The position numbers and the translations under genes were made by a program. The notes under the pieces are model-generated. The model was not told the origin of the DNA and made no database searches. It worked only from the letters and a program-made list of their open reading frames with translations. This document shows positions 1 through 64,000 of a stretch of 64,000 bases of DNA, one piece after another; the stretch's first letter is position 1; each line of letters opens with the position of its first letter. Source of the DNA: Lachnospiraceae bacterium (GTDB lineage Bacteria; Bacillota; Clostridia; Lachnospirales; Lachnospiraceae); the NCBI GenBank assembly GCA_017431345.1, contig JAFRLH010000057.1, forward strand, positions 39,952 through 103,951, in the 5' to 3' direction.

Positions 1-40
1 CCGCTGCCGAAGAGATACAACGTGTAACACAAGTGGCTGA

Positions 41-79
41 AAGTCATGTGGGAGCCGCTTGCAGGATCCCATATGACTT
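41..79. other. Strong stem-loop
   Basis: Bases 41-53 (AAGTCATGTGGGA) pair with 67-79 (TCCCATATGACTT) in a 13-base-pair stem with a single G-T wobble and a 13-base loop. No T-run follows, so it is not an obvious terminator. It may belong to a structured RNA that begins left of the window. Confidence 0.5.
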
Positions 80-108
80 TAAGACACGGCAAGACATGAG
101 CAGGTAGC

Positions 109-146
109 CTGGCAGGGGCTGTAAAATGAGAATGTGCCCCTGCCAG
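109..146. other. Strong GC-rich stem-loop
   Basis: CTGGCAGGGGC at 109-119 is exactly complementary to GCCCCTGCCAG at 136-146, an 11-base-pair stem with a 16-base loop. No long T-run follows. Together with the stem at 41-79 it gives this end of the window an RNA-like secondary structure of unknown identity. Confidence 0.5.
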
Positions 147-185
147 TGCTTGATTGCTGCAGCTGGCGCTTGATTGTTTTGACCG

Positions 186-475
186 GTGCATACATCACAT
201 TTTTTTGTGAATTATGGTCTGTTTGTGTGCATGAACAATTGTTCTCTGTAATTTTATGGTCCGGCCTCTTCTGTTTTTAAGGCAAAAAAGGAGCATATTT
301 ACAGGGAAAAAGGATCCTAAATAGAGTAAAACTTACAAACTGTGCACGGACGCCGGACCATAATTTTGCGAAAAGTATCTGTATATGCACGGGTATAGAC
401 CCTAAAGCAAGATTTTTCTCTGTCTGTGCACAGCAACAGAATTAAGCACAAGATATCAACGATACCAGACCATAA
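186..475. repeat. Converging imperfect ~41-base repeats
   Basis: On the plus strand GTGCAT recurs at 186 and 227, each followed 26-27 bases later by TTATGGTCYG (212-221 and 254-264). On the minus strand the same layout appears in reverse: GTGCAT at 390-385 followed by TTATGGTCCGG at 363-353. Weaker copies start with GTGCAC at 431 and 347, followed by TTTAGGGTCT- and TTTAGGATCC-like ends. An extra TTATGGTCTG lies at 475-466. Repeat starts are 41-43 bases apart within each strand. The identity is unknown; arrays of protein-binding sites or the end of a mobile element are possible. Confidence 0.45.
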
Positions 476-559
476 AACAGAATGCTTTTGGGATCGTGAG
501 AGTGCGGAGCACGGAGCGATCCGTGGTGCTGCAATTGAATCGTTTTAAGTCGATCGTAG

Positions 560-581
560 GGGCGGCCCGAAGAGGCCGCCC
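560..581. terminator. GC-rich hairpin before the first gene
   Basis: GGGCGGCC (560-567) pairs exactly with GGCCGCCC (574-581) around a 6-base loop and is followed by a short TTT. It lies about 20 bases before the start codon at 604, so it could be a weak terminator of upstream transcription or an attenuating leader hairpin. The short T-run makes full termination doubtful. Confidence 0.4.
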
Positions 582-603
582 TTTGGCTAGAGAGAATTAA
601 TGA

Positions 604-2235
604 ATGGGGAATAAACAGTATGACAACAAAGAATGGGAAGTGAGCAGTGCCCGACTCCGGAAGGCGCACGGCTATGCGGACGGTTCCGGCAACGCGAAGA
701 AGGCATTTGAAAATGCGCACCTCGCCGAGGAACTGGCCAGGGATATTCTGCGCCTTTCCCGTCATACGCTTTTTATCAATCTGCGGTTCATGGAAGCCGC
801 ATTTATCAGGATCGTCACCGGTCACGACATGGATACGCTGACCATGGCGACGGACGGAAATTTCCTCTATTACAATTCCGTCCATATCTGCAGGCAGTAT
901 CAGAAGGCAAAGGAGATTCCTGCCCGCGACTACCTGCACACCGTTCTGCACTGCGTTTTCCGGCATCTTTTCGTTTCCCCAAAGGTGGATGCCGCCGTCT
1001 GGGATCTTTCCTGCGACATCGCAGTCGAGAACGTGATCAATACCCTGAACCTGAAATCGCTTTACTGTGAACGTCAGGCGTCGCAGGAATGGCTCATTAA
1101 GGATCTGCAGAAGAAGATCCCGAAGCTGACAGCAGAATGGATCTATAAGCACTTCATGGAGGAAGGGCTTTCGGATGCCGATATCGAGCAGCTGCGGCGG
1201 AACTTTCTGGCTGACGATCATTCGATCTGGCATAATAAGACCTTTGTGGAATCCGGAAATGGCGATAAAGATGAGAATGCTGCCGGAGAGCAGGAAGACA
1301 ACGATTCCGGAAAAGAGACCGATGACAATGAGGGCCTTTCGGAAGAAATGGAGCCGGAAGGAGAAGACGGTGAAGACGCCGGTTCTTCCGAGGAACTGAA
1401 TACCGTCATAGAAAGCGAAGACGGCGGCGGGATCGGCGGGGAAGGATCCGGTGATTCGGACCGGGAGGATCAGAAGCCTGCATTGAAGCCCGCGGAGTTG
1501 GAAGAGGAATGGAAGGAGATCGCGGAGCGGATCCGGGTGGATCTGGAGTCTTTTTCCGATTCCTACGGTGAGGGCGCCGGCGATCTGCAGCAGCACCTCG
1601 CCGAGATCAACAGAGAAAAATACGATTATGCCGCGTTCCTGAAAAGATTTTCGGTGACCGGCGAAAACGTGGAAATAAATGATGACGAATTCGATTACAT
1701 TTTCTACACCTACGGTATGAAGCTTTACGAGAACATGCCGCTCGTGGAGCCGCTGGAATACAAGGATGTGAAGAAGATCCGGGAATTCGTGATCGCAATC
1801 GATACTTCGGAGTCTGTATCCGGCGATACCGTACAGACTTTCGTGACGAAGACGTGGAATATTCTGAAGCAGTCGGAGAATTTCTTCCGGAAGATCAATG
1901 TGCATATTATGCAGTGCGGGGCACGTGTGGAGGAAGATGTACGCATTACTTCGCAGGAAGAATTCGATGAGTATATTGCGCACATGGTGCTGAAAGGGTT
2001 CGGCGGAACGGATTTCAGGCCGGTGTTTGAGAGAGTGGATCAGCTGGTAAGGCAGCATGAGTTCGTGAACCTGAAGGGGATCATCTACTTTACGGACGGA
2101 TACGGGACGTTCCCGAATAATGCGCCGGCGTATGATACGGCGTTCATCTTCCTGGATCAGGGGTATGAGCTGCCGGAGGTGCCGCCGTGGGCGATGCGGG
2201 TGATCATGACGGAAGAGGAACTGAAGATGATATGA
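604..2235 (+). CDS. VWA-like / DUF2201 putative metallopeptidase protein
   Basis: This 543-residue protein has the layout of the DUF2201 family: an N-terminal putative metallopeptidase domain, a long acidic Gly/Glu/Asp linker (about residues 215-300) and a C-terminal von Willebrand A domain. The VWA metal site is visible as DTSES (about 400-404), GGTD (about 468) and TDG (about 497). The zinc-peptidase motif reads HTVLHCVFRH (112-121): the three histidines are present but the catalytic glutamate of HExxH is threonine, so peptidase activity is doubtful. There is no signal peptide. The stop codon overlaps the next gene's start (ATGA type), so the two are translationally coupled. VWA proteins of this kind usually work with a MoxR-type AAA+ ATPase, and one lies two genes downstream. 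Confidence 0.8.
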   Translation: MGNKQYDNKEWEVSSARLRKAHGYADGSGNAKKAFENAHLAEELARDILRLSRHTLFINLRFMEAAFIRIVTGHDMDTLTMATDGNFLYYNSVHICRQYQKAKEIPARDYLHTVLHCVFRHLFVSPKVDAAVWDLSCDIAVENVINTLNLKSLYCERQASQEWLIKDLQKKIPKLTAEWIYKHFMEEGLSDADIEQLRRNFLADDHSIWHNKTFVESGNGDKDENAAGEQEDNDSGKETDDNEGLSEEMEPEGEDGEDAGSSEELNTVIESEDGGGIGGEGSGDSDREDQKPALKPAELEEEWKEIAERIRVDLESFSDSYGEGAGDLQQHLAEINREKYDYAAFLKRFSVTGENVEINDDEFDYIFYTYGMKLYENMPLVEPLEYKDVKKIREFVIAIDTSESVSGDTVQTFVTKTWNILKQSENFFRKINVHIMQCGARVEEDVRITSQEEFDEYIAHMVLKGFGGTDFRPVFERVDQLVRQHEFVNLKGIIYFTDGYGTFPNNAPAYDTAFIFLDQGYELPEVPPWAMRVIMTEEELKMI

Positions 2236-4163
2236 ACGATTTTGTGATCGAAAACAGCATACTGATCAAATACACCGGCTCGGAACCCTACGTCGAGATC
2301 CCGGACAGCATCACCGTCATCGGCGAAGGTGCCTTTCGCGACTGCCGGGATCTGCATGAGATCACGATACCGGATTCGGTCAGGGAAATCGCTTCGGAAG
2401 CCTTTCATCTTTGCGTCAATCTGAGCAAAGTGATCGGTGCGGCCGGCGTGGTAAAAATCGGCCGGGATGTTTTCACCCGGACCCCGTGGTACAAATATTA
2501 CTCCGAGAACGAGACTGAATGGAAGGAAGACTTCGTTTTCATCGGACGCGTTCTCGTAAAAGCAAGAAGAAATATAAAAGAAGCAATCATCCCGGACGGG
2601 ACCACGATGATCGCTGCGGATGCATTCCACGAAAGAGTAATGATGCGGCACGTGGAAATTCCGGACAGCGTTTCCTATATCGGCTGGAGGGCGTTCAAGG
2701 GCTGCTCCGGGCTGACAGCGGTCAGGATCCCCGGCACCGTGAAACGGCTCGGCTGGCACTGCTTTGAGACTTGTCCCAGGCTGACGGACATTCAGATCGG
2801 GGAAGGTGTGGAGATCTTCGAGAACGGCGTGTTCTCCAGCTGCCGCGGAATCTATTCAGTCACCTTCCCGGCATCGCTGAAGGCACTTGGCGGATGGACA
2901 TTTTTCTCGTGCAGTGCCCTGCGGGAAGTGACTTTCAAAGGCGTGCTTCGCGAGATCGGAGAGAGAACTTTTTCGGGCTGTTTCGAACTGCTTTCCGTGC
3001 ATGTGCCGGAAGGGCTTGAAAAAATCGGTGTGGAAGCATTTTACGAATGCACGAATCTGAAGGAGGTCCCGCTCCCGGATTCGGTGAAAGTGATCGAGCG
3101 GCAGGCGTTCACCAACGACCGGTATTTTGAGAAACTGATCCTGCCGAAAAGCCTGGAACAGATGGATGAAGCGGTATTCCACGGTTGTCAGGGTATAAAG
3201 GAACTGGCCATCCCGCCGTTCCTGAAGAAAGTGCCGGCAAACAGTTTCTTTGGCTGCAGGGGGATCAGGAAACTGATGATCTCGGAAGGTGTGGAAGAGA
3301 TCGGAGACGGCGCATTCAGCAGATGCAGCGAACTGACGGAAGTCGTTCTTCCGAAGAGCATGAAGCGGATCGGAGACAGCGCATTCGGCAGCTGCAGAAA
3401 TCTCTCACGAATCATTCTTCCGGACGGACTGGAAGAGATCGGCAGCGAATGTTTCTCCCGCTGCGGTATGCTTGCGGAAGCGGAGATCCCCGCTTCTGTG
3501 AAGCGGATCGGAGGAGGTGCATTTGCCCATTGCCATGAACTGGCAGATGACAGAGAATTCATTATACAGGACGGAACCTTTTACGCTTATCTGGGGGAAT
3601 CGACGGAAGTGACAGTTCCGGAGGGCGTGCAGAAGATTGCTTCCGGCGCCTTTGCAGAGAACAGAAAATACCGCCGGATCTTCATTCCGGAGAGTGTGAC
3701 GGAAATCGGGGACGGCGCGTTCCGCAGCTGTGAAAGCCTGTTCGAACTGCGGATCCTGTCCGGGAAGATCAATAATCTGGGAGAAGATCCTTTTGCCGGA
3801 TGCGACAGGCTGGTCACGGCAACGGTCTGCGGCTTGTCACCGTATGATTTTGCAGAGGAAACGCAACGAACGGCGGCAGCGCTGGGGTACTGTGAAAAGA
3901 GCCGCCTGTTCAATGGCGCGGTCTCGGGAAAGTGCAGGAAATACGCAGAGGATCATCTGGAGACCATCCTCATGAAGGCTGTCGATGAAAAGCTGACTGA
4001 TGCGGTGAAGTTCTTTACGGAAAGAGACATGCTGGAAGACAGCGTTTTCTATGAAGTCCTCGAATATGCGCAGAAGAAGAAAGCTATGGAAATCGTCGCG
4101 GTACTGCTGGATCACAGGAACAGCAGGACGGATATGGATGAATTCAGCAGATATGATATTTAA
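2232..4163 (+). CDS. BspA-type leucine-rich-repeat protein
   Basis: A 643-residue protein made almost entirely of LRR_5 (BspA-like) repeats of about 23 residues, with recurring patterns such as IGDGAFSRC and LPKSMKRIGDSAF. About the last 100 residues are helical and not LRR. Although the frame is open from 2187, the start at 2232 is preferred because it overlaps the previous stop in ATGA and has GAGGA upstream. No signal peptide or cell-wall anchor is seen, so unlike many BspA proteins it is probably cytoplasmic. Its place between a VWA protein and a MoxR ATPase suggests an adaptor or substrate-recognition role; this is inference. Confidence 0.82.
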   Translation: MNDFVIENSILIKYTGSEPYVEIPDSITVIGEGAFRDCRDLHEITIPDSVREIASEAFHLCVNLSKVIGAAGVVKIGRDVFTRTPWYKYYSENETEWKEDFVFIGRVLVKARRNIKEAIIPDGTTMIAADAFHERVMMRHVEIPDSVSYIGWRAFKGCSGLTAVRIPGTVKRLGWHCFETCPRLTDIQIGEGVEIFENGVFSSCRGIYSVTFPASLKALGGWTFFSCSALREVTFKGVLREIGERTFSGCFELLSVHVPEGLEKIGVEAFYECTNLKEVPLPDSVKVIERQAFTNDRYFEKLILPKSLEQMDEAVFHGCQGIKELAIPPFLKKVPANSFFGCRGIRKLMISEGVEEIGDGAFSRCSELTEVVLPKSMKRIGDSAFGSCRNLSRIILPDGLEEIGSECFSRCGMLAEAEIPASVKRIGGGAFAHCHELADDREFIIQDGTFYAYLGESTEVTVPEGVQKIASGAFAENRKYRRIFIPESVTEIGDGAFRSCESLFELRILSGKINNLGEDPFAGCDRLVTATVCGLSPYDFAEETQRTAAALGYCEKSRLFNGAVSGKCRKYAEDHLETILMKAVDEKLTDAVKFFTERDMLEDSVFYEVLEYAQKKKAMEIVAVLLDHRNSRTDMDEFSRYDI

Positions 4164-4178
4164 CGGGAAGGGTTCGAT

Positions 4179-5696
4179 ATGAACATTCAGGACGCGAAAG
4201 AACAGATCAAAAACGCCATGACGGCGTATTTTACAAAAGATGAATTCGGCAATTACAGGATTCCGATCGAGAAGCAGCGGCCGGTCCTGCTGATGGGCCC
4301 GCCCGGTATTGGAAAGACGGCGGTGATGGAGCAGATCGCTTCCGAGCTTGGCGTAGGCCTGGTGTCCTATTCCATGACACACCACACCAGGCAGAGCGCG
4401 CTGGGCCTCCCGTATATCACCGAAAATGAATTCGAGGGCATGAAATACCAGCTCTCGGAATATACTATGAGTGAGATCATCGGTTCGATCTACAAGCTGA
4501 TGAAGGAGACCGGCGTCCGGGAAGGCATCCTTTTCCTGGATGAGATCAACTGCGTTTCGGAAACGCTGGCACCGTGCATGCTGCAGTTCCTGCAGTATAA
4601 GGTGTTCGGCCAGCACCGGATCCCGAACGGCTGGATCGTGGTGACGGCAGGCAATCCGCCGGAATACAATAAATCCGTGCGAGACTTTGATATCGTCACC
4701 TGGGACAGACTGAAGCGGATCGACGTGGAGCCGGATTATGAAGCCTGGAAGAAATATGCTTCCGCGCAGAACGTTCACCCCGCCGTTATGACTTATCTGG
4801 CGGCGCGGAAGAAGGATTTTTACAAGATCGAGAGCACCGTGGACGGCAGGCATTTCGTTACCGCCAGAGGCTGGGAAGATCTCTCGGAAATGATCCGGCT
4901 CTATGAAGAGAACGATATAAAAGTTGATGAGAAGCTGATCAGCCAGTACATCCAGCATGAGAAGATCTCGAAGGATTTCGCAATTTACTATGATCTGTTC
5001 CGGAAGTACCGGAGCGATTACAAGATCGATGCGATCCTGGCGGGAACGCCGGATGAAAATGTGCTGTTCCGGGCGAAGCGGGCGCCGATGGATGAAAAGC
5101 TGAGTTTCCTGGGATTGCTGTTCGACGCGGTGACGTCGCATCTGCGGGAAGTGTGCGAGCAGGAGGATCTGCTGGATGCGCTGCTGCCGCTTGTGAAGAC
5201 GATCAAAGCGGAACTTGCATCAGAGGACGGACAGAAGCCGGCGGATCTCGTGGATGCGCACATTACGGAGCAAATGGATGCACTGGAAAAGGGAAGAAAA
5301 GCTTCCTCGCTCTCGCCCTCGAAACAGCGGTGCATGCAGAGAGTCATGGCGGCGCTCGGCGAATTCAAAGCCCTGCTGCTGCATGACGGATGCACCGGAA
5401 ATGAAGCCTTTGAAGTTATCCGCGGGGCGTTCGGGAAGAATGTGGCGAATCTGAAAGAGATGTCGGCGGCGGGATCAAAAGTGCTGGATTACGCCTTTGA
5501 TTTCTGTGAGAAGGCGTTCCCGGAGGGCGATGAGATCCTGATCTTCGTTACGGAGCTTACGGTGAATTATTATACGGCGCGGTTTATCGGCCATTACGGG
5601 TGTGATAAGTACTTCCTGCATAATAAGGAACTGCAGTTCTCGGAGAGACAGATGGAGATCGATGAGAAAGTGAAGAAGCTCGACTGGGAGCTGTAA
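4179..5696 (+). CDS. MoxR-like AAA+ ATPase
   Basis: A 505-residue AAA_5-type ATPase. Walker A is GPPGIGKT at 40-47, Walker B is GILFLDEIN at 116-124, the sensor asparagine lies in TAGNPPEYN (about 157-165) and a DRLKR arginine cluster follows (176-180). The C-terminal 250 residues are helical and family-specific. A GGGAAGGG-like ribosome site precedes the start, 15 bases after the LRR gene. MoxR ATPases typically remodel or activate a client together with a VWA-domain partner (RavA-ViaA, CbbQ-CbbO and NorQ-NorD are known pairs). The VWA gene two positions upstream is the natural partner. The client is not known. Confidence 0.88.
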   Translation: MNIQDAKEQIKNAMTAYFTKDEFGNYRIPIEKQRPVLLMGPPGIGKTAVMEQIASELGVGLVSYSMTHHTRQSALGLPYITENEFEGMKYQLSEYTMSEIIGSIYKLMKETGVREGILFLDEINCVSETLAPCMLQFLQYKVFGQHRIPNGWIVVTAGNPPEYNKSVRDFDIVTWDRLKRIDVEPDYEAWKKYASAQNVHPAVMTYLAARKKDFYKIESTVDGRHFVTARGWEDLSEMIRLYEENDIKVDEKLISQYIQHEKISKDFAIYYDLFRKYRSDYKIDAILAGTPDENVLFRAKRAPMDEKLSFLGLLFDAVTSHLREVCEQEDLLDALLPLVKTIKAELASEDGQKPADLVDAHITEQMDALEKGRKASSLSPSKQRCMQRVMAALGEFKALLLHDGCTGNEAFEVIRGAFGKNVANLKEMSAAGSKVLDYAFDFCEKAFPEGDEILIFVTELTVNYYTARFIGHYGCDKYFLHNKELQFSERQMEIDEKVKKLDWEL

Positions 5697-5713
5697 GGAA
5701 AGGAGATAATACC

Positions 5714-6199
5714 ATGTCAAATTTATACACAGAAAAAAGAAAAGAACTCACCGCGCAGTTCGCGCAGCTCATGCCGCTCATCGAAGAGGAACGCCAGGCC
5801 TTTATCATGGCTGAGGGAGGCAGGCTCGCTGCCGTCATCGGCACCGGTTACTGGGTAAAGGAAGCCGAAGATTACGAGATCTTCCACGGCAGAAAAGGAG
5901 ATGAGCTTGCGCTGATCGAAGCCCGTCCGAAGGATCCCTATGATATTACGATCGAAGAGATCGAATGGATCACCCGCCAGTATAAGAAGATCGAACGCTG
6001 CGGGACGGAGACATATATCAATTTCTTTAACATGATGCCGGATGACAAGGAGAGGATCACATTGCTTGCGGGCATGTGGCATAAACTGTCGCATGATACG
6101 CTGTGCACGGATGCGGAGATCAAGAAGCTGGTCGACGGACATGACGAGTTCATCAACAGGAAGCTTTCCGATCCGGTGAAGGTGATCAGCCATATCTGA
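5714..6199 (+). CDS. Uncharacterised 161-residue protein of the MoxR/VWA cluster
   Basis: I do not recognise this family. It is a soluble, mostly helical protein without signal peptide or membrane segment. The N-terminal third is rich in Glu and Ala, and the middle holds an aromatic stretch (GTGYWVKEAEDYEIF). It has a strong AAAGGAGAT ribosome site and begins 17 bases after the ATPase gene, so it is very likely co-transcribed with it. A role as cofactor or client of the ATPase is possible but rests only on position. Confidence 0.7.
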   Translation: MSNLYTEKRKELTAQFAQLMPLIEEERQAFIMAEGGRLAAVIGTGYWVKEAEDYEIFHGRKGDELALIEARPKDPYDITIEEIEWITRQYKKIERCGTETYINFFNMMPDDKERITLLAGMWHKLSHDTLCTDAEIKKLVDGHDEFINRKLSDPVKVISHI

Positions 6200-6200
6200 A

Positions 6201-6275
6201 GATGACAGAAAGCCGCGAAGTGAAGTCATCCTGCTTTATTTATGCGGTGGATCCTTCGACAGGCTCAGGATGACA
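6201..6275. repeat. Dispersed TGTCATCC-type repeat, copy 1
   Basis: GATGAC at 6201-6206 and GTCATC at 6225-6230 form one imperfect inverted pair. GGATCCTTCGACAGG at 6249 followed by CTCAGGATGACA (ending at 6275) carries the characteristic GGATCCTTCG and GGATGACA ends of an intergenic repeat seen in many bacterial genomes. Related copies occur at 20992, 32215, 40682 and 54917. Confidence 0.6.
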
Positions 6276-6325
6276 ATGGTCCTGACGATAACCCGGAATG
6301 AAAGATCTTGGGAGGAATGCAAAAT

Positions 6326-7516
6326 ATGAGAACACTCAATAAAGAAGTGAAAGATTACGCCCTGCACGTGACATTATGCGCGGATAAAAACGAGTTTGAC
6401 ACAGCCAGGAAACTGGCTTATATGGACAATACCGACAGATATCCTGTGCCGGGCTGCGCTCCCGGCCTGGCCCAGCTTGCGGATCTGCAGAAGACCTACG
6501 GGCCGGCAGTGCTTTTTGACGAAGCCCTTGCTTCGCTGATCCCGAACTATTTCAATGAATTTCTGCAGAAGGAAAAGATCCGGATCTTCGGCAAGCCGGA
6601 GGTGAACGATGTCCAGTTCCTGCCGGACGGCGGTGTAAGCTTCCAGATCAAAGCCGACATGTTCCCGCAGGTCGAGCTTGGGCAGTACAGGGATATCGCC
6701 GTTCCGTTCGTGCGCATGGAACAGCAGGCGGAATTCGAGCAGGCTGTCCTGCAGAAAGCCTGTGAGAACATGAAGGGAGAGATCCCGCCGGCGCTGATCG
6801 AGCAGAAGATGAACGCGATCCTGGCGCAGGAGAAGCTGAACATCCATAATGATGCCGTCTATCATCTGCTGGCCGATATGCTCGTGATCCTGGATGAAGC
6901 GTATGTCGCCGCCGGTGCCGTGCGTCCGAAAGTCCAGGTAAGACGCGAGGCGATGGATCTGATGCTTCAATGCGCTTCTGCTGAGCATGAACTGGACTGG
7001 CGTGATTTCCTGAAGGAGCAGGTCAAGGTGATGGCGGAACGTTATCACAGCCTTCCCGCTGATTTTGATAAAAAGATCGACGCTATCATGAAGAAACGGG
7101 AAGATGCAAAGCACAAAATGAGCCCGGATGCCCTTACGGATGAACTGTTCAAGGCCTATCTCGGTTCTCTTGAACTGACTGAAGATCAGTGGAAGAACCA
7201 GCGTATGGGCCAGGCGGCGAAAGATGTCTGTATCGATCTGCTTCTGGAAGCCGTCGCGGAGAAGGAGGATCTTTCTGTCAGCAATGACGAGATCCACGCG
7301 GGGATCGAAGAGCTGGCCTCCCGATACGGCCTTGAGCCTGAGGAAGCGGAAGCCAATATCGATAAAGGTGCATTCGCAGGCAAGCTTGTGCGTGACAAAG
7401 CGCTTGCACTCATTCTGAATGCAGCAAAAACGGATTATGAAGCGAAAGCTGCACTGGATAAGAAAAGAGCAGAGACAGCCGCAAAGATGAATGCGGACGT
7501 AGAAGTGAAAAACTGA
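6326..7516 (+). CDS. Trigger-factor-like chaperone lacking the PPIase domain
   Basis: A 396-residue paralogue of trigger factor. The N-terminal domain keeps the pattern of the real Tig at 34465 (for example LFDEALASLIPNYFNEFL aligns with FLEDAINETVPGVYEEAV, and VELGQYRDIAV with VTLGEYKGLSV). The ribosome-docking GFRKGKAPR loop is replaced by VPGCAPGLAQL. The FKBP-type PPIase domain is missing, and the protein passes straight into the helical C-terminal chaperone arms (EIPPALIEQKM; the DEIHAGIEELASRYGLEPEE stretch aligns with EEIEKEIADMAERYGMEIDK). The start at 6326 is chosen because GGGAGG lies 10 bases upstream; an upstream TTG and an ATG at 6317 are less well placed. It probably acts off the ribosome and may serve the preceding MoxR/VWA genes. 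Confidence 0.78.
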   Translation: MRTLNKEVKDYALHVTLCADKNEFDTARKLAYMDNTDRYPVPGCAPGLAQLADLQKTYGPAVLFDEALASLIPNYFNEFLQKEKIRIFGKPEVNDVQFLPDGGVSFQIKADMFPQVELGQYRDIAVPFVRMEQQAEFEQAVLQKACENMKGEIPPALIEQKMNAILAQEKLNIHNDAVYHLLADMLVILDEAYVAAGAVRPKVQVRREAMDLMLQCASAEHELDWRDFLKEQVKVMAERYHSLPADFDKKIDAIMKKREDAKHKMSPDALTDELFKAYLGSLELTEDQWKNQRMGQAAKDVCIDLLLEAVAEKEDLSVSNDEIHAGIEELASRYGLEPEEAEANIDKGAFAGKLVRDKALALILNAAKTDYEAKAALDKKRAETAAKMNADVEVKN

Positions 7517-7602
7517 ATCGTACGGCGGGGCGGACTGCGAATGTCCGCTCCCTGTGCTTAACGGATAAAGGGAAACGTCTTTTTATACGGCCGGGGTGTA
7601 CC

Positions 7603-9018
7603 ATGTCAGAGGAAAAGGAAATCAAAAAAACTGTAACGGAAAAGGATAACGGCAGCAGGAAAGCTGCCGCCGCGTCTCCGCTGGAAACGGAAAAGATCAG
7701 CCGTCTGCTGGTCTCCTTCTGCATTCCCGCGCTCGCGAGCAGCCTGGTCACTTCCGTTTATAATATCGTTGACCAGCTGTTCATCGGGAACCTGCTTGGC
7801 GTGGCGGGAAACGCGGCGACCAATGTTGTATTCCCTGCCGTCACCCTGATTTCCGCCTTATCGCTGATGTGCGGCGTCGGTTCCTCGAATTCCATGAACA
7901 TCCACAGAGGCCGCGGAGATACAAAAACCGCCGCAAAATGTGTCGGCGGAGGATTCGGCATGATGATCCTTTTCGGCCTGGCTGTTATGATCCCGATGCT
8001 TTTGGCGACAAGACCGATCCTGACCCTTTTCGGATGCACGGAATCGGTCATGCCGTACGCGCTGGATTATGCCCGTATCATTGCGCTGTCGTTTGTCTTC
8101 TCCATGATCAGCGCAGCCGGCACCTTCCTTGTCCGGGCGGACGGTGCGCCGAAATTCGCGCTGTACTGCATCGCCGTCGGATCGTTATCCAATGTATTCA
8201 TGGACTGGATCTTCATCTATGTCTTCGGATGGGGGATCAAAGGAGCTGCCTGGGCGACGTTTCTGGCGCAGGCGATCAGTACCGCGATGGTCCTGTGGTA
8301 TATGACAAAACGGTTCAGATCGTTTACCCTTTCGGCAGAAGATTTCAGACCGGATCTGCAGATTTATGGCAGGCTTGCCGCGATCGGTTTCGGTCCTGCG
8401 TTCAACTTCGGCACGCAGGCGATCGTGCAGATCTTTATCAATAATGCGCTGCGGAAATACGGCGCGCAGTCGGTTTACGGCAGCGATGTCTGCCTGGCGA
8501 TCGCGGGTATTGCCGGAAAAGTGAATACGTTTGCATCCGGTGTTGTGGTAGGCCTGACGAACGGACTGCAGCCGATCTCCAGCTATAATTTCGGACGGAA
8601 GAATTATAAGAGAGTAGCGGAAGCCGGAAAGAAAGTGGTCGGTCTGGTGCTTGCCATCGGATTCGTGATCTTTCTTTGCTATCAGATCTTCCCGGTGCAG
8701 ATCACTTCACTATTCGGTGAGGGAGATGAACTGTATTTTGAATTTGCAGCGAAATATTTCCGCATCTTTTATCTGCTGATCATGCTGTTCGGGCTGCAGA
8801 GCTCTGTGGCGGGATTCTTTTCGTCGCAGGGAAAGGTGAAGCAGTCGATCACGATCTCGCTCGTCCGGCAGGTGATCTTCTTCCCGCCGCTGCTGATCAT
8901 CCTCCCGAAATTCTTCGGGCTCACCGGCGTGCTGGTATCCGGCCCGCTGTCGGATCTTGCGATGGCGGTCGTGGCAGGGACGCTCTTTATCAGGGAACTG
9001 AAGAAGCTGGAAAGCTGA
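7603..9018 (+). CDS. MATE family efflux transporter
   Basis: A 471-residue integral membrane protein with about twelve hydrophobic segments and a cytoplasmic N-terminal tail of some 35 residues rich in Lys and Glu. The first membrane segments carry the MATE pattern IPALASSLVTSVYNIVDQ and a second half of the same layout begins near residue 250. MATE proteins export cationic drugs or metabolites using Na+ or H+ gradients; the substrate cannot be read from sequence. The gene converges on the Crp/Fnr-type gene with only 15 bases between the stops. Confidence 0.92.
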   Translation: MSEEKEIKKTVTEKDNGSRKAAAASPLETEKISRLLVSFCIPALASSLVTSVYNIVDQLFIGNLLGVAGNAATNVVFPAVTLISALSLMCGVGSSNSMNIHRGRGDTKTAAKCVGGGFGMMILFGLAVMIPMLLATRPILTLFGCTESVMPYALDYARIIALSFVFSMISAAGTFLVRADGAPKFALYCIAVGSLSNVFMDWIFIYVFGWGIKGAAWATFLAQAISTAMVLWYMTKRFRSFTLSAEDFRPDLQIYGRLAAIGFGPAFNFGTQAIVQIFINNALRKYGAQSVYGSDVCLAIAGIAGKVNTFASGVVVGLTNGLQPISSYNFGRKNYKRVAEAGKKVVGLVLAIGFVIFLCYQIFPVQITSLFGEGDELYFEFAAKYFRIFYLLIMLFGLQSSVAGFFSSQGKVKQSITISLVRQVIFFPPLLIILPKFFGLTGVLVSGPLSDLAMAVVAGTLFIRELKKLES

Positions 9019-9033
9019 GTGCCGGCAGCCGCC

Positions 9034-9741
9034 TCACTGATCTTCCTCCAGTTCCAGACTGTCCATATACGTCAACAGCGCATCGATATCCGGCACATAG
9101 AGGTGCCCTTTATGCTTGCTGATCAAACCCATATCAGCAAGTTTTTTCAGCTTCCTGGTGACAGTAACGCGGTTCAATCCCAGAATCTCTGCTGTCATCT
9201 GGTGGCTGATCTTATCTTTGACATACATCCCGTCTTTATACTTTTCTCCGTAATTTTCCAGATCGCTGATGATCATCCGGCAGATCTTCCATTCTGTATT
9301 CTGCCGGGAACCGATCCGCTGTGTCTCCATGGAGGATACGAATTTCCCGCAGACGGAATCCAGAAGATCAAGCGAAATGTCAATATCGGATTTCATCGCC
9401 CGGATCAGGTCGCAGCGGTCGATGACCACGATCTCTGAAGCGGTCAGTGTTGTGAACAGCACCGGACACGGCTTCGGGAAGAGGGCATATTCCTCCAGAA
9501 AAAGCGATCCGCTCCGCATGATATTGTAAACGCGGTGCTCCCCGGAATACGAATCTTCATAGACCTTCACCCGGCCTGTCACGAGCAGATAGCAGCTCTC
9601 CGGCGGTCTTTCCCGGAAATCAAAAATATAGTTTTTCGGGAACTGTTTTACAGTCCCGAGTTCCTTCAGACGTTCATAGCCCCTGTTTATCCGCAGGATA
9701 TGGTACTGATCGGCTAAAGGCTCTTTATAATTGTTTTTCAT
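9034..9741 (-). CDS. Crp/Fnr family transcriptional regulator
   Basis: A 235-residue regulator with an N-terminal cyclic-nucleotide-binding-type beta barrel (about 25-125; YLLVTGRVKVYED and GSLFLEEYALF) and a C-terminal winged helix-turn-helix (178-206, ISHQMTAEILGLNRVTVTRKL). The Fnr-type N-terminal cysteine cluster is absent, so it does not look like a classical Fe-S oxygen sensor. It is divergent from the methyltransferase-fusion gene at 9836 and could control that promoter as well as its own. The effector is unknown. Confidence 0.9.
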   Translation of the reverse strand: MKNNYKEPLADQYHILRINRGYERLKELGTVKQFPKNYIFDFRERPPESCYLLVTGRVKVYEDSYSGEHRVYNIMRSGSLFLEEYALFPKPCPVLFTTLTASEIVVIDRCDLIRAMKSDIDISLDLLDSVCGKFVSSMETQRIGSRQNTEWKICRMIISDLENYGEKYKDGMYVKDKISHQMTAEILGLNRVTVTRKLKKLADMGLISKHKGHLYVPDIDALLTYMDSLELEEDQ

Positions 9742-9835
9742 GATTCTTCACCCGCTCATGGCAAAAATGTGTTTATGAACGAACATCTTCCTGATATAAT
9801 TATAACATACTTTACGAAAACGGAGTAAGGGAAAA

Positions 9836-10684
9836 ATGAAAACTGCGGTCATTCTCGGCGCCGGACAGATGGGCCGGGCGCTTACAGAGCTTATCAATAC
9901 GAACAGATACAGGATTACAGCGATCGGAGATAATGATCCGGGGAAGCACAATACGGCAGCGGAGCCGCCCGTTATGTCTGTAGAAGAAGCGCTTGCAGCA
10001 AGACCGGAAACAGCAGTGATCGCTGTCATGGGGGAAGACAGAGCAGCAGCGATAAAGAAGCAGGCATTGGACTGCGGGTACACAGGCAGGATCCTGCTGC
10101 TCTCTGAACTTTCCGATCTGCTGGATGTGCGGGGACGTACAATAAAACTGATCTGTGACCGGATCAATGATCTGAAGATCCCCGGAGCGGCGGCTGAACT
10201 GGGTGTGTACAAAGGAGATACTGCAAGACTGATCAATCTGTATCTGCCGGACAGGGCATTCTATCTCTTTGATACATTTGAAGGATTTGATGAAAGAGAC
10301 AAAGCATCCGGGCAGGACGGGAACAGACCGTTCAAAGCAGGGATGTTTGCCGACACGTCTGAAGAAATGGTGACCGGCCGGCTTCCGCATCCGGAAAAAG
10401 CAGTTATTCAAAAAGGCTATTTTCCGGAGACTGCGGCAGGTCTCGAAGAAGAGCGCTATGCCTTTGTGAGCCTGGATCCCGATCTGTATGCGCCGGTCCT
10501 GGCAGGCCTGCGCTATTTCATCCCCCGGCTCAGTCCGGGCGGCATGATCGTTCTGCATGATTATAACAATAAACAGTTCCCGGGCGCGCATCAGGCAGTC
10601 AGTGATTTTGAGGCGGAAAACGGACGGCTGCTGCTCGTTCCGCTCGCAGATCTGCATGGGTCGTGCGTGATCATGAAGCAATAG
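9836..10684 (+). CDS. Rossmann-domain / TylF-type methyltransferase fusion
   Basis: A 282-residue two-domain protein. Residues 1-100 form a nucleotide-binding Rossmann unit (AVILGAGQMGRAL) like those of PglD-type or CoA-binding domains. Residues 110-282 resemble TylF/MycF O-methyltransferases, with an AELGVYKGDTARLI SAM-binding loop, LFDTFEGFDE, FVSLDPDLYAP and a GGMIVLHDYNN segment typical of the metal-binding region. It probably methylates a sugar or small hydroxylated compound. There is no obvious pathway partner nearby. A TATAAT box lies at 9795-9800. Confidence 0.75.
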   Translation: MKTAVILGAGQMGRALTELINTNRYRITAIGDNDPGKHNTAAEPPVMSVEEALAARPETAVIAVMGEDRAAAIKKQALDCGYTGRILLLSELSDLLDVRGRTIKLICDRINDLKIPGAAAELGVYKGDTARLINLYLPDRAFYLFDTFEGFDERDKASGQDGNRPFKAGMFADTSEEMVTGRLPHPEKAVIQKGYFPETAAGLEEERYAFVSLDPDLYAPVLAGLRYFIPRLSPGGMIVLHDYNNKQFPGAHQAVSDFEAENGRLLLVPLADLHGSCVIMKQ

Positions 10685-10714
10685 TATATCGCACCTGCAG
10701 TGCGGTGACTTTGC

Positions 10715-10742
10715 AATGATATAATATATTTTTTATATCATT
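10715..10742. other. AT-rich inverted repeat after the methyltransferase gene
   Basis: AATGATATAA (10715-10724) is exactly complementary to TTATATCATT (10733-10742). It may act as a weak terminator or as an operator, since it touches the -35 region of the transketolase promoter. Confidence 0.35.
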
Positions 10743-10746
10743 GTTC

Positions 10747-10775
10747 TTGTTAGAAGTTCTGTTTTATGATAAAAT
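10747..10775 (+). promoter_or_regulatory. Likely promoter of transketolase
   Basis: TTGTTA (10747-10752) and TAAAAT (10770-10775) are separated by 17 bases, about 50 bases before the start codon. An overlapping alternative is TTGTTC at 10741 with TATGAT at 10765 (18-base spacer). Confidence 0.55.
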
Positions 10776-10827
10776 AATAATGCACGTAAGCAACTATAAG
10801 GCCTCAGCTTTGAACATAGGAGGAACT

Positions 10828-12816
10828 ATGACAGACATCAGACAGGAAGCAGTAAATTCAATTCGTATTCTTTCGGCAGATACGGTACAGAAGGCAAATT
10901 CCGGACATCCCGGCATGCCGCTCGGCGCAGCGCCCGCAGCGTATGAACTGTGGAGCGCGCATATGAAACATGATCCGAAAGCACCGGAATGGTACAACAG
11001 GGACAGATTCGTCCTTTCTTCCGGTCATGCTTCGGCGCTCCTTTATTCCCTGCTTCACCTTTTCGGGTACGGGGATCTTTCTGTGGAAGATCTGAAGAAC
11101 TTCCGTCAGTTCGGCTCGCTTACCCCCGGCCATCCGGAATATAAGCACACCGCAGGCGTGGAAGCGACCACCGGTCCGCTCGGCGCAGGCCTTTCCATGG
11201 CTGTCGGCATGGCGGTTGCGGAAGCGCATCTGGCAGAGGTCTTCAACAAGGAGAATTATCCTGTATTTGATCATTACACCTTTGTGATGTGCGGCGACGG
11301 CTGCATGATGGAAGGCATTTCTTCGGAGTCCATGTCTCTGGCCGGCACCCTCGGTCTCGGCAAGCTCATCGTGATCTATGATTCCAACAGGATCTCGATC
11401 GAAGGCAGCACGGATATCGCCTTTACCGAAAATGTGCAGAAACGCTTTGAAGCCTTTGGCTTCCAGCTTATTACGGTGGAAGACGGCACGGATCTTGATT
11501 CCATCGGCGCAGCTATTGAAGAAGCAAAGGCGGATCTCACACGTCCTTCACTCATCACCGTAAAGACCGAGATCGGCTACGGCTGCCCGGCAAAGCAGGG
11601 TAAGGCAGTAGCCCACGGCGAGCCGCTTGGACCTGAAAATGTTGCAGCGATGAGAGAGAATCTCGGCTGGAAATATGACGAAGCATTCTTCGTTCCGGAA
11701 GAAGTCTATGCGCATTACAGAGCGCTTGCCGAAGCCGGCGCGAAAGCCCATGCCGAATGGGAGAAGATGTTCTCAGAGTACTTTGAAAAGTATCCTGAGA
11801 TGAAGAAGGTCTGGGAGGATCATTTCTGCCAGGATATCGACGCAGCGCTTCCAGAAGATTTCTTCGCGCCGACAGAAAAGGCCCAGGCGACCAGAGCTTC
11901 CTCCGGCGTTGTCATCAATAAACTGAAAGATGTCATTCCCGGACTGATGGGCGGCTCCGCAGATCTTGCACCTTCGAACAAGACGAACATGAAGGGCGCA
12001 GGAGATTTCTCGAAGGAAGACCGTCTCGGCAGGAATATGCATTTCGGCGTAAGAGAACTTGCGATGACAGGCATTGTGAACGGCATGATGCTTCACGGCG
12101 GACTGAAAGCTTACGGCGCGACATTCTTTGTCTTTGCCGATTATATGAAACCGATGATGAGACTGGCCGCGATCATGAAGCTGCCGTCGATCTATGTCCT
12201 TACCCACGACAGCATCGGCGTCGGCGAAGACGGTCCGACCCATGAGCCGATCGAGCAGCTTGCATCGCTCCGCGCAACGCCCGGCATCAATGTGTTCCGC
12301 CCGGCGGATGATGCGGAGACCGCAGCAGCCTGGTACAGCGCCGTTACATCCAAGGATGCTCCCACCGTCATCGCGCTGACCAGACAGAATCTGAATCAGC
12401 TCGGCGTCTGCGGAGAGAAAGCACTGCGCGGCGCCTATATCGTGAAGGGATCCGAAACCGAGACGCCGGATGTCATCCTGATCGGTACCGGTTCCGAAGT
12501 AGACGTTGCACTGAAAGCTGCTGAGATCCTGGCAGAGAAGGATGTGAAGGCCAGAGTGGTCAGCATGCCGTGCATGGAACTCTTCGAGGCACAGAGCGAG
12601 GAATATAAGGAAGCCGTGCTTCCGAAGGCTGTCCGTGCGAGGGTCTGCATCGAAGCAGGATCCGCCTATGGCTGGGAAAAATATGCCGGCCTCGACGGCG
12701 CGATCATCGCGATGAACGGCTATGGCGCCTCCGCACCATACAAGGTGCTCTTCCCGTATTTCGGATTTACGCCTGAAAATGCGGCGGAGAAGGCGCTGGA
12801 GGTACTGAACAAATAA
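10828..12816 (+). CDS. tkt: Transketolase
   Basis: A 662-residue, full-length transketolase, the TPP enzyme that moves two-carbon units between sugar phosphates in the non-oxidative pentose phosphate pathway. Visible signatures include SGHPGMPLGAAP at the N-terminus, the TPP/Mg motif GDGCMMEGISSE starting about residue 155, and the second-domain loop THDSIGVGEDGPTHEP. The start at 10828 has AGGAGG directly upstream; the open frame continues back to 10741 but without a ribosome site. The stop codon is immediately followed by the start of the next gene. Confidence 0.97.
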   Translation: MTDIRQEAVNSIRILSADTVQKANSGHPGMPLGAAPAAYELWSAHMKHDPKAPEWYNRDRFVLSSGHASALLYSLLHLFGYGDLSVEDLKNFRQFGSLTPGHPEYKHTAGVEATTGPLGAGLSMAVGMAVAEAHLAEVFNKENYPVFDHYTFVMCGDGCMMEGISSESMSLAGTLGLGKLIVIYDSNRISIEGSTDIAFTENVQKRFEAFGFQLITVEDGTDLDSIGAAIEEAKADLTRPSLITVKTEIGYGCPAKQGKAVAHGEPLGPENVAAMRENLGWKYDEAFFVPEEVYAHYRALAEAGAKAHAEWEKMFSEYFEKYPEMKKVWEDHFCQDIDAALPEDFFAPTEKAQATRASSGVVINKLKDVIPGLMGGSADLAPSNKTNMKGAGDFSKEDRLGRNMHFGVRELAMTGIVNGMMLHGGLKAYGATFFVFADYMKPMMRLAAIMKLPSIYVLTHDSIGVGEDGPTHEPIEQLASLRATPGINVFRPADDAETAAAWYSAVTSKDAPTVIALTRQNLNQLGVCGEKALRGAYIVKGSETETPDVILIGTGSEVDVALKAAEILAEKDVKARVVSMPCMELFEAQSEEYKEAVLPKAVRARVCIEAGSAYGWEKYAGLDGAIIAMNGYGASAPYKVLFPYFGFTPENAAEKALEVLNK

Positions 12817-14091
12817 ATGATGAAAGATGGTTTCACAAGACATCTTCATAAAGGTAAAATACTGGCACTGTGGCTCACCGCCGCAGTGCTTCTTTGCGCT
12901 TGTGCGATCGTGCCGGCCGGCGAGACGGATGAAGTCGTTGCGGTGGAGGAAATTTCACAGCAAACGGAACAGGCTGATTCCGGTGGACAGGGCGGTGCAG
13001 AAGGGGTTGCCTCACAGGAGGAGGTAATTGCTGTCGATGAAGAGGAGACAGCCAGCGGCGGACTTTCGGATGCTGTTCTTTCTCCGGCTTCGGAGGAAGA
13101 CGCCGGGATCGGCCTGACGGTGACATTTCTGGATGTCGGCCAGGGCAATGCCGTCATTGCAGAATCGGACGGACATTACATGCTGATCGACGGCGGCCCG
13201 GCGGACACTTCTTCCCTGGTCGTCCGCACCCTGAAGAACATGGGTGTTGAAAAGCTGGATTACATGATCGCTACGCATTATGACGCGGATCACATCAGCG
13301 GTCTGGTGGGCGCACTGAATGTCTTTGAGACCGGCCTGCTTCTGCTGCCGGATTATGAAACAGATACCTCGATCTATCAGTCTTTCATGCGCATGTATGA
13401 AAAAAACGGATGCGAAGGTCATTTTCCGGTGCCGGGAGAGACCTATGCACTCGGAAGGGCTGCTTTCGATATCGTTGCGCCCTTCGATTATGCAGCAGAG
13501 CAGGAGAATGATCGTTCGATCGGCATCCGGCTGTGGTATGAGGAAACGTCCTTCCTGCTGCTCGGCGACGCCGGCTATGAGAGCGAAGCGGAGATGATCA
13601 ACGCCGGGGAAATGCTGGATTCGGATGTGTATCTGGCTTCCCATCACGGCAGTGCCTGGTCATCCACGGAAGATCTTCTGGAGGAAGTCAGTCCGGATAT
13701 TGCCGTGATCAGCGTGGGGAGGGATAATTCCTACGGACATCCTGCGGAACAGACACTGGAACGGATTTTTGATGCAGGCGCGAAAGTGCTGCGGACGGAT
13801 CTTTCCGGTACAATTATTGCTGAAAGCGACGGGGAGAAAATAACATTCAGCGCGGAGCCGATGTCCCGGAAGAAGATGAGAGAAGCGCTGACAGCCGCAG
13901 AAGCGGAAAAGTCCGTCCCGGCGGATGACAGCGCCGGCACGGACAGCAGATACATTGGCAATATCAACAGTTTCAAATTTCACAGACCGGACTGCGGCTC
14001 GCTTCCCGCAGAGCATAACCGGGTGTATTTCGACAGCCGGGAGGAAGCGGTGGAAGCAGGCTACGAGCCGTGCGGCAGCTGCAGGCCGTAA
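12817..14091 (+). CDS. Secreted ComEC-like metallo-beta-lactamase-fold lipoprotein
   Basis: A 424-residue exported hydrolase of the ComEC/Rec2 hydrolase type. The N-terminus has a hydrophobic segment ending in LLCAC, a plausible lipobox (Cys about residue 28), then an acidic linker. The MBL domain starts with VTFLDVGQGNAVI and carries the metal motif THYDADH (153-159) and LASHHGS (about 273-279). The C-terminal 45 residues contain His and Cys residues (HRPDCGS, EPCGSC) of the small metal-binding tail often found on such proteins. It begins one base after the transketolase stop. Likely role: hydrolysis of an extracellular phosphodiester or nucleic acid; the substrate is not known. Confidence 0.85.
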   Translation: MMKDGFTRHLHKGKILALWLTAAVLLCACAIVPAGETDEVVAVEEISQQTEQADSGGQGGAEGVASQEEVIAVDEEETASGGLSDAVLSPASEEDAGIGLTVTFLDVGQGNAVIAESDGHYMLIDGGPADTSSLVVRTLKNMGVEKLDYMIATHYDADHISGLVGALNVFETGLLLLPDYETDTSIYQSFMRMYEKNGCEGHFPVPGETYALGRAAFDIVAPFDYAAEQENDRSIGIRLWYEETSFLLLGDAGYESEAEMINAGEMLDSDVYLASHHGSAWSSTEDLLEEVSPDIAVISVGRDNSYGHPAEQTLERIFDAGAKVLRTDLSGTIIAESDGEKITFSAEPMSRKKMREALTAAEAEKSVPADDSAGTDSRYIGNINSFKFHRPDCGSLPAEHNRVYFDSREEAVEAGYEPCGSCRP

Positions 14092-14099
14092 GACAAAGA

Positions 14100-14126
14100 A
14101 AAACGGGGAGGGACACTCCCCGTTTT
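14100..14126 (+). terminator. Rho-independent terminator after the MBL lipoprotein gene
   Basis: AAAACGGGGAG (14100-14110) and CTCCCCGTTTT (14116-14126) form an 11-base-pair stem with a 5-base loop. The TTTT of the stem end serves as a short U-tract. Confidence 0.75.
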
Positions 14127-14160
14127 ATATAAACTATTCTGTATTCTGGCTTTTTTTTCT

Positions 14161-14322
14161 GCCGATACCCTTTTTTCCTCATTCACAGCTGGAAAACTCC
14201 GAAAAAGGGGTAGCGTCTGAATAAAAGCAGTCTGTTAACACCAGAAGTAACAAAAAGGACTTCAGAAGGGCGGTCTAAAGGGGTAGCGTCGGCTAATAAT
14301 CTGTCGGGTTACCCCTTTTTGA
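14161..14322. repeat. Two copies of a GACGATACCCCTTTT-type inverted repeat
   Basis: The first copy pairs GCCGATACCCTTTTTTC (14161-14177) with GAAAAAGGGGTAGCGTC (14201-14217). The second pairs TAAAGGGGTAGC (14276-14287) with GGGTTACCCCTTTTT (14306-14320). The right arm of the second copy contains the stop codon and last codons of the minus-strand CapA gene. Related arms occur at 56183-56314. Confidence 0.6.
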
Positions 14323-15481
14323 CGATCTGTTTGAACAGCTTCTTCAGATAGGCCGGATTCATATCCTTCTTGTGCCGTTTCACATAGAGAAAATGATTTT
14401 TCGCCTTCTTCTCCGTAAAACTGCTGAGTTTCATCGTATAATTGTTCTTGTGTCCCGGACTCAGATAGGTTACCAGCGGTACCAGATCGTAGGATTTTAT
14501 CCGTGTCCCTTTTTTATCCTTCACGATCCGTACTTTTGCCATGCCGCCGAGCATGCGGGGCACTTCTTTCTGATTGGATATGAAGTTGCCGAGAGAATAG
14601 TAGATCAGCATCTTATGCCCGGTCTTCTTATCCTTCATCATTTTATACGGTTCGACAACATGCGGGTGCGTACCGATCACGAGATCCACGCCTTCTTTCA
14701 AAAACAGATCCGCCCAGTATTTCTGGTTCGAGCTGGGGGTATATTTGTATTCCGTTCCCCAGTGAGGAAATACGATCACGAAATCCGCTTTCTTTTTCGC
14801 GCTGCGGATATCCTTGATGATATTCTTTTTGTTCGCGGAAGTCAGCATGTCGATCAGATATCCTTTGCCGGACGGAAGCGACCGCCCGTTCAGGCTGTAG
14901 GTATAGTTGAGCATGGCGATCTTTATGCCGTTCTTCTTCACAATATCGATGCTGTTCCGGTCTTTTTTGCTGTCATGAATGCCCAGAACGGTAATGTCCG
15001 GATGATGCTTTCGCCAATATTTCAGTGTTCCCAGTACATTTTCCTGGCCGCGGTCCAGGGTATGGTTCGTGGCGTGGGTGACCACGTCGAACCCGGCTTT
15101 TGCGATCGCGTCCGCGACGGCATAGGGTGATCCGAAGCGGGGATAGGAGGTATAATCCTTTTTCACAAGGATCGTTTCCTGATTGATCACGGAAAGATCC
15201 GCCGCCCGAATATCCTTCTTTATGTATTTGAACATCTTGTCAAAATTGTATCCGCCGCCTTTTTTCTTCATCCGGGTATAGACCGGCTTGTGCAGCAGAT
15301 CGTCGCCGACAGCAGTAAGATCGACGATGCATTTTTCGGTTTTCTTATTTTTGCTTTCGGTGCTTTCCGCCGTCGTTTTCGGCTCCTCCGCCGCATAAGC
15401 GGGAACACTGAAGCCTGCAGAAAGGATCATCAGTACAGTCAGCAGCAGACAAAGCAGTCTGGCGGTCTTTGGTTGTTTCAT
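14309..15481 (-). CDS. CapA family secreted protein
   Basis: A 390-residue exported member of the CapA/PgsA (calcineurin-like) family, known from poly-gamma-glutamate capsule systems but often of unknown role when alone. A signal peptide ends near VPAYAAE. The fold signatures are TAVGDDLLHKPV, VINQETILV, THATNHTLDRGQ, VFPHWGTEYKYTPSS, VIGTHPHVVEPY and YYSLGNFISNQ. The start at 15481 follows AGGAGGAG; an upstream in-frame ATG at 15511 has no such site. No other capsule genes are near. Its last codons lie inside a dispersed repeat. Confidence 0.9.
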   Translation of the reverse strand: MKQPKTARLLCLLLTVLMILSAGFSVPAYAAEEPKTTAESTESKNKKTEKCIVDLTAVGDDLLHKPVYTRMKKKGGGYNFDKMFKYIKKDIRAADLSVINQETILVKKDYTSYPRFGSPYAVADAIAKAGFDVVTHATNHTLDRGQENVLGTLKYWRKHHPDITVLGIHDSKKDRNSIDIVKKNGIKIAMLNYTYSLNGRSLPSGKGYLIDMLTSANKKNIIKDIRSAKKKADFVIVFPHWGTEYKYTPSSNQKYWADLFLKEGVDLVIGTHPHVVEPYKMMKDKKTGHKMLIYYSLGNFISNQKEVPRMLGGMAKVRIVKDKKGTRIKSYDLVPLVTYLSPGHKNNYTMKLSSFTEKKAKNHFLYVKRHKKDMNPAYLKKLFKQIVKKG

Positions 15482-15694
15482 TTTCTTCTCCTCCTGTAAC
15501 CTGTCCGGCACGCGAAAGCGTGCGTTTCATTAATTATAGCATTGTTTCGTCGGATTCTGCAGAAAAATTCACGAAAAACACTTAAAATAGTCACATTCTG
15601 CTGTCAAAATAAAGTTATAATGAAATAAACCGTTCCGGACAGAGAAAAGAACCCGCCGGATGGATTTGAGAATACGTAATTTGAGGAAGAGTAT

Positions 15695-16624
15695 ATGAAC
15701 GGTATTACATTTTACTTCGGATGGGAAGCATCTCTTATGCTGTGGCTGCAAAGCCATATGGGAACGCTGGCTGAAAAAGCGGCCGCCGCGGCAACGGTTC
15801 TGGGGGAGGAACTCTGCCTGATCGCGGTCCTCGGCCTCCTGTACTGGTGTATCGATAAAAAGTTTGCCGTGTTTGTCGGAACAAATATCACTCTTGGACT
15901 GGTCGCAAATCCCATGCTGAAAAACGTCGTGCTCCGGAGAAGGCCTTATTTTGATATCGAAGGAATAGAGTGCCTGAAACCGGTGCACAGCGGGGATATT
16001 TATGATATCTCGCTGCAGGGATACTCTTTCCCGAGCGGACATTCCATGAATTCGGCGCTGGTGTACGGCTCTCTGCCAATGTACAGAAAAAAGAAGATCC
16101 TGATCGTCGCCGCTTTTATCCTGCCGCTGCTGGTCGGGTTCTCCCGGGTCCTGCTCGGCGTTCATTATCCTACCGATGTGCTCGCAGGCTGGGCCTGCGG
16201 CGCGGCCATTGTTTTCGGAATGTCTTATCTCCAGCGGAAAATAAAGAGAAAGGGCATTCTGCGGCTGGTGATTTTTCTGGTATCCTGTACAGGTATCCTG
16301 TACTGCAGGACGGCGGATTATTATACCGCGCTCGGTGTGATGGGCGGGATGTTCCTGGCACTGCCGTTTGAAGAAAAGTTTGTGCAGTTTTCGATGACTT
16401 CGGATCTGGCGTTTGCTTCCTTGAGAGTGTTGGGCGGGCTTGTCTTATATTTTGCGCTGAATTCTCTGCTGAAACTCCCGTTCGACGCGAAATGGCTGGC
16501 ACAGCCGGAACTGCTGCCTTTTCTGGTGAGGGCTGTAAGATATTGTATCATCGGATTCGTGCTGCTGGGCGTGTATCCGATAGTGTTCCGTTATGAAATA
16601 TTCCTTCCCCGAAAATGGAGGTGA
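15695..16624 (+). CDS. PAP2-family membrane phosphatase
   Basis: A 309-residue membrane protein with the three PAP2 motifs in order: KNVVLRRRP (about residues 75-83), FPSGHS (about 111-116) and SRVLLGVHYPTD (about 149-160). These provide the phosphate-binding Lys/Arg, the catalytic His and the nucleophilic His. About six to eight membrane segments are evident. It probably dephosphorylates a lipid phosphate such as undecaprenyl pyrophosphate or phosphatidic acid. It is divergent from CapA; a TATAAT box lies at 15616-15621. Confidence 0.92.
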   Translation: MNGITFYFGWEASLMLWLQSHMGTLAEKAAAAATVLGEELCLIAVLGLLYWCIDKKFAVFVGTNITLGLVANPMLKNVVLRRRPYFDIEGIECLKPVHSGDIYDISLQGYSFPSGHSMNSALVYGSLPMYRKKKILIVAAFILPLLVGFSRVLLGVHYPTDVLAGWACGAAIVFGMSYLQRKIKRKGILRLVIFLVSCTGILYCRTADYYTALGVMGGMFLALPFEEKFVQFSMTSDLAFASLRVLGGLVLYFALNSLLKLPFDAKWLAQPELLPFLVRAVRYCIIGFVLLGVYPIVFRYEIFLPRKWR

Positions 16625-16780
16625 CCTCCGGAACCGGCACCGCCTGACAATCAGGACAGATCATTCCAGGTTTTTCTGCAGAGAATTCTTTCTGCTAAAA
16701 GCCTGTTTTTTCTGAAAGAAATATGGATTATTCTGTTAAAACGGTGTAAAATAATAACAATATTGGAAGCGGAGATCAGA

Positions 16781-17701
16781 ATGAATTTTTCTATAGTAAT
16801 TACGAACCTTGCAGTTATCTTTATCATGATCGCGGTCGGCCTGTTTACCGGCCGGGGCGGGATCCTGAGTGAGAAAGCGCAGAAAGATTTTACCGCGTTC
16901 CTGATGCAGATCACGGTACCGTGCACGATCTTTTCCTCGATGATCAGGGAATTCGACCGGCGCATGGCGTTTGACAGCCTGCTCATCCTGATCATCGGAT
17001 TTACGTTCTTCGGACTGGGCTCCGTACTGTGGTACAAAGTATCCGGACTGTTGAAAGTCGAGAAAGAAAGAAGAGGGATCTGGGCAGTCGCCTCTGCTTT
17101 TTCCAACATCGGTTTTATGGGCTTTCCGCTTACCCTTGCGATCTTCGGAAATGACGGGCTCTTTCTTGCGGCGGTCATGAATTTCTCTTTTAATTTTACG
17201 GCCTGGACCATCGGCCCGAAGCTGATCGGCGGAGGGAGCGGCGATACGGACCTGAAGCATCTGCTGCTCACGAATATCAATATCGGTACTGCGCTGGGTA
17301 TGGTCTTCTTCCTGGCGGGGATTCCGGTGCCGGATGTGCCGATGCGGATCATTTCCGCCTTCGGCGATATTACGACGCCGCTTTCGATGTTCCTGATCGG
17401 GCTGAGCCTGTCCGGGAACAGGATCTCGCATGTGTTCACGGATAAAGATATCCGGAGCATCACCGTGGTAAGGCTGGTCATTGTACCGCTTCTTTCCATG
17501 CTGATCTTAAAGGCGCTGCCGCTGGAAGAACATGAACTGCTGGTGGGCGTCGTTACGCTGATCATGGCCATGCCCGGGCCGTCTGTTGCGCTGATGCTGG
17601 CGCAGCGGTATGAGAAGGATGCGGAACTGGCTGCCGGAGCGATCTTTATGACCAGTCTCTGCTGCATTATTACGATCCCTCTGATCCTGATGCTGCTGTG
17701 A
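16781..17701 (+). CDS. AEC family transporter
   Basis: A 306-residue protein with about ten membrane segments of the auxin-efflux-carrier/malate-permease type (N-terminal IAVGLFTGRGGILSEKAQKDFTAF, internal SNIGFMGFPL and a C-terminal MPGPSVALMLAQRY). In bacteria such proteins move malate, malonate or related organic acids. The start at 16781 is preferred over the TTG at 16763 because GGAG lies a few bases before it. It is followed 113 bases later by the mscS-like gene. Confidence 0.88.
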   Translation: MNFSIVITNLAVIFIMIAVGLFTGRGGILSEKAQKDFTAFLMQITVPCTIFSSMIREFDRRMAFDSLLILIIGFTFFGLGSVLWYKVSGLLKVEKERRGIWAVASAFSNIGFMGFPLTLAIFGNDGLFLAAVMNFSFNFTAWTIGPKLIGGGSGDTDLKHLLLTNINIGTALGMVFFLAGIPVPDVPMRIISAFGDITTPLSMFLIGLSLSGNRISHVFTDKDIRSITVVRLVIVPLLSMLILKALPLEEHELLVGVVTLIMAMPGPSVALMLAQRYEKDAELAAGAIFMTSLCCIITIPLILMLL

Positions 17702-17814
17702 ACGGAAGCAGAAGGTGCTGAAACAGGAGGGATACGGAACCGGCGCCGGTCATCCGGCGCAGCCTGAACAATTTCGATCATTACCGCCCTGTGCGGAGAA
17801 AAAGGAGGAAACTT

Positions 17815-18612
17815 ATGGAGAATTTATTGGCGAATCTCACCAGTCTTGCTGTCGGTGTCGGAGGGAAGCTGGTCCTCGCACTCCTGATCTTTATCATCGG
17901 ACGCATGATCATCAACCGGATCGTGGGACTGTTCGAGAGAGGGAAGATGATGGACAAGATGGATCCTACGGTGAAGACATTTATGCTGAACTTCATCAAG
18001 ATCGGTCTGAATATTGTCCTTGTGATCTCGATCATCGGCGTGCTCGGTGTACCGATGGCGTCTGTCGTGGCAGTGCTTGCTTCCGCAGGCCTGGCTGTCG
18101 GCATGGCCCTGCAGGGTGCGTTGTCGAACCTGGCCGGCGGCATCATGCTGCTGGTCTTCCGTCCGTTCAATGTCGGCGACTATATCGTGGCCGCGGGCGA
18201 TGAAGGCATCGTAAAGGAGATCACTCTTTTCTACACGGTCCTGACGACGACTGACAACAAGAAAGTGACCATCCCGAACGGTTCCCTGATGAATGCAAAT
18301 GTCACCAACTGCAGTTCCGAAGAGTTCCGCAGAGTGGATCTTACGTTCGGGCTTGGCAAGGGCAACGATATCGAAAAGGTGCGCGGCGTGATGCTGGATG
18401 TCATGCAGAAACACCCGCTCGTGCTGGATCATCCGGATGTCCCGTTCGCAAGAGTTTCCGGCGGCACGAACGAAGCGATGGAATTCACGACCAGGGCATG
18501 GTGCAAGAGCGCGGACTACTGGACGGTATACTTTGATCTGTGCGGCCAGATCACGAATGCGCTTGGTGAAGCCGGCGTTGCAGGACCTGCCGTAAAGGTC
18601 ATCAACGGATAG
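17815..18612 (+). CDS. mscS: Small-conductance mechanosensitive channel
   Basis: A 265-residue MscS-type channel that releases solutes under osmotic downshock. Three membrane helices fill the first 115 residues. The pore helix (VAVLASAGLAVGMALQGALS) is followed by the beta-domain signature FRPFNVGDYI and by IPNGSLMNANVTNCS, as in E. coli MscS. The start at 17815 follows AAAGGAGG. A strong terminator lies directly after the gene. Confidence 0.95.
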   Translation: MENLLANLTSLAVGVGGKLVLALLIFIIGRMIINRIVGLFERGKMMDKMDPTVKTFMLNFIKIGLNIVLVISIIGVLGVPMASVVAVLASAGLAVGMALQGALSNLAGGIMLLVFRPFNVGDYIVAAGDEGIVKEITLFYTVLTTTDNKKVTIPNGSLMNANVTNCSSEEFRRVDLTFGLGKGNDIEKVRGVMLDVMQKHPLVLDHPDVPFARVSGGTNEAMEFTTRAWCKSADYWTVYFDLCGQITNALGEAGVAGPAVKVING

Positions 18613-18640
18613 ATCATCGACGGATAAAGAAAGACTTCGG

Positions 18641-18668
18641 GCAGAGGGAAATTTCCCTCTGCTTTTTT
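18641..18668 (+). terminator. Rho-independent terminator after mscS
   Basis: Bases 18641-18662 are a perfect palindrome built on GCAGAGGGAAA and its complement, directly followed by six T residues. It separates mscS from the metal-transport promoter. Confidence 0.9.
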
Positions 18669-18690
18669 ATAAAACAGTCACGGAAACACA

Positions 18691-18718
18691 TTGACATTTG
18701 TGAAATCCGGTGTATAAT
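18691..18718 (+). promoter_or_regulatory. Strong promoter of the metal-transport genes
   Basis: A consensus TTGACA (18691-18696) and a consensus TATAAT (18713-18718) are separated by 16 bases. Transcription would start near 18725, directly at the palindromic operator that follows. Confidence 0.85.
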
Positions 18719-18728
18719 ATAGATAAAC

Positions 18729-18748
18729 ATTTGAATAAATGCTCAAAT
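18729..18748. promoter_or_regulatory. ArsR/SmtB-type operator
   Basis: ATTTGAATAAATGCTCAAAT is an imperfect palindrome that matches the known operator form of CzrA/CadC/SmtB metal-sensing repressors (TGAA-type half sites around a central AT-rich spacer). It overlaps the expected transcription start, as in classical repressor-controlled Zn/Cd genes. No ArsR-family gene is present in the window, so the repressor must act from elsewhere. Confidence 0.7.
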
Positions 18749-18775
18749 GATAAAAAGAACAAGGAGAATGATCCC

Positions 18776-18994
18776 ATGAAAAAGACCTACAAGATAGACG
18801 TGGACTGTGCGAACTGTGCCGAGAAGATGCAGGAAGCTGCGAAGAAGACAGCAGGCGTTGCGGATGCGGTGGTAAGCTTCATGACGCTCAAGATGAAAGT
18901 CGAATTTGAGGAGGGCGCGGATCCTGCGGAGGTCATGCCCAGAGTACAGAAAGCATGCAAAGCAGTAGAGTCTGACTGTGAGATCTTTCTGTAA
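18776..18994 (+). CDS. Free-standing HMA metal-binding protein
   Basis: A 72-residue HMA-fold protein with the ferredoxin-like beta-alpha-beta pattern and the metal site DCANC (Cys11 and Cys14). It is a metallochaperone-like domain of the sort usually fused to the N-terminus of Zn/Cd/Cu P-type ATPases. Here it is a separate gene 81 bases ahead of such an ATPase that lacks the domain. The start at 18776 follows AAGGAG; the open frame upstream to 18710 overlaps the operator and is not used. A C-terminal SDCEIFL is a little unusual and may add a ligand. Confidence 0.88.
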   Translation: MKKTYKIDVDCANCAEKMQEAAKKTAGVADAVVSFMTLKMKVEFEEGADPAEVMPRVQKACKAVESDCEIFL

Positions 18995-19075
18995 GCCGGA
19001 GATACAGACCTTCGCTTTGTACTGCCGGCATAGCAGTACAGGAACTGCAGGCAATGCCTTTCATGGTAAAAACAT

Positions 19076-20980
19076 ATGAATAAGAAACAGAAAACGATGC
19101 TGTCGCGGATCCTTTCCGCGGCGGCAATTATCATTATACTGAAAATCATCGACGCACATCTCGCCCCCTGGTTCCTGAAGCTGGCGCTGTACATGATCCC
19201 GTATCTGATCGTCGGATATGACGTACTGAAAAAAGCGCTGCACGGGATCAGGCACAGACAGGTGTTTGATGAGAATTTTCTGATGGCCGTCGCCACGATC
19301 GGTGCCATTTTCGTCGGCGTATACAACGGGATCCACGGGATGGAGACAGACTATCTGGAAGCTGTGGCTGTCATGCTGCTCTACCAGACAGGGGAACTGT
19401 TCCAGAGCATTGCCGTGGGCAGATCCAGGAAGAATATTGCGGCGCTGATGGATATCCGGCCGGACGTTGCCTATGTCGTGACGGAAGACGGACGGGAAGC
19501 CGTCGACCCGGATGAAGTGGAAGCGGGCACGGTCATCCAGGTCAATCCGGGGGAAAAGATCCCGATCGACGGGATCGTGATCGATGGGGAATCTTCACTG
19601 GATACGGCGGCGCTCACAGGAGAATCCAGACCGCGAGACATCGTCCCCGGTGATGAAGTCTTAAGCGGCTGCATCAACCGTCAGGGTTCGATAAAGATCC
19701 GTACCACGAAGGAATTTGACGAATCCACCGCTTCCAGGATTCTGGAACTGGTGGAAAATGCGGCTTCCAGAAAATCGAAGTCCGAACAGTTCATCTCAAA
19801 GTTTGCCAGAGTCTATACGCCGATCGTCTGTTACAGTGCCCTGGCGCTGGCTGTTCTGCCGCCGGTCGTGCTTTCCTTCCTCGGCAGAGATCCGCTGATC
19901 ATGCAGTGGATCTACCGCGCGTGTACGTTCCTGGTCATCAGCTGTCCCTGCGCACTGGTCATCAGCATTCCGCTCAGCTTCTTTGCCGGACTTGGCGCGG
20001 CGAGCAGCAGCGGCGTCCTGATCAAAGGATCGAATTATCTGGAGGCGCTGTCAGAAGTCAGGACGCTCGTGATGGATAAGACCGGTACTTTGACGAAGGG
20101 CAATTTCGTCGTGACGGAGATCTGCCCGTCCGGGATGGAGAAAGACAGACTGCTGTATCTGGCTGCCCATCTGGAAGGCTTTTCCACCCATCCGATCGCT
20201 GTCAGCCTGCGGGAAGCCTATGGAAGGGACATTAACGAAACTGCTGTGAGCGGTATTGAAGAGGTCTTCGGAAAAGGCATCACCGGATATGTCGACGGAA
20301 TAAAAGTGTGTGTCGGAAATCACAAACTGATGGATGAGATCGGCGCGGATTATACCGAGCCTGACGGCGGCGGAAGCATTATCCATGTGCACGCAGACGG
20401 ACAGTATGCCGGTTATGTGAAAATTTCGGATGAGATCCGGGAAGAGACGCCGGCAGCGCTTGCTTCGGTCAGAAAGGCAGGCGTAAAAAAGATCGTCATG
20501 CTGACCGGCGACGCAGAAGCAGCCGCGGCAGCTGTCGCAAAAGAACTGGGACTGCGGGAGTACCGTTCAGGCCTGCTTCCGGAAGGAAAAGTAGAATGTG
20601 TTGAGGAGCTGATAAAGAATCAGCCGGAGAAGGAAAAACTCGCTTTTGTCGGTGACGGTATAAACGATGCGCCGGTGCTCTCCAGAGCCGATGTCGGAAT
20701 TGCCATGGGCGCACTGGGATCGGATGCAGCGATCGAAGCGGCGGATGTCGTCCTGATGGATGATGATCCGCAGAAGATCGCGAAGGCGATCAGCATCTCC
20801 GGCAAGTGTCTGCGGATCGTCTGGCAGAATATCATCTTTGCGATCGGTGTAAAAGTGATCTGCCTGATACTTGGAGCCCTGGGCATCGCTGGTATGTGGG
20901 CAGCGATCTTCGCAGATGTGGGCGTTATGATCCTTTGTGTGATCAACGCCATGCGGGCACTGCTGGCAGGAAGAGGATAA
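19076..20980 (+). CDS. cadA: Heavy-metal P1B-type ATPase (Zn/Cd/Pb class)
   Basis: A 634-residue P-type ATPase. The membrane motif is Cys-Pro-Cys (residues 290-292, SCPCALVIS), the phosphorylated Asp is in DKTGTLT (about 334), the phosphatase loop reads TGES, the HP motif is in STHPIA, and the hinge is VGDGINDAPVL. The absence of an N-terminal HMA domain and the C-terminal pattern fit the Zn/Cd/Pb export class (ZntA/CadA), although copper cannot be excluded. The 72-residue HMA protein upstream probably supplies the missing domain. The ribosome site is weak, so translation may depend on coupling or on a leader structure. Confidence 0.9.
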   Translation: MNKKQKTMLSRILSAAAIIIILKIIDAHLAPWFLKLALYMIPYLIVGYDVLKKALHGIRHRQVFDENFLMAVATIGAIFVGVYNGIHGMETDYLEAVAVMLLYQTGELFQSIAVGRSRKNIAALMDIRPDVAYVVTEDGREAVDPDEVEAGTVIQVNPGEKIPIDGIVIDGESSLDTAALTGESRPRDIVPGDEVLSGCINRQGSIKIRTTKEFDESTASRILELVENAASRKSKSEQFISKFARVYTPIVCYSALALAVLPPVVLSFLGRDPLIMQWIYRACTFLVISCPCALVISIPLSFFAGLGAASSSGVLIKGSNYLEALSEVRTLVMDKTGTLTKGNFVVTEICPSGMEKDRLLYLAAHLEGFSTHPIAVSLREAYGRDINETAVSGIEEVFGKGITGYVDGIKVCVGNHKLMDEIGADYTEPDGGGSIIHVHADGQYAGYVKISDEIREETPAALASVRKAGVKKIVMLTGDAEAAAAAVAKELGLREYRSGLLPEGKVECVEELIKNQPEKEKLAFVGDGINDAPVLSRADVGIAMGALGSDAAIEAADVVLMDDDPQKIAKAISISGKCLRIVWQNIIFAIGVKVICLILGALGIAGMWAAIFADVGVMILCVINAMRALLAGRG

Positions 20981-20991
20981 AAAAGTAATAG

Positions 20992-21030
20992 TGTCATCCA
21001 GAGGAGCGAACTTCACTCCTCCGGATGACA
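20992..21030. repeat. Dispersed TGTCATCC-type repeat, copy 2
   Basis: TGTCATCCAGAGGAG (20992-21006) pairs with CTCCTCCGGATGACA (21016-21030), 14 of 15 positions matching, with a 9-base loop. It follows the ATPase gene closely and may double as a terminator-like hairpin. Confidence 0.7.
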
Positions 21031-21070
21031 GCGATGTAAATACTGCAGATCCATTCGCCCGCGAAGCACT

Positions 21071-21099
21071 TTTACAAAGACACGCATTGCTGATATAAT
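21071..21099 (+). promoter_or_regulatory. Promoter of recJ
   Basis: TTTACA (21071-21076) and TATAAT (21094-21099) are separated by exactly 17 bases, about 75 bases before the recJ start codon. Confidence 0.75.
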
Positions 21100-21172
21100 G
21101 CATGCATGGAAAGAGACAGCCAACGCCGCTTCAAAATGGTGTATGCATACAAGAAAGCGCGGGTGATCATCA

Positions 21173-22999
21173 ATGGAAAAGCAGAAAGAAAAATGGCTTG
21201 TCACAACAAAACGGGGTGATTTCTACGGCCTGGCGGAAGAGTTCGGTCTGGATCCGGTCACCGTCAGGCTGATGGTAAACCGGGGCGTGCAAAACAGTGC
21301 GGATATCAGGAAATTCCTGTACGCTGACTGGCACGATGAATATGATCCGCATCTTATGAAAGGGGCATCGGAAGGTGCGGCGCTGCTGCTGCAGGCGATC
21401 CGGCGCGGGGATCGCATTATGATCGCCTCTGATTTTGACGTGGATGGTATTTTTTCCGGCAGGATCCTGCTCGAGGCGATCACTGCCGTCGGCGGAACGG
21501 CCGTACTGACCGCGCCTGACCGGGTGAAGGAAGGGTATGGCGTTAATGCATCGATGGTGGAAAAGGCTTTCGCTGAAGGCGTGACATTCATGATCACCTG
21601 TGATAACGGCATTGCTGCTTTTGAGGCGGTGAAACGCGCGAAAGAACTGGGCATGACAGTGGTGGTCACAGATCATCATTCCTGCCAGTTCAAAGAAGAT
21701 GAAGCGGGCGTGCGGCACATCATTCTTCCCGAAGCGGATGTGATCATTAATCCGCATCAGCCGGGCTGCGGCTATCCTTTCAAAGGCCTCTGCGGCGCCG
21801 GTGTGGCCTATAAACTGGTGCAGATCCTGTATGAGCTTGCCGGAAAAAGCCGGGAAGACAGCCTGAAATTCCTGGAATACGCGGGTATTGCGACTGTCGC
21901 TGATGTTATGGATCTGGTCGATGAGAACCGGATCTTTGTAAAAGAAGGCCTGAGGCGTCTGGAACACACGGAAAACGAAGGCCTCCGGGCGCTCATCAAT
22001 GTGTGCGGACTGACAGGGCGGAAACTGACTGCATACCATATCGGTTTTGTGCTCGGGCCATGCTTTAATTCCGCCGGAAGGCTGGAAACGGTCGACAGGG
22101 CTTTCGCGCTGCTGTCCGCTTCCGGACAGGAAGCATATACGATCGCATCCGGCTTAAAGGAACTGAACGATTCAAGAAAAACACTGACAACAGAGGGCGT
22201 GAAGGCAGCATCGGAATATATTGATTCCCTGAAAGAGATCCCCGACGTTCTGGTCATTCCGCTGGCGGACTGCCACGAAAGCCTCTGCGGGATCATCGCG
22301 GGGAAGGTCCGGGAGCGGTACAATCATCCTGCGATCGTCCTGACAGAGACAGCGGACGGCTATAAGGGTTCGGGACGGTCGATCGAGGAATACGATATGT
22401 TCGAAGGCCTGATGAAGATCGCCCGGCTGTTCGTGAGATTCGGCGGTCATCCGATGGCTGCCGGGCTGACGTTCAAAAAGGAAAACCTGCCTGCGCTGGT
22501 CACAGGCATCAATGAGAACACCGGGCTTACGCCGGATGATTTTGTTCCGAAGATCCATATTGATATCCCGATGCCGGTCGGCTATGCTTCCGAAAAGATC
22601 GTTTCCGAAACAGAGCTTCTGGGACCGTTCGGAAAAGGGAATCCTGCACCGCTTTTTGCCGACCGGGCGCTGAAGATCGTATCTGCGAGGATCATGGGGA
22701 AAGAGGGAACGATGCGGAAGTTCAGTCTGGAAGCAGAGGACGGTGTTCGCCGGGAAGCAGTCTTTTTCGGAGACGGGAAAGCGCTTGACGCCATGCTCTC
22801 GGACGCTTACGGAAGCGAAGCGGTGAATGCGCTTTATGCACGAAGACCGCAGTATGGAGACCGCGGGAACTATGGCGGCGCATCCGGACCGGCTGCGATC
22901 AGGATCGATATCACCTATTCTCCCCAGATCAATGAATATATGGGAAACCGGACGCTGCAGCTGCAGCTGAAGAATGTACGGATCCCGGAAGGCAGATAA
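21173..22999 (+). CDS. recJ: Single-stranded-DNA-specific exonuclease RecJ-like protein
   Basis: A 608-residue DHH-family phosphoesterase of RecJ type, which degrades single-stranded DNA 5' to 3' in recombination and repair. Metal motifs are SDFDVDG (86-92), TCDNG, and the DHH triad at 167-169. GGHPMAAGLTF near residue 425 is the DHHA1 signature, followed by an OB-like C-terminal region. It is full length for the short RecJ class. The ribosome site before the ATG is weak. Confidence 0.93.
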   Translation: MEKQKEKWLVTTKRGDFYGLAEEFGLDPVTVRLMVNRGVQNSADIRKFLYADWHDEYDPHLMKGASEGAALLLQAIRRGDRIMIASDFDVDGIFSGRILLEAITAVGGTAVLTAPDRVKEGYGVNASMVEKAFAEGVTFMITCDNGIAAFEAVKRAKELGMTVVVTDHHSCQFKEDEAGVRHIILPEADVIINPHQPGCGYPFKGLCGAGVAYKLVQILYELAGKSREDSLKFLEYAGIATVADVMDLVDENRIFVKEGLRRLEHTENEGLRALINVCGLTGRKLTAYHIGFVLGPCFNSAGRLETVDRAFALLSASGQEAYTIASGLKELNDSRKTLTTEGVKAASEYIDSLKEIPDVLVIPLADCHESLCGIIAGKVRERYNHPAIVLTETADGYKGSGRSIEEYDMFEGLMKIARLFVRFGGHPMAAGLTFKKENLPALVTGINENTGLTPDDFVPKIHIDIPMPVGYASEKIVSETELLGPFGKGNPAPLFADRALKIVSARIMGKEGTMRKFSLEAEDGVRREAVFFGDGKALDAMLSDAYGSEAVNALYARRPQYGDRGNYGGASGPAAIRIDITYSPQINEYMGNRTLQLQLKNVRIPEGR

Positions 23000-23006
23000 A
23001 AAGCCG

Positions 23007-23035
23007 TTGAAGAACCGGACGATTCATTGTACAAT
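23007..23035 (+). promoter_or_regulatory. Promoter of apt
   Basis: TTGAAG (23007-23012) and TACAAT (23030-23035) are 17 bases apart, some 60 bases before the apt start codon. Confidence 0.6.
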
Positions 23036-23094
23036 AAAAGATAAGCCGGGCGTGAGCATGGTGCCTGCGCCCAGATGAACAGGAGGCCTGAAAA

Positions 23095-23619
23095 ATGAAG
23101 AAGCTTGAAGATTATGTTATCAGTATTCCGGATTTCCCCCAGGAAGGGATCATTTTCAGAGATATTACAGGCATTTTGCAGGATGCGGACGGCCTGAAAC
23201 TCTCGATCGACACGATCACCGATATGCTTGACGGCGTTGATTTCGATATCGTTGCAGGTTCCGAATCCCGCGGATTTATCTTCGGCATGCCGGTAGCATA
23301 CAATCTGCATAAGCCTTTTATTCCGATCCGCAAAAAGGGAAAACTTCCCAGAGCGACCATTGCCGAGGAATATGCCCTTGAGTACGGCACCGCAACGATC
23401 GAGATCCATGAGGACGCCATCAAGCCCGGACAGAAAGTCGTGCTGGTGGATGACCTGATGGCGACCGGCGGTACAATGGAGGCTATGATCAAGCTGGTGG
23501 AACGTCTGGGCGGCGAAGTCGTCAAATGCTGCTTCGTGATGGAGCTTGCAGGCCTGCACGGAAGAGAACTGCTTAAAGGGTACGATGTAGACAGCGCTAT
23601 CATTTATGAAGGAAAGTGA
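23095..23619 (+). CDS. apt: Adenine phosphoribosyltransferase
   Basis: A 174-residue enzyme that converts adenine and PRPP to AMP. The PRPP-binding motif VLVDDLMATGGTMEA (about residues 115-129), the N-terminal IPDFPQEGIIFRDIT and the loop GSESRGFIFG are all as in known Apt proteins. AGGAGG precedes the start. It follows recJ, a common pairing in Clostridia (where relA often comes next, though not here). Confidence 0.97.
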   Translation: MKKLEDYVISIPDFPQEGIIFRDITGILQDADGLKLSIDTITDMLDGVDFDIVAGSESRGFIFGMPVAYNLHKPFIPIRKKGKLPRATIAEEYALEYGTATIEIHEDAIKPGQKVVLVDDLMATGGTMEAMIKLVERLGGEVVKCCFVMELAGLHGRELLKGYDVDSAIIYEGK

Positions 23620-23635
23620 TCCACACGGTCCGGCC

Positions 23636-24433
23636 ATGAACGAAGAGATCATCAAAAGCTCCGGGAATCCGAGAGTGAAAAAGATCAGAAAACTTATGAA
23701 GAGCTCTGCGGAAAGAAATTCCGCAGGGCTTTTTCCGGTGGAAGGCATCCGGATGGCCCGGGAGATCCCGGCGGAACTGATTCAGGAACTTTATTTTTCG
23801 GAAAGCGCAGTACGGGAAGGCCTGCCTGCCGAACTGGCAGATATTTACGGCGCAGCCGGTGCAGCCCCGGTCATTCTTTCGGATGACATTTTCAGGAGTA
23901 TTTCCGATACGAAGACGCCGCAGGGCGTGCTCGCGCTCGTCAGGAAGGTCCCCTATACCTTTGAGGATGTCATCAGATCCGCCAGGCCGGTCATCGTGGT
24001 GGAATGTCTGCAGGATCCCGGGAACATGGGGACGATCCTCCGGAGCCTGGAAGCGGCCGGGGGAGGCGGTCTGATCTGTGACGCCGCCTGCACGGATATT
24101 TACAGCCTGAAGACGATCCGGGCTACGATGGGCACCCTGTTCAGAGTGCCGCATATCACGGTGGAGGATCTTGCCGGAACGGTCAGGGATCTTAAGCGGA
24201 ACGGCTACAGGATCTATGCGGCGCATCTTTCGGGAGAAGACTATTCGACAGCGGTGTGTTACGAAGAGAAGAGCGCTTTCCTGATCGGAAACGAAGGGAG
24301 AGGGCTGACGGATGAGACGGCCGCGCTTGCCGATCAGCTGATAAAAATACCCATGGAAGGGTCTGTGGAATCCCTGAATGCGGCTGTGGCGGCGTCGCTT
24401 CTGCTCTATGAAGTGAAACGGCAGCTTCGCTGA
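23636..24433 (+). CDS. TrmH/SpoU-family RNA 2'-O-methyltransferase
   Basis: A 265-residue SPOUT enzyme with an N-terminal substrate-binding domain (SSGNPRVKKIRKL) and a C-terminal knot domain showing the three SpoU motifs: DPGNMGTILRS, LIGNEGRGLTDE and SLNAAVAASLLLYE. It most likely methylates rRNA or tRNA ribose; the exact site is unknown. The frame is open from 23606, overlapping the end of apt, but 23636 matches the normal family start. No clear ribosome site favours either start. Confidence 0.9.
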   Translation: MNEEIIKSSGNPRVKKIRKLMKSSAERNSAGLFPVEGIRMAREIPAELIQELYFSESAVREGLPAELADIYGAAGAAPVILSDDIFRSISDTKTPQGVLALVRKVPYTFEDVIRSARPVIVVECLQDPGNMGTILRSLEAAGGGGLICDAACTDIYSLKTIRATMGTLFRVPHITVEDLAGTVRDLKRNGYRIYAAHLSGEDYSTAVCYEEKSAFLIGNEGRGLTDETAALADQLIKIPMEGSVESLNAAVAASLLLYEVKRQLR

Positions 24434-24453
24434 TCCGGTGAGGGGGAGAAAAT

Positions 24454-24475
24454 GGGGGTACACCCCCTTTTTTTT
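24454..24475 (+). terminator. Rho-independent terminator after the SpoU methyltransferase
   Basis: GGGGG (24454-24458) and CCCCC (24463-24467) enclose TACA and are followed by eight T residues. Confidence 0.85.
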
Positions 24476-24504
24476 GACGAAAATGATACGAAAGTGGGGC
24501 ATGC

Positions 24505-24533
24505 TTGACAAAAATAAGTAATCATGCTATATT
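24505..24533 (+). promoter_or_regulatory. Strong promoter of the secreted SH3 protein
   Basis: A consensus TTGACA (24505-24510) and TATATT (24528-24533) are separated by 17 bases. Confidence 0.8.
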
Positions 24534-24598
24534 AATCCCGTAATATTTTTGTAACAAATTACAGTTTCGCCCTTCGGTTGTGCGATATGGGGGTAATG

Positions 24599-25837
24599 AT
24601 GAAACAGAAAGCAAAAAGCCTTCCTGTGATCAGACTGATGGCTGCGGTGCTCATGTTCTGTGCGGTATTTGCGATCATGCCGGATACCGGATCAGATGTA
24701 TATGCGGCATCTTCCAAAGTGAAATTTGCATCCTCCATCAAAAAGTCTGTTCTGAAAAAGGCTAAAAAAGCCGGCGCCGGCAAGAAAACGAAGATTGCCG
24801 TGGCAAAAGTATCCAATTATACGAATATTTACAAGAAAGCCAGCGTTTATTCCAAAGAAGTCGGCAGGCTGTATAAAGGCACCGGCGCTTATGTCATTAA
24901 AAAAGGAAAGACCTTAAGCTATATTTCTTCCGGTTCGGTCAAAGGCTGGGTAAAGAACAAATGCCTGATGACCGGCAGCGCCGCAAAGAAATATATGAAA
25001 AAGGAAGCGCCGAAAGTCGCGACACTGAAGAAGTACAAAAAACTGTCTGTCCGTGTAAAACCGACAGCTGCCAGTACGGAAATTTCTTATATGAAGAAGG
25101 GCGAGAGTCTTGTGGTCGCAAAGGTCATGGGCGACTGGCTGCAGGTCCGGCTTGTGAACTTCAGCATGAAGCTTCCCAAAGCCAATTCCTATAAATACGG
25201 GTATATTTATAAGAAGTATGTCAAGGTGGAAAGCGGACTCTGCAAGGGCGTTTCCGTGACAGAAGAAAACGAACGGAAGAAACGGATCAACGCCTCTGCA
25301 GCGAAGAAAGATCCGGCGGAAGAGGAGCATATTCTGCCTGAAGAGGGTACAGAAGAAACGACGACATCTCCGGAGACGACAGAAGCTTCGGAGGGAAATA
25401 CCAAAACAGTTACCTATAAATATGTGGCAGCAGAGGAAGTGGATGATATTGAGAATTCAGCCACCTATAAGAAGGTGCAGTCTCAATGCAAATGGAAAGG
25501 AACGGTGCTCAACAGAATCAACGGGCGGATCCAGGGACCGAGCGGTGAGGAGACTTATTATACTGATAAAGGAATCGAAGGGAAAGTAGCAGTGTTGAAA
25601 AGACTAGGACGTATTGCCGATACCGATAAAGAGTGGATTCGGTCAGATGGTGTAAGAATGATCGGCAATTATGTTGCAGTTGCAGCTGATGTTACCAGGT
25701 CTTCGATAGGACATATAGGATTAAGGCCGCTTGGTACGGTATATGAAACATCGTTGGGTATGGGAATCGTGTGTGATACAGGAGGTTTTGCATTAAAAAA
25801 CCCTACAGCAACTGATATTTGGACAACATGGAAATGA
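24599..25837 (+). CDS. Secreted SH3b protein with C-terminal 3D-like domain
   Basis: A 412-residue exported protein. A signal peptide ends near VYAAS, then two bacterial SH3 (SH3b) repeats follow (VAKVSNYTNIYKKASVYS and LSVRVKPTAASTEISYMK), a Glu/Thr-rich linker with TTTSPETTE, and a C-terminal domain starting at RINGRIQGPSGEETYY and ending in TSLGMGIVCDTGGFALKN, which resembles the 3D (double-psi barrel) domain of clostridial resuscitation-type proteins. It probably binds or cuts peptidoglycan. The start at 24599 follows a GGGGGT-type site; an in-frame ATG also lies at 24578. The last 240 bases use AT-rich codons unlike the rest. Confidence 0.8.
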   Translation: MKQKAKSLPVIRLMAAVLMFCAVFAIMPDTGSDVYAASSKVKFASSIKKSVLKKAKKAGAGKKTKIAVAKVSNYTNIYKKASVYSKEVGRLYKGTGAYVIKKGKTLSYISSGSVKGWVKNKCLMTGSAAKKYMKKEAPKVATLKKYKKLSVRVKPTAASTEISYMKKGESLVVAKVMGDWLQVRLVNFSMKLPKANSYKYGYIYKKYVKVESGLCKGVSVTEENERKKRINASAAKKDPAEEEHILPEEGTEETTTSPETTEASEGNTKTVTYKYVAAEEVDDIENSATYKKVQSQCKWKGTVLNRINGRIQGPSGEETYYTDKGIEGKVAVLKRLGRIADTDKEWIRSDGVRMIGNYVAVAADVTRSSIGHIGLRPLGTVYETSLGMGIVCDTGGFALKNPTATDIWTTWK

Positions 25838-25857
25838 ATTATCCGGTTGACAGAAGA

Positions 25858-25905
25858 GAAAAACAGAGGAGAGGGAGGCAGCAACCTCCCTCTCCTCTGT
25901 TTTTC
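25858..25905. terminator. Strong bidirectional terminator
   Basis: Bases 25858-25878 and 25885-25905 form a perfect 21-base-pair stem around a 6-base loop, with an A-run on the left and a T-run on the right. It serves both the converging SH3 gene and the deacetylase gene; its right edge touches the deacetylase stop codon. Confidence 0.92.
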
Positions 25906-27396
25906 TCAGTCTTCGTCGATCCGTTTCGGACCGGAATAAGTGTGATTCACATGGAGCTTCAGCGGTTCGTTGTAATATTCATACAGTTCTGAAACCGTCA
26001 CCAGCTTGTATCCCTCCTCGACCAGCTTCGGAATCACCCGCTTCGCCGCTTCGATCGTCTCGGCATGGATGTCATGCATCAGGATGATATCACCGCCGCG
26101 GACGTTGTCCATAATATTATCGTATGTCTTGTCGGGATCCCTGGTCTTCCAGTCCAGCGTATCCAGTGACCACAGAATGATGGGAAGCTCCAGTTCCTGT
26201 TTGATCTCCGGATTGTCTGCTCCGTAAGGCGGCCGGATCACGGTCACTTTTCCGCCGGGCACGGCCGCTTCCACGGCCTGTGTGCATTTGGCGATCTCCG
26301 TATCCCGGGTCTCCTTCGATGATTTTCTCAGATGCGCATGGCTCCAGGTATGGTTGCCGAGCTCGCATCCCAGATCCCATTCCCGCTGCAGGATCGCTTC
26401 GTTTCCTTCCACGCGTTCACCGACGATAAAGAATGTTGCGTGGGCGTTGTACTGCTCCAGCACATCCAGCAGTTCGTTGGTCGTCTTGTCGGAAGGCCCG
26501 TCGTCAAAGGTAAGCGCGATGGCCGGCGGCTTGTCTTCCGGCGCGACAGCATCTGCAGCGGCTGTTTCCGTCTGTGATTCCGCAGCGGTTCCGGTTTCGC
26601 TTTCCCCGGTCTCATCCATGGTTCCGGCTGTTTCATCCGCTGAATCCGTCACGCTTTCTTCCGCCTGCATGCTGTTTCCTTCCGCATTCATTCCCTGCGA
26701 TTCATTCTGGACGGTCTGACTGCCGTTTTTTCCGCCGCCGGTCTTGATCCGGGGAATAATGACAACGAACAGTACGACCAGCGCAAGTACTGCAGCGCAG
26801 GCTGCAAGCAGCTTTCCGGTGCTGATGCCGCCGCCGCGTCCCGATTTCTTCCGGCGTCTCCGGTTCCTGTTCCGTACGATATCGTCGTGGCGCCTTACCG
26901 CCGACACGGATCTCATGACGACGTCCGGGTCCGGTTCCTTCACGGGAGGCATCGCCTGCTCTTTCGGTGAAGGGACAGGCACCGGTCCGGCTGCAGGTCT
27001 TCTGCGGGCTGTCTTTTTTTCCGCCGGTGCGGGCGTCTCGTCTTCCGCTTCCTCTGTTTCTGCCGTTTCTTCGGAAACGCTTTCTGCCTCTTCTTCCGAG
27101 ATCATTTCCTGCACGTTTTCTGCAAGCTCTTCGGCGATCTCGGTCTCTTCCGCAGTCTCTGCATCCGCGGTATCGATCTTATTGGTTCCTGAAGATGCCG
27201 GCCTGTCGGGTCTTCTGTGTGAAAGCTTTCCGGCGGAACGCAGCAGCGAATCGATCGTATCCCTGCCGGAAATATGATGTTCGTCACTTTGTCCGGCGGG
27301 TCCGTCCTTCGATACGGAACTCCCGTGCCGTTCCGCAGCCCGCCGCCTGTATTTTTCGGCGATCTCTTCAGATCTTGATTTTGTATTTTTTGCCAT
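25906..27396 (-). CDS. Membrane-anchored polysaccharide deacetylase
   Basis: A 496-residue protein with a long, charged cytoplasmic region (1-190), one membrane helix (about 194-216), a Gln/Glu/Thr linker and an extracellular NodB domain (about 290-480). The catalytic motifs are intact: TFDDG (296-300), H349-W-S-x-H353, RPPYG (388-392) and a C-terminal His at 441. It probably deacetylates N-acetylglucosamine or N-acetylmuramic acid of peptidoglycan, a lysozyme-resistance trait. The 190-residue acidic cytoplasmic part is larger than usual. A GGAGAG site precedes the ATG. Confidence 0.92.
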   Translation of the reverse strand: MAKNTKSRSEEIAEKYRRRAAERHGSSVSKDGPAGQSDEHHISGRDTIDSLLRSAGKLSHRRPDRPASSGTNKIDTADAETAEETEIAEELAENVQEMISEEEAESVSEETAETEEAEDETPAPAEKKTARRRPAAGPVPVPSPKEQAMPPVKEPDPDVVMRSVSAVRRHDDIVRNRNRRRRKKSGRGGGISTGKLLAACAAVLALVVLFVVIIPRIKTGGGKNGSQTVQNESQGMNAEGNSMQAEESVTDSADETAGTMDETGESETGTAAESQTETAAADAVAPEDKPPAIALTFDDGPSDKTTNELLDVLEQYNAHATFFIVGERVEGNEAILQREWDLGCELGNHTWSHAHLRKSSKETRDTEIAKCTQAVEAAVPGGKVTVIRPPYGADNPEIKQELELPIILWSLDTLDWKTRDPDKTYDNIMDNVRGGDIILMHDIHAETIEAAKRVIPKLVEEGYKLVTVSELYEYYNEPLKLHVNHTYSGPKRIDED

Positions 27397-27605
27397 TCTT
27401 GTTCTCTCCGATTGTATATGTCCAATAAAACAGAAATGATCGCTGTTTGTTTATTCTGATCCGGTCACAGGCGCCGTCCCTGATGGAGAAGGCCTGTTCC
27501 CGGCTCAATTTAACATAATATCAGAATGTCAAAGACATAGCAAGGAAAGGGCGGAAAGAAAATCTTATAAAATCCTTATTTCTTGCAGATCTGCCGTTTT
27601 TGTTC

Positions 27606-27633
27606 TTGCCTGCAGAGACGGAAATGATATAAT
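27606..27633 (+). promoter_or_regulatory. Possible promoter of the deaminase-like gene
   Basis: TTGCCT (27606-27611) and a consensus TATAAT (27628-27633) are separated by 16 bases, about 65 bases before the start codon. Confidence 0.5.
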
Positions 27634-27698
27634 TATAACAATAAACGGGAGCGGCCATCTTGCCGCGGGAGCAGAAAGGATAGAAAGGATGCCTTAAG

Positions 27699-30170
27699 AT
27701 GAAAGAACGGACCCGTTTTTCCGGTTTCTGTCTGGACAGGGAAAAAGATATCATCGTCGATCTTGACAGGGAAGGCGAGGATCTGTTTTACGTGCTCAGG
27801 ACACCCAATCACAGGACAGGCAATCTGATCACGAATCTGGCCGGGCTGTGCAGCCTGCCTGTATCCCTGGATGAAAACGGCCTCAAAGTCATCAGGGGAA
27901 AGATCCCGTGTTATATCGACGGTTATAACAGGCAGCTGTGGATCTTCCGCCTGGGAAATACGAAAATCGCGAACATTTTCCCGGACGGGACCGTGGAAAT
28001 GAAGGCGTCAGTCCCTGCGATCTCCAAGACGCTGATGAGCCAGACGAAGGATTATCGGCTGGATATCAAAAAGACCATCGTAAAAACGTATATTGAAAGA
28101 GACGTGAAATTCCGTACGGATCTGCATACGCATATGAATGCGAACCTGCCTCCGGATATTCTGATCGCACTCGGGATCGCCCACCAGATCCGTTACCCGC
28201 TGTATTATATAAAGAAACTTTCACTCCGTCTGACGGCAGAGCAGCGGGACAGCCTGGAAAAGAGGCGCGCGGTCACTGCGGAAAAATATAAGGATTCCCC
28301 GCTTACCGGGAAATATCACGACAGGAAGATCGACGACAATACGTTCCTGAATTTTGCGGACCTGATCCTGAAGAATCCGAAGGATGCAGCCTATAACATC
28401 CCCCGGATCAGGGCGTCTCTTGCCATCATGAAAGACGGGCAGGCTGTCTTCACAAATCTGGAAAAAGTATATCTTTACCGGTATGTGTTCACAAAAGGTA
28501 CATCATCTGATGATAAAATGACCATAAGCGAAGACCAGCTCCTGCGGATCCCGGATGCGGACATCAGAAAATGCGTGCAGCAGATGTTCGCAGACCGGAA
28601 AAATCCGGCCTATGCCGGCAGCACGCTTTTCCAGGACAAGCTTCTGTGGATCGCCAGGAACAGCCGCAGCCAGGGGATAGAATACCTTGAGATCTCGGAC
28701 ACAACACTGGTCAGGGATCCGCAGGCGGCTGATATGCTGGCCCAGGTCCATCAGGTCATGCCTGCCATCCGGAAGGAGACCGGCGTCACGATCCGTTTCC
28801 TGGCAGCGATCCGGCGCATCGCGCTGACGATCGTGAAGGACAGCATTTCTCCGGAGGATTATTTCCGGGAGAATCTGCAGGTGCTCGGCGCGGTGGCGGA
28901 GGATCCGTACGTTGCCGGCGCAGACATTATCGGGGAAGAGATCAATGATATCAGGGAACTGAAGCCGGTCATCCAGGAGATCGTCCGGATCGCCGGAGCG
29001 ATTCCCGGATTTACAGTCCGGATCCATGCCGGAGAGAATGACAGTCTTCGTGATAATGTCGCCAACAGCATTGCCTGCGTGAAAGAATCGCTTGTATCAG
29101 GCCAGCCAATGCCCAGGATCCGGATCGGGCACGGCCTTTACACGGCAGATCTGCATTCCAGAGCCGGGAAACAGCTGATCCGGGATCTCAAGGATTGCGG
29201 CGCGGTGCTGGAATTTCAGATCACTTCCAATGTCAGACTGAATAACCTGACGTCGGTGGAGAGGCATCCGCTGAAACAGTATCTGGCCGGCGGTGTCCGC
29301 TGCGTACAGGGGACGGACGGCGGAGGCATCTACGGAACAGGTTCCATCGACGAGCAGCTGACGCTTGAGAAGCTGCTGGATCTGAACGGGGAAGAGATGT
29401 ACCGCATGAGGCAGTGCGAGGAGGAAGTCTGCCGGCAGTCGCTGGCGGATTTTGAAAACGGACAGGAAACGTTTTCCCGCAAAGCGGTGCAGGATATCGC
29501 TGCTTATTACAGAGAGGCGATCCGCGACAGCAAGATCCGGGACGATCTTCCCGCTGCGAACGGAGACCGGAAGCCGGCCGGAGAAGTGCTTGCCGGGCAG
29601 ATCGAAGCGCTGCCGTATGACAGGATGCCGGTCGTGCTCGTGGGCGGCAGTTTTTCCGGAGACCGGAGGACGTATGAACGGAAAGGGTACGGGAAACGGC
29701 TCATCGACGGCCTGCTGAAGACGGCAGACCCCGAAAAAGTCTTTTTCATGATCGGACACAAGCTGACCGGTTACGAGCGGTACCTGGAAGAGAAGAACAG
29801 AACGGAATACGGCGGGAAGTTCAGGATCTATGCGATGGTGCCGTCCATGATCGACGGTCACGAAGCCGCAAAGCTTAAGAAGAGCGGTGTGAAGATCAGG
29901 GTCTCGATCGAATCCTCCCCGATGGGACTTTACAAGAGCATCGCTTATGAAGTGTTCAAGCACAGGACCTCGGTCCTGATCGCGCTCTGCGGAAACAGCG
30001 CGGGCGCCAATATGATCCAGGAGGCGAAAAACGCCAAGAACAAGTGCAGGATCTATGTGAGCACCCACTCCCGGATCCTGCGGACAAAAGCAGCTTCCCT
30101 GCAGGGATATGTTACGCTGTTCTCCGATGAAAAAGAGATACTCGGAAAAATAGAGAAAGATATAAACTGA
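27699..30170 (+). CDS. Adenosine-deaminase-like protein with extra N- and C-terminal domains
   Basis: An 823-residue protein, far longer than standard adenosine deaminases (about 330-350). Residues 1-125 are a beta-rich extension. Residues 135-610 carry deaminase motifs: H143-T-H145 in DLHTH, HAGE (443-446), the catalytic-loop His478 in IGHG, TSN (509-511) and metal-ligand Asp540 in QGTDGGG. The second Asp of the usual TDD pair is Gly541. The last 185 residues form a separate Rossmann-like unit (VVLVGGSFSG near 645, ALCGNSAGANM later) resembling SLOG nucleotide-sensor folds; that match is tentative. It ends 16 bases before hflK and is probably co-transcribed with it. Substrate unknown; adenosine, AMP or a modified nucleotide are candidates. 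Confidence 0.75.
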   Translation: MKERTRFSGFCLDREKDIIVDLDREGEDLFYVLRTPNHRTGNLITNLAGLCSLPVSLDENGLKVIRGKIPCYIDGYNRQLWIFRLGNTKIANIFPDGTVEMKASVPAISKTLMSQTKDYRLDIKKTIVKTYIERDVKFRTDLHTHMNANLPPDILIALGIAHQIRYPLYYIKKLSLRLTAEQRDSLEKRRAVTAEKYKDSPLTGKYHDRKIDDNTFLNFADLILKNPKDAAYNIPRIRASLAIMKDGQAVFTNLEKVYLYRYVFTKGTSSDDKMTISEDQLLRIPDADIRKCVQQMFADRKNPAYAGSTLFQDKLLWIARNSRSQGIEYLEISDTTLVRDPQAADMLAQVHQVMPAIRKETGVTIRFLAAIRRIALTIVKDSISPEDYFRENLQVLGAVAEDPYVAGADIIGEEINDIRELKPVIQEIVRIAGAIPGFTVRIHAGENDSLRDNVANSIACVKESLVSGQPMPRIRIGHGLYTADLHSRAGKQLIRDLKDCGAVLEFQITSNVRLNNLTSVERHPLKQYLAGGVRCVQGTDGGGIYGTGSIDEQLTLEKLLDLNGEEMYRMRQCEEEVCRQSLADFENGQETFSRKAVQDIAAYYREAIRDSKIRDDLPAANGDRKPAGEVLAGQIEALPYDRMPVVLVGGSFSGDRRTYERKGYGKRLIDGLLKTADPEKVFFMIGHKLTGYERYLEEKNRTEYGGKFRIYAMVPSMIDGHEAAKLKKSGVKIRVSIESSPMGLYKSIAYEVFKHRTSVLIALCGNSAGANMIQEAKNAKNKCRIYVSTHSRILRTKAASLQGYVTLFSDEKEILGKIEKDIN

Positions 30171-30186
30171 GGAAAGGAGCACTTCT

Positions 30187-31332
30187 ATGACATCTATTCT
30201 GATCGTGGCGCTCATCTTTGCATTCTGGCTCTTCCAGGAGATCAGAAGCGGAAAGATCGATGTGTCAAAATTCACCTCCTCTTTCGGGAAAGGCGGACCG
30301 GGGCCAAAACGGAAGACGGGAAATACCGTGGATATGGACGGACCGGAAAGACCGAAGGGCAGTGCGAAAAAGATCCTGCCGAAGATCCTTGGGGCCGTGA
30401 TCATTATCCTGGCGCTGGGATTTATCGGACTGGACGGATTCTACAGGGTGTCCGAACAGGAAAACGCCGTGCTCACCATGTTCGGAAAAGTGATCCGGAC
30501 GGATACGGCCGGCCTGTATTTCAAGATCCCGTTCATCCAGCAGGTGAACCTGGTGGATATGACCACACACGGCACCGGCATCGGCTATTCGCTGGACGAC
30601 GGACAGAATATCGACAATACCGATGACAGCATCATGATCACCTCGGATTTCAATCTCCTCGATATCGATTTCTATCTGGAATACAAGGTGAACGATCCGA
30701 TCGCGTATATCTACAATTCCAACGCACCGGAGGAAGTCCTGCGGAATCTGACCATTGCCTCCATCCGTTCGGTCGTTTCCGATTATACGATCGACGACGC
30801 GATGACGACCGGGAAGGGAGCGATCCAGTCGGAGGTGAAGGAGCGGCTGCAGACCCAGCTTTCCGATAAAAATATCGGACTTACGGTTGTCAACATCTCC
30901 ATTCAGGATGCGGATCCGCCCACGGCAGATGTCGTCAAGGCGTTCAAGGCGGTGGAAAATGCCAAGCAGGGCAAGGATACCGCGCTGAACAATGCAAAAC
31001 AGTACCAGAACGAGCAGATCCCTGCAGCCAAAGCCGAAGCCGACCGGATAAAGCAGAACGCGGAAGCGAAGAAGGCGGCGAGGATCGCGGAAGCCGAAGG
31101 CCAGGCGGCCAGGTTCAACCAGATGTATGATCAGTACAAACTGAATCCGCTGATCACCAAGCAGAGGATCTTCTACGAGACCATGGAAGACATCCTTCCG
31201 GGACTCAAGGTGATCATTACGGACGGACAGACCCAGACGCTTCTGCCGCTGGAGAACTTTGCGGGAGCAGGAGAGACTGCAGCGCCGGCTGCAGGTGCTG
31301 AAACAGAAGGAGAGGAGGCGGCTGTACAATGA
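30187..31332 (+). CDS. hflK: HflK-type SPFH membrane protein
   Basis: A 381-residue SPFH protein. It has a short N-terminal hydrophobic segment, a Lys/Gly-rich region, a membrane helix (about 62-85), then the SPFH core (EQENAVLTMFGKVIRTDTAGL, IPFIQQVNLVDMTT) and a coiled Ala/Lys/Glu arm. HflK pairs with HflC in a large membrane cage that controls the FtsH protease; ftsH lies 13 kb away in this window. The stop overlaps the hflC start by four bases (ATGA). AAAGGAG precedes the ATG. Confidence 0.9.
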   Translation: MTSILIVALIFAFWLFQEIRSGKIDVSKFTSSFGKGGPGPKRKTGNTVDMDGPERPKGSAKKILPKILGAVIIILALGFIGLDGFYRVSEQENAVLTMFGKVIRTDTAGLYFKIPFIQQVNLVDMTTHGTGIGYSLDDGQNIDNTDDSIMITSDFNLLDIDFYLEYKVNDPIAYIYNSNAPEEVLRNLTIASIRSVVSDYTIDDAMTTGKGAIQSEVKERLQTQLSDKNIGLTVVNISIQDADPPTADVVKAFKAVENAKQGKDTALNNAKQYQNEQIPAAKAEADRIKQNAEAKKAARIAEAEGQAARFNQMYDQYKLNPLITKQRIFYETMEDILPGLKVIITDGQTQTLLPLENFAGAGETAAPAAGAETEGEEAAVQ

Positions 31333-32207
31333 AGAATATCGGCGGAAAGATCATAGCTTTGCTGGCTGCCGTAATCGTCGCTGTATGCATCTCCAATGCG
31401 CTTTTTACGGTCCATGTAAAGGAATATGTCGCGGTAAGGCAGTTCGGGAAGATCGTCAAAGTCATCTCCGAGCCGGGACTGAATTTCAAAATCCCGTTCG
31501 TTCAGACCACCCAGCGTGTGTCCGCGGCGACAAGGGTGTACGATATTGCCGCGTCCGACGTCATTACCAGGGATAAGAAGACGATGATCGCGGATGATTA
31601 TGTTCTCTGGAGGGTCGTCGATCCGACAAAATATATCCAGACGCTGAACGCGCTGGATTCGCGGGCGCAGGAGCGCATTGACGCTTCGGCTTATAACGCG
31701 ACCAAGAACGTCATTTCTTCCATGACCCAGGACGAAGTCATCGCCGCCAGAGGCGAAAAGCTGGGGAGCCTGATCACGGAGGAATCCAATGATACGATGG
31801 ACGGCTACGGCATCGAGATCATCCAGACGCAGATCAAGGCGCTGGACCTGCCGGAGGACAACAAGGACGCCGTCTATCAGAGAATGATCTCCGAACGGCA
31901 GAATATAGCCGCTTCCTATAAGGCAGAGGGCGATTCCGAGGCACAGCTGATCCGGAACGAGACGGATAAAGAAGTATCCGTGACCAAGGCGGAGGCGAAG
32001 AAGGAAGCTGCCGTCATCGAAGCCCAGGGAGAAGCCGAGTATATGCGGATCCTGCAGGAAGCCTACAATAACGAAGACAAGGCGGATTTCTACAATTATA
32101 TCAGAAGCCTGGACGCGCTGAAGGCGTCCTTAAAAGGAGAGAACAAGACCATTATTCTTGACAAGGATTCGGAGCTTGCGAAGATCCTTTACGGAACCGC
32201 GGAATAA
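31329..32207 (+). CDS. hflC: HflC-type SPFH membrane protein
   Basis: A 292-residue partner of HflK. A single N-terminal membrane helix (about 6-25) is followed by the SPFH core (VKEYVAVRQFGKIVKVISEPGL) and a coiled arm (SEAQLIRNETDKEVSVTKAEAK). It is translationally coupled to hflK by a four-base overlap. Together they probably form the membrane enclosure that restricts FtsH access. Confidence 0.92.
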   Translation: MKNIGGKIIALLAAVIVAVCISNALFTVHVKEYVAVRQFGKIVKVISEPGLNFKIPFVQTTQRVSAATRVYDIAASDVITRDKKTMIADDYVLWRVVDPTKYIQTLNALDSRAQERIDASAYNATKNVISSMTQDEVIAARGEKLGSLITEESNDTMDGYGIEIIQTQIKALDLPEDNKDAVYQRMISERQNIAASYKAEGDSEAQLIRNETDKEVSVTKAEAKKEAAVIEAQGEAEYMRILQEAYNNEDKADFYNYIRSLDALKASLKGENKTIILDKDSELAKILYGTAE

Positions 32208-32214
32208 CCCCGGA

Positions 32215-32247
32215 CTGTCATCCGCGGGTCGATCCTCCGGATGACAG
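32215..32247. repeat. Dispersed TGTCATCC-type repeat, copy 3
   Basis: CTGTCATCC (32215-32223) pairs exactly with GGATGACAG (32239-32247), enclosing GCGGGTCGATCCTCC. It stands between hflC and the NfeD promoter and could help end hflC transcription. Confidence 0.65.
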
Positions 32248-32267
32248 AGGGTCTGCTCTACAAGTCG

Positions 32268-32296
32268 TTGCAACATTTTCATTATTTGATTATAAT
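32268..32296 (+). promoter_or_regulatory. Promoter of the NfeD-SPFH operon
   Basis: TTGCAA (32268-32273) and TATAAT (32291-32296) are separated by exactly 17 bases, about 60 bases before the NfeD start. Confidence 0.78.
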
Positions 32297-32354
32297 GAAA
32301 CAAATATCGCTCAGGAAAAAACCTGACCATCTATTTTAGGGAGGAGGGAAACAT

Positions 32355-32792
32355 ATGCCTGCATTTTACTGGCTGTTCATTATGCTGGGTCTTCTGGCTA
32401 TAGAGATCCCTACCATGGGGCTTACCACTATCTGGTTCGCGGGCGGCGCACTGGCTGCGTTCCCGGTCGCCCTGGCAGGGGCGGGACTTCCGGTCCAGGT
32501 GGCGGTCTTTGTCGCGGTATCGCTCATCCTGCTGGTATTCACCAGGCCGATCGCGCAAAGATATCTTAACAGGAACACGGAAAAGACGAATGTTGACAGC
32601 GTGATCGGGAAATATGCACTGGTAACACAGGCCATCGACAACCGGAAAGGCGAAGGACAGGTGCGCATCGAAGGAATGGACTGGTCTGCCAGATCCGCTG
32701 ACGGAGGACCGATCCCCGAAGGTGCAAATGTGAAGGTAGAACGCGTAAAAGGCGTGAAACTCATAGTAACCAAGACAGAGGAAGGAGAATAA
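32355..32792 (+). CDS. NfeD-family membrane protein
   Basis: A 145-residue short-form NfeD protein: three to four membrane segments in the first 75 residues (FYWLFIMLGLLAIEIPTMG), then an OB-fold NfeDC domain (GKYALVTQAIDNRKGEGQVRIEGMDWSARS). NfeD proteins are the standard partners of SPFH/slipin proteins, and the partner begins two bases after this stop. GGGAGGAGG precedes the ATG. The pair is thought to organise membrane microdomains or quality control. Confidence 0.92.
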   Translation: MPAFYWLFIMLGLLAIEIPTMGLTTIWFAGGALAAFPVALAGAGLPVQVAVFVAVSLILLVFTRPIAQRYLNRNTEKTNVDSVIGKYALVTQAIDNRKGEGQVRIEGMDWSARSADGGPIPEGANVKVERVKGVKLIVTKTEEGE

Positions 32793-32794
32793 AA

Positions 32795-33742
32795 ATGGCT
32801 GTATTCGGAAGTATTTTCATCATCGTTCTTATTGTTTTCGTTCTGCTCGTGCTGGCTTCCTGCATTAAGATCGTACCGCAGGCGACGGCAATGATCGTGG
32901 AACGTCTCGGCGCTTATATCGGCACATGGTCCGTCGGCGTTCATCTCAAGATGCCGTTTATCGACAGAGTCGCAAAGAAGGTGAACCTGAAGGAACAGGT
33001 CATCGATTTCAAGCCGCAGCCCGTTATCACGAAGGATAACGTTACGATGCAGATCGATACCGTCGTGTTCTTCCAGATCACGGATCCGAAGCTCTATGCA
33101 TACGGCGTGGAAAATCCGCTGATGGCGATCGAGAACCTGACCGCGACCACGCTGCGTAATATCATCGGTGACCTGGAACTCGACCAGACGCTGACATCCC
33201 GCGAACTGATCAATACCAGGATGCGCACCCAGCTCGATGTAGCGACCGACCCCTGGGGCATCAAGGTGAACCGTGTTGAACTGAAGAATATCATCCCGCC
33301 GCGCGAGATCCAGGATTCCATGGAGAAGCAGATGAAGGCCGAACGTGAAAGACGTGAGAAGATCCTGCAGGCGGAAGGTGAAAAGAAGTCCACGATCCTG
33401 GTCGCGGAAGGACATAAAGAGAAAGCCATCCTGGATGCCCAGGCTGAGAAGGAAGCGGCTATCCTCCGGGCGGAGGCCAAGAAGGAAGCGACCATTAAGG
33501 AAGCCGAAGGTCAGGCGGAAGCCATTATCAAGGTGCAGCAGGCGAACGCGGAAGGTATCAAGCTGATCCGTGACGCAGGCGCTGATGATGCTGTCATCAA
33601 GCTGAGAAGCCTGGAAGCTTTCACGAAGGCGGCGGACGGCAAGGCGACCAAGCTCATTATCCCTTCGAATATTCAGGGACTGGCCGGCACGATCGCATCC
33701 ATTGCCGAGATCGCAAAGGATGCCGAAAAAACAGAAGAGTAA
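32795..33742 (+). CDS. SPFH/Band 7 family protein (QmcA/slipin-like)
   Basis: A 315-residue SPFH protein with one N-terminal membrane helix, the core AYIGTWSVGVHLKMPFIDRV and a long Ala/Lys/Glu coiled arm, ending in a conserved SNIQGLAGTIASIAEI tail. It belongs to the QmcA/stomatin-like group rather than the HflK/C group. It forms a two-gene operon with NfeD. A hairpin follows the gene. Confidence 0.92.
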   Translation: MAVFGSIFIIVLIVFVLLVLASCIKIVPQATAMIVERLGAYIGTWSVGVHLKMPFIDRVAKKVNLKEQVIDFKPQPVITKDNVTMQIDTVVFFQITDPKLYAYGVENPLMAIENLTATTLRNIIGDLELDQTLTSRELINTRMRTQLDVATDPWGIKVNRVELKNIIPPREIQDSMEKQMKAERERREKILQAEGEKKSTILVAEGHKEKAILDAQAEKEAAILRAEAKKEATIKEAEGQAEAIIKVQQANAEGIKLIRDAGADDAVIKLRSLEAFTKAADGKATKLIIPSNIQGLAGTIASIAEIAKDAEKTEE

Positions 33743-33748
33743 AACAGT

Positions 33749-33773
33749 GCTGACCGCATTGCGGTCAGCTTTT
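33749..33773 (+). terminator. Terminator between the SPFH gene and lepB
   Basis: GCTGACCGC (33749-33757) pairs with GCGGTCAGC (33761-33769) and is followed by a short T-run. The ribosome site of lepB begins just after it, so some read-through is likely. Confidence 0.65.
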
Positions 33774-33786
33774 CAGGAGGAACCAG

Positions 33787-34380
33787 GTGGGACGCGCTGA
33801 GAGAGAAAACAAACAGAACTTACAGGCAAAGAACAGCATGCTGAAGGAGCTTATCCCCTATATCATACTTCTGGCGGTCGTGCTGCTTCTCAGGATCTTT
33901 ATCCTGATCAATGCAGTGATCCCCAGCGAATCGATGGAGAATACGATACTGCGGCATACAAGGGTAATGGGACTGAAATGCAGTTACTGGTTCTCGGAAC
34001 CGCAGCGGGGAGATATCATCGTTTTTGATGCGCCGGACGAGCCCGGCACACTGTTCGTAAAACGTCTGATCGGCGTGCCCGGAGACGAAGTCGAGGTGAC
34101 TGCAGGAAAGGTCTACCTGAACGGGCAGGAGCTTACGGAAGAGTATCTGAAAGAGGAACCCTATGACTGGACCGGGGATTTCGGACCGGTGACCGTGCCG
34201 GAAGGATGTTATTTCTTCATGGGCGACAACCGGAACGATTCGCTGGATGCCAGATACTGGGAGAACACCTGGGTCACGGAGGACGCCATGGTCGGAAAGG
34301 TCTATTTTTCCTACTGGCCGCTTTCCCGCATAAAATGGATCGCAGACTCCGATGGAAAAACATTTGACGGATTTCAATAA
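33787..34380 (+). CDS. lepB: Signal peptidase I
   Basis: A 197-residue type I signal peptidase with one N-terminal membrane helix (about 22-42). The catalytic serine is Ser49 in PSESME and the general base is Lys92 in LFVKRLIGVPGD; GDNRNDSLDARYW is the last family box. It starts with GTG, supported by AGGAGG six bases before; no ATG fits as well. It cleaves signal peptides from exported proteins, several of which are encoded in this window. Confidence 0.95.
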   Translation: MGRAERENKQNLQAKNSMLKELIPYIILLAVVLLLRIFILINAVIPSESMENTILRHTRVMGLKCSYWFSEPQRGDIIVFDAPDEPGTLFVKRLIGVPGDEVEVTAGKVYLNGQELTEEYLKEEPYDWTGDFGPVTVPEGCYFFMGDNRNDSLDARYWENTWVTEDAMVGKVYFSYWPLSRIKWIADSDGKTFDGFQ

Positions 34381-34406
34381 AAGTGCTGGCATTCCGGTAT
34401 CACATG

Positions 34407-34415
34407 TGCTATAAT
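34407..34415 (+). promoter_or_regulatory. Extended -10 promoter of tig
   Basis: TGCTATAAT combines a consensus TATAAT with the extended TGN element, about 50 bases before the tig start. No good -35 box is seen, as is usual for this class. Confidence 0.65.
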
Positions 34416-34464
34416 GGCGACTTGACCGGGCGAAAATGCACGGGATGAACAAGGAGGATGCACC

Positions 34465-35745
34465 ATGAGTGTAAGTGTTGAAAAGTTAGAGGGAAATCTT
34501 GCCAAACTGACTGTGGAGATCGCAGCAGATGTTATCGATAAAGCCGAGCAGGCAGTCTATCTGAAAGAGAAGAACCGGATCCAGCTTCCCGGATTCAGAA
34601 AGGGCAAAGCGCCCCGCCATATGATCGAGAAACTGTATGGAAAGGGAATCTTCCTGGAGGACGCCATCAATGAGACCGTGCCCGGCGTCTATGAAGAAGC
34701 CGTTGAGGAAAGCGGACTGGAAGTCGTATCCCAGCCGCAGATCGAATATACACAGGTCGAGCCCGGAAAGCCCGTGATCTTTGTCGCTACCGTAGCCACA
34801 AAGCCGGAAGTCACTCTGGGCGAGTACAAAGGCCTTTCCGTAGAGAAACCGGAAGTTTCCGTGACGGAAGAAGAGATCGATGCGGAAGTAAAGAAAGAGC
34901 AGGAGAAGAACGCGACCCTCGTGAACGTCGAAGACCGTCCTGTTGCAGACGGCGATACCGTCCAGATCGATTATGACGGCTATGTCGACGGCATGCCTTT
35001 CGAAGGCGGCAAGGCGGAGAATCATGATCTCGTGATCGGTTCCCACAGCTTCATCGATACTTTCGAGGAGCAGCTGATCGGCGCCAACATCGGCGAGGAG
35101 AAGCAGATCAATGTGACCTTCCCCGAAGCCTATCATGCAAAGGAACTGGCCGGAAAGCCCGCACTCTTTGTCGTAAAGATCAAAGGCATCAAGAAGAACG
35201 AGCTTCCTGCGCTGGATGATGAGTTCGCCTCCGAAGTCTCCGAGTTCGAGACCATGGCTGAGTACCGTGAAAGTTTAAAGAAGACGCTTACTGAGCAGAA
35301 GGAAACACAGGCTAAGCGCGAGCTTGAAGATGCGCTGGTCATGGAAGCCGTAAAGAATGCTTCCATGGAGATCCCGGATCTCATGGTGGAAACACAGGCC
35401 AGGGATATGCTGAACCAGTTTGCCCAGAACCTGCAGTACCAGGGACTGAATATTGATCAGTACATGAGCTATACCGGATCCACCGCGGACGCCATGCTGG
35501 AGCAGTACAAGACGACTGCAAAGAGCAGGATCGAGAACAGCCTCGTGCTTGAAGCCATCGCGAAAGCAGAGAATATCGAAGCTACAGAAGAAGAGATCGA
35601 AAAAGAGATCGCCGATATGGCAGAGCGCTACGGCATGGAAATCGACAAGGTTAAAGAGTATGTCGATGATGCGCAGCGCACAGAGATCAAAGGCAGCATC
35701 GCCATCAGGAAAGCTGTCGATCTGCTTGTGGAGAACGCCAAATAA
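34465..35745 (+). CDS. tig: Trigger factor
   Basis: A 426-residue ribosome-associated chaperone. It has the ribosome-docking loop GFRKGKAPR (43-51), a central FKBP-type PPIase domain (about 155-240, with GDTVQIDYDGYVDG and FPEAYHAKELAGKPA) and helical C-terminal arms. Full length and standard. It begins the classic tig-clpP-clpX-lon-ysxC run. A degenerate paralogue lies at 6326. Confidence 0.98.
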   Translation: MSVSVEKLEGNLAKLTVEIAADVIDKAEQAVYLKEKNRIQLPGFRKGKAPRHMIEKLYGKGIFLEDAINETVPGVYEEAVEESGLEVVSQPQIEYTQVEPGKPVIFVATVATKPEVTLGEYKGLSVEKPEVSVTEEEIDAEVKKEQEKNATLVNVEDRPVADGDTVQIDYDGYVDGMPFEGGKAENHDLVIGSHSFIDTFEEQLIGANIGEEKQINVTFPEAYHAKELAGKPALFVVKIKGIKKNELPALDDEFASEVSEFETMAEYRESLKKTLTEQKETQAKRELEDALVMEAVKNASMEIPDLMVETQARDMLNQFAQNLQYQGLNIDQYMSYTGSTADAMLEQYKTTAKSRIENSLVLEAIAKAENIEATEEEIEKEIADMAERYGMEIDKVKEYVDDAQRTEIKGSIAIRKAVDLLVENAK

Positions 35746-35785
35746 TCAAACCGTTTAAAAACTCAGAAGCTGATACGTAAAAATG

Positions 35786-35819
35786 AACGGATATAGGCAC
35801 CGGAACGCCTATATCCGTT
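35786..35819 (+). terminator. Hairpin between tig and clpP
   Basis: AACGGATATAGGC (35786-35798) and GCCTATATCCGTT (35807-35819) form a perfect 13-base-pair stem with an 8-base loop. No T-run beyond TTT follows, so it may be an attenuator or an RNA-processing site rather than a full stop. It ends 25 bases before the clpP start. Confidence 0.6.
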
Positions 35820-35844
35820 TGGCATATACAGGAAGGAGACATTT

Positions 35845-36426
35845 ATGAGCCTGGTACCTTACGTTATAGAGTCCAGCAGCAGGGGCGAACGTTCCTATGA
35901 TATTTTTTCAAGACTCCTCAAAGAGAGGATCATTTTCCTGGGAGAAGAAGTGAACGACGTGACCGCGAGCCTTGTCGTGGCGCAGCTCCTTTTCCTGGAA
36001 TCGGAGGATCCCGCAAAGGATATCCAGCTGTATATCAACAGCCCCGGCGGTTCCGTTACGGCCGGCATGGCGATCTATGATACGATGAATTACGTCAAGT
36101 GCGATGTTTCCACGATCTGCATCGGCATGGCAGCCAGCATGGGTGCTTTCCTGCTTTCCAGCGGTGCGAAGGGGAAGCGGTTCGCCCTTCCGAACGCCGA
36201 AGTCATGATCCATCAGCCTTCGGGCGGCGCACAGGGACAGGCTACCGAGATCAGCATTGCTGCGGAGCATATCCTGAAGACAAAGAAAAAGCTCAATGAG
36301 ATCCTTGCGGATAACACAGGAAAACCGATCGAGATCATCGAAGCGGATACAGAGAGAGACAATTACATGACTGCTGAAGAAGCGAAGGAATACGGACTGA
36401 TTGACGCAGTCATTACAAAACGCTAA
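35845..36426 (+). CDS. clpP: ATP-dependent Clp protease proteolytic subunit
   Basis: A 193-residue serine peptidase with the triad Ser98 (GMAASMGAF), His123 (MIHQPSGG) and Asp172 (ERDN). It forms the barrel of the ClpXP protease; the partner ClpX starts 12 bases downstream. AAGGAG precedes the start. Confidence 0.98.
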
Positions 36427-36438
36427 GGAGACAGATAT

Positions 36439-37734
36439 ATGGCGGGAAGATATGAAGAGCAGCGTTTCTGCGCATTCTGCGGAAAAAGCCAGATCCAGGT
36501 ACAGAAGCTCATCGCGGCAAATTTAAGGGATGTTTATATTTGTGATGAGTGTGTGGAACTCTGTGTGGAGCTTCTGGAAGAGGAGATGGAACAGGACGGC
36601 GCAATTACGCCCGATAAAGACGGCATTGAACTGAAGAAGCCGGCGGAGATCAAGGCTTTTCTGGATCAGTATGCCATCGGGCAGGAGGAAGCGAAGAAAG
36701 CCCTTTCCGTTGCGGTTTACAATCATTACAAGAGAGTTCTTGCCGGAGACAATTCCGATGTGGAACTGCAGAAGAGCAATATCCTGATGCTCGGACCTAC
36801 AGGCTGCGGAAAGACTTATCTGGCACAGACGATCGCGAAGCTCCTGAAGGTGCCGTTCGCGATTGCCGACGCAACAGCCCTTACCGAAGCCGGTTATGTA
36901 GGCGAAGACGTTGAAAATATCCTGCTGAAGCTGATTCAGGCAGCAGATTATGATATAAAAAAGGCCGAATACGGCATTATTTATCTGGATGAGATCGACA
37001 AGATCACGAAGAAATCGGAGAATGTGTCGATCACCAGGGATGTTTCCGGTGAAGGCGTGCAGCAGGCGCTCCTGAAGATCATCGAAGGTACGGTGGCATC
37101 CGTTCCGCCGCAGGGCGGCAGAAAGCATCCGCACCAGGAAATGTACCAGATTGACACCACGAACATCCTTTTCATCTGCGGCGGCGCCTTTGACGGTCTG
37201 GAGAAGATCGTGGAGAACCGTCTCGGATCGAATTCCATCGGTTTCGGTGCGGAAGTGCATGAAAAGACCGAGATCGGCGCAGGCGAGTATTTCAGGCAGG
37301 TCCTTCCCCAGGATCTCGTAAAATACGGGCTGATCCCGGAATTCGTCGGCAGGGTGCCGATGGTCGTGGCGTTGGAACAGCTGGACGAGGAAGCGCTCGT
37401 CCGTATTCTGACGGAACCGAAGAACGCCATCATCAAGCAGTACAAGAGACTGCTTGAACTGGACGGCGTGGAACTGAACTTTACGGATGACGCCGTAAAA
37501 GCCATTGCCAGAAAATCGTTTGAAAGAAAGACCGGTGCCAGAGGGCTCCGGGCGATCCTTGAAAAAGCCATGCTGAACCTGATGTATTCCATTCCTTCGG
37601 ATGAGACCGTCGGGAGCGTTCTGGTGACGGAAGACGTGATATACAATAACTCCGAGCCGGAGGTCACCCACAGGGATGTGGAGGTGCCCGGAACGGCAAG
37701 GATGAGAGCACACAAAAACGGCCTGCCTGCCTGA
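36439..37734 (+). CDS. clpX: Clp protease ATPase subunit ClpX
   Basis: A 431-residue AAA+ unfoldase. The N-terminal zinc domain has Cys11, Cys14, Cys35 and Cys38. Walker A is GPTGCGKT (about 118-125), Walker B is IIYLDEIDK, and the ClpP-docking loop is present in the [13 protein letters not shown] region. It feeds tagged or damaged proteins to ClpP. It lies in one operon with clpP and lon. Confidence 0.98.
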
Positions 37735-37763
37735 CAGACAGGCTGCCAGGGTGGTGAAGCTGC

Positions 37764-40070
37764 ATGAAGATACCTGTAGTGCCATTAAAGGGGATCGTGA
37801 TCCTGCCCCGAATGCTGGCACATTTTGATATGATTAGAGAAAAATCGATCGCGGCCGTACAGGAAGCCATGATGCGCGACCAGAAAGTATTTCTGGTCAT
37901 GCAGCGCGACGAAACGGTCGAAGATCCCGGGCTTTCGGATCTATACACGATCGGAACAGTCGCGGAGATCAAACAGCTGATGCGCATGCCCGACGGCGTC
38001 ATCAGGGTCCTTGCCGAAGGCAGAGACCGTGCGGAGCTGCTTTATCTTGCGGACAATATGAATTTTCTGGAGGGGGAAGCGCATATCTGCCCTGCCGTGG
38101 AAGAGGAGATCTCGCCGGTCGAGCGTGAAGCGATGCTCCGGGCCATGAAGGACGCCATCCACGATTACGGGGAGGTGAACCAGCACTTTATGGAGACCGC
38201 TTCCCGCACGCTGCTGATGATCAATACCCTGCCGGAACTGATCGCCCAGCTGATGATCCGGTTCCCGGTGGATGCCCATAAACGCCAGAAGTTCCTGAGC
38301 ATGGAGACGCTGAACATGCAGTACTCCCTGCTGATGCAGGTGCTTGCGCAGGAGACCGACATTGGTCGGATCCGCAGCGACATCCAGGAAAAAGTTCAGG
38401 AAAGGCTGAACAAGAACCAGCGTGAATACATGCTGCGCGAGCAGATCAAGACGATCCGGGAGGAACTCGGAGACGATGATATCGATTCCGAGATCGATGA
38501 ATTCCTCGCGCAGACGGAAGCGCTGGAAGCTTCCGAAGAGATCAAAGAGGCGATCCGGAAAGAGATCAAACGGTTCCGGTCCATGCCGCCGGCAAATGCA
38601 GAAGGCACTGTTTCAAGAACTTATATCGAGAACCTTCTGACCATGCCGTGGGATAAAGCGGCGCCGGAGAATGTTGATATAAAAGCCGCGGAAAAGATCC
38701 TGAATGCGGATCACTACGGCCTGGAGAAGGTCAAGGAGCGCATCCTGGATTATCTGGCGGTCAGAGAATATTCCGGCAATCATGAGGGGTCCATCCTTTG
38801 TCTGGTGGGACCGCCCGGAACAGGAAAGACTTCCGTCGCGATCTCTGTTGCCAGAGCGCTGAACAAAAAATACGTCAGAGTATGCCTTGGCGGCGTGCAT
38901 GACGAAGCGGAAATCAGGGGCCACAGAAGGACGTACATCGGAGCCATGCCCGGCCGGATCGCTGCAGGCATGAAGCAGGCAGGCGTATGCAATCCGCTGA
39001 TGCTTCTGGACGAGATCGACAAGGTAAGCAGTGATTACAAGGGAGATACGGGTTCCGCACTGCTGGAAGTCCTGGATCCTGAACAGAATAAAAGATTTAC
39101 GGATCATTACATTGAACTGCCGATGGATCTCTCCCATGTGCTGTTCATTGCTACCGCGAATACCATGCAGACGATTCCCCGTCCGCTGCTTGACAGAATG
39201 GAAATCATCGAGATCGGCAGCTACACCGAGAATGAGAAGCTGCACATCGCGAAAGAGCATCTGATCAGGAAGCAGCGAAAAAAGAACGGCCTGACCGGAA
39301 AGCAGCTCAGCTTTACCGAAGGCGCCCTTAAGAAGATCATTCATTCCTATACAAGGGAAGCAGGCGTCAGGCAATTGGAGCGCGAGATCGGAGAGATCTG
39401 CCGGAAGGCTGCCAGGAAATTCCTGACGGATGAAGGCATGAAGCCCCTGCGCATCAAAGAAAGCGACCTGAAGGAATATCTCGGAATCGAGAAAGTCCAT
39501 TATGATATGGCTGCCGAACAGGATGATGTCGGCATTGTCCGCGGACTTGCGTGGACCAGTGTCGGCGGCGATACACTCGAGGTGGAAGTCAATATCATGC
39601 CCGGCAAGGGCAAGATCCATCTGACAGGCCAAATGGGAGATGTAATGAAGGAATCCGCGCAGGCGGGCCTGAGTTACATCCGATCCGTAGCGGATCAGTA
39701 TCATGTCGCGGGAGATTATTTCGAAGAGCATGATATCCATATCCATATTCCGGAAGGCGCAGTGCCGAAGGACGGCCCTTCCGCGGGCATTACCATGACC
39801 ACCGGCATGCTTTCCGCTATCACGCTCAAGAAGGTAAGAGCGGATCTTGCCATGACGGGCGAAGTGACGCTGAGAGGCCGTGTGCTTCCGATCGGCGGGC
39901 TGAAGGAAAAGCTGCTGGCCGCGAAGCAGGCGGGCATCCGTCAGGTGCTTGTGCCGGAGAAGAACCGCCCGGATGTCGCGGAACTTTCTTCGGAGATCAC
40001 GGACGGGCTCCGGATCACCTATGTCTCACAGATGGACGAAGTCATTGAAAATGCTTTTTCGGAGGCGTAA
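37764..40070 (+). CDS. lon: Lon ATP-dependent protease
   Basis: A 768-residue LonA: N-terminal substrate domain, coiled region, AAA+ module ([16 protein letters not shown]) and C-terminal protease with the Ser673-Lys716 dyad (DGPSAG, GGLKEK). The spacing equals that of the E. coli enzyme. It is soluble and removes damaged and regulatory proteins. ysxC starts two bases after the stop. Confidence 0.98.
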
Positions 40071-40072
40071 GG

Positions 40073-40675
40073 ATGGTAATAAGATCTGCGGAGCTTGAGA
40101 CCGTCTGCGGCGTTACCAGCAAACTGCCGGATAATCTCCTGCCGGAGTTCGCTTTTTCGGGAAAATCAAACGTCGGGAAGTCATCGCTCATCAACGCGCT
40201 GATGAACAGGAAGTCCCTCGCCAGGACTTCTGCCCAGCCCGGAAAGACGCAGACGATCAACTACTACAATATCAACAAGGCATTTTACCTGGTCGATCTT
40301 CCGGGATACGGCTTCGCGAAGGTCCCGGAATCCGAGAAGGTGAAATGGGGAAAGATGATAGAAGGATATCTGAAGAGCTCAAAGCAGCTGAAGCAGATAT
40401 TCCTGCTCATCGATATCAGGCATGAACCCGGAAAGAACGACGTCACGATGTATGACTGGATCGTGCATCAGGGATATGAACCGGTGATCATTGCCACAAA
40501 AGCCGACAAGATCAAACCGAGACAGATCCCGGTGCAGGTAAAGCTGATCCGGAATACGCTCGGGATGAAGGCGGACGGCGTGATCATCCCGTTCTCTTCC
40601 CTGACGAAGAGCGGCCGGGACGAGATCTATGCCGTCATGGAAAACTATATGCCGGGTATTTTACCGGAAACATAA
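40073..40675 (+). CDS. ysxC: Ribosome-biogenesis GTPase YsxC/EngB
   Basis: A 200-residue TrmE-Era-EngA-like GTPase needed for large-subunit assembly. G1 is GKSNVGKSS, G3 is DLPGYG, and G4 is TKADK. It is typically downstream of lon in Firmicutes, as here, and translationally linked by a two-base gap. Confidence 0.97.
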   Translation: MVIRSAELETVCGVTSKLPDNLLPEFAFSGKSNVGKSSLINALMNRKSLARTSAQPGKTQTINYYNINKAFYLVDLPGYGFAKVPESEKVKWGKMIEGYLKSSKQLKQIFLLIDIRHEPGKNDVTMYDWIVHQGYEPVIIATKADKIKPRQIPVQVKLIRNTLGMKADGVIIPFSSLTKSGRDEIYAVMENYMPGILPET

Positions 40676-40681
40676 GTTAAC

Positions 40682-40733
40682 TTGTCATTCAGACGACGGC
40701 CTTGCCGGAGGAAGAATCCACCGCCGTTCGTCT
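40682..40733. repeat. Dispersed TGTCATCC-type repeat, copy 4 (diverged)
   Basis: TTGTCATTC at 40682 followed by GCCGGAGGAAGAATCC resembles the TGTCATCC...GGAGGA...GGATCC layout of the other copies. AGACGACGGC (40691-40700) can pair imperfectly with GCCGTTCGTCT (40723-40733). It lies between ysxC and asnS. Confidence 0.4.
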
Positions 40734-40786
40734 TCGGTCTTTGCAGGACCGCCTGCGCTGCAGGGAAAAGACAGAAAGGGCATATT

Positions 40787-42181
<1,395 letters not shown>

Positions 42182-42188
42182 TCAAAAG

Positions 42189-42228
42189 ACCGCGCCGGAT
42201 CCGGGGAAAGCTTTCCGGAAGGCGCGGT
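42189..42228 (+). terminator. Hairpin after asnS
   Basis: ACCGCGCC (42189-42196) pairs with GGCGCGGT (42221-42228), with further pairing of the inner CCGG/GGAAAGCTTTCC segment. No good T-run follows, so it may end transcription only in part. Confidence 0.5.
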
Positions 42229-42276
42229 TCTGACGTTTGACAATAAAAGTCCCGGTTGTGAAAGGAGGAATGAACA

Positions 42277-44469
42277 ATGCGTGACATGAAGGCTGTACTT
42301 GTAGTGATCGCGACAATAGGCGTTATCATTGCCGCGGCTGTTGCGGGAGTAACACTCCTGGGAGGCGGGAAAAAAGATAAAACGGAACCGACCATGTCGG
42401 GCGATCTTGATGAAACGGAAAAAACGAACGAAAAAGCGGTTTCCGTGGATCCGTTTGACGGGCTGGAAGTGACTTTCAGCGGAATTTCTCCGAATGCGGT
42501 CATGAACAATATTGACCGGAAGACAAAGGAAGGCGCGTGGGTCAGTTATACCTGCAAGCCTTCGGATGGCCTTGTCCTGGGACAGAAAGTGACTGTAACA
42601 GCCTCTCTTCAGGATACGGTGAACTACAGGCTGAAGAACAAAGAACAGGTCTATACGGTGGAGGGCGTGGACGCCTATATCACCCGGCTTTCCGATGTGA
42701 CCGGAGACGTGATCAAAAAGATGCGGGAGAAGGCCGAGGCGGAATTTACGGATCATACCGTTTCCCGGTGGCCTTCCGGAGCAAAGCTGGAAGGCATGTC
42801 GTACTGCGGGATGTATTTCCTGACGCCGAAGGATCCGGCTTCGGTCAGGGATCAGAACAGAGCTACCCTGGTCTATAAGGTCGATATACAGTCTGACCGG
42901 AAGATCAGCTGCTATACTTATACGACTTTCTTCGATCTGATCAAAAAGACGGACGGGAGCATTGCCTTTGATATCAACCGATACGAGGTTCCTCAGGCCG
43001 GCAGCAGCGGGGATGATCAGATCAGTGCAGACGGGATCAGGATGGCAGGATATACGGATCCGGAAAGGCTGAAAAAGACGTGCGTGACAGATCAAAGCGG
43101 TTATTACCGCTGTGAATCCAGTGTCGCAAAGCTCGACAGCCTGACGATACCGGAGGATGCTTCGGAAACGGAAACGGCTGAAACGACAGCAGAGGAAACC
43201 GCTGAGGAAAAGGATACCGAAGAAACAGCCGTCCCTGATACGACGGAAGAGGGCGTCGATGATGTTGTGGAAACGGACGGGGAGGAATCCGATGACGCCG
43301 CAGAGACGGAGGAAGAGGGTGCCGATGACGTTGTGGAGACGGATACAGAAGAGCCTGAAGTCACCACTAAGGCTCCTGAAACGACCACAAAAGCACCCGA
43401 GACCACCACAATGGCACCGGAAACGACCACAGAAGCGCCTGAGACCACCACAATGGCGCCGGAAACGACCACAGAAGCACCTGAGACCACCACAATGGCG
43501 CCGGAAACGACCACGGAAGCGCCTGAGACAACCACAATGGCACCGGAAACGACCACAGAAGCGCCTGAGACCACCACAATGGCACCGGAAACAACCACAG
43601 AAGCGCCTGAGATCACCACTGATGAGGGTGATACAGAGGAAATCCCTGCTGTGATCGGAACAGACGAGACCGGAACAACGGCAGAGGAGCCGGATGAAGA
43701 AGACGTGGAAGAGCCGGATGAGGAAGACGTGGAAGAACCGGATGAAGAAGATGGTGAAGAGCCGGATGGACTGACAGGATATGATAAAGTACTGGATGAT
43801 TACCGGAAAGCACTGAACGGCGATGTGCAGGATTCTTTCCGCGGGCTTCCGGACGTTCAGACAGATCCGGCGAAGACATTCTTCTATGCATTCTATGATC
43901 TGAACGGGGACGGCCAGGACGAGCTCATTGTCACCAACAGACTGCTGCTCCGGGAACCGGAGGAGGAAGCTGTGGAAGAACCGGACGAGGAAGAAGCAGA
44001 AGAGCCGGACGAGGATGTCGTGGAAGAGCCGGATGAAGAAACGCCGGAAGACGCAGAAGACGAAGAAGAGGAAGAAGAGGAAATTGCGGAAGAACCGGAG
44101 GAGGATGAGGAACCTGAAGCGAAGGAACCGCGTGAGTGGGATCCGATGACGGCATCTGATCCTGCTGAGGTAAGACCGGACGAGCTCCATGTCCTGACGA
44201 TGGAAATGCCGGATTCCGGAGAAGAAGAGGAGGAGCTTCTCACACAGGCCAGAGAACTGATCTGCGATACGGAGGACGAACATTATACGATCCTTTCCGA
44301 TCATACGATCAGATGTTCACAGGCCGGCACAGATGCGCAGTACTATGCAGTGGATGAATTCGGCGGGCTGGATGAGCTGTCTTCAGATCCTGAAGCATTG
44401 TCGTCACTGAAGGAACTTTACTTTGACAGCTCGATCTGGAAGCCGGTGCTGACCCCGGACGGAGAGTAG
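42277..44469 (+). CDS. Membrane-anchored acidic repeat protein
   Basis: A 730-residue protein of unknown function. One N-terminal membrane helix (about 5-29) is followed by a folded extracellular domain to about residue 285, an acidic stretch, twelve APETTT-type heptads (366-449), and EEPDEED repeats. A second domain starts at GYDKVLDDYRKALNG. Its Ca-binding-like loop DLNGDGQDEL is followed by a long Glu/Asp/Pro insert before the domain resumes near EWDPM. The Thr-rich repeats suggest a surface stalk. The gene has AGGAGG before its start and stands alone between asnS and ftsH. Confidence 0.75.
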   Translation: MRDMKAVLVVIATIGVIIAAAVAGVTLLGGGKKDKTEPTMSGDLDETEKTNEKAVSVDPFDGLEVTFSGISPNAVMNNIDRKTKEGAWVSYTCKPSDGLVLGQKVTVTASLQDTVNYRLKNKEQVYTVEGVDAYITRLSDVTGDVIKKMREKAEAEFTDHTVSRWPSGAKLEGMSYCGMYFLTPKDPASVRDQNRATLVYKVDIQSDRKISCYTYTTFFDLIKKTDGSIAFDINRYEVPQAGSSGDDQISADGIRMAGYTDPERLKKTCVTDQSGYYRCESSVAKLDSLTIPEDASETETAETTAEETAEEKDTEETAVPDTTEEGVDDVVETDGEESDDAAETEEEGADDVVETDTEEPEVTTKAPETTTKAPETTTMAPETTTEAPETTTMAPETTTEAPETTTMAPETTTEAPETTTMAPETTTEAPETTTMAPETTTEAPEITTDEGDTEEIPAVIGTDETGTTAEEPDEEDVEEPDEEDVEEPDEEDGEEPDGLTGYDKVLDDYRKALNGDVQDSFRGLPDVQTDPAKTFFYAFYDLNGDGQDELIVTNRLLLREPEEEAVEEPDEEEAEEPDEDVVEEPDEETPEDAEDEEEEEEEIAEEPEEDEEPEAKEPREWDPMTASDPAEVRPDELHVLTMEMPDSGEEEEELLTQARELICDTEDEHYTILSDHTIRCSQAGTDAQYYAVDEFGGLDELSSDPEALSSLKELYFDSSIWKPVLTPDGE
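43372..43623 (+). repeat. Twelve 21-base tandem repeats (APETTTx heptads)
   Basis: Twelve in-frame 21-base units encode APETTT followed by K, M or E (last unit APEITTD). Most alternate M and E, giving a 42-base higher-order unit. Near-identity at DNA level points to recent expansion and probable length variation between strains. Confidence 0.92.
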
Positions 44470-44534
44470 GTATTATTGCCGGCACAGCAGCCGTTCTGTT
44501 CACAATATTGTCACTATTCTTTTTAATATTTTTA

Positions 44535-44563
44535 TTGATTTTCATGATATTCTTCCTTATACT
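44535..44563 (+). promoter_or_regulatory. Promoter of ftsH
   Basis: TTGATT (44535-44540) and TATACT (44558-44563) are separated by 17 bases, about 35 bases before the ftsH start. Confidence 0.65.
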
Positions 44564-44596
44564 TTAAGCAATATCCTTGAAACGGAGATTACATAA

Positions 44597-46699
<2,103 letters not shown>

Positions 46700-46771
46700 T
46701 ACAGGCGGTTTTACTGAAACTGAGTTATTACTGTAAAGAATACTATAAAACTACGGAAGAGGAACAAAACA

Positions 46772-48055
46772 ATGAGCGATTACAGGATCAATACCAAATG
46801 TGTCCAGTCAGGTTACAGGCCCGGCAACGGCGAGCCCAGACAGGTGCCGATCATCCAGTCCACCACCTTCAAATATGATACCGGTGAGGAGATGGGCAAG
46901 CTCTTTGATCTGGAAGCACCGGGATATTTCTACACCAGACTGCAGAATCCCACGAATGACTATGTCGCAGCAAAGATCGCCGATATGGAAGGCGGTACGG
47001 CAGGCATGCTGACCTCCTCGGGACAGGCTGCGAACTTCTTCGCCCTGTTCAACATCTGCGAATCCGGCAGCCATATTGTCTCCAGCTCTGCGATTTACGG
47101 CGGAACATTCAATCTCATTTCCGTGACAATGGCAAAAATGGGAATCACAGTCACATTTGTATCTCCTGACTGCTCTGAGGAAGAGCTCGACGCTGCTTTC
47201 CAGGAGAATACCAGGGCGGTATTCGGCGAGACGATTGCCAATCCCGCGCTCACGGTGCTGGATATCGAAAAGTTCGCGAAAGCTGCGCATAAGCACGGCG
47301 TGCCGCTCATCGTTGACAATACGTTCCCGACGCCGGTCCATTGCCGCCCGATCGAGTGGGGCGCAGACATTGTCACGCATTCCACCACGAAGTACATGGA
47401 CGGTCACGGCGCCGGCGTAGGCGGTGCGATCGTGGATTCCGGAAAATTCGACTGGATGGCGCACGCGGACAAGTTCCCAGGACTGACCACACCCGATGAA
47501 TCTTATCACGGCATCACATACGCTGAAAAATTCGGACTTGGCGGCGCATTTATCACAAAGTGCACCGCACAGCTGATGAGAGATTTCGGAAGCATCCAGT
47601 CTCCGCAGAACGCATTCCTGCTGAACATGGGCCTGGAATCCCTTCATGTGAGAATGCCCAGACACGTGGAAAATGCCCAGGCTGTCGCGGAATACCTGCA
47701 GGCGCATCCGAAGGTGTCTTCCGTGACTTATTCCGGACTGCCGGGAGATAAGTACTATGAGATCGCTCAGAAGTACATGCCCGACGGCGGCTGCGGCGTT
47801 GTCTGCTTTGAACTGAAGGGCGGAAGGGAAGCTGCCGGAAAGTTCATGAACAGCCTGCGCCTGGCAGCGATCGAGACACATGTGGCAGATGCCCGTACAT
47901 GCTGCCTGAATCCCGCGACCACGACGCACAGACAGCTGTCGGAAGAGCAGCTGGAGGCGGCAGGCGTGCCGGCCGGCCTTGTGCGCATGTCCTGCGGCCT
48001 GGAAGATAAAGACGATCTGATCGATGATATCAGACAGGCGCTGGAACAGATCTGA
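46772..48055 (+). CDS. metY: O-acetylhomoserine sulfhydrylase (PLP enzyme)
   Basis: A 427-residue trans-sulfuration-family PLP enzyme. The PLP lysine is Lys207 in HSTTKYMDGHG; SSGQAANF binds the cofactor phosphate, and VDNTF holds the Asp that contacts the pyridine nitrogen. Length and the GHGAGVGGAIV pattern fit O-acetylhomoserine aminocarboxypropyltransferase, which makes homocysteine from sulfide. Methionine gamma-lyase or cystathionine enzymes are less likely by length. It is a single gene closed by a strong terminator. Confidence 0.92.
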   Translation: MSDYRINTKCVQSGYRPGNGEPRQVPIIQSTTFKYDTGEEMGKLFDLEAPGYFYTRLQNPTNDYVAAKIADMEGGTAGMLTSSGQAANFFALFNICESGSHIVSSSAIYGGTFNLISVTMAKMGITVTFVSPDCSEEELDAAFQENTRAVFGETIANPALTVLDIEKFAKAAHKHGVPLIVDNTFPTPVHCRPIEWGADIVTHSTTKYMDGHGAGVGGAIVDSGKFDWMAHADKFPGLTTPDESYHGITYAEKFGLGGAFITKCTAQLMRDFGSIQSPQNAFLLNMGLESLHVRMPRHVENAQAVAEYLQAHPKVSSVTYSGLPGDKYYEIAQKYMPDGGCGVVCFELKGGREAAGKFMNSLRLAAIETHVADARTCCLNPATTTHRQLSEEQLEAAGVPAGLVRMSCGLEDKDDLIDDIRQALEQI

Positions 48056-48072
48056 AGAACGAACAGAATAAG

Positions 48073-48098
48073 ACCGCCGGTCCGGACCGGCGGTTTTT
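48073..48098 (+). terminator. Rho-independent terminator after metY
   Basis: Bases 48073-48094 form a perfect palindrome on ACCGCCGGTCC, followed by a T-run to 48098. Confidence 0.92.
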
Positions 48099-48179
48099 TG
48101 CTGCTATTATGATGACTTTTCTGAGGATCAATGATAGAATAAACAAAGATCTGCTTAAAAAAGCGCGGAGGATTGCAGG

Positions 48180-48497
48180 ATGATAGATAAAAAAGGATTT
48201 CTGCCGTTCGGATTCCTGAAGGCGGGCGGTGTGCAGTCCGGCGATCATAAGGGGATGCGTTACCGGATGATCCGGAAAAAAGGCGGCGAAGGAGAAGAGG
48301 ATCAGCTTCTTGCCTGGGTCTGGCAGGAGCCTTTTGCCTTTGATGCCACCCCGGATGAGGAAAAGACTATGAAAGCGTTCCCGTTCACGGAAGAGGGAAG
48401 GGAAGCGGCGATCGAATGGATCCGGACGCAGTATGAGGAACGGAAAGAAAAATGGGAAAGCGCTCCGTCGCTGTTGGATGCATTTATGATGAAATAG
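48180..48497 (+). CDS. Small uncharacterised protein
   Basis: A 105-residue soluble protein I cannot assign with certainty. It has an N-terminal GFLPFGFLKAGG segment, HKGMRYRMIRKK, WVWQEPFAFDATP and a helical C-terminal half ending EWIRTQYEERKEKWE. The layout resembles short conserved clostridial proteins sometimes labelled acetyltransferase-like, but no acetyl-CoA motif is visible. The ribosome site is GCGGAGGATTGCAGG, and the next gene starts 18 bases after its stop. Confidence 0.65.
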   Translation: MIDKKGFLPFGFLKAGGVQSGDHKGMRYRMIRKKGGEGEEDQLLAWVWQEPFAFDATPDEEKTMKAFPFTEEGREAAIEWIRTQYEERKEKWESAPSLLDAFMMK

Positions 48498-48515
48498 GAA
48501 CGAAGGGAAAAAGGA

Positions 48516-49316
48516 ATGAAAAGATATCTGAGATATGCGGCTGCCCTTTTCATGGCCGCCATGATGCTTCTTCCGTCTGTCACGGCACAAGCCAGAAATT
48601 ATGCCCTGGCGAAATATGACGGAAAACGCTGGAAGATGATCGCGCAGGAAGAACTGAATACCGATACCGACAGGCTGATCTACGTCCGGTATACGGGAGG
48701 CACAAAGGCAAAGGTGCAGATGTATAAGAAAGTGAAAGCAGCGTCGGAGAGCAGCGAAGCGGAGAGCAAGGCTGCCGCAGAGACAGCCGCTGATCCTGGC
48801 AGCAGCGATGTGGTCAGCAGTGTCGGAGCTGCCCGGAAGACCGTAAAATACAAATGGAAGAAGATCTTTTCCACGAACGGTTTTGTTGGACGCAACGGCA
48901 TCAATAAAGTGCGGCAGGGAGACGTAAAAACACCGACCGGTACATTCAACATCACCATGGCATTCGGGATCAAGAAATCTCCGAAAACAGCAGGGATAAA
49001 GTATACGAAACTGAATAAATATCATTACTGGTCCGGTGAAAAGGCTACCTACAACAGGTTCATCGACGTAAGAAAGATCGGGAGAAAGTCGGTCGCCGGA
49101 GAACACCTGATCACGTATGTTCCGTTCTACAATTACGCACTGGCGATGGATTTCAATAAAGAATGCGTTTACCGGGGAGGCTCTGCGATCTTCGTGCACT
49201 GCACAAAACCCGGGCGTCCTTATACCGGCGGCTGCGTGGCAATATCCCAGAAAAAGATGAAGAAAATGGTAAGGAACACCACAAAGCATACAAAGATCTG
49301 TATTTATAAAAACTGA
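48516..49316 (+). CDS. Secreted L,D-transpeptidase-family (YkuD-like) protein
   Basis: A 266-residue exported protein with a signal peptide ending near TAQAR, an Ala/Glu/Ser linker and a C-terminal YkuD-like domain. The active site reads FVHCTKPGRPYTGGCVAIS, with His228 and nucleophile Cys240; the usual SHGC is TGGC, as in the ErfK/YbiS-like DUF group. It may cross-link peptidoglycan through 3-3 bonds or attach proteins. It is probably co-transcribed with the small gene upstream. Confidence 0.85.
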   Translation: MKRYLRYAAALFMAAMMLLPSVTAQARNYALAKYDGKRWKMIAQEELNTDTDRLIYVRYTGGTKAKVQMYKKVKAASESSEAESKAAAETAADPGSSDVVSSVGAARKTVKYKWKKIFSTNGFVGRNGINKVRQGDVKTPTGTFNITMAFGIKKSPKTAGIKYTKLNKYHYWSGEKATYNRFIDVRKIGRKSVAGEHLITYVPFYNYALAMDFNKECVYRGGSAIFVHCTKPGRPYTGGCVAISQKKMKKMVRNTTKHTKICIYKN

Positions 49317-49351
49317 TGCAGGAAGGACATGATCAGTAAAGGGAGATACAA

Positions 49352-50575
49352 ATGGAGAAAGCAAGACTTGAAAAATATGCGCACCTGATCGCAAAATGCG
49401 GTGTAAATGTGCAGGAAGGCCAGGAGGTCTTCGTAACAGCCGGTCTGGATCAGCCGGCATTTGTGCAGATGGTCGTGGAGGAATGCTATAAACTCGGCGC
49501 TTCCCGCGTTGTCGTGGACTGGGATTACCAGCCGCTGGCAAAGCTGCACAATAAATACTGCAGCGTGGAAACACTGGGGGAACTGACCGGTTATCAGAAA
49601 GCCAGATGGGAGCATTACGTGGAAAAGATCCCCTGCCGCATCTACATTGATTCCGATGATCCGGACGGACTCGCCGGGATCGATCAGGATAAGATGCTGA
49701 AAGCCCAGCAGATGCGCTATCCGCTGATCAAGGGCTACAGAGACCAGCTGGAGAACAGGGAACAGTGGTGCATTGCGGGCGTTCCCGGGGCGGCATGGGC
49801 AAAGAAAGTGTTCCCGGGCGTGCCGGAAGAAGAAGCCATGGAAAAGCTGTGGGAAGCGATCCTGACATCCAGCCGTCTTACAGAGGATCCGATCGCCGAA
49901 TGGGAAGCGCATGACGCGGATCTGATGGCCAGATGCGATTACCTGAACAGCCTGGGCATCGAGAAGCTGCATTATACCTCCTCGAACGGCACGGATCTTA
50001 CGGTCGGCATGATTCCCGAAGGCGTTTTCAGAGGCGGCGGAGACACAAGCCTGTCCGGTATCTTCTTTAATCCCAATATCCCTACGGAAGAATGTTTTAT
50101 CACGCCCATGCGCGGGCAGGCTGAGGGTGTTGTCCATGCCTCCATGCCGCTTTCCCGCGAAGGGCAGCTGATCGAGAATTTCTGGATCCGTTTCCACGAA
50201 GGAAAAGCTGTGGAATGGCATGCGGATAAGAATGAGAATCTGCTGGCGAATATCATCAACGCGGATGAAGGCTCGGCTTATCTCGGCGAGTGCGCGCTGA
50301 TCCCGTATGATTCCCCGATCCGGAACAGCGGCGTGATGTTCTACAATACACTGTATGATGAGAATGCAGCCTGCCACCTGGCGCTCGGTATGGGATTTGC
50401 GGACTGCATCAGGGATTTTGATAAGAAGACGCTGGAAGAGTGCAGGGCGCTCGGAGTGAATGATTCCATGGTACATGTGGATTTTATGATCGGCACAGAA
50501 GATCTGAACATCGATGCGGTCACGCGCGATGGAAGGACTGTACCGGTCTTCCGGAACGGGAACTGGGCTGAATAG
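49352..50575 (+). CDS. M29-family aminopeptidase
   Basis: A 407-residue metallo-aminopeptidase of family M29 (AmpS/PepS/aminopeptidase T type). The N-terminal domain begins with YAHLIAKCGVNVQEGQEVFV. The metal-site region has GGGDTSLSGIFFNPNIPTEECFI (Glu ligand), EGVVHASMPL and the C-terminal HLALG and SMVHVDFMIG, which supply His and Asp ligands. It releases N-terminal amino acids from peptides in the cytoplasm. A terminator follows. Confidence 0.94.
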   Translation: MEKARLEKYAHLIAKCGVNVQEGQEVFVTAGLDQPAFVQMVVEECYKLGASRVVVDWDYQPLAKLHNKYCSVETLGELTGYQKARWEHYVEKIPCRIYIDSDDPDGLAGIDQDKMLKAQQMRYPLIKGYRDQLENREQWCIAGVPGAAWAKKVFPGVPEEEAMEKLWEAILTSSRLTEDPIAEWEAHDADLMARCDYLNSLGIEKLHYTSSNGTDLTVGMIPEGVFRGGGDTSLSGIFFNPNIPTEECFITPMRGQAEGVVHASMPLSREGQLIENFWIRFHEGKAVEWHADKNENLLANIINADEGSAYLGECALIPYDSPIRNSGVMFYNTLYDENAACHLALGMGFADCIRDFDKKTLEECRALGVNDSMVHVDFMIGTEDLNIDAVTRDGRTVPVFRNGNWAE

Positions 50576-50581
50576 AAACGT

Positions 50582-50623
50582 CAGATCCGGACTTTCGGAT
50601 AGGAGAGTCCGGATCTGTTTTTT
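50582..50623 (+). terminator. Rho-independent terminator after the aminopeptidase gene
   Basis: CAGATCCGGACT (50582-50593) pairs perfectly with AGTCCGGATCTG (50606-50617), followed by six T residues. The ribosome site of the next gene lies just beyond it. Confidence 0.9.
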
Positions 50624-50638
50624 AAAAGGAGAGCAGGA

Positions 50639-51721
50639 ATGGAAAAGAAGAAAAAATGGTGGAAGATACCGGTCGGGATCCTGGGGGTCTTTCTGCTGTT
50701 TGTCATCGCGTATTTTTTATATCTGGTCCTTTCATACAGCAGGATCGAAGATCATCAGGCGCTGACACCTGCCGGAGAACCGGCGTCAGGGAACCTTGAT
50801 GCTGACGGAGAGTATACCATCGTTACACAGAATTGCGGTTTCGGCGCGTATACGCCGGAGTTCACCTTCTTTATGGACGGCGGCACGCAGTCGTGGGCGA
50901 AGGATAAGGAAACGGTCGTTTATGACATCAACGGCCTGGCAGATGCCGCCGCTTCCTACGATCCGGATTTTGTGCTGTTCCAGGAAATCGATACGGGTTC
51001 CACACGGAGCTACCATGTGGATGAACATGTCCTGATGTCGGAGAAGTTCCCCGGGTATGCGGAAGTCTTTGCCGTGAATTTTCATTCCGCTTTCCTGATG
51101 TATCCTTTCACGCAGCCCCATGGCACATGCAATTCCGGGATCCTGACGTTTTCCCGTGCAGCGATCACCTCTGCGGAGCGCAGAAGCCTGGAGATCTCCA
51201 CGAGCTTTTCCAAGTTCCTGGATCTGGACCGCTGCTACAGCGTATCCAGGATTCCCGTTTCCGACGGAAAAGAACTCGTCCTTTACAATATCCATTCCTC
51301 TGCTTACGGCGGGAGCGACGCGATCCGTACATCCCAGATGACGCAGCTTTTCACCGATATGAAAGCGGAATACGAGAACGGAAATTACTGTGTCTGCGGC
51401 GGGGATTTCAACCATGATTTCACCGGCAATTCCGGAGAAGTGCTGGGCTTCGGCGGAGATGAGTACGGCTGGGCGCAGCCGTTCCCGGTGGAACTGATCC
51501 CCGAAGGGATCCATCAGTGCCTTGCCTATGATGATCCGGAACTGATCCCGACCTGCCGCAACTGCGATGTGCCGGCCGGTCCGGACTGCGCTGTATTCGT
51601 TGTGGACGGTTTTATCGTTTCGGATAATGTCTCGGTAACGGAGCTTCACAATATTGATGCGGGATTTGCATATTCGGATCACAATGCCGTAATGATGAAG
51701 TTCAGACTGGCGGGTGAATAA
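50639..51721 (+). CDS. Endonuclease/exonuclease/phosphatase-family protein, membrane-anchored
   Basis: A 360-residue protein with an N-terminal membrane anchor (about 10-32) and an extracellular EEP domain. Motifs include TQNCGFG at the start of the fold, LFQEID (catalytic Glu), SVSRIPV, NIHSSAYGG, GGDFNHD (metal/catalytic Asp and Asn) and YSDHNAV (catalytic His). The substrate may be nucleic acid, a phosphoinositide or another phosphodiester. The fold assignment is sure, the substrate is not. Confidence 0.87.
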   Translation: MEKKKKWWKIPVGILGVFLLFVIAYFLYLVLSYSRIEDHQALTPAGEPASGNLDADGEYTIVTQNCGFGAYTPEFTFFMDGGTQSWAKDKETVVYDINGLADAAASYDPDFVLFQEIDTGSTRSYHVDEHVLMSEKFPGYAEVFAVNFHSAFLMYPFTQPHGTCNSGILTFSRAAITSAERRSLEISTSFSKFLDLDRCYSVSRIPVSDGKELVLYNIHSSAYGGSDAIRTSQMTQLFTDMKAEYENGNYCVCGGDFNHDFTGNSGEVLGFGGDEYGWAQPFPVELIPEGIHQCLAYDDPELIPTCRNCDVPAGPDCAVFVVDGFIVSDNVSVTELHNIDAGFAYSDHNAVMMKFRLAGE

Positions 51722-51739
51722 AGGAAAGGGGAGCAGAGA

Positions 51740-52135
51740 ATGGGCAGAACAAACATTCCTTCCATGGATGCCTGGCTTGCGGAAGCAAAACAGGATGAGA
51801 GTGCGCCGAAGATCGGCATGTACCTGACACATAACGGGATCGTGAGACAGAGTGCGAAAGCAGCGGTAAGGAACGGAGAAAAGAATACCGCGCCGGTCAC
51901 GGGTATGTTCTTTTCCTATGACGCGGCGAAGGTAGATGCCGCGATCGAAGAGACTTACAGGATGGACGGGATTTATTATATCCGGGTCTGGCTGAACGAA
52001 GGGCAGCTTACGGTCGGTGATTCCATTATGTATGTGCTGATCGGCGGCGATATCCGTCCGCATGTGATCGACGGGCTTCAGTATCTGGTCGGCAGGATCA
52101 AGAATGAGTGTGTGGTCGAGAAAGAAGTTTACTGA
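51740..52135 (+). CDS. MoaE-like protein
   Basis: A 131-residue protein resembling a clostridial branch of MoaE, the large subunit of molybdopterin synthase: IGMYLTHNGIVR, VTGMFFSYD, IYYIRVWLNEGQLTVGDSIMYV and a GGDIRPHVIDGLQYLVGRIKNE tail. The last part corresponds to the MoaE lysine-containing C-terminus. No moaA, moaC, moaD or molybdoenzyme gene lies nearby, so the role may be different. GGGGAG precedes the start, 18 bases after the EEP gene. Confidence 0.68.
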   Translation: MGRTNIPSMDAWLAEAKQDESAPKIGMYLTHNGIVRQSAKAAVRNGEKNTAPVTGMFFSYDAAKVDAAIEETYRMDGIYYIRVWLNEGQLTVGDSIMYVLIGGDIRPHVIDGLQYLVGRIKNECVVEKEVY

Positions 52136-52200
52136 AAAGACAATACAGGAACAGATGATGCGGGCTGCAGACTTGTCTGCTGCATAGGTACAGAAATTAA

Positions 52201-53064
52201 TCAGCTTTTTGCGAGCGTTTGCATCAGCGCCCCGGCAGGCGCGCTGAGCCCGTTCTCTGCCGCGTACATCCGAATTTCCAGCGGGATGGCAGGAGAAAAC
52301 GGGATGGCGGTGAGATGCGGCTGCCGGAAGAGCATATAATTTCGATAGGGAACGATTCCGATACCTCCCCCTGAGACGATCCTTGAAAAGATCGTTTCCA
52401 GGCGGGAGGTATTGATTTCTTCCGGGGAGAAATCATTCTCCAGGAAAATCCTCTGACAATGTTTGTAAACGGCGGTGTACGGCTTCATCAGGAGCAATGA
52501 TTCCGTGCGAAGATCGCTCAGCCCGATGTGATCGGAGGATGCAAGCGGATGTGCTTCATGCATCACGGCGACCAGTTCATCCCGGGCGATGACGACAGAA
52601 TGCAGCGATTCGAATTCCGGTGAAAACGGCCGGGAGATGAGGAGATCATATTTCCCTGCGCGCCAGTCTTCGACAAGTGCGGATTCCTCGACATCGTTCA
52701 GTTCGATCCTGATGTCCGGATGCGTTTCGGAAAAAGCGGCGATCTTTTCACTGAGGTGATACTGGCCGAGCAGCGGCAGCGTACCGATGCGGATGGAAGA
52801 CGCATTCCGGAAACGCACCAGATGGGAGAGTGAAAGCTGGTACTGCAGCAGGAGCAGCTTCACGTCGGCAGCAAAGATCTCTCCGGCCTCAGTCAGAGAT
52901 GCGCTGCGTTTGCTGCGGTCGATCAGCTGAATGCCCAGTTCCTCTTCCAGTTTCTTCAGCTGTTTGGAAAGGGAAGACTGGGAGATGTGCAGCGAATCGG
53001 CGGCTTTCAGGAAGGTGTCGTGTTCGGTGATCGCCTGAAAGCAGGCAAGCTGTTCGATGGTCAT
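52201..53064 (-). CDS. LysR-type transcriptional regulator
   Basis: A 287-residue LTTR with an N-terminal winged HTH (residues 1-60, FLKAADSLHISQSSLSKQLKKLEEELG) and a periplasmic-binding-protein-like effector domain. It is divergent from the UbiD decarboxylase locus across a 354-base gap, the standard layout for a regulator that senses the pathway substrate. Here that may be a hydroxybenzoate-type acid. Confidence 0.93.
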   Translation of the reverse strand: MTIEQLACFQAITEHDTFLKAADSLHISQSSLSKQLKKLEEELGIQLIDRSKRSASLTEAGEIFAADVKLLLLQYQLSLSHLVRFRNASSIRIGTLPLLGQYHLSEKIAAFSETHPDIRIELNDVEESALVEDWRAGKYDLLISRPFSPEFESLHSVVIARDELVAVMHEAHPLASSDHIGLSDLRTESLLLMKPYTAVYKHCQRIFLENDFSPEEINTSRLETIFSRIVSGGGIGIVPYRNYMLFRQPHLTAIPFSPAIPLEIRMYAAENGLSAPAGALMQTLAKS

Positions 53065-53418
53065 GGTGATTGATCCTTTGCTGATTCATTCCAATATGGA
53101 AACTATTGTACAGCAATAGGAATTGATTGGCAAGATTCAGCATGTTATTCTTAATATGACGGTGGGTGCAATCGGTATGATCCGATACTGGCCTGGAAGA
53201 TTTCTTGATTGAGACTGGCTTTTGTGCATGAAAATATGTTTTCTGCGGTATATAGATCCGGTCAGACATGGGATTTCAGGCTGCATGCCGGGATCAGATT
53301 CATGCTGGTGCATGAAAACATGGCTTTTTCTGTATTAGGGTCCTGACAGATGGATAAACGCTGAGCTTCATGTCAGTTGATTATGGTGCACAACAGGAGT
53401 AAAACGGAGGTACAGGTG
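53065..53418. promoter_or_regulatory. Divergent LysR-ubiD control region
   Basis: No gene is seen. Two near-identical elements GTGCATGAAAATATG (53224-53238) and GTGCATGAAAACATG (53308-53322), both leading into a TTTTCTG run, start exactly 84 bases apart (about eight helical turns). Each contains a CATG-AAAAY-ATG dyad. They are plausible binding sites of the LysR protein. Confidence 0.45.
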
Positions 53419-54891
53419 ATGGGTAAAGTGAGAGATCTCAGGAGCGCGCTGGAACTGCTGTCGGAAGTGCCGGGCCAGCTGATCGAAACAGATGTGGAAG
53501 TCGATCCCGCGGCAGAACTTTCCGGTGTTTACAGGCATATCGGAGCGGGCGGCACATGTGAACGGCCTACAAAGGAAGGCCCTGCGATGATCTTTAATAA
53601 TGTGAAGGGGCATCCCGGTGCAAGAGTGGCGATCGGTGTCCTTGCAAGCAGAAAGCGTGTCGGCATGCTGCTCGACTGTGATCCGAAGGAACTCGGAAAG
53701 AAGATGTGGGCGTCAGTGGACAATCCGATCCCGCCGATGCTTACGGATGAGCCGGCGCCTTGCCAGGAAGTCGTCTATCATGCTGACGAGCCGGAATTTG
53801 ATCTGCACAAGCTTGTTCCCGCACCGACCAACACGCCGGATGACGCCGGTCCGTATATCACGCTCGGCATGGTCTATGCAACGCATCCGGACACCGGCAG
53901 AAATGATATTACGATCCACCGTATGTGCATCCAGGGCAGGGATGAGCTCTCGATCTTCTTTACGCCCGGCGCCAGACATATCGGCGCGATGGCCGAGAGA
54001 GCGGAGCAGCTCGGACAGAAGCTTCCTGTTTCCATTTCGATCGGGGTGGATCCTGCCATTGAGATCGGATCCTGCTTTGAGCCCCCGACGACACCGATGG
54101 GGTATGATGAACTTGCAGTCGCCGGCGCTCTTCGCGGCGAGCCGGTCAGGCTCGTACAATGTCTGACAATCGATCAGAAAGCGATTGCCAATGCGGAATA
54201 TGTCATCGAAGGAGAAGTGATCCCGGGCGTGCGTCTGCAGGAGGATCAGAACAGCCATACCGGATACGCAATGCCGGAGTTCCCGGGCTATACCGGCCCT
54301 GCAAGCAGCGAATGCTGGAAAATAAAAGTGAAGGCAGTCACCACCAGAAGAAATCCGATCATGCAGACCTGCATCGGTCCTTCCGAAGAGCATGTTTCCA
54401 TGGCCGGCATCCCGACGGAAGCCAGTATTTACGGACTGATCGAAAAGGCTATGCCCGGAAGGCTTTTGAATGTATACTGCGCGTCCCCGGGCGGCGGCAA
54501 GTTCATGGCAGTCCTGCAGTTTAGAAAAGGCGTCGCAAGCGATGAGGGGAGACAGCGTCAGGCTGCGCTGCTCGCATTTGCATCCTTCAGTGAACTGAAG
54601 ACCATTTTCCTGGTGGATGAGGATGTGGACTGCTTCGATATGAATGATGTACTGTGGGCAATGAATACCAGATTCCAGGGTGACGTGGATATCATCACGA
54701 TTCCCGGCGTGCGGACGCATCCGCTGGATCCTTCGAACGATCCGGACTATTCGCCGAGCATTCGGGATCACGGCATTTCCTGCAAGACGATCTTCGACTG
54801 CACGGTCCCTTACGGACTGAAGGACAGGTTCCACAGGGCCAGGTTCATGGATGTGGATCCGAAGCACTGGGTGCCGGATTTTGAAGCGTGA
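53419..54891 (+). CDS. UbiD-family decarboxylase
   Basis: A 490-residue prenylated-FMN-dependent decarboxylase: N-terminal DLRSALELLSEVPGQLIETD, FMN-binding central region (NDITIHRMCIQGRDEL, ISIGVDPAIEIGS) and the catalytic Glu segment AEYVIEGEVIPGVRLQED. Size and neighbours resemble gallate/protocatechuate decarboxylase LpdC. The start at 53419 has GGAGG eight bases before; an upstream ATG at 53377 lacks such a site. It probably removes CO2 from a phenolic acid. It requires the prFMN made by UbiX next door. Confidence 0.9.
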   Translation: MGKVRDLRSALELLSEVPGQLIETDVEVDPAAELSGVYRHIGAGGTCERPTKEGPAMIFNNVKGHPGARVAIGVLASRKRVGMLLDCDPKELGKKMWASVDNPIPPMLTDEPAPCQEVVYHADEPEFDLHKLVPAPTNTPDDAGPYITLGMVYATHPDTGRNDITIHRMCIQGRDELSIFFTPGARHIGAMAERAEQLGQKLPVSISIGVDPAIEIGSCFEPPTTPMGYDELAVAGALRGEPVRLVQCLTIDQKAIANAEYVIEGEVIPGVRLQEDQNSHTGYAMPEFPGYTGPASSECWKIKVKAVTTRRNPIMQTCIGPSEEHVSMAGIPTEASIYGLIEKAMPGRLLNVYCASPGGGKFMAVLQFRKGVASDEGRQRQAALLAFASFSELKTIFLVDEDVDCFDMNDVLWAMNTRFQGDVDIITIPGVRTHPLDPSNDPDYSPSIRDHGISCKTIFDCTVPYGLKDRFHRARFMDVDPKHWVPDFEA

Positions 54892-54916
54892 GGATTCCTT
54901 TGTAAGAATAGGAAGA

Positions 54917-54955
54917 ATTGTCATCCGGAGGAGCAAAGCGACGTAGGATCTTCGC
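54917..54955. repeat. Dispersed TGTCATCC-type repeat, copy 5
   Basis: ATTGTCATCCGGAGGAGC at 54917, followed by AAAGCGACGTAGGATCTTCGC, is the most typical copy of this family in the window. It lies between the UbiD and UbiX genes, which may therefore not be in one simple transcript. Confidence 0.7.
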
Positions 54956-55090
54956 CGTGAATTCATCGGTTTTATGATAACGGAGAGCATCAGGTGGTGG
55001 TTTCTTCGGGCCGCCGCCCTCTGAATGATAACTAATGCAGAGGAACAATAATTACTGCGGCTTTTAGCAGACGATTTTCATGGGACGATT

Positions 55091-55672
55091 ATGGGAAAGA
55101 AACGAATCATCATCGGAGCAGCCGGCGCGTCCGGAACTCCGCTTCTGATCGAAGTGCTGAAAACGATAAAGGAAGATCCGGCATGGGAGTCTACGCTCAT
55201 CATGACGGACGGTGCGAAGCTGACGGTTTCTTATGAGACCGACCTTTCGCTGGAGGAGATCTATGCACTCGCAGATCATACAGCGGAGCCGGATCAGATC
55301 GACGCCGGGCCTGCGAGCGGAACATACCGCACGGAAGGCATGCTTGTCGTCCCCTGCAGCATGAAGACTGCTGCGGGCATCCATTCCGGCTATGCAGACA
55401 ATCTTCTTCTGCGGGCGGCAGACGTGACCCTGAAAGAGGGCAGGACGCTGGTGCTCTGTGCCAGGGAGACACCGCTGTCGGCGATCCATCTCCGCAATCT
55501 TTACGAGCTGGCCATGGTTCCCGGCGTGCGCATCATTCCGCCCATGCTGACTTATTACCACGATCCCAAAAGCATTGCAGATATGACTGCGCATACGGCG
55601 GCGAAATTGCTGGAGCCTTTCGGGATTGAAAAACGCGGATACCGCAGATGGCAGGAGGCGTGTGATGACTGA
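55091..55672 (+). CDS. ubiX: UbiX-family flavin prenyltransferase
   Basis: A 193-residue flavoprotein that attaches a dimethylallyl group to FMN, producing the prFMN cofactor of UbiD. The N-terminal GAAGASGTPLLIEVLK binds FMN; CSMKTAAGIHSGYADNLLLRAADVTLKEGR and the LCARETPLSAIHLRNL region are characteristic of UbiX/LpdB. It overlaps the LpdD-like gene by eight bases. Confidence 0.95.
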   Translation: MGKKRIIIGAAGASGTPLLIEVLKTIKEDPAWESTLIMTDGAKLTVSYETDLSLEEIYALADHTAEPDQIDAGPASGTYRTEGMLVVPCSMKTAAGIHSGYADNLLLRAADVTLKEGRTLVLCARETPLSAIHLRNLYELAMVPGVRIIPPMLTYYHDPKSIADMTAHTAAKLLEPFGIEKRGYRRWQEACDD

Positions 55673-56141
55673 GGGAAGGAAGCAGCCGGGCAGTGAAAAA
55701 ACGGAGGTGCCGGAAGCGTTGAACGCAAAGAATGAAATGGATGCACTGAAGGTACTGGAAATGCGGAATAAACCGGAAGCGGTGAAGGAAGCGAAAGTGA
55801 TAACAATTGCATTATCTTTTTCGGAAGTTTCTCTCACGATTACCCCTGTTGGAGAGGATATCCATATCCTCTTTTCCGGAGGTGAAAGACCGCACATTGG
55901 CTGTACGGTAATGGCTGTGCCGCGGGAATCCCTGACAGGGGACGGAAGCATCAGTGTTACATCTTCGGTCATGAATCTGACCGGGCATAAGGATGAAGCG
56001 GTCTGCCGGGAACTGGCGGAAGCGTGGTGCCGGAAGACCGGCAGGGTGACTGTATGCACCGGCGGGTTCCATGTCGATAACATCACGGCAGAACAGATCG
56101 CTGAACTGATGGAGGAGATCGTGAAGATCATATGTCGCTGA
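55665..56141 (+). CDS. lpdD: LpdD-like prenylated-flavin chaperone
   Basis: A 158-residue protein of the LpdD family (PAC4-like fold), found with hydroxyarylic acid decarboxylases. The N-terminal 45 residues are charged and variable; the conserved core is IHILFSGGERPHIGCTVMAVPR, TSSVMNLTGHKDEAVCRELAEAW and CTGGFHVDNITAEQIAEL. It probably helps deliver or mature prFMN for the UbiD enzyme. The start at 55665 overlaps the ubiX stop and gives coupled translation. Confidence 0.82.
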   Translation: MTEGRKQPGSEKTEVPEALNAKNEMDALKVLEMRNKPEAVKEAKVITIALSFSEVSLTITPVGEDIHILFSGGERPHIGCTVMAVPRESLTGDGSISVTSSVMNLTGHKDEAVCRELAEAWCRKTGRVTVCTGGFHVDNITAEQIAELMEEIVKIICR

Positions 56142-56182
56142 CCATCTTTTGTGTTTTTCCGCAGATAAGCAGGAGAACCGGT

Positions 56183-56314
56183 GACGATACCCCAGGGAAT
56201 TGTTTGCAGCCAGAAAACGCAGCTATTATTTGGTTTTTGAAGCCATGAATTAAAAGACGATACCCTTTTGAAGAGCAGGATAATGCCTGCGGCATCAGAG
56301 AAGGGGTATCGTCT
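56183..56314. repeat. GACGATACCCC-type repeats
   Basis: AGACGATACCCTTT (56255-56268) pairs with AAGGGGTATCGTCT (56301-56314) with one mismatch. A further single arm, GACGATACCCC, lies at 56183-56193. The same motif flanks the CapA gene end at 14161-14322. Confidence 0.65.
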
Positions 56315-56421
56315 GCGCTGAATTATGACGCAGCGCCCAAACGCTGAAGAAAGAAACTGATCTGAGATAAGGATCATGTATTTGCGGCCAAGATTGCAGG
56401 TCTGCCGGCATAACAGAATCA

Positions 56422-56450
56422 TTGAACCGGCATTTTTTCTATGTTATACT
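56422..56450 (+). promoter_or_regulatory. Promoter of larA
   Basis: TTGAAC (56422-56427) and TATACT (56445-56450) are separated by exactly 17 bases, about 36 bases before the start codon. Confidence 0.7.
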
Positions 56451-56486
56451 GCAAGATAAGAATTGAAAGAAGAAAGGATCCTCATC

Positions 56487-57740
56487 ATGATCACGGAACT
56501 TGGAATCGGAACAAGGACGCAGTCTGTAGAAATACCTGATCAGAACCTGCAGGAAATTCTTCTGCCCAATCAGGTGGAAATCGGCTTAAGAGGCGAGGCG
56601 GAGGTCCGCCGGGCGCTGGAAGAGCCGATCGGCACGCCTCTTCTTCGCAGCATGGCAAAACCCGGACAGAAGATCGTGATCATCACGAGCGATGTCACGC
56701 GCCCCTGCCCCAGTTATATCATGCTTCCGCCGCTTTTGGAAGAGCTGGAAGCAGCCGGTGTGAAGGATGTAGATATCACCATCGTTATCGCACTCGGAAG
56801 CCACAGAAAACAGACCGAAGAAGAGAAGAAAAAACTGGTGGGTGAAGCGGTGTATGACCGGATCGCGGTGGTGGACAGCAATGCGGAAGGGTATGTCCAC
56901 ATGGGAGAGACTGCGATCGGTACGCCGATCGATATATCCACACCCGTTGCGGAAGCTGATTTCAAGATCTGTCTCGGCAATATTGAATACCATTATTTTG
57001 CAGGCTATTCCGGCGGCGCGAAGGCGATCATGCCGGGCGTTTCCACAAGAGCGGCGATCCAGTCCAATCATTCCATGATGGTCCGGGACGAAGCCTGTGC
57101 CGGAAGGATCGCCGGCAACCCGATCCGGGAGGATATCGAGGCGGCAGCAGCCATCGTCGGCGTGAATTTCATCCTGAATGTTGTACTGGATGAGCATAAA
57201 AAGATCGTAAAAGCAGTCGCAGGGGAAGTGACAAAAGCTCACAGAGAAGGCGTTAAATTCCTTGACAGTCTGTATCAGAAAAAAATCGCGAAGGAAGCTG
57301 ATATCGTGATCGCATCCCAGGGCGGCGCGCCGAAGGATCTCAACCTGTACCAGACGCAGAAAGCGCTCAACAATGCGAAGGCAGCGGTACGGCAGGGCGG
57401 CGTCATCATCCTGGTCGGATCCTGCAAAGAGGGGCTGGGAGAAGGCTGTTTTGAGGAGTGGATGCTGAAAGCAGAGGAACCGGAGGACCTGATCCGCTGG
57501 ATCAGGCAGGAGTTCAAACTCGGCGGACACAAGGCGGCGGCGATCGCGCTGACCATGCAGAAAGCGGACATCTATCTTGTGAGCGATATGGAGCCTGATT
57601 TCGTGAGAAGCATTTTCATGACGCCGTTCGCGACAGTACAGGATGCGTTCGACGCCGCGATGGAGAAGATGGGAATCGAAGCATCCGTGATCGTAATGCC
57701 GTACGGCGGTTCGACGCTGCCGGTCACTGAGACAGCGTAA
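56487..57740 (+). CDS. larA: LarA-family nickel-dependent racemase
   Basis: A 417-residue protein of the lactate racemase family. The residues that hold and use the nickel-pincer cofactor in the Lactobacillus enzyme have matches at His106 (GSHRKQ), His169 (EYHYFAG), Lys179 (GGAKAIMPG) and His195 (SNHSM), with the same spacing for the last three. The substrate may be lactate or another 2-hydroxy acid; many LarA homologues act on other compounds. The cofactor genes larB, larC and larE are not in the window. The start at 56487 follows AAAGGA. Confidence 0.9.
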   Translation: MITELGIGTRTQSVEIPDQNLQEILLPNQVEIGLRGEAEVRRALEEPIGTPLLRSMAKPGQKIVIITSDVTRPCPSYIMLPPLLEELEAAGVKDVDITIVIALGSHRKQTEEEKKKLVGEAVYDRIAVVDSNAEGYVHMGETAIGTPIDISTPVAEADFKICLGNIEYHYFAGYSGGAKAIMPGVSTRAAIQSNHSMMVRDEACAGRIAGNPIREDIEAAAAIVGVNFILNVVLDEHKKIVKAVAGEVTKAHREGVKFLDSLYQKKIAKEADIVIASQGGAPKDLNLYQTQKALNNAKAAVRQGGVIILVGSCKEGLGEGCFEEWMLKAEEPEDLIRWIRQEFKLGGHKAAAIALTMQKADIYLVSDMEPDFVRSIFMTPFATVQDAFDAAMEKMGIEASVIVMPYGGSTLPVTETA

Positions 57741-57898
57741 AAGACGTTTCACTGACAGTACAACTGTATACTCAGGAAGGACGGAGATCCGCTGTAAGGA
57801 AATAACGGAAATACCTTGCATGCAGCGGTATAACTGCCGGAGCAATCGTGAATGAAAAGACAGGATCCCATACGGGATCAAGGAAGGGAAGGCGTATC

Positions 57899-58519
57899 AT
57901 GGGATTTACAGAACTGGATGTTGCATCATTTTCAGAAGCGCTCGCATCTCCTGCACCGGTTCCCGGAGGTGGCGGCGCCAGCGCACTGATCGGTGCCCTT
58001 GGCATTGCCCTTGGCGATATGGTCGGAGAGCTTACGACCGGAAAGAAAAAATACGCGGATGTGGAAGAGGATATCCAGGCGCTGATGGCGAAGGCGCAGA
58101 TGATCCGCAAAAGATTTCTGCTTCTGATCGACGGGGATGCGGAAGCGTTCGAGCCGCTGGCAAAAGCGTATGGTATCCCGAAGGATGATCCCGACAGAGC
58201 CAGGATCATGGAAGGCGCGCTGGATGTCGCCTGCTCGGTGCCGATGGATATCATGCGGACCTGCTGCGAAGCGCTGGATGTCGTGGAAGAATTTGCCGCG
58301 AAGGGTTCGAAGCTTGCGATTTCCGATGCCGGATGCGGCGCAGTCTCGCTGAAGGCCGCTCTGCAGGCTGCATCACTCAACGTTTTTATCAACACAAAAG
58401 CGATGAAGGACCGTGAGAAAGCGGAAAAACTCGAGAAAGAAGCGGAAGAGATGCTTTCTGTTTACACAAAGAAAGCGGATGAAATTTACGAAGTCGTGAT
58501 AGGAAGGATTAGGGGATAA
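57899..58519 (+). CDS. Cyclodeaminase/cyclohydrolase-family protein
   Basis: A 206-residue helical protein of the FTCD_C family (formiminotetrahydrofolate cyclodeaminase or methenyl-THF cyclohydrolase, FchA-like). The loop FSEALASPAPVPGGGGASAL and the GDMVGELTTGKKKYADVEED segment are family signatures. Its stop overlaps the folD start by one base, which supports a joint role in one-carbon folate metabolism. Sequence alone does not decide between deaminase and hydrolase activity. Confidence 0.9.
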   Translation: MGFTELDVASFSEALASPAPVPGGGGASALIGALGIALGDMVGELTTGKKKYADVEEDIQALMAKAQMIRKRFLLLIDGDAEAFEPLAKAYGIPKDDPDRARIMEGALDVACSVPMDIMRTCCEALDVVEEFAAKGSKLAISDAGCGAVSLKAALQAASLNVFINTKAMKDREKAEKLEKEAEEMLSVYTKKADEIYEVVIGRIRG

Positions 58520-59409
58520 TGGCTAAGATCCTTACGGGAAAAGAAGTTGCAGAGGCGCTGAATGCGAGGAAGGCAGCAGATGTAGAGAAGCTGAAGCTGC
58601 GCGGGATCATTCCGACGCTGTGCATTTTTCGCGTGGGGAACAGAGCGGACGATATCTCCTATGAAAAAGGTGCAATGAAACGCGCCAAGAAAATAGGCGT
58701 TGCGGTAAAGCAGATCATCCTGCCGGAGGAGGTCAGGGAGGATGTGTTTGAAGCAGAACTGAAAAAAGCGAATGAGGATCCGCTTGTTCACGGGATCCTG
58801 CTTTTTCGGCCGCTGCCGCCGCAGCTGGACGGCGAGAGAGCCAGGCGGATGCTCAATCCCGCAAAGGATATAGACGGAAGCACGGATATTTCCCAGGCGG
58901 GCGTATTTACCGGATCGCAGAGCGGATTTCCGCCTTGTACGGCCGAAGCCGTTATGGAAATTCTGCGTTTCTACGGGATTGATCCGGCCGGCAAAAGAGC
59001 TGTCGTGATCGGCCGCTCGCTTGTGATCGGCAGGCCTGCCGCAATGATGCTGATGCAGAAAAATGCGACCGTTACGGTATGTCATACACATACGATGGAT
59101 ATTGCTTCGATCGCCCAAAAGGCGGATATTCTTGTTACCGCAACGGGAAAACTGCGGTCGGTGACGCCGGAATTTGTAAAGCCGGATCAGGTGATCATCG
59201 ATGTCGGCATTGCCTGGGATGAGGAAAAAGGCCGGATCGCAGGAGATGTGGATTTTGACAGGGTCGAACCACTGGCGGGAGCGATCTCTCCCGTGCCGGG
59301 AGGAGTAGGCACGGTGACGACAAGCGTGCTGATCGGGCATGTGGTAGAGGCGGCGGTGAAGATGTCGCGGTACCGCGAGGAGCAGTTCGCAGTGTTTGAT
59401 GAGGAATGA
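58519..59409 (+). CDS. folD: Methylene-THF dehydrogenase / methenyl-THF cyclohydrolase
   Basis: A 296-residue bifunctional FolD. The catalytic Tyr and Lys lie in SYEKGAMKRAKK, the substrate region in GILLFRPLPPQLD and PCTAEAVMEILRFYGI, and NADP binding in GRSLVIGRPAAMML. PVPGGVGTVTTSVLIGHVVEAA is the last signature. It converts 5,10-methylene-THF to 10-formyl-THF. It is translationally coupled to the upstream cyclodeaminase gene. Confidence 0.96.
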   Translation: MAKILTGKEVAEALNARKAADVEKLKLRGIIPTLCIFRVGNRADDISYEKGAMKRAKKIGVAVKQIILPEEVREDVFEAELKKANEDPLVHGILLFRPLPPQLDGERARRMLNPAKDIDGSTDISQAGVFTGSQSGFPPCTAEAVMEILRFYGIDPAGKRAVVIGRSLVIGRPAAMMLMQKNATVTVCHTHTMDIASIAQKADILVTATGKLRSVTPEFVKPDQVIIDVGIAWDEEKGRIAGDVDFDRVEPLAGAISPVPGGVGTVTTSVLIGHVVEAAVKMSRYREEQFAVFDEE

Positions 59410-59411
59410 GA

Positions 59412-59437
59412 AGAACCGGGAATTCCCGGTTCTTTTT
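59412..59437 (+). terminator. Rho-independent terminator after folD
   Basis: Bases 59412-59433 form a perfect palindrome on AGAACCGGGAA, followed by a T-run. Confidence 0.9.
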
Positions 59438-59440
59438 CTT

Positions 59441-59491
59441 GGGAGTCAGGGGCCAGGAGCCGGAGAACCGTCCCCTGACTCCTGGCCCCTG
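59441..59491. repeat. REP-like palindrome between converging genes
   Basis: CAGGGGCCAGGAG (59447-59459) and CTCCTGGCCCCTG (59479-59491) are exact 13-base inverted arms. The loop contains AGAACCGTCCCCTGA, related to the AGGGGACGGTTCT element common in many bacterial genomes. It lies between folD and the histidine kinase gene. Confidence 0.6.
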
Positions 59492-59502
59492 CGCAAAATC
59501 CT

Positions 59503-60906
59503 TTACTCCTCTTTCTCCGCCATCGGCAGGCGGAAGATGAATTCCGTTCCTACGCCTTCGGTACTGATGACATCGATATTTTCATTATGCGCATTAATGA
59601 TTTCCTTTACGATGGAGAGGCCCAAACCGGTGCCTCTCTTATCTTTTCCTCTCGAAGCATCGCTTTTGAAGAACCTGGTCCAGATCTGCCGGATATCGTC
59701 CTTCGGGATCCCGATGCCGGTATCCTTTACGGAAATAAACGCCTTTTCACGCACCTCGCTGACCGAGATCGTGATGTCCGAATTGTCATTCGAGAATTTG
59801 ATCGCATTGTCCACCAGATTGTAGACGACCTGCTGGATCTTTCCGATATCGGCGTGGACATACACGGAGGAATCCGACAACACGAGCTCGAAAGAAATGC
59901 CGCGCTGCGCGCATTTTCGCTCAAATGTCGCACAGACATCCTTGATCAGCTTGCAGATATCAAAATCAGAGTATTCCAGATGCATGTTCCGCCGGTCAAG
60001 AGAGTTCAGCGACAGCATGCTCTGGGTCAGGTTTTCCAGACGTTCCGTCTCATGAATGACGACGCGTATGTACTTCTCCTGATCCTCCGGCTCGATGATG
60101 CCGTCCGCGATCGCGGTCAGATAGCCTTTGATGGAAGTCAGCGGGGACCGGAAATCATGCGAAACATTTGCAATGAATTTCTTTTGGTAATCCTCGGCGG
60201 CATCCAGTTCCGATGCCATGGAATCCAGCGTGTTGGCAAGATAGCCGATCTCGTCATTCTGGTCTATGTTGATGCGGTACTTGAAATTTCCTTCGGCATA
60301 TTCATTCGCGGCTGCCGTGATTTTCCGAAGCGGGCGCATTACGAAGATATGCATCATGATCAAAAGAGAAAGAGAGAACAGAAAAATGATCCCCGCTGTA
60401 ATGTAAAGCGGGATCAGCATCCTGTCGCTGATGGAGGATACCGAAGCCAGAGAGGTGTGCAGGATCACATAGCCGTATGTTTCGAAATTTGCCGTGACAG
60501 GAGCAATTACGCTCAGCATATCCTGGCTGAATGTATCGTAGAATGTTCCGGTAAGGAAGAATCTGTCTATTTCCGCCGGATCGAATTCCTCGATGATCTC
60601 ATCTGTCAGCGTATCTCCCGAATCAAAGGAGATGACTCCTTCGGGATTGATGAACCAGACCCGTGTGTTCCCATAGGAATCCAGTCCCAGCATCTGATTC
60701 CGGAAATCGACCGGCAGCCAGCCGTCTTCATACAGGCTGCTGTAATCGGACGCGATCTTCCTGGCCTGATTGTAGAGCCTGTTCGCCGTACGGTTCAGGT
60801 TGATGGAATAGGAAAGGCGCGAGGAAAAAAGCGCTACCACGCAGAAGCACAGAAGCGCGAAGATCAGATAGCCGATTATGAACCTTACGTAAAGGGAACG
60901 TTTCAT
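59503..60906 (-). CDS. Sensor histidine kinase
   Basis: A 467-residue two-component kinase: membrane helix 1 (about 8-28), extracellular sensor region (30-160), helix 2 (about 163-187), HAMP linker (188-240), HisKA with phosphorylated His250 (NVSHDFRSPL) and an ATPase domain with the N box (VYNLVDNAIKFS), GIGIPKDD and GTGLGLS. It starts two bases after the response regulator stop. The signal is unknown; the sensor domain resembles PAS-like folds seen in cell-envelope kinases. Confidence 0.94.
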   Translation of the reverse strand: MKRSLYVRFIIGYLIFALLCFCVVALFSSRLSYSINLNRTANRLYNQARKIASDYSSLYEDGWLPVDFRNQMLGLDSYGNTRVWFINPEGVISFDSGDTLTDEIIEEFDPAEIDRFFLTGTFYDTFSQDMLSVIAPVTANFETYGYVILHTSLASVSSISDRMLIPLYITAGIIFLFSLSLLIMMHIFVMRPLRKITAAANEYAEGNFKYRINIDQNDEIGYLANTLDSMASELDAAEDYQKKFIANVSHDFRSPLTSIKGYLTAIADGIIEPEDQEKYIRVVIHETERLENLTQSMLSLNSLDRRNMHLEYSDFDICKLIKDVCATFERKCAQRGISFELVLSDSSVYVHADIGKIQQVVYNLVDNAIKFSNDNSDITISVSEVREKAFISVKDTGIGIPKDDIRQIWTRFFKSDASRGKDKRGTGLGLSIVKEIINAHNENIDVISTEGVGTEFIFRLPMAEKEE

Positions 60907-60908
60907 TC

Positions 60909-61607
60909 TTATTTCTTTACCTCAAAGCGGTATCCGATACCCCAGACGGTCGCCAGACGCCAGCTTTCGTGGTCACCGAGTTTTTCGCGGAGACGTTTTA
61001 CATGGACATCCACTGTCCGGGAGTCGCCCACGTATTCATATCCCCAGATATGGTCCAGCAGCTGTTCCCGCGTGAACACCTGGTTGGGGGAAGACACGAG
61101 AAAATACAGCAGCTCCAGTTCTTTCGGCGGCATATCGACGGTCTCCCCGTCGCAGGTGACGGAATAATTCGTCAGATTGACCGTCAGATCCGGCAGGTGC
61201 ACGACCTGGGCGGAAGGCTTGTCCGCGGCCTGCGGCACCCTGGCAGTCCGTCTGAGCACCGCCTTTACACGGGCGACCATCTCCTTGGAATCAAAAGGTT
61301 TAATGATATAATCATCCGCGCCAAGCTCCAGCCCCAGCACTTTATCAAATACTTCGCCCTTCGCAGACAGCATGATGATCGGCGTCTGGGACTCGCGGCG
61401 GATCTCCCGGCAGACCTGGTAGCCGTCCATGCCCGGAAGCATCAGATCCAGCAGGATCAGATCCGGTTCGAAGGAGTGGAACGCCGTGAGCGCGGATTCG
61501 CCGTCCTCCACGCATTTTGTTTCAAAACATTCCTTCTTCAGATAGAGCGAGATGAGCTCGGAAATATTGGTATCGTCATCTACGATGAGGATCTTCTGCT
61601 TAGCCAT
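60909..61607 (-). CDS. OmpR-family response regulator
   Basis: A 232-residue regulator with a receiver domain (acidic DDD 10-12, phosphorylated Asp54 in LLDLMLPGMDG, Lys in MLSAKG) and a C-terminal winged helix (YVGDSRTVDVHVKRLREKLG). It begins four bases after the end of mutS2 and is followed by its kinase, making a tight operon. AAAGGA lies before the start. Confidence 0.96.
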   Translation of the reverse strand: MAKQKILIVDDDTNISELISLYLKKECFETKCVEDGESALTAFHSFEPDLILLDLMLPGMDGYQVCREIRRESQTPIIMLSAKGEVFDKVLGLELGADDYIIKPFDSKEMVARVKAVLRRTARVPQAADKPSAQVVHLPDLTVNLTNYSVTCDGETVDMPPKELELLYFLVSSPNQVFTREQLLDHIWGYEYVGDSRTVDVHVKRLREKLGDHESWRLATVWGIGYRFEVKK

Positions 61608-61611
61608 TTTT

Positions 61612-63972
61612 TTATCCTTTCAGGGTAACGACCGTACAGCCGTTGCCGCCTTCGTTGAATTCTCCGGCGCGGTAGGATGCAACACGGGATTTGTCTTTCC
61701 GCAGGAAGTTCTGGATCGCTGTGCGGAGCGTCCCGGTTCCCCGCCCGTGAATGATCCGGACAGCCGGCAGATGCGACAGATACGCGTCATCCAGGTACTT
61801 GTCAAGCTCCGGCAGCGCTTCGTCCACGGTCTTCCCGATCAGATTGAGTTCGGTGGAAATGGACATGGCCTTCGACAGGCCGCCGGCACGGACAGATGCA
61901 TTTTCTTTCTTGAAGGAAACTGTCTCTTCCGGCTCTACGGAAATGTCGGAAAGCTGGACCGTGCTCTTCAGGATGCCCATCTGCACGGTGACTTCGCCCC
62001 TGGCGTTCGGAAGGGAAGAGAGCGTTCCGGAAAGACCGAGCGAATGAACATGCACACGGTCGCCGATATGCAGCTCCTTCGCGTCAGCGGTGTGAACAGG
62101 CTTTTCTTTTTCCCTGCTCTGCGTCTGGTTCTCGGAAATTTTTTCACGCAGTTTGGTGCGTTCGGCTTCCATATCGGCTGTGATGCGCACGCCCTGTTTG
62201 TTCAGATTCCGGATCGCGGTATCGGCTGTATCCTTGGCCTCCTGCAGGATCTGCCGCGCTTCTTCGCGCGCTTTTTTCAGGTAGTTCTCGCGCTGATCGG
62301 CCAGCCTCTGCTGTTTTGTGTCCAGCTCCTTCTTCAGGCTTTCTACTTCCGCGCGCAGCCGTTCGGCTTCCTTCCGGTCATTTTCAAGGCGTTTCCGCTT
62401 GGTCTCGAGATCGGAGATCACATCCTCGAACGCTTCATCCTGTTCGCCGATCGATTCTTTCGCGGCGCTGATGATGTCGTCCGGCAGCCCGAGCTTTTTG
62501 GAAATCGCGAACGCGTTGCTCTTGCCGGGCACGCCGATCAGCAGACGGTAAGTCGGGCGCAGTGTGGCGACATCAAATTCACAGGAAGCATTTTCCACGC
62601 CGGGCGTGGAGAGGGCAAAGATCTTCAGTTCGCTGTAATGGGTGGTGGCGACGGTGTGGATCCTGCGTTTGTGAAGGCGCTTCAGGATCGCCATGGCCAG
62701 CGCGGCGCCTTCCACGGGATCGGTCCCCGCGCCGAGCTCATCGAAGAGGACGAGGCTCTTGTGGTCGGCCTGTTTCAGGATACTGACGATATTCGTCATG
62801 TGTGAGGAGAAGGTCGACAGGCTCTGCTCAATGCTCTGCTCATCGCCGATATCCGCATACACGTCATTGAAAATGGCAAGCTTTGAACCGGGATCAGCCG
62901 GGATGTGCAGCCCGGACTGTCCCATCAGGGTGAGCAGACCGACGGTCTTTAACGTGACGGTCTTACCGCCGGTGTTCGGACCGGTGATGACCAGCAGGTT
63001 GAAATGGCCGCCCAGACGGATGTCGATCGGCACGACCGTCTTCTGCGGCAGCAGCGGATGTCTGGCCGCTTTGATCGTCAGATAGCGGTCTTCGGAGAAC
63101 ATTGGCTCCGCGCCTTTCATGCGGCGGGAGAGCTGTGCTTTCGCAAAAACAAAATCCAGATGGGTGAGCAGACGTACGTTTTCGGTCAGTTCATTCGGAT
63201 GCTCCGCCGCCTGGTTGGAGAGCGCTGCCAGGATCGATTCGATCTCTTTCTGCTCGCTGATGGTGAGCTCCTTGAGCTCATTGCCCAGGCGGATAACAGC
63301 CATCGGTTCTATGAAATAGGTAGAGCCGCTGCCGGACTGGTCGTGCACCAGGCCGGGGAACTGCTGCCGGTATTCCGCGCGGACGGGAAGGCAGTAGCGG
63401 CCGTCGCGCATGGTGACCACGCCGTCCATCAGATGCTCGCGTTCCTTCATCAGGATGGAATTGAGCTGGTCGTGAATACGGCCGTCCATTTCACGGATCT
63501 GGCGTCTTATGCGGGAGAGCGCAGGGCTGGCGTCATCGCTGATCTCATCCGCGGAAAGGATGCAGCGTTTTATCTCGTTGTTGAGAGAGGGCAGCGGTTC
63601 GAGCGCGGAGAAGAAACCGTCCAGCGCGTCGGGATCTTCGCGGTCCTCACGGCTGCCGTAAGATTTTGCTCTTGCAGCGGCATCCAGCAGGCGGCTGATG
63701 TTCAAAAGCTCCGGCGCGGAAAGGGAAGCGCCGATCTCCAGGCGCATGACAGAGCCGCGCACATCATTTGCGCCGCCGAAGGAAAGAGAGCCCTTGCGGA
63801 TGATGCGCATCTCGGCCGCACTGGTCTCCGCCTGCGCGGTGAGAATGTCATTTCTGTCTGTCATCGGGGTAAGCGAAGCGCAGACTGATCTGCCCATGTC
63901 GGTATGAGCCAGTTCCTTCAGCCTGTCAATGATCTTATCATATTCAAGGATGTGTAATGCTCGTTCGTTCAT
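61612..63972 (-). CDS. mutS2: MutS2 endonuclease
   Basis: A 786-residue MutS2: core and lever regions, an ATPase with Walker A ITGPNTGGKT (about residue 330) and ELGAGTDPVEGAAL, a long coiled segment (about 510-620) and a C-terminal Smr nuclease domain (LDLIGKTVDEALPELD, IIHGRGTGTLR). It acts in recombination control or in rescue of collided ribosomes (as shown for Bacillus MutS2/RqcU). A second in-frame ATG lies at 63981, but it overlaps a TATAAT box, so 63972 is preferred. Confidence 0.95.
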   Translation of the reverse strand: MNERALHILEYDKIIDRLKELAHTDMGRSVCASLTPMTDRNDILTAQAETSAAEMRIIRKGSLSFGGANDVRGSVMRLEIGASLSAPELLNISRLLDAAARAKSYGSREDREDPDALDGFFSALEPLPSLNNEIKRCILSADEISDDASPALSRIRRQIREMDGRIHDQLNSILMKEREHLMDGVVTMRDGRYCLPVRAEYRQQFPGLVHDQSGSGSTYFIEPMAVIRLGNELKELTISEQKEIESILAALSNQAAEHPNELTENVRLLTHLDFVFAKAQLSRRMKGAEPMFSEDRYLTIKAARHPLLPQKTVVPIDIRLGGHFNLLVITGPNTGGKTVTLKTVGLLTLMGQSGLHIPADPGSKLAIFNDVYADIGDEQSIEQSLSTFSSHMTNIVSILKQADHKSLVLFDELGAGTDPVEGAALAMAILKRLHKRRIHTVATTHYSELKIFALSTPGVENASCEFDVATLRPTYRLLIGVPGKSNAFAISKKLGLPDDIISAAKESIGEQDEAFEDVISDLETKRKRLENDRKEAERLRAEVESLKKELDTKQQRLADQRENYLKKAREEARQILQEAKDTADTAIRNLNKQGVRITADMEAERTKLREKISENQTQSREKEKPVHTADAKELHIGDRVHVHSLGLSGTLSSLPNARGEVTVQMGILKSTVQLSDISVEPEETVSFKKENASVRAGGLSKAMSISTELNLIGKTVDEALPELDKYLDDAYLSHLPAVRIIHGRGTGTLRTAIQNFLRKDKSRVASYRAGEFNEGGNGCTVVTLKG

Positions 63973-63979
63973 GGGTTGC

Positions 63980-63985
63980 ATTATA
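63980..63985 (-). promoter_or_regulatory. -10 box next to the mutS2 start
   Basis: Read on the minus strand, TATAAT lies at 63985-63980, seven bases before the preferred ATG. The matching -35 position falls outside the window. If active, the transcript would have almost no leader. Confidence 0.4.
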
Positions 63986-64000
63986 GCATATTTTTCCGCT

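Follow-up and report, generated by a model that had tools for sequence, protein, structure and literature searches.

The window analysed here is the whole 64,000-nucleotide stretch, and a window base equals the coordinate on contig C63 minus 39951. It opens with the following features:

1..27, + strand, 3' end of the gene for an XdhA-like Mo-binding subunit (MoCoBD_1, MoCoBD_2 and Ald_Xan_dh_C matches)
604..2235, + strand, VWA/DUF2201 gene (Pfam and alignment)
2232..4163, + strand, gene for a BspA-type LRR protein of 643 aa, a putative adaptor (Pfam and C-domain profile)
4179..5696, + strand, gene for a MoxR-type AAA+ ATPase of 505 aa (Pfam and motifs)
5714..6199, + strand, gene for a 161-residue protein (relatives in G308, L168 and L173)
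6326..7516, + strand, trigger-factor-like gene (Pfam; alternative TTG start at 6308)
7603..9018, + strand, MATE transporter gene (syntenic in G308 and L168)
9034..9741, - strand, Crp/Fnr-type regulator gene (syntenic in G308 and L168)

The ORF coordinates reproduced the positions of the five genes picked out in a first-pass annotation, with an overlap of 4 bases between the VWA and LRR genes and gaps of 15 bases (LRR to MoxR), 17 bases (MoxR to the 161-residue ORF) and 126 bases. The last gap applies to the ATG at 6326, which is the start of the L168 orthologue; the ORF list gives the TTG at 6308, and it also offers an upstream GTG start at 2187 for the LRR gene. The proposed domain identities agreed with Pfam matches to DUF2201 and DUF2201_N, LRR_5, AAA and AAA_5, and Trigger_N and Trigger_C, and the 161-residue protein had no Pfam match up to E 10. 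The highest 19-residue Kyte-Doolittle mean in the five proteins was 1.6, and this lack of a strongly hydrophobic stretch agrees with a location in the cytosol.

The VWA protein (DUF2201, 48 bits; DUF2201_N, 37 bits) is composed of a pseudo-metallopeptidase N-domain, an acidic linker and a VWA domain with an intact MIDAS; a PDB sequence search with the VWA profile gave no match. In the window protein the DUF2201 metal ligands H112, H116, H121 and D138 are present, and position 113 is threonine instead of glutamate. The metal ligands are retained in 144-146 of the 146 readable VWA proteins and the catalytic glutamate of HExxH in none of them, so that the DUF2201_N domain of this family lacks the hallmark of a metallopeptidase, a loss overlooked in the first-pass annotation. 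Four distant relatives have an intact HExxH. The MIDAS residues D400, S402, S404, T469 and D498 occur in all 153 VWA proteins, and the part of the VWA gene compared between the window genome and its congener G308 has an omega of 0.16.

The ATPase scored above the cut-offs of AAA (35.8 bits) and AAA_5 (32.2 bits). It remained below those of bpMoxR (20.4 against 27) and AAA_3 (13.7 bits against 27), the latter being what we take to be the Pfam model linked with MoxR, and 'MoxR-like' is thus a loose label. The window protein has intact Walker A and B motifs and the family motif THHTRQS, and the 158 MoxR proteins contain the Walker A pattern in 154 cases and the DEIN pattern in 148. A PDB sequence search with MoxR returned just two matches, both in the P-loop of an AAA protein.

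MoxR is present in 160 of 299 genomes of the family. The choice of the 158 MoxR loci was non-random (the top of the MoxR ranking, congener hits, a hand-picked lower sample and the best 80 of a longer scan); they include four duplicate pairs (L030/L171, L060/L196, L066/L223 and L064/L222) and leave out L078, L097 and L128, whose MoxR match was never over 200 bits. The grouping exceeds chance expectation: a VWA gene, MoxR and an LRR/C-domain gene are clustered in most of these loci, in the order VWA-MoxR-LRR (55 loci), LRR-VWA-MoxR (49), VWA-LRR-MoxR (6) and others. The VWA(DUF2201) protein, MoxR and the LRR/C-domain protein are a general unit in gut Clostridia and Coriobacteriia, in line with the MoxR/VWA machine with an LRR partner that had been proposed from the window. 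Window, L168 and L173 form one clade in the MoxR tree (SH-aLRT 98). We rejected a phage origin: the best MoxR and VWA matches in a phage collection were to unannotated contigs from faeces, only 4 to 15 kb long, which are probably pieces of bacterial DNA.

The LRR protein matched LRR_5 (348 bits) and also LRR_8, and has a conserved C-terminal domain (C-domain, about residues 541-639) that looks helical by eye. The C-domain profile went through three rounds of rebuilding on hits that it had itself made in one ORF set, and weak members lean on the profile; LRR and C-domain counts accept any strand. A C-domain gene lies at most 8 kb from MoxR, on either strand, in 137 of the 158 MoxR loci (four are duplicates), and the density of such genes drops from 1.87 per 10 kb at distances of up to 2.5 kb from MoxR to 0.11-0.13 beyond 5 kb, a count that omits L171, L196, L222, L223 and the window. 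C-domain ORFs span 95-1578 aa, cut genes included. Among the core proteins the LRR protein is the most diverged, with 49% identity to its L168 orthologue versus 69% for VWA and 75% for MoxR; its length is 643-648 aa in three lineages (window, L168 and L173). In L079, a congener, the profile places the C-domain at the N-terminus of the VWA protein as a fusion, and L080 and L081 are alike by eye only. No LRR gene was seen in L079, where the contig stops 19 bases from MoxR.

Like Tig, the trigger-factor-like protein has Trigger_N (59 bits) and Trigger_C (64 bits) domains, and it scored 109 with NCBIfam tig (cut-off 180). Unlike Tig, it has no PPIase (FKBP) domain by Pfam, and the ribosome-docking loop, GFRKGK in the genome's own Tig, is PGCAPGLA in the paralogue. 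The earlier label 'degenerate' is apt for the lost domains alone, as strong purifying selection acts on the gene (omega 0.04 between congeners). Judged from its sequence, the protein is most likely a ribosome-independent, trigger-factor-derived holdase. No close relative was found in the other 298 family genomes, and none at E<=1e-25 in 390 other class genomes. The gene is inside the cluster in all four genomes where it was found and linked elsewhere in none, and the suggested association of a chaperone-like protein with the machine thus held. The five-family neighbourhood, which the first-pass annotation had expected to be conserved, was seen in the window genome, G308, L168 and L173 and nowhere else, VWA, MoxR and LRR being the general unit; the refuting conditions set by that annotation gave a mixed result. 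Within these four, the G308 cluster is in pieces with no LRR seen, and that of L173 is rearranged, with only the C-terminal part of the trigger-factor-like protein remaining.

The gene of the 161-residue protein, like the trigger-factor-like gene, was seen in a single MoxR clade. A PDB sequence search with the 161-residue protein gave no match. In its distant relatives an RNDLAH motif lies close to the C-terminus, and their gene comes after one for a very large protein; the L259 version of that protein contains an nSTAND1-like stretch (26.2 bits versus a cut-off of 27.1). The HEPN motif is RxxxxH, and the window protein has WHKLSH where the distant relatives have RNDLAH; we tentatively suggest that it may be a degenerate HEPN-like domain. 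Its gene differs from that of the congener by 12 nucleotide changes with a dN of 0. A match in G068 (34% over 50 aa) was taken as likely chance.

Upstream of the cluster lies a three-subunit Mo hydroxylase of the xanthine-dehydrogenase family (L005 10148-13979), whose genes at the window edge had been overlooked earlier. The XdhA-like large subunit (819 aa; MoCoBD_1 232 bits, MoCoBD_2 228, Ald_Xan_dh_C 110) stops at window base 27. Its top models were 4-hydroxybenzoyl-CoA reductase alpha and XdhA, all under cut-off; XdhA-type models gave 560 to 603 bits versus 318 and 290 for CO dehydrogenase models, none over cut-off. In a check for Se-dependence with Se_dep_XDH, a model of one long chain, the two subunits scored 163 and 323 versus 830. 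XdhA is next to the cluster in four genomes, two of them from one genus: the window genome, the congener G308, L168 and L173. It is 92% identical to that of L168 (248 aa) and 76% to that of L173, versus at most 30% to the genome's eight remaining Mo hydroxylases. With nine MoCoBD_1 genes in the window genome, the proximity there is less surprising. In L173, which is a contig from a MAG and whose label is doubtful, a molybdopterin-binding-domain gene comes after the 161-residue gene. The XdhA of L219 belongs to this subfamily as well (53%) and is convergent to MoxR, and Mo hydroxylases also lie nearby in the sister pairs L071+L219 and L200+L214 of the MoxR tree, those of L071 and L200 belonging to other subfamilies (29% and 27%). 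A Mo hydroxylase near MoxR was absent in 150 of the 158 loci (3 to 21 kb of DNA each), so that across the wider family the machine is not specific to Mo. Across genomes, a Mo hydroxylase accompanied MoxR in 77 of 160 versus 36 of 139 without it (p=8e-5; genome-size-stratified OR 2.2, p=0.003), both values being uncorrected for phylogeny and assembly quality.

The gap between XdhA and VWA measures 576 bases in the window, 93 in L168, 328 in L173 and 383 in G308. It holds a promoter-like match at 298-327 and no listed + strand terminator-like site. Given these lengths and the promoter-like match, a single transcript is not to be assumed. The first 10 kb contain 8 promoter-like matches versus 8.4 in shuffles, and 17 terminator-like sites versus 8.9.

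Several known systems resemble this arrangement. RavA-ViaA of E. coli is a MoxR/VWA couple reported to be tied to respiratory enzymes; unlike the system here, it is not known to have an LRR adaptor. The N-terminal domain of ViaA is not known to resemble DUF2201. NorQ/NorD is a MoxR/VWA couple that activates a metalloenzyme and requires the VWA domain and ATP hydrolysis (PMC9976466); it has another client, and its abstract mentions no LRR or trigger-factor partner. CoxD/CoxE(/CoxF) matures the CO dehydrogenase of Oligotropha, which has a Cu/S/Mo site (PMC4240915). The likeness to CoxD/CoxE is one of gene context: genes for a MoxR-type ATPase and a VWA protein lie beside a xanthine-dehydrogenase-family Mo hydroxylase in the four genomes, and not in 150 of the 158 wider-family loci. 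In contrast to CoxD/CoxE, the VWA protein here has a DUF2201 N-domain, the LRR adaptor, 161-residue protein and trigger-factor-like holdase are additional, and XdhA is nearer to XdhA-type than to CO dehydrogenase models. Kaur et al. described MoxR-vWA ternary systems, which likewise comprise MoxR, vWA and a third conserved component, namely VMAP, iSTAND, FtsH or beta-propeller and later iSTAND2 and TERNS3 (PMC7159879, PMC8195603). Here the third component is the LRR/C-domain protein, in which Pfam detected LRR_5 and LRR_8 and none of the known third components; the context in the window clade is metabolic, the testable genes evolve slowly, Pfam found no effector or signalling domain, and PADLOC no effector family, in the five proteins, the vWA protein and its neighbours included. 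Among the literature matches listed, in which subscription journals are thinly covered, none reports an LRR protein as the third partner of MoxR-VWA or links a trigger factor to a Mo hydroxylase.

We lean, with somewhat better than even confidence, towards a CoxD/CoxE-like maturation machine for the adjacent Mo hydroxylase, in which an LRR protein serves as client adaptor and a trigger-factor-derived protein as holdase. The adjacent Mo hydroxylase is probably the client, as synteny suggests. The first-pass annotation had left maturation and surveillance side by side; of these, maturation is favoured over general surveillance, since the neighbouring enzyme suggests a specific client. The LRR adaptor would choose clients for the MoxR-VWA remodelling couple, its C-domain docking on the VWA protein and its solenoid binding the client. 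In the window clade, the machine may be dedicated to the neighbouring xanthine-dehydrogenase-type enzyme: the trigger-factor-derived protein, off the ribosome, would hold the apo-subunit, the LRR protein would hand this subunit over to the ring of VWA and MoxR, and remodelling powered by ATP might open or close the active site for Mo cofactor insertion or sulfuration, comparable to CoxD/CoxE acting on CO dehydrogenase and NorQ/NorD on nitric oxide reductase. The 161-residue protein may have some part in this machine. A wider and more tentative proposal is a modular platform, in which an engine of MoxR-VWA and a metal-binding pseudoprotease could be directed to different clients by interchangeable LRR adaptors with a common docking domain, one branch having recruited trigger factor as a Mo-hydroxylase holdase. 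MoxR-VWA couples activate enzymes, and a conserved LRR adaptor that varies while its C-domain stays constant would be a testable answer to how they pick their clients; the MoxR neighbour of the adaptor occurs in roughly half of the genomes sampled from a major gut family. A trigger factor that has left the ribosome and is devoted to one metalloenzyme would, if true, be an unusual chaperone specialisation.

Alternatively, the genes could encode a cytosolic machine of general use in quality control or stress, with many clients, the Mo hydroxylase being incidental or one of them. The occurrence of MoxR in 160 of 299 genomes fits this reading, as do 14 loci with 2-9 C-domain genes each and a second copy in the window genome (L059) without a Mo hydroxylase match on its 18 kb. 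We also searched for a general client by clustering flanking genes at 154 loci (four duplicates omitted) and found no informative family; the largest clusters were ABC-type (21), response-regulator (20) and MATE (16), the rest reaching at most 8, and this lack of an informative partner would be expected of a general machine. However, the same XdhA subfamily stands together with the 161-residue and trigger-factor-like genes in four genomes, and the LRR length is near-constant in the window clade, and we regard a general machine as rather unlikely. The retained ligands and vacated glutamate of the VWA protein, set against the HExxH of its four distant relatives, raise another alternative, that it is a metal chaperone bringing Zn or another metal to the Mo hydroxylase or another metalloenzyme, driven by MoxR. 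Iron insertion is the task of NorQ/NorD, and CoxD/E/F works on a Cu/S/Mo site. Such a metal could, however, be purely structural. Apart from their Mo cofactor and Fe-S clusters, ordinary xanthine dehydrogenases are not known to require a further metal delivered by a protein, and we consider a metal chaperone improbable.

The least probable reading, in our estimate, is that the cluster acts in immunity or conflict on the model of the MoxR-vWA ternary systems: the LRR protein would sense an invader, MoxR-VWA would set the threshold and a HEPN-like 161-residue protein would be the effector. The divergence of the LRR protein, adaptor arrays of up to nine genes and the RNDLAH motif of distant 161-residue relatives encoded behind a very large protein, nSTAND1-like in L259, are in its favour. 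Yet that motif is degenerate in the window protein, the neighbours are metabolic, and the 161-residue, trigger-factor-like and VWA genes are under purifying selection between congeners, the LRR gene being absent from the G308 contigs read; omega values of 0 to 0.16 in the testable genes argue against a fast-evolving defence system. Filing the cluster as a defence system was rejected, PADLOC having yielded no more than weak AAA matches for MoxR (up to 26 bits) and a 12.9-bit match for the 161-residue protein.

Downstream of the cluster, the MATE transporter has a close homologue (569 bits) that is also near the system in L071. The Crp/Fnr-type regulator has a partial homologue in L173, and L071 carries two of its homologues close to the system.

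The five ORFs of the cluster lie where the first-pass annotation had placed them, and Pfam bore out its domain assignments: DUF2201_N with DUF2201/VWA, LRR_5, AAA, no family matched for the 161-residue protein, and Trigger_N with Trigger_C, the PPIase domain being absent as claimed. The source assembly is a 3.27 Mb draft in 94 contigs, of which contig C63 holds the window (39952-103951). Another genome of its family, G264, encodes a MoxR identical to the Parablautia intestinalis protein, and the family is therefore probably Lachnospiraceae. The VWA protein (604-2235) also hits phrog_1314 (117.5 bits), annotated as HNH endonuclease, a label that appears to be in error given the DUF2201/VWA match. 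The cluster adjoins the genes for a xanthine-dehydrogenase-family molybdenum (Mo) hydroxylase, which went unseen at first because the XdhA gene ends at window base 27.

Genes of the cluster and the adjacent Mo hydroxylase, with % identity of the window protein to its counterparts on the MAG contigs L168 and L173
L005 10148-13979 (upstream DNA of the window): XdhB, XdhC and XdhA-like genes; XdhA 92 (248 aa) and 76
604-2235, + strand: VWA; 69 and 53
2232-4163, + strand: LRR; 49 and 41
4179-5696, + strand: MoxR; 75 and 60
5714-6199, + strand: 161-residue protein; 67 and 29
6326-7516, + strand: trigger-factor-like protein; 63 and 33

VWA, MoxR and an LRR/C-domain gene form a conserved triad. MoxR homologues are present in 160 of 299 same-family genomes (E<=1e-20; one genome per genus, own genome counted). 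Reading 41 stretches, then 40 more, then the best 80 from a scan of organism-named species genomes gave 158 MoxR loci, including four duplicates, labelled Lachnospiraceae, Oscillospiraceae, Anaerovoracaceae, Eubacteriaceae and Coriobacteriia (e.g. Paraeggerthella, Senegalimassilia). The partners are constant despite differing gene order (VWA-MoxR-LRR 55, LRR-VWA-MoxR 49, VWA-MoxR 21, VWA-LRR-MoxR 6, rest other). The third gene was initially recognized largely through weak LRR matches; alignment of the adaptors revealed a conserved C-terminal domain (C-domain), helical by eye, alongside an LRR_5 part that is short in some and long in others. Using a profile rebuilt from its own hits, we found a C-domain gene within 8 kb of MoxR at 137 of the 158 loci, at 1.87 genes per 10 kb closer than 2.5 kb, 0.34 at 2.5-5 kb and 0.11-0.13 farther away. 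Many of the 21 other loci break off close to a contig edge, and L143, L150, L162, L178, L184 and L231 have no C-domain gene within 8 kb despite more than 5 kb on each side of MoxR. Two to nine C-domain genes are present at 14 of the 137 loci; L183, L189, L194 and L235 show an unusual paralogue expansion, with 3-9 copies (mostly LRR) around a single MoxR. The window's own genome has a second LRR-VWA-MoxR system (L059, G000:C2 48000-66000) with a 298-residue adaptor and no Mo hydroxylase match on 18 kb.

In the congener G305 (L079), the C-domain is joined to the VWA N-terminus (38 bits with the profile), a hint at docking; no LRR gene was seen on the contig read, which ends 19 bases from MoxR. 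At L080 and L081, where no LRR gene lies within 5 kb, the VWA proteins carry N-terminal extensions that look similar by eye and were unscored by the profile. DUF2201_N relatives from one Thermus phage and three plasmids carry HExxHxxxxH. Among our 153 VWA proteins, all with MIDAS residues, 146 were readable at this site: His1 is present in 144 of them, His2 in 146, and His3 and the Asp in 145 each, and none has the Glu. As pseudo-metallopeptidases, the VWA proteins seen thus retain the metal ligands and lack the catalytic residue. VWA and MoxR of the window's family also occur in six unannotated faecal 'Bacteriophage sp.' records (MT837836, MT837993, MT835935, MT837937, MT836813, MT839739), likely bacterial contigs misfiled as phage.

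The Mo hydroxylase also adjoins the cluster in L168, L173 and G308. L168 (Clostridiales MAG) begins within XdhA and continues with VWA, LRR, MoxR, 161-residue, trigger-factor-like, MATE and Crp genes; L173 (labelled Deltaproteobacteria) has the order Crp-like, trigger-factor-like (C-terminal part only), XdhB, XdhC, XdhA, VWA, LRR, MoxR, 161-residue-like and a molybdopterin-binding-domain gene. In the congener G308 the cluster is split over two contigs: C71 holds the Xdh genes and an incomplete VWA gene, and C91 an incomplete MoxR gene together with the 161-residue, trigger-factor-like, MATE and Crp genes. The NCBIfam matches were to the xanthine-dehydrogenase family, all under cut-offs, the best for XdhA being 4-hydroxybenzoyl-CoA reductase alpha (603 bits, cut-off 995). 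Within its own genome, XdhA shares at most 30% identity with any of the eight other Mo hydroxylases; it is 53% identical to its counterpart in L219, whose gene is convergent to MoxR and on a different branch. A second pair, MoxR (L005 7036-7959, 307 aa, AAA_5) and VWA (8086-9846, 586 aa), lies immediately 5' of XdhB, so that two MoxR-VWA pairs flank the same hydroxylase, likewise in G308 (L078); L178 has a similar pair near the system.

In a quick IQ-TREE run (157 rows), the MoxRs of the window, L168 and L173 formed one clade (SH-aLRT 98), and L071 with L219 (90) and L200 with L214 (93) were two further pairs near Mo hydroxylases; those of L071 and L200 share no more than 29% and 27% identity, respectively, with the one beside the window's cluster. 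At L226 a partial match lies at a contig edge. Overall, Mo hydroxylase genes lie on the DNA read at 8 of 158 loci, the chance expectation being ~0.5% per random 18.5 kb stretch (an estimate based on 255 matches across the 299 genomes of the family and an assumed mean genome of 2.95 Mb). We consider this enrichment only suggestive, because the expectation comes from family genomes and does not include Oscillospiraceae density, and the window genome alone has nine copies. Across genomes, Mo hydroxylases are present in 77 of 160 with MoxR and 36 of 139 without (p=8e-5; stratified for genome size, OR 2.2, p=0.003), both uncorrected for phylogeny and assembly quality. The own genome (3.27 Mb) has nine MoCoBD_1 genes; 186 of the 299 have none (E<=1e-10).

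CoxD is an AAA+ ATPase required for Mo-site sulfuration, its chaperone action on the apoenzyme being doubted, while CoxE, a von Willebrand protein, works together with CoxF (PMC4240915); NorQ is a hexamer whose pore is plugged by NorD, with an intact VWA domain required (PMC9976466). In an analogous scheme, the LRR adaptor of the cluster would deliver the hydroxylase to a VWA/MoxR ring. The cluster-hydroxylase link as a whole is proposed from synteny and sequence alone, and the wider family, in which few loci have a Mo hydroxylase close by, probably acts on other clients. MoxR-vWA ternary systems, proposed to act in conflict, have third components other than the LRR/C-domain protein (PMC7159879, PMC8195603); ternary-type systems are also connected with CRISPR loci (PMC10910872).

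Comparison with G308, whose contigs read lack the LRR gene, gave omega values of 0.04 (trigger-factor-like), 0.02 (XdhA), 0.07 (MoxR part) and 0.16 (VWA part), and 12 nucleotide changes with dN 0 in the 161-residue gene. The trigger-factor-like protein scored 109 bits with the tig model (cut-off 180) and has PGCAPGLA where the Tig of its own genome has the GFRKGK loop. The matches listed in the other 298 family genomes were Tig-like proteins with 22-31% identity to it; 390 other genomes of the class gave no match at E<=1e-25. It is best read as a putative holdase released from the ribosome. The canonical Tig lies at about 34465-34896 of the window (G000:C63:74416-74847), and a third protein (G000:C16:18255-18440) matches Trigger_N weakly (20.8 bits).

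A profile search of 373 genomes of the order with the 161-residue protein returned the own genome and weak matches in two genomes of another family. The similarity there covers the C-terminal part of proteins 387-395 residues long, and a protein of 1870 or 2096 residues is encoded upstream of each.

Gene pairs of the distant relatives
L259 3474-9086 and 9083-10270: very large protein, then RNDLAH protein
L260 2884-9174 and 9171-10334: very large protein, then RNDLAH protein

The very large protein scanned (L259) has an nSTAND1-like stretch (26.2 bits, cut-off 27.1), and the pairs are a possible conflict system. Library searches gave no match supporting a HEPN-like fold for the 161-residue protein. 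The HEPN motif is RxxxxH; RNDLAH near the end of the relatives resembles it, the window protein having WHKLSH, and we keep a HEPN-like fold as a lead.
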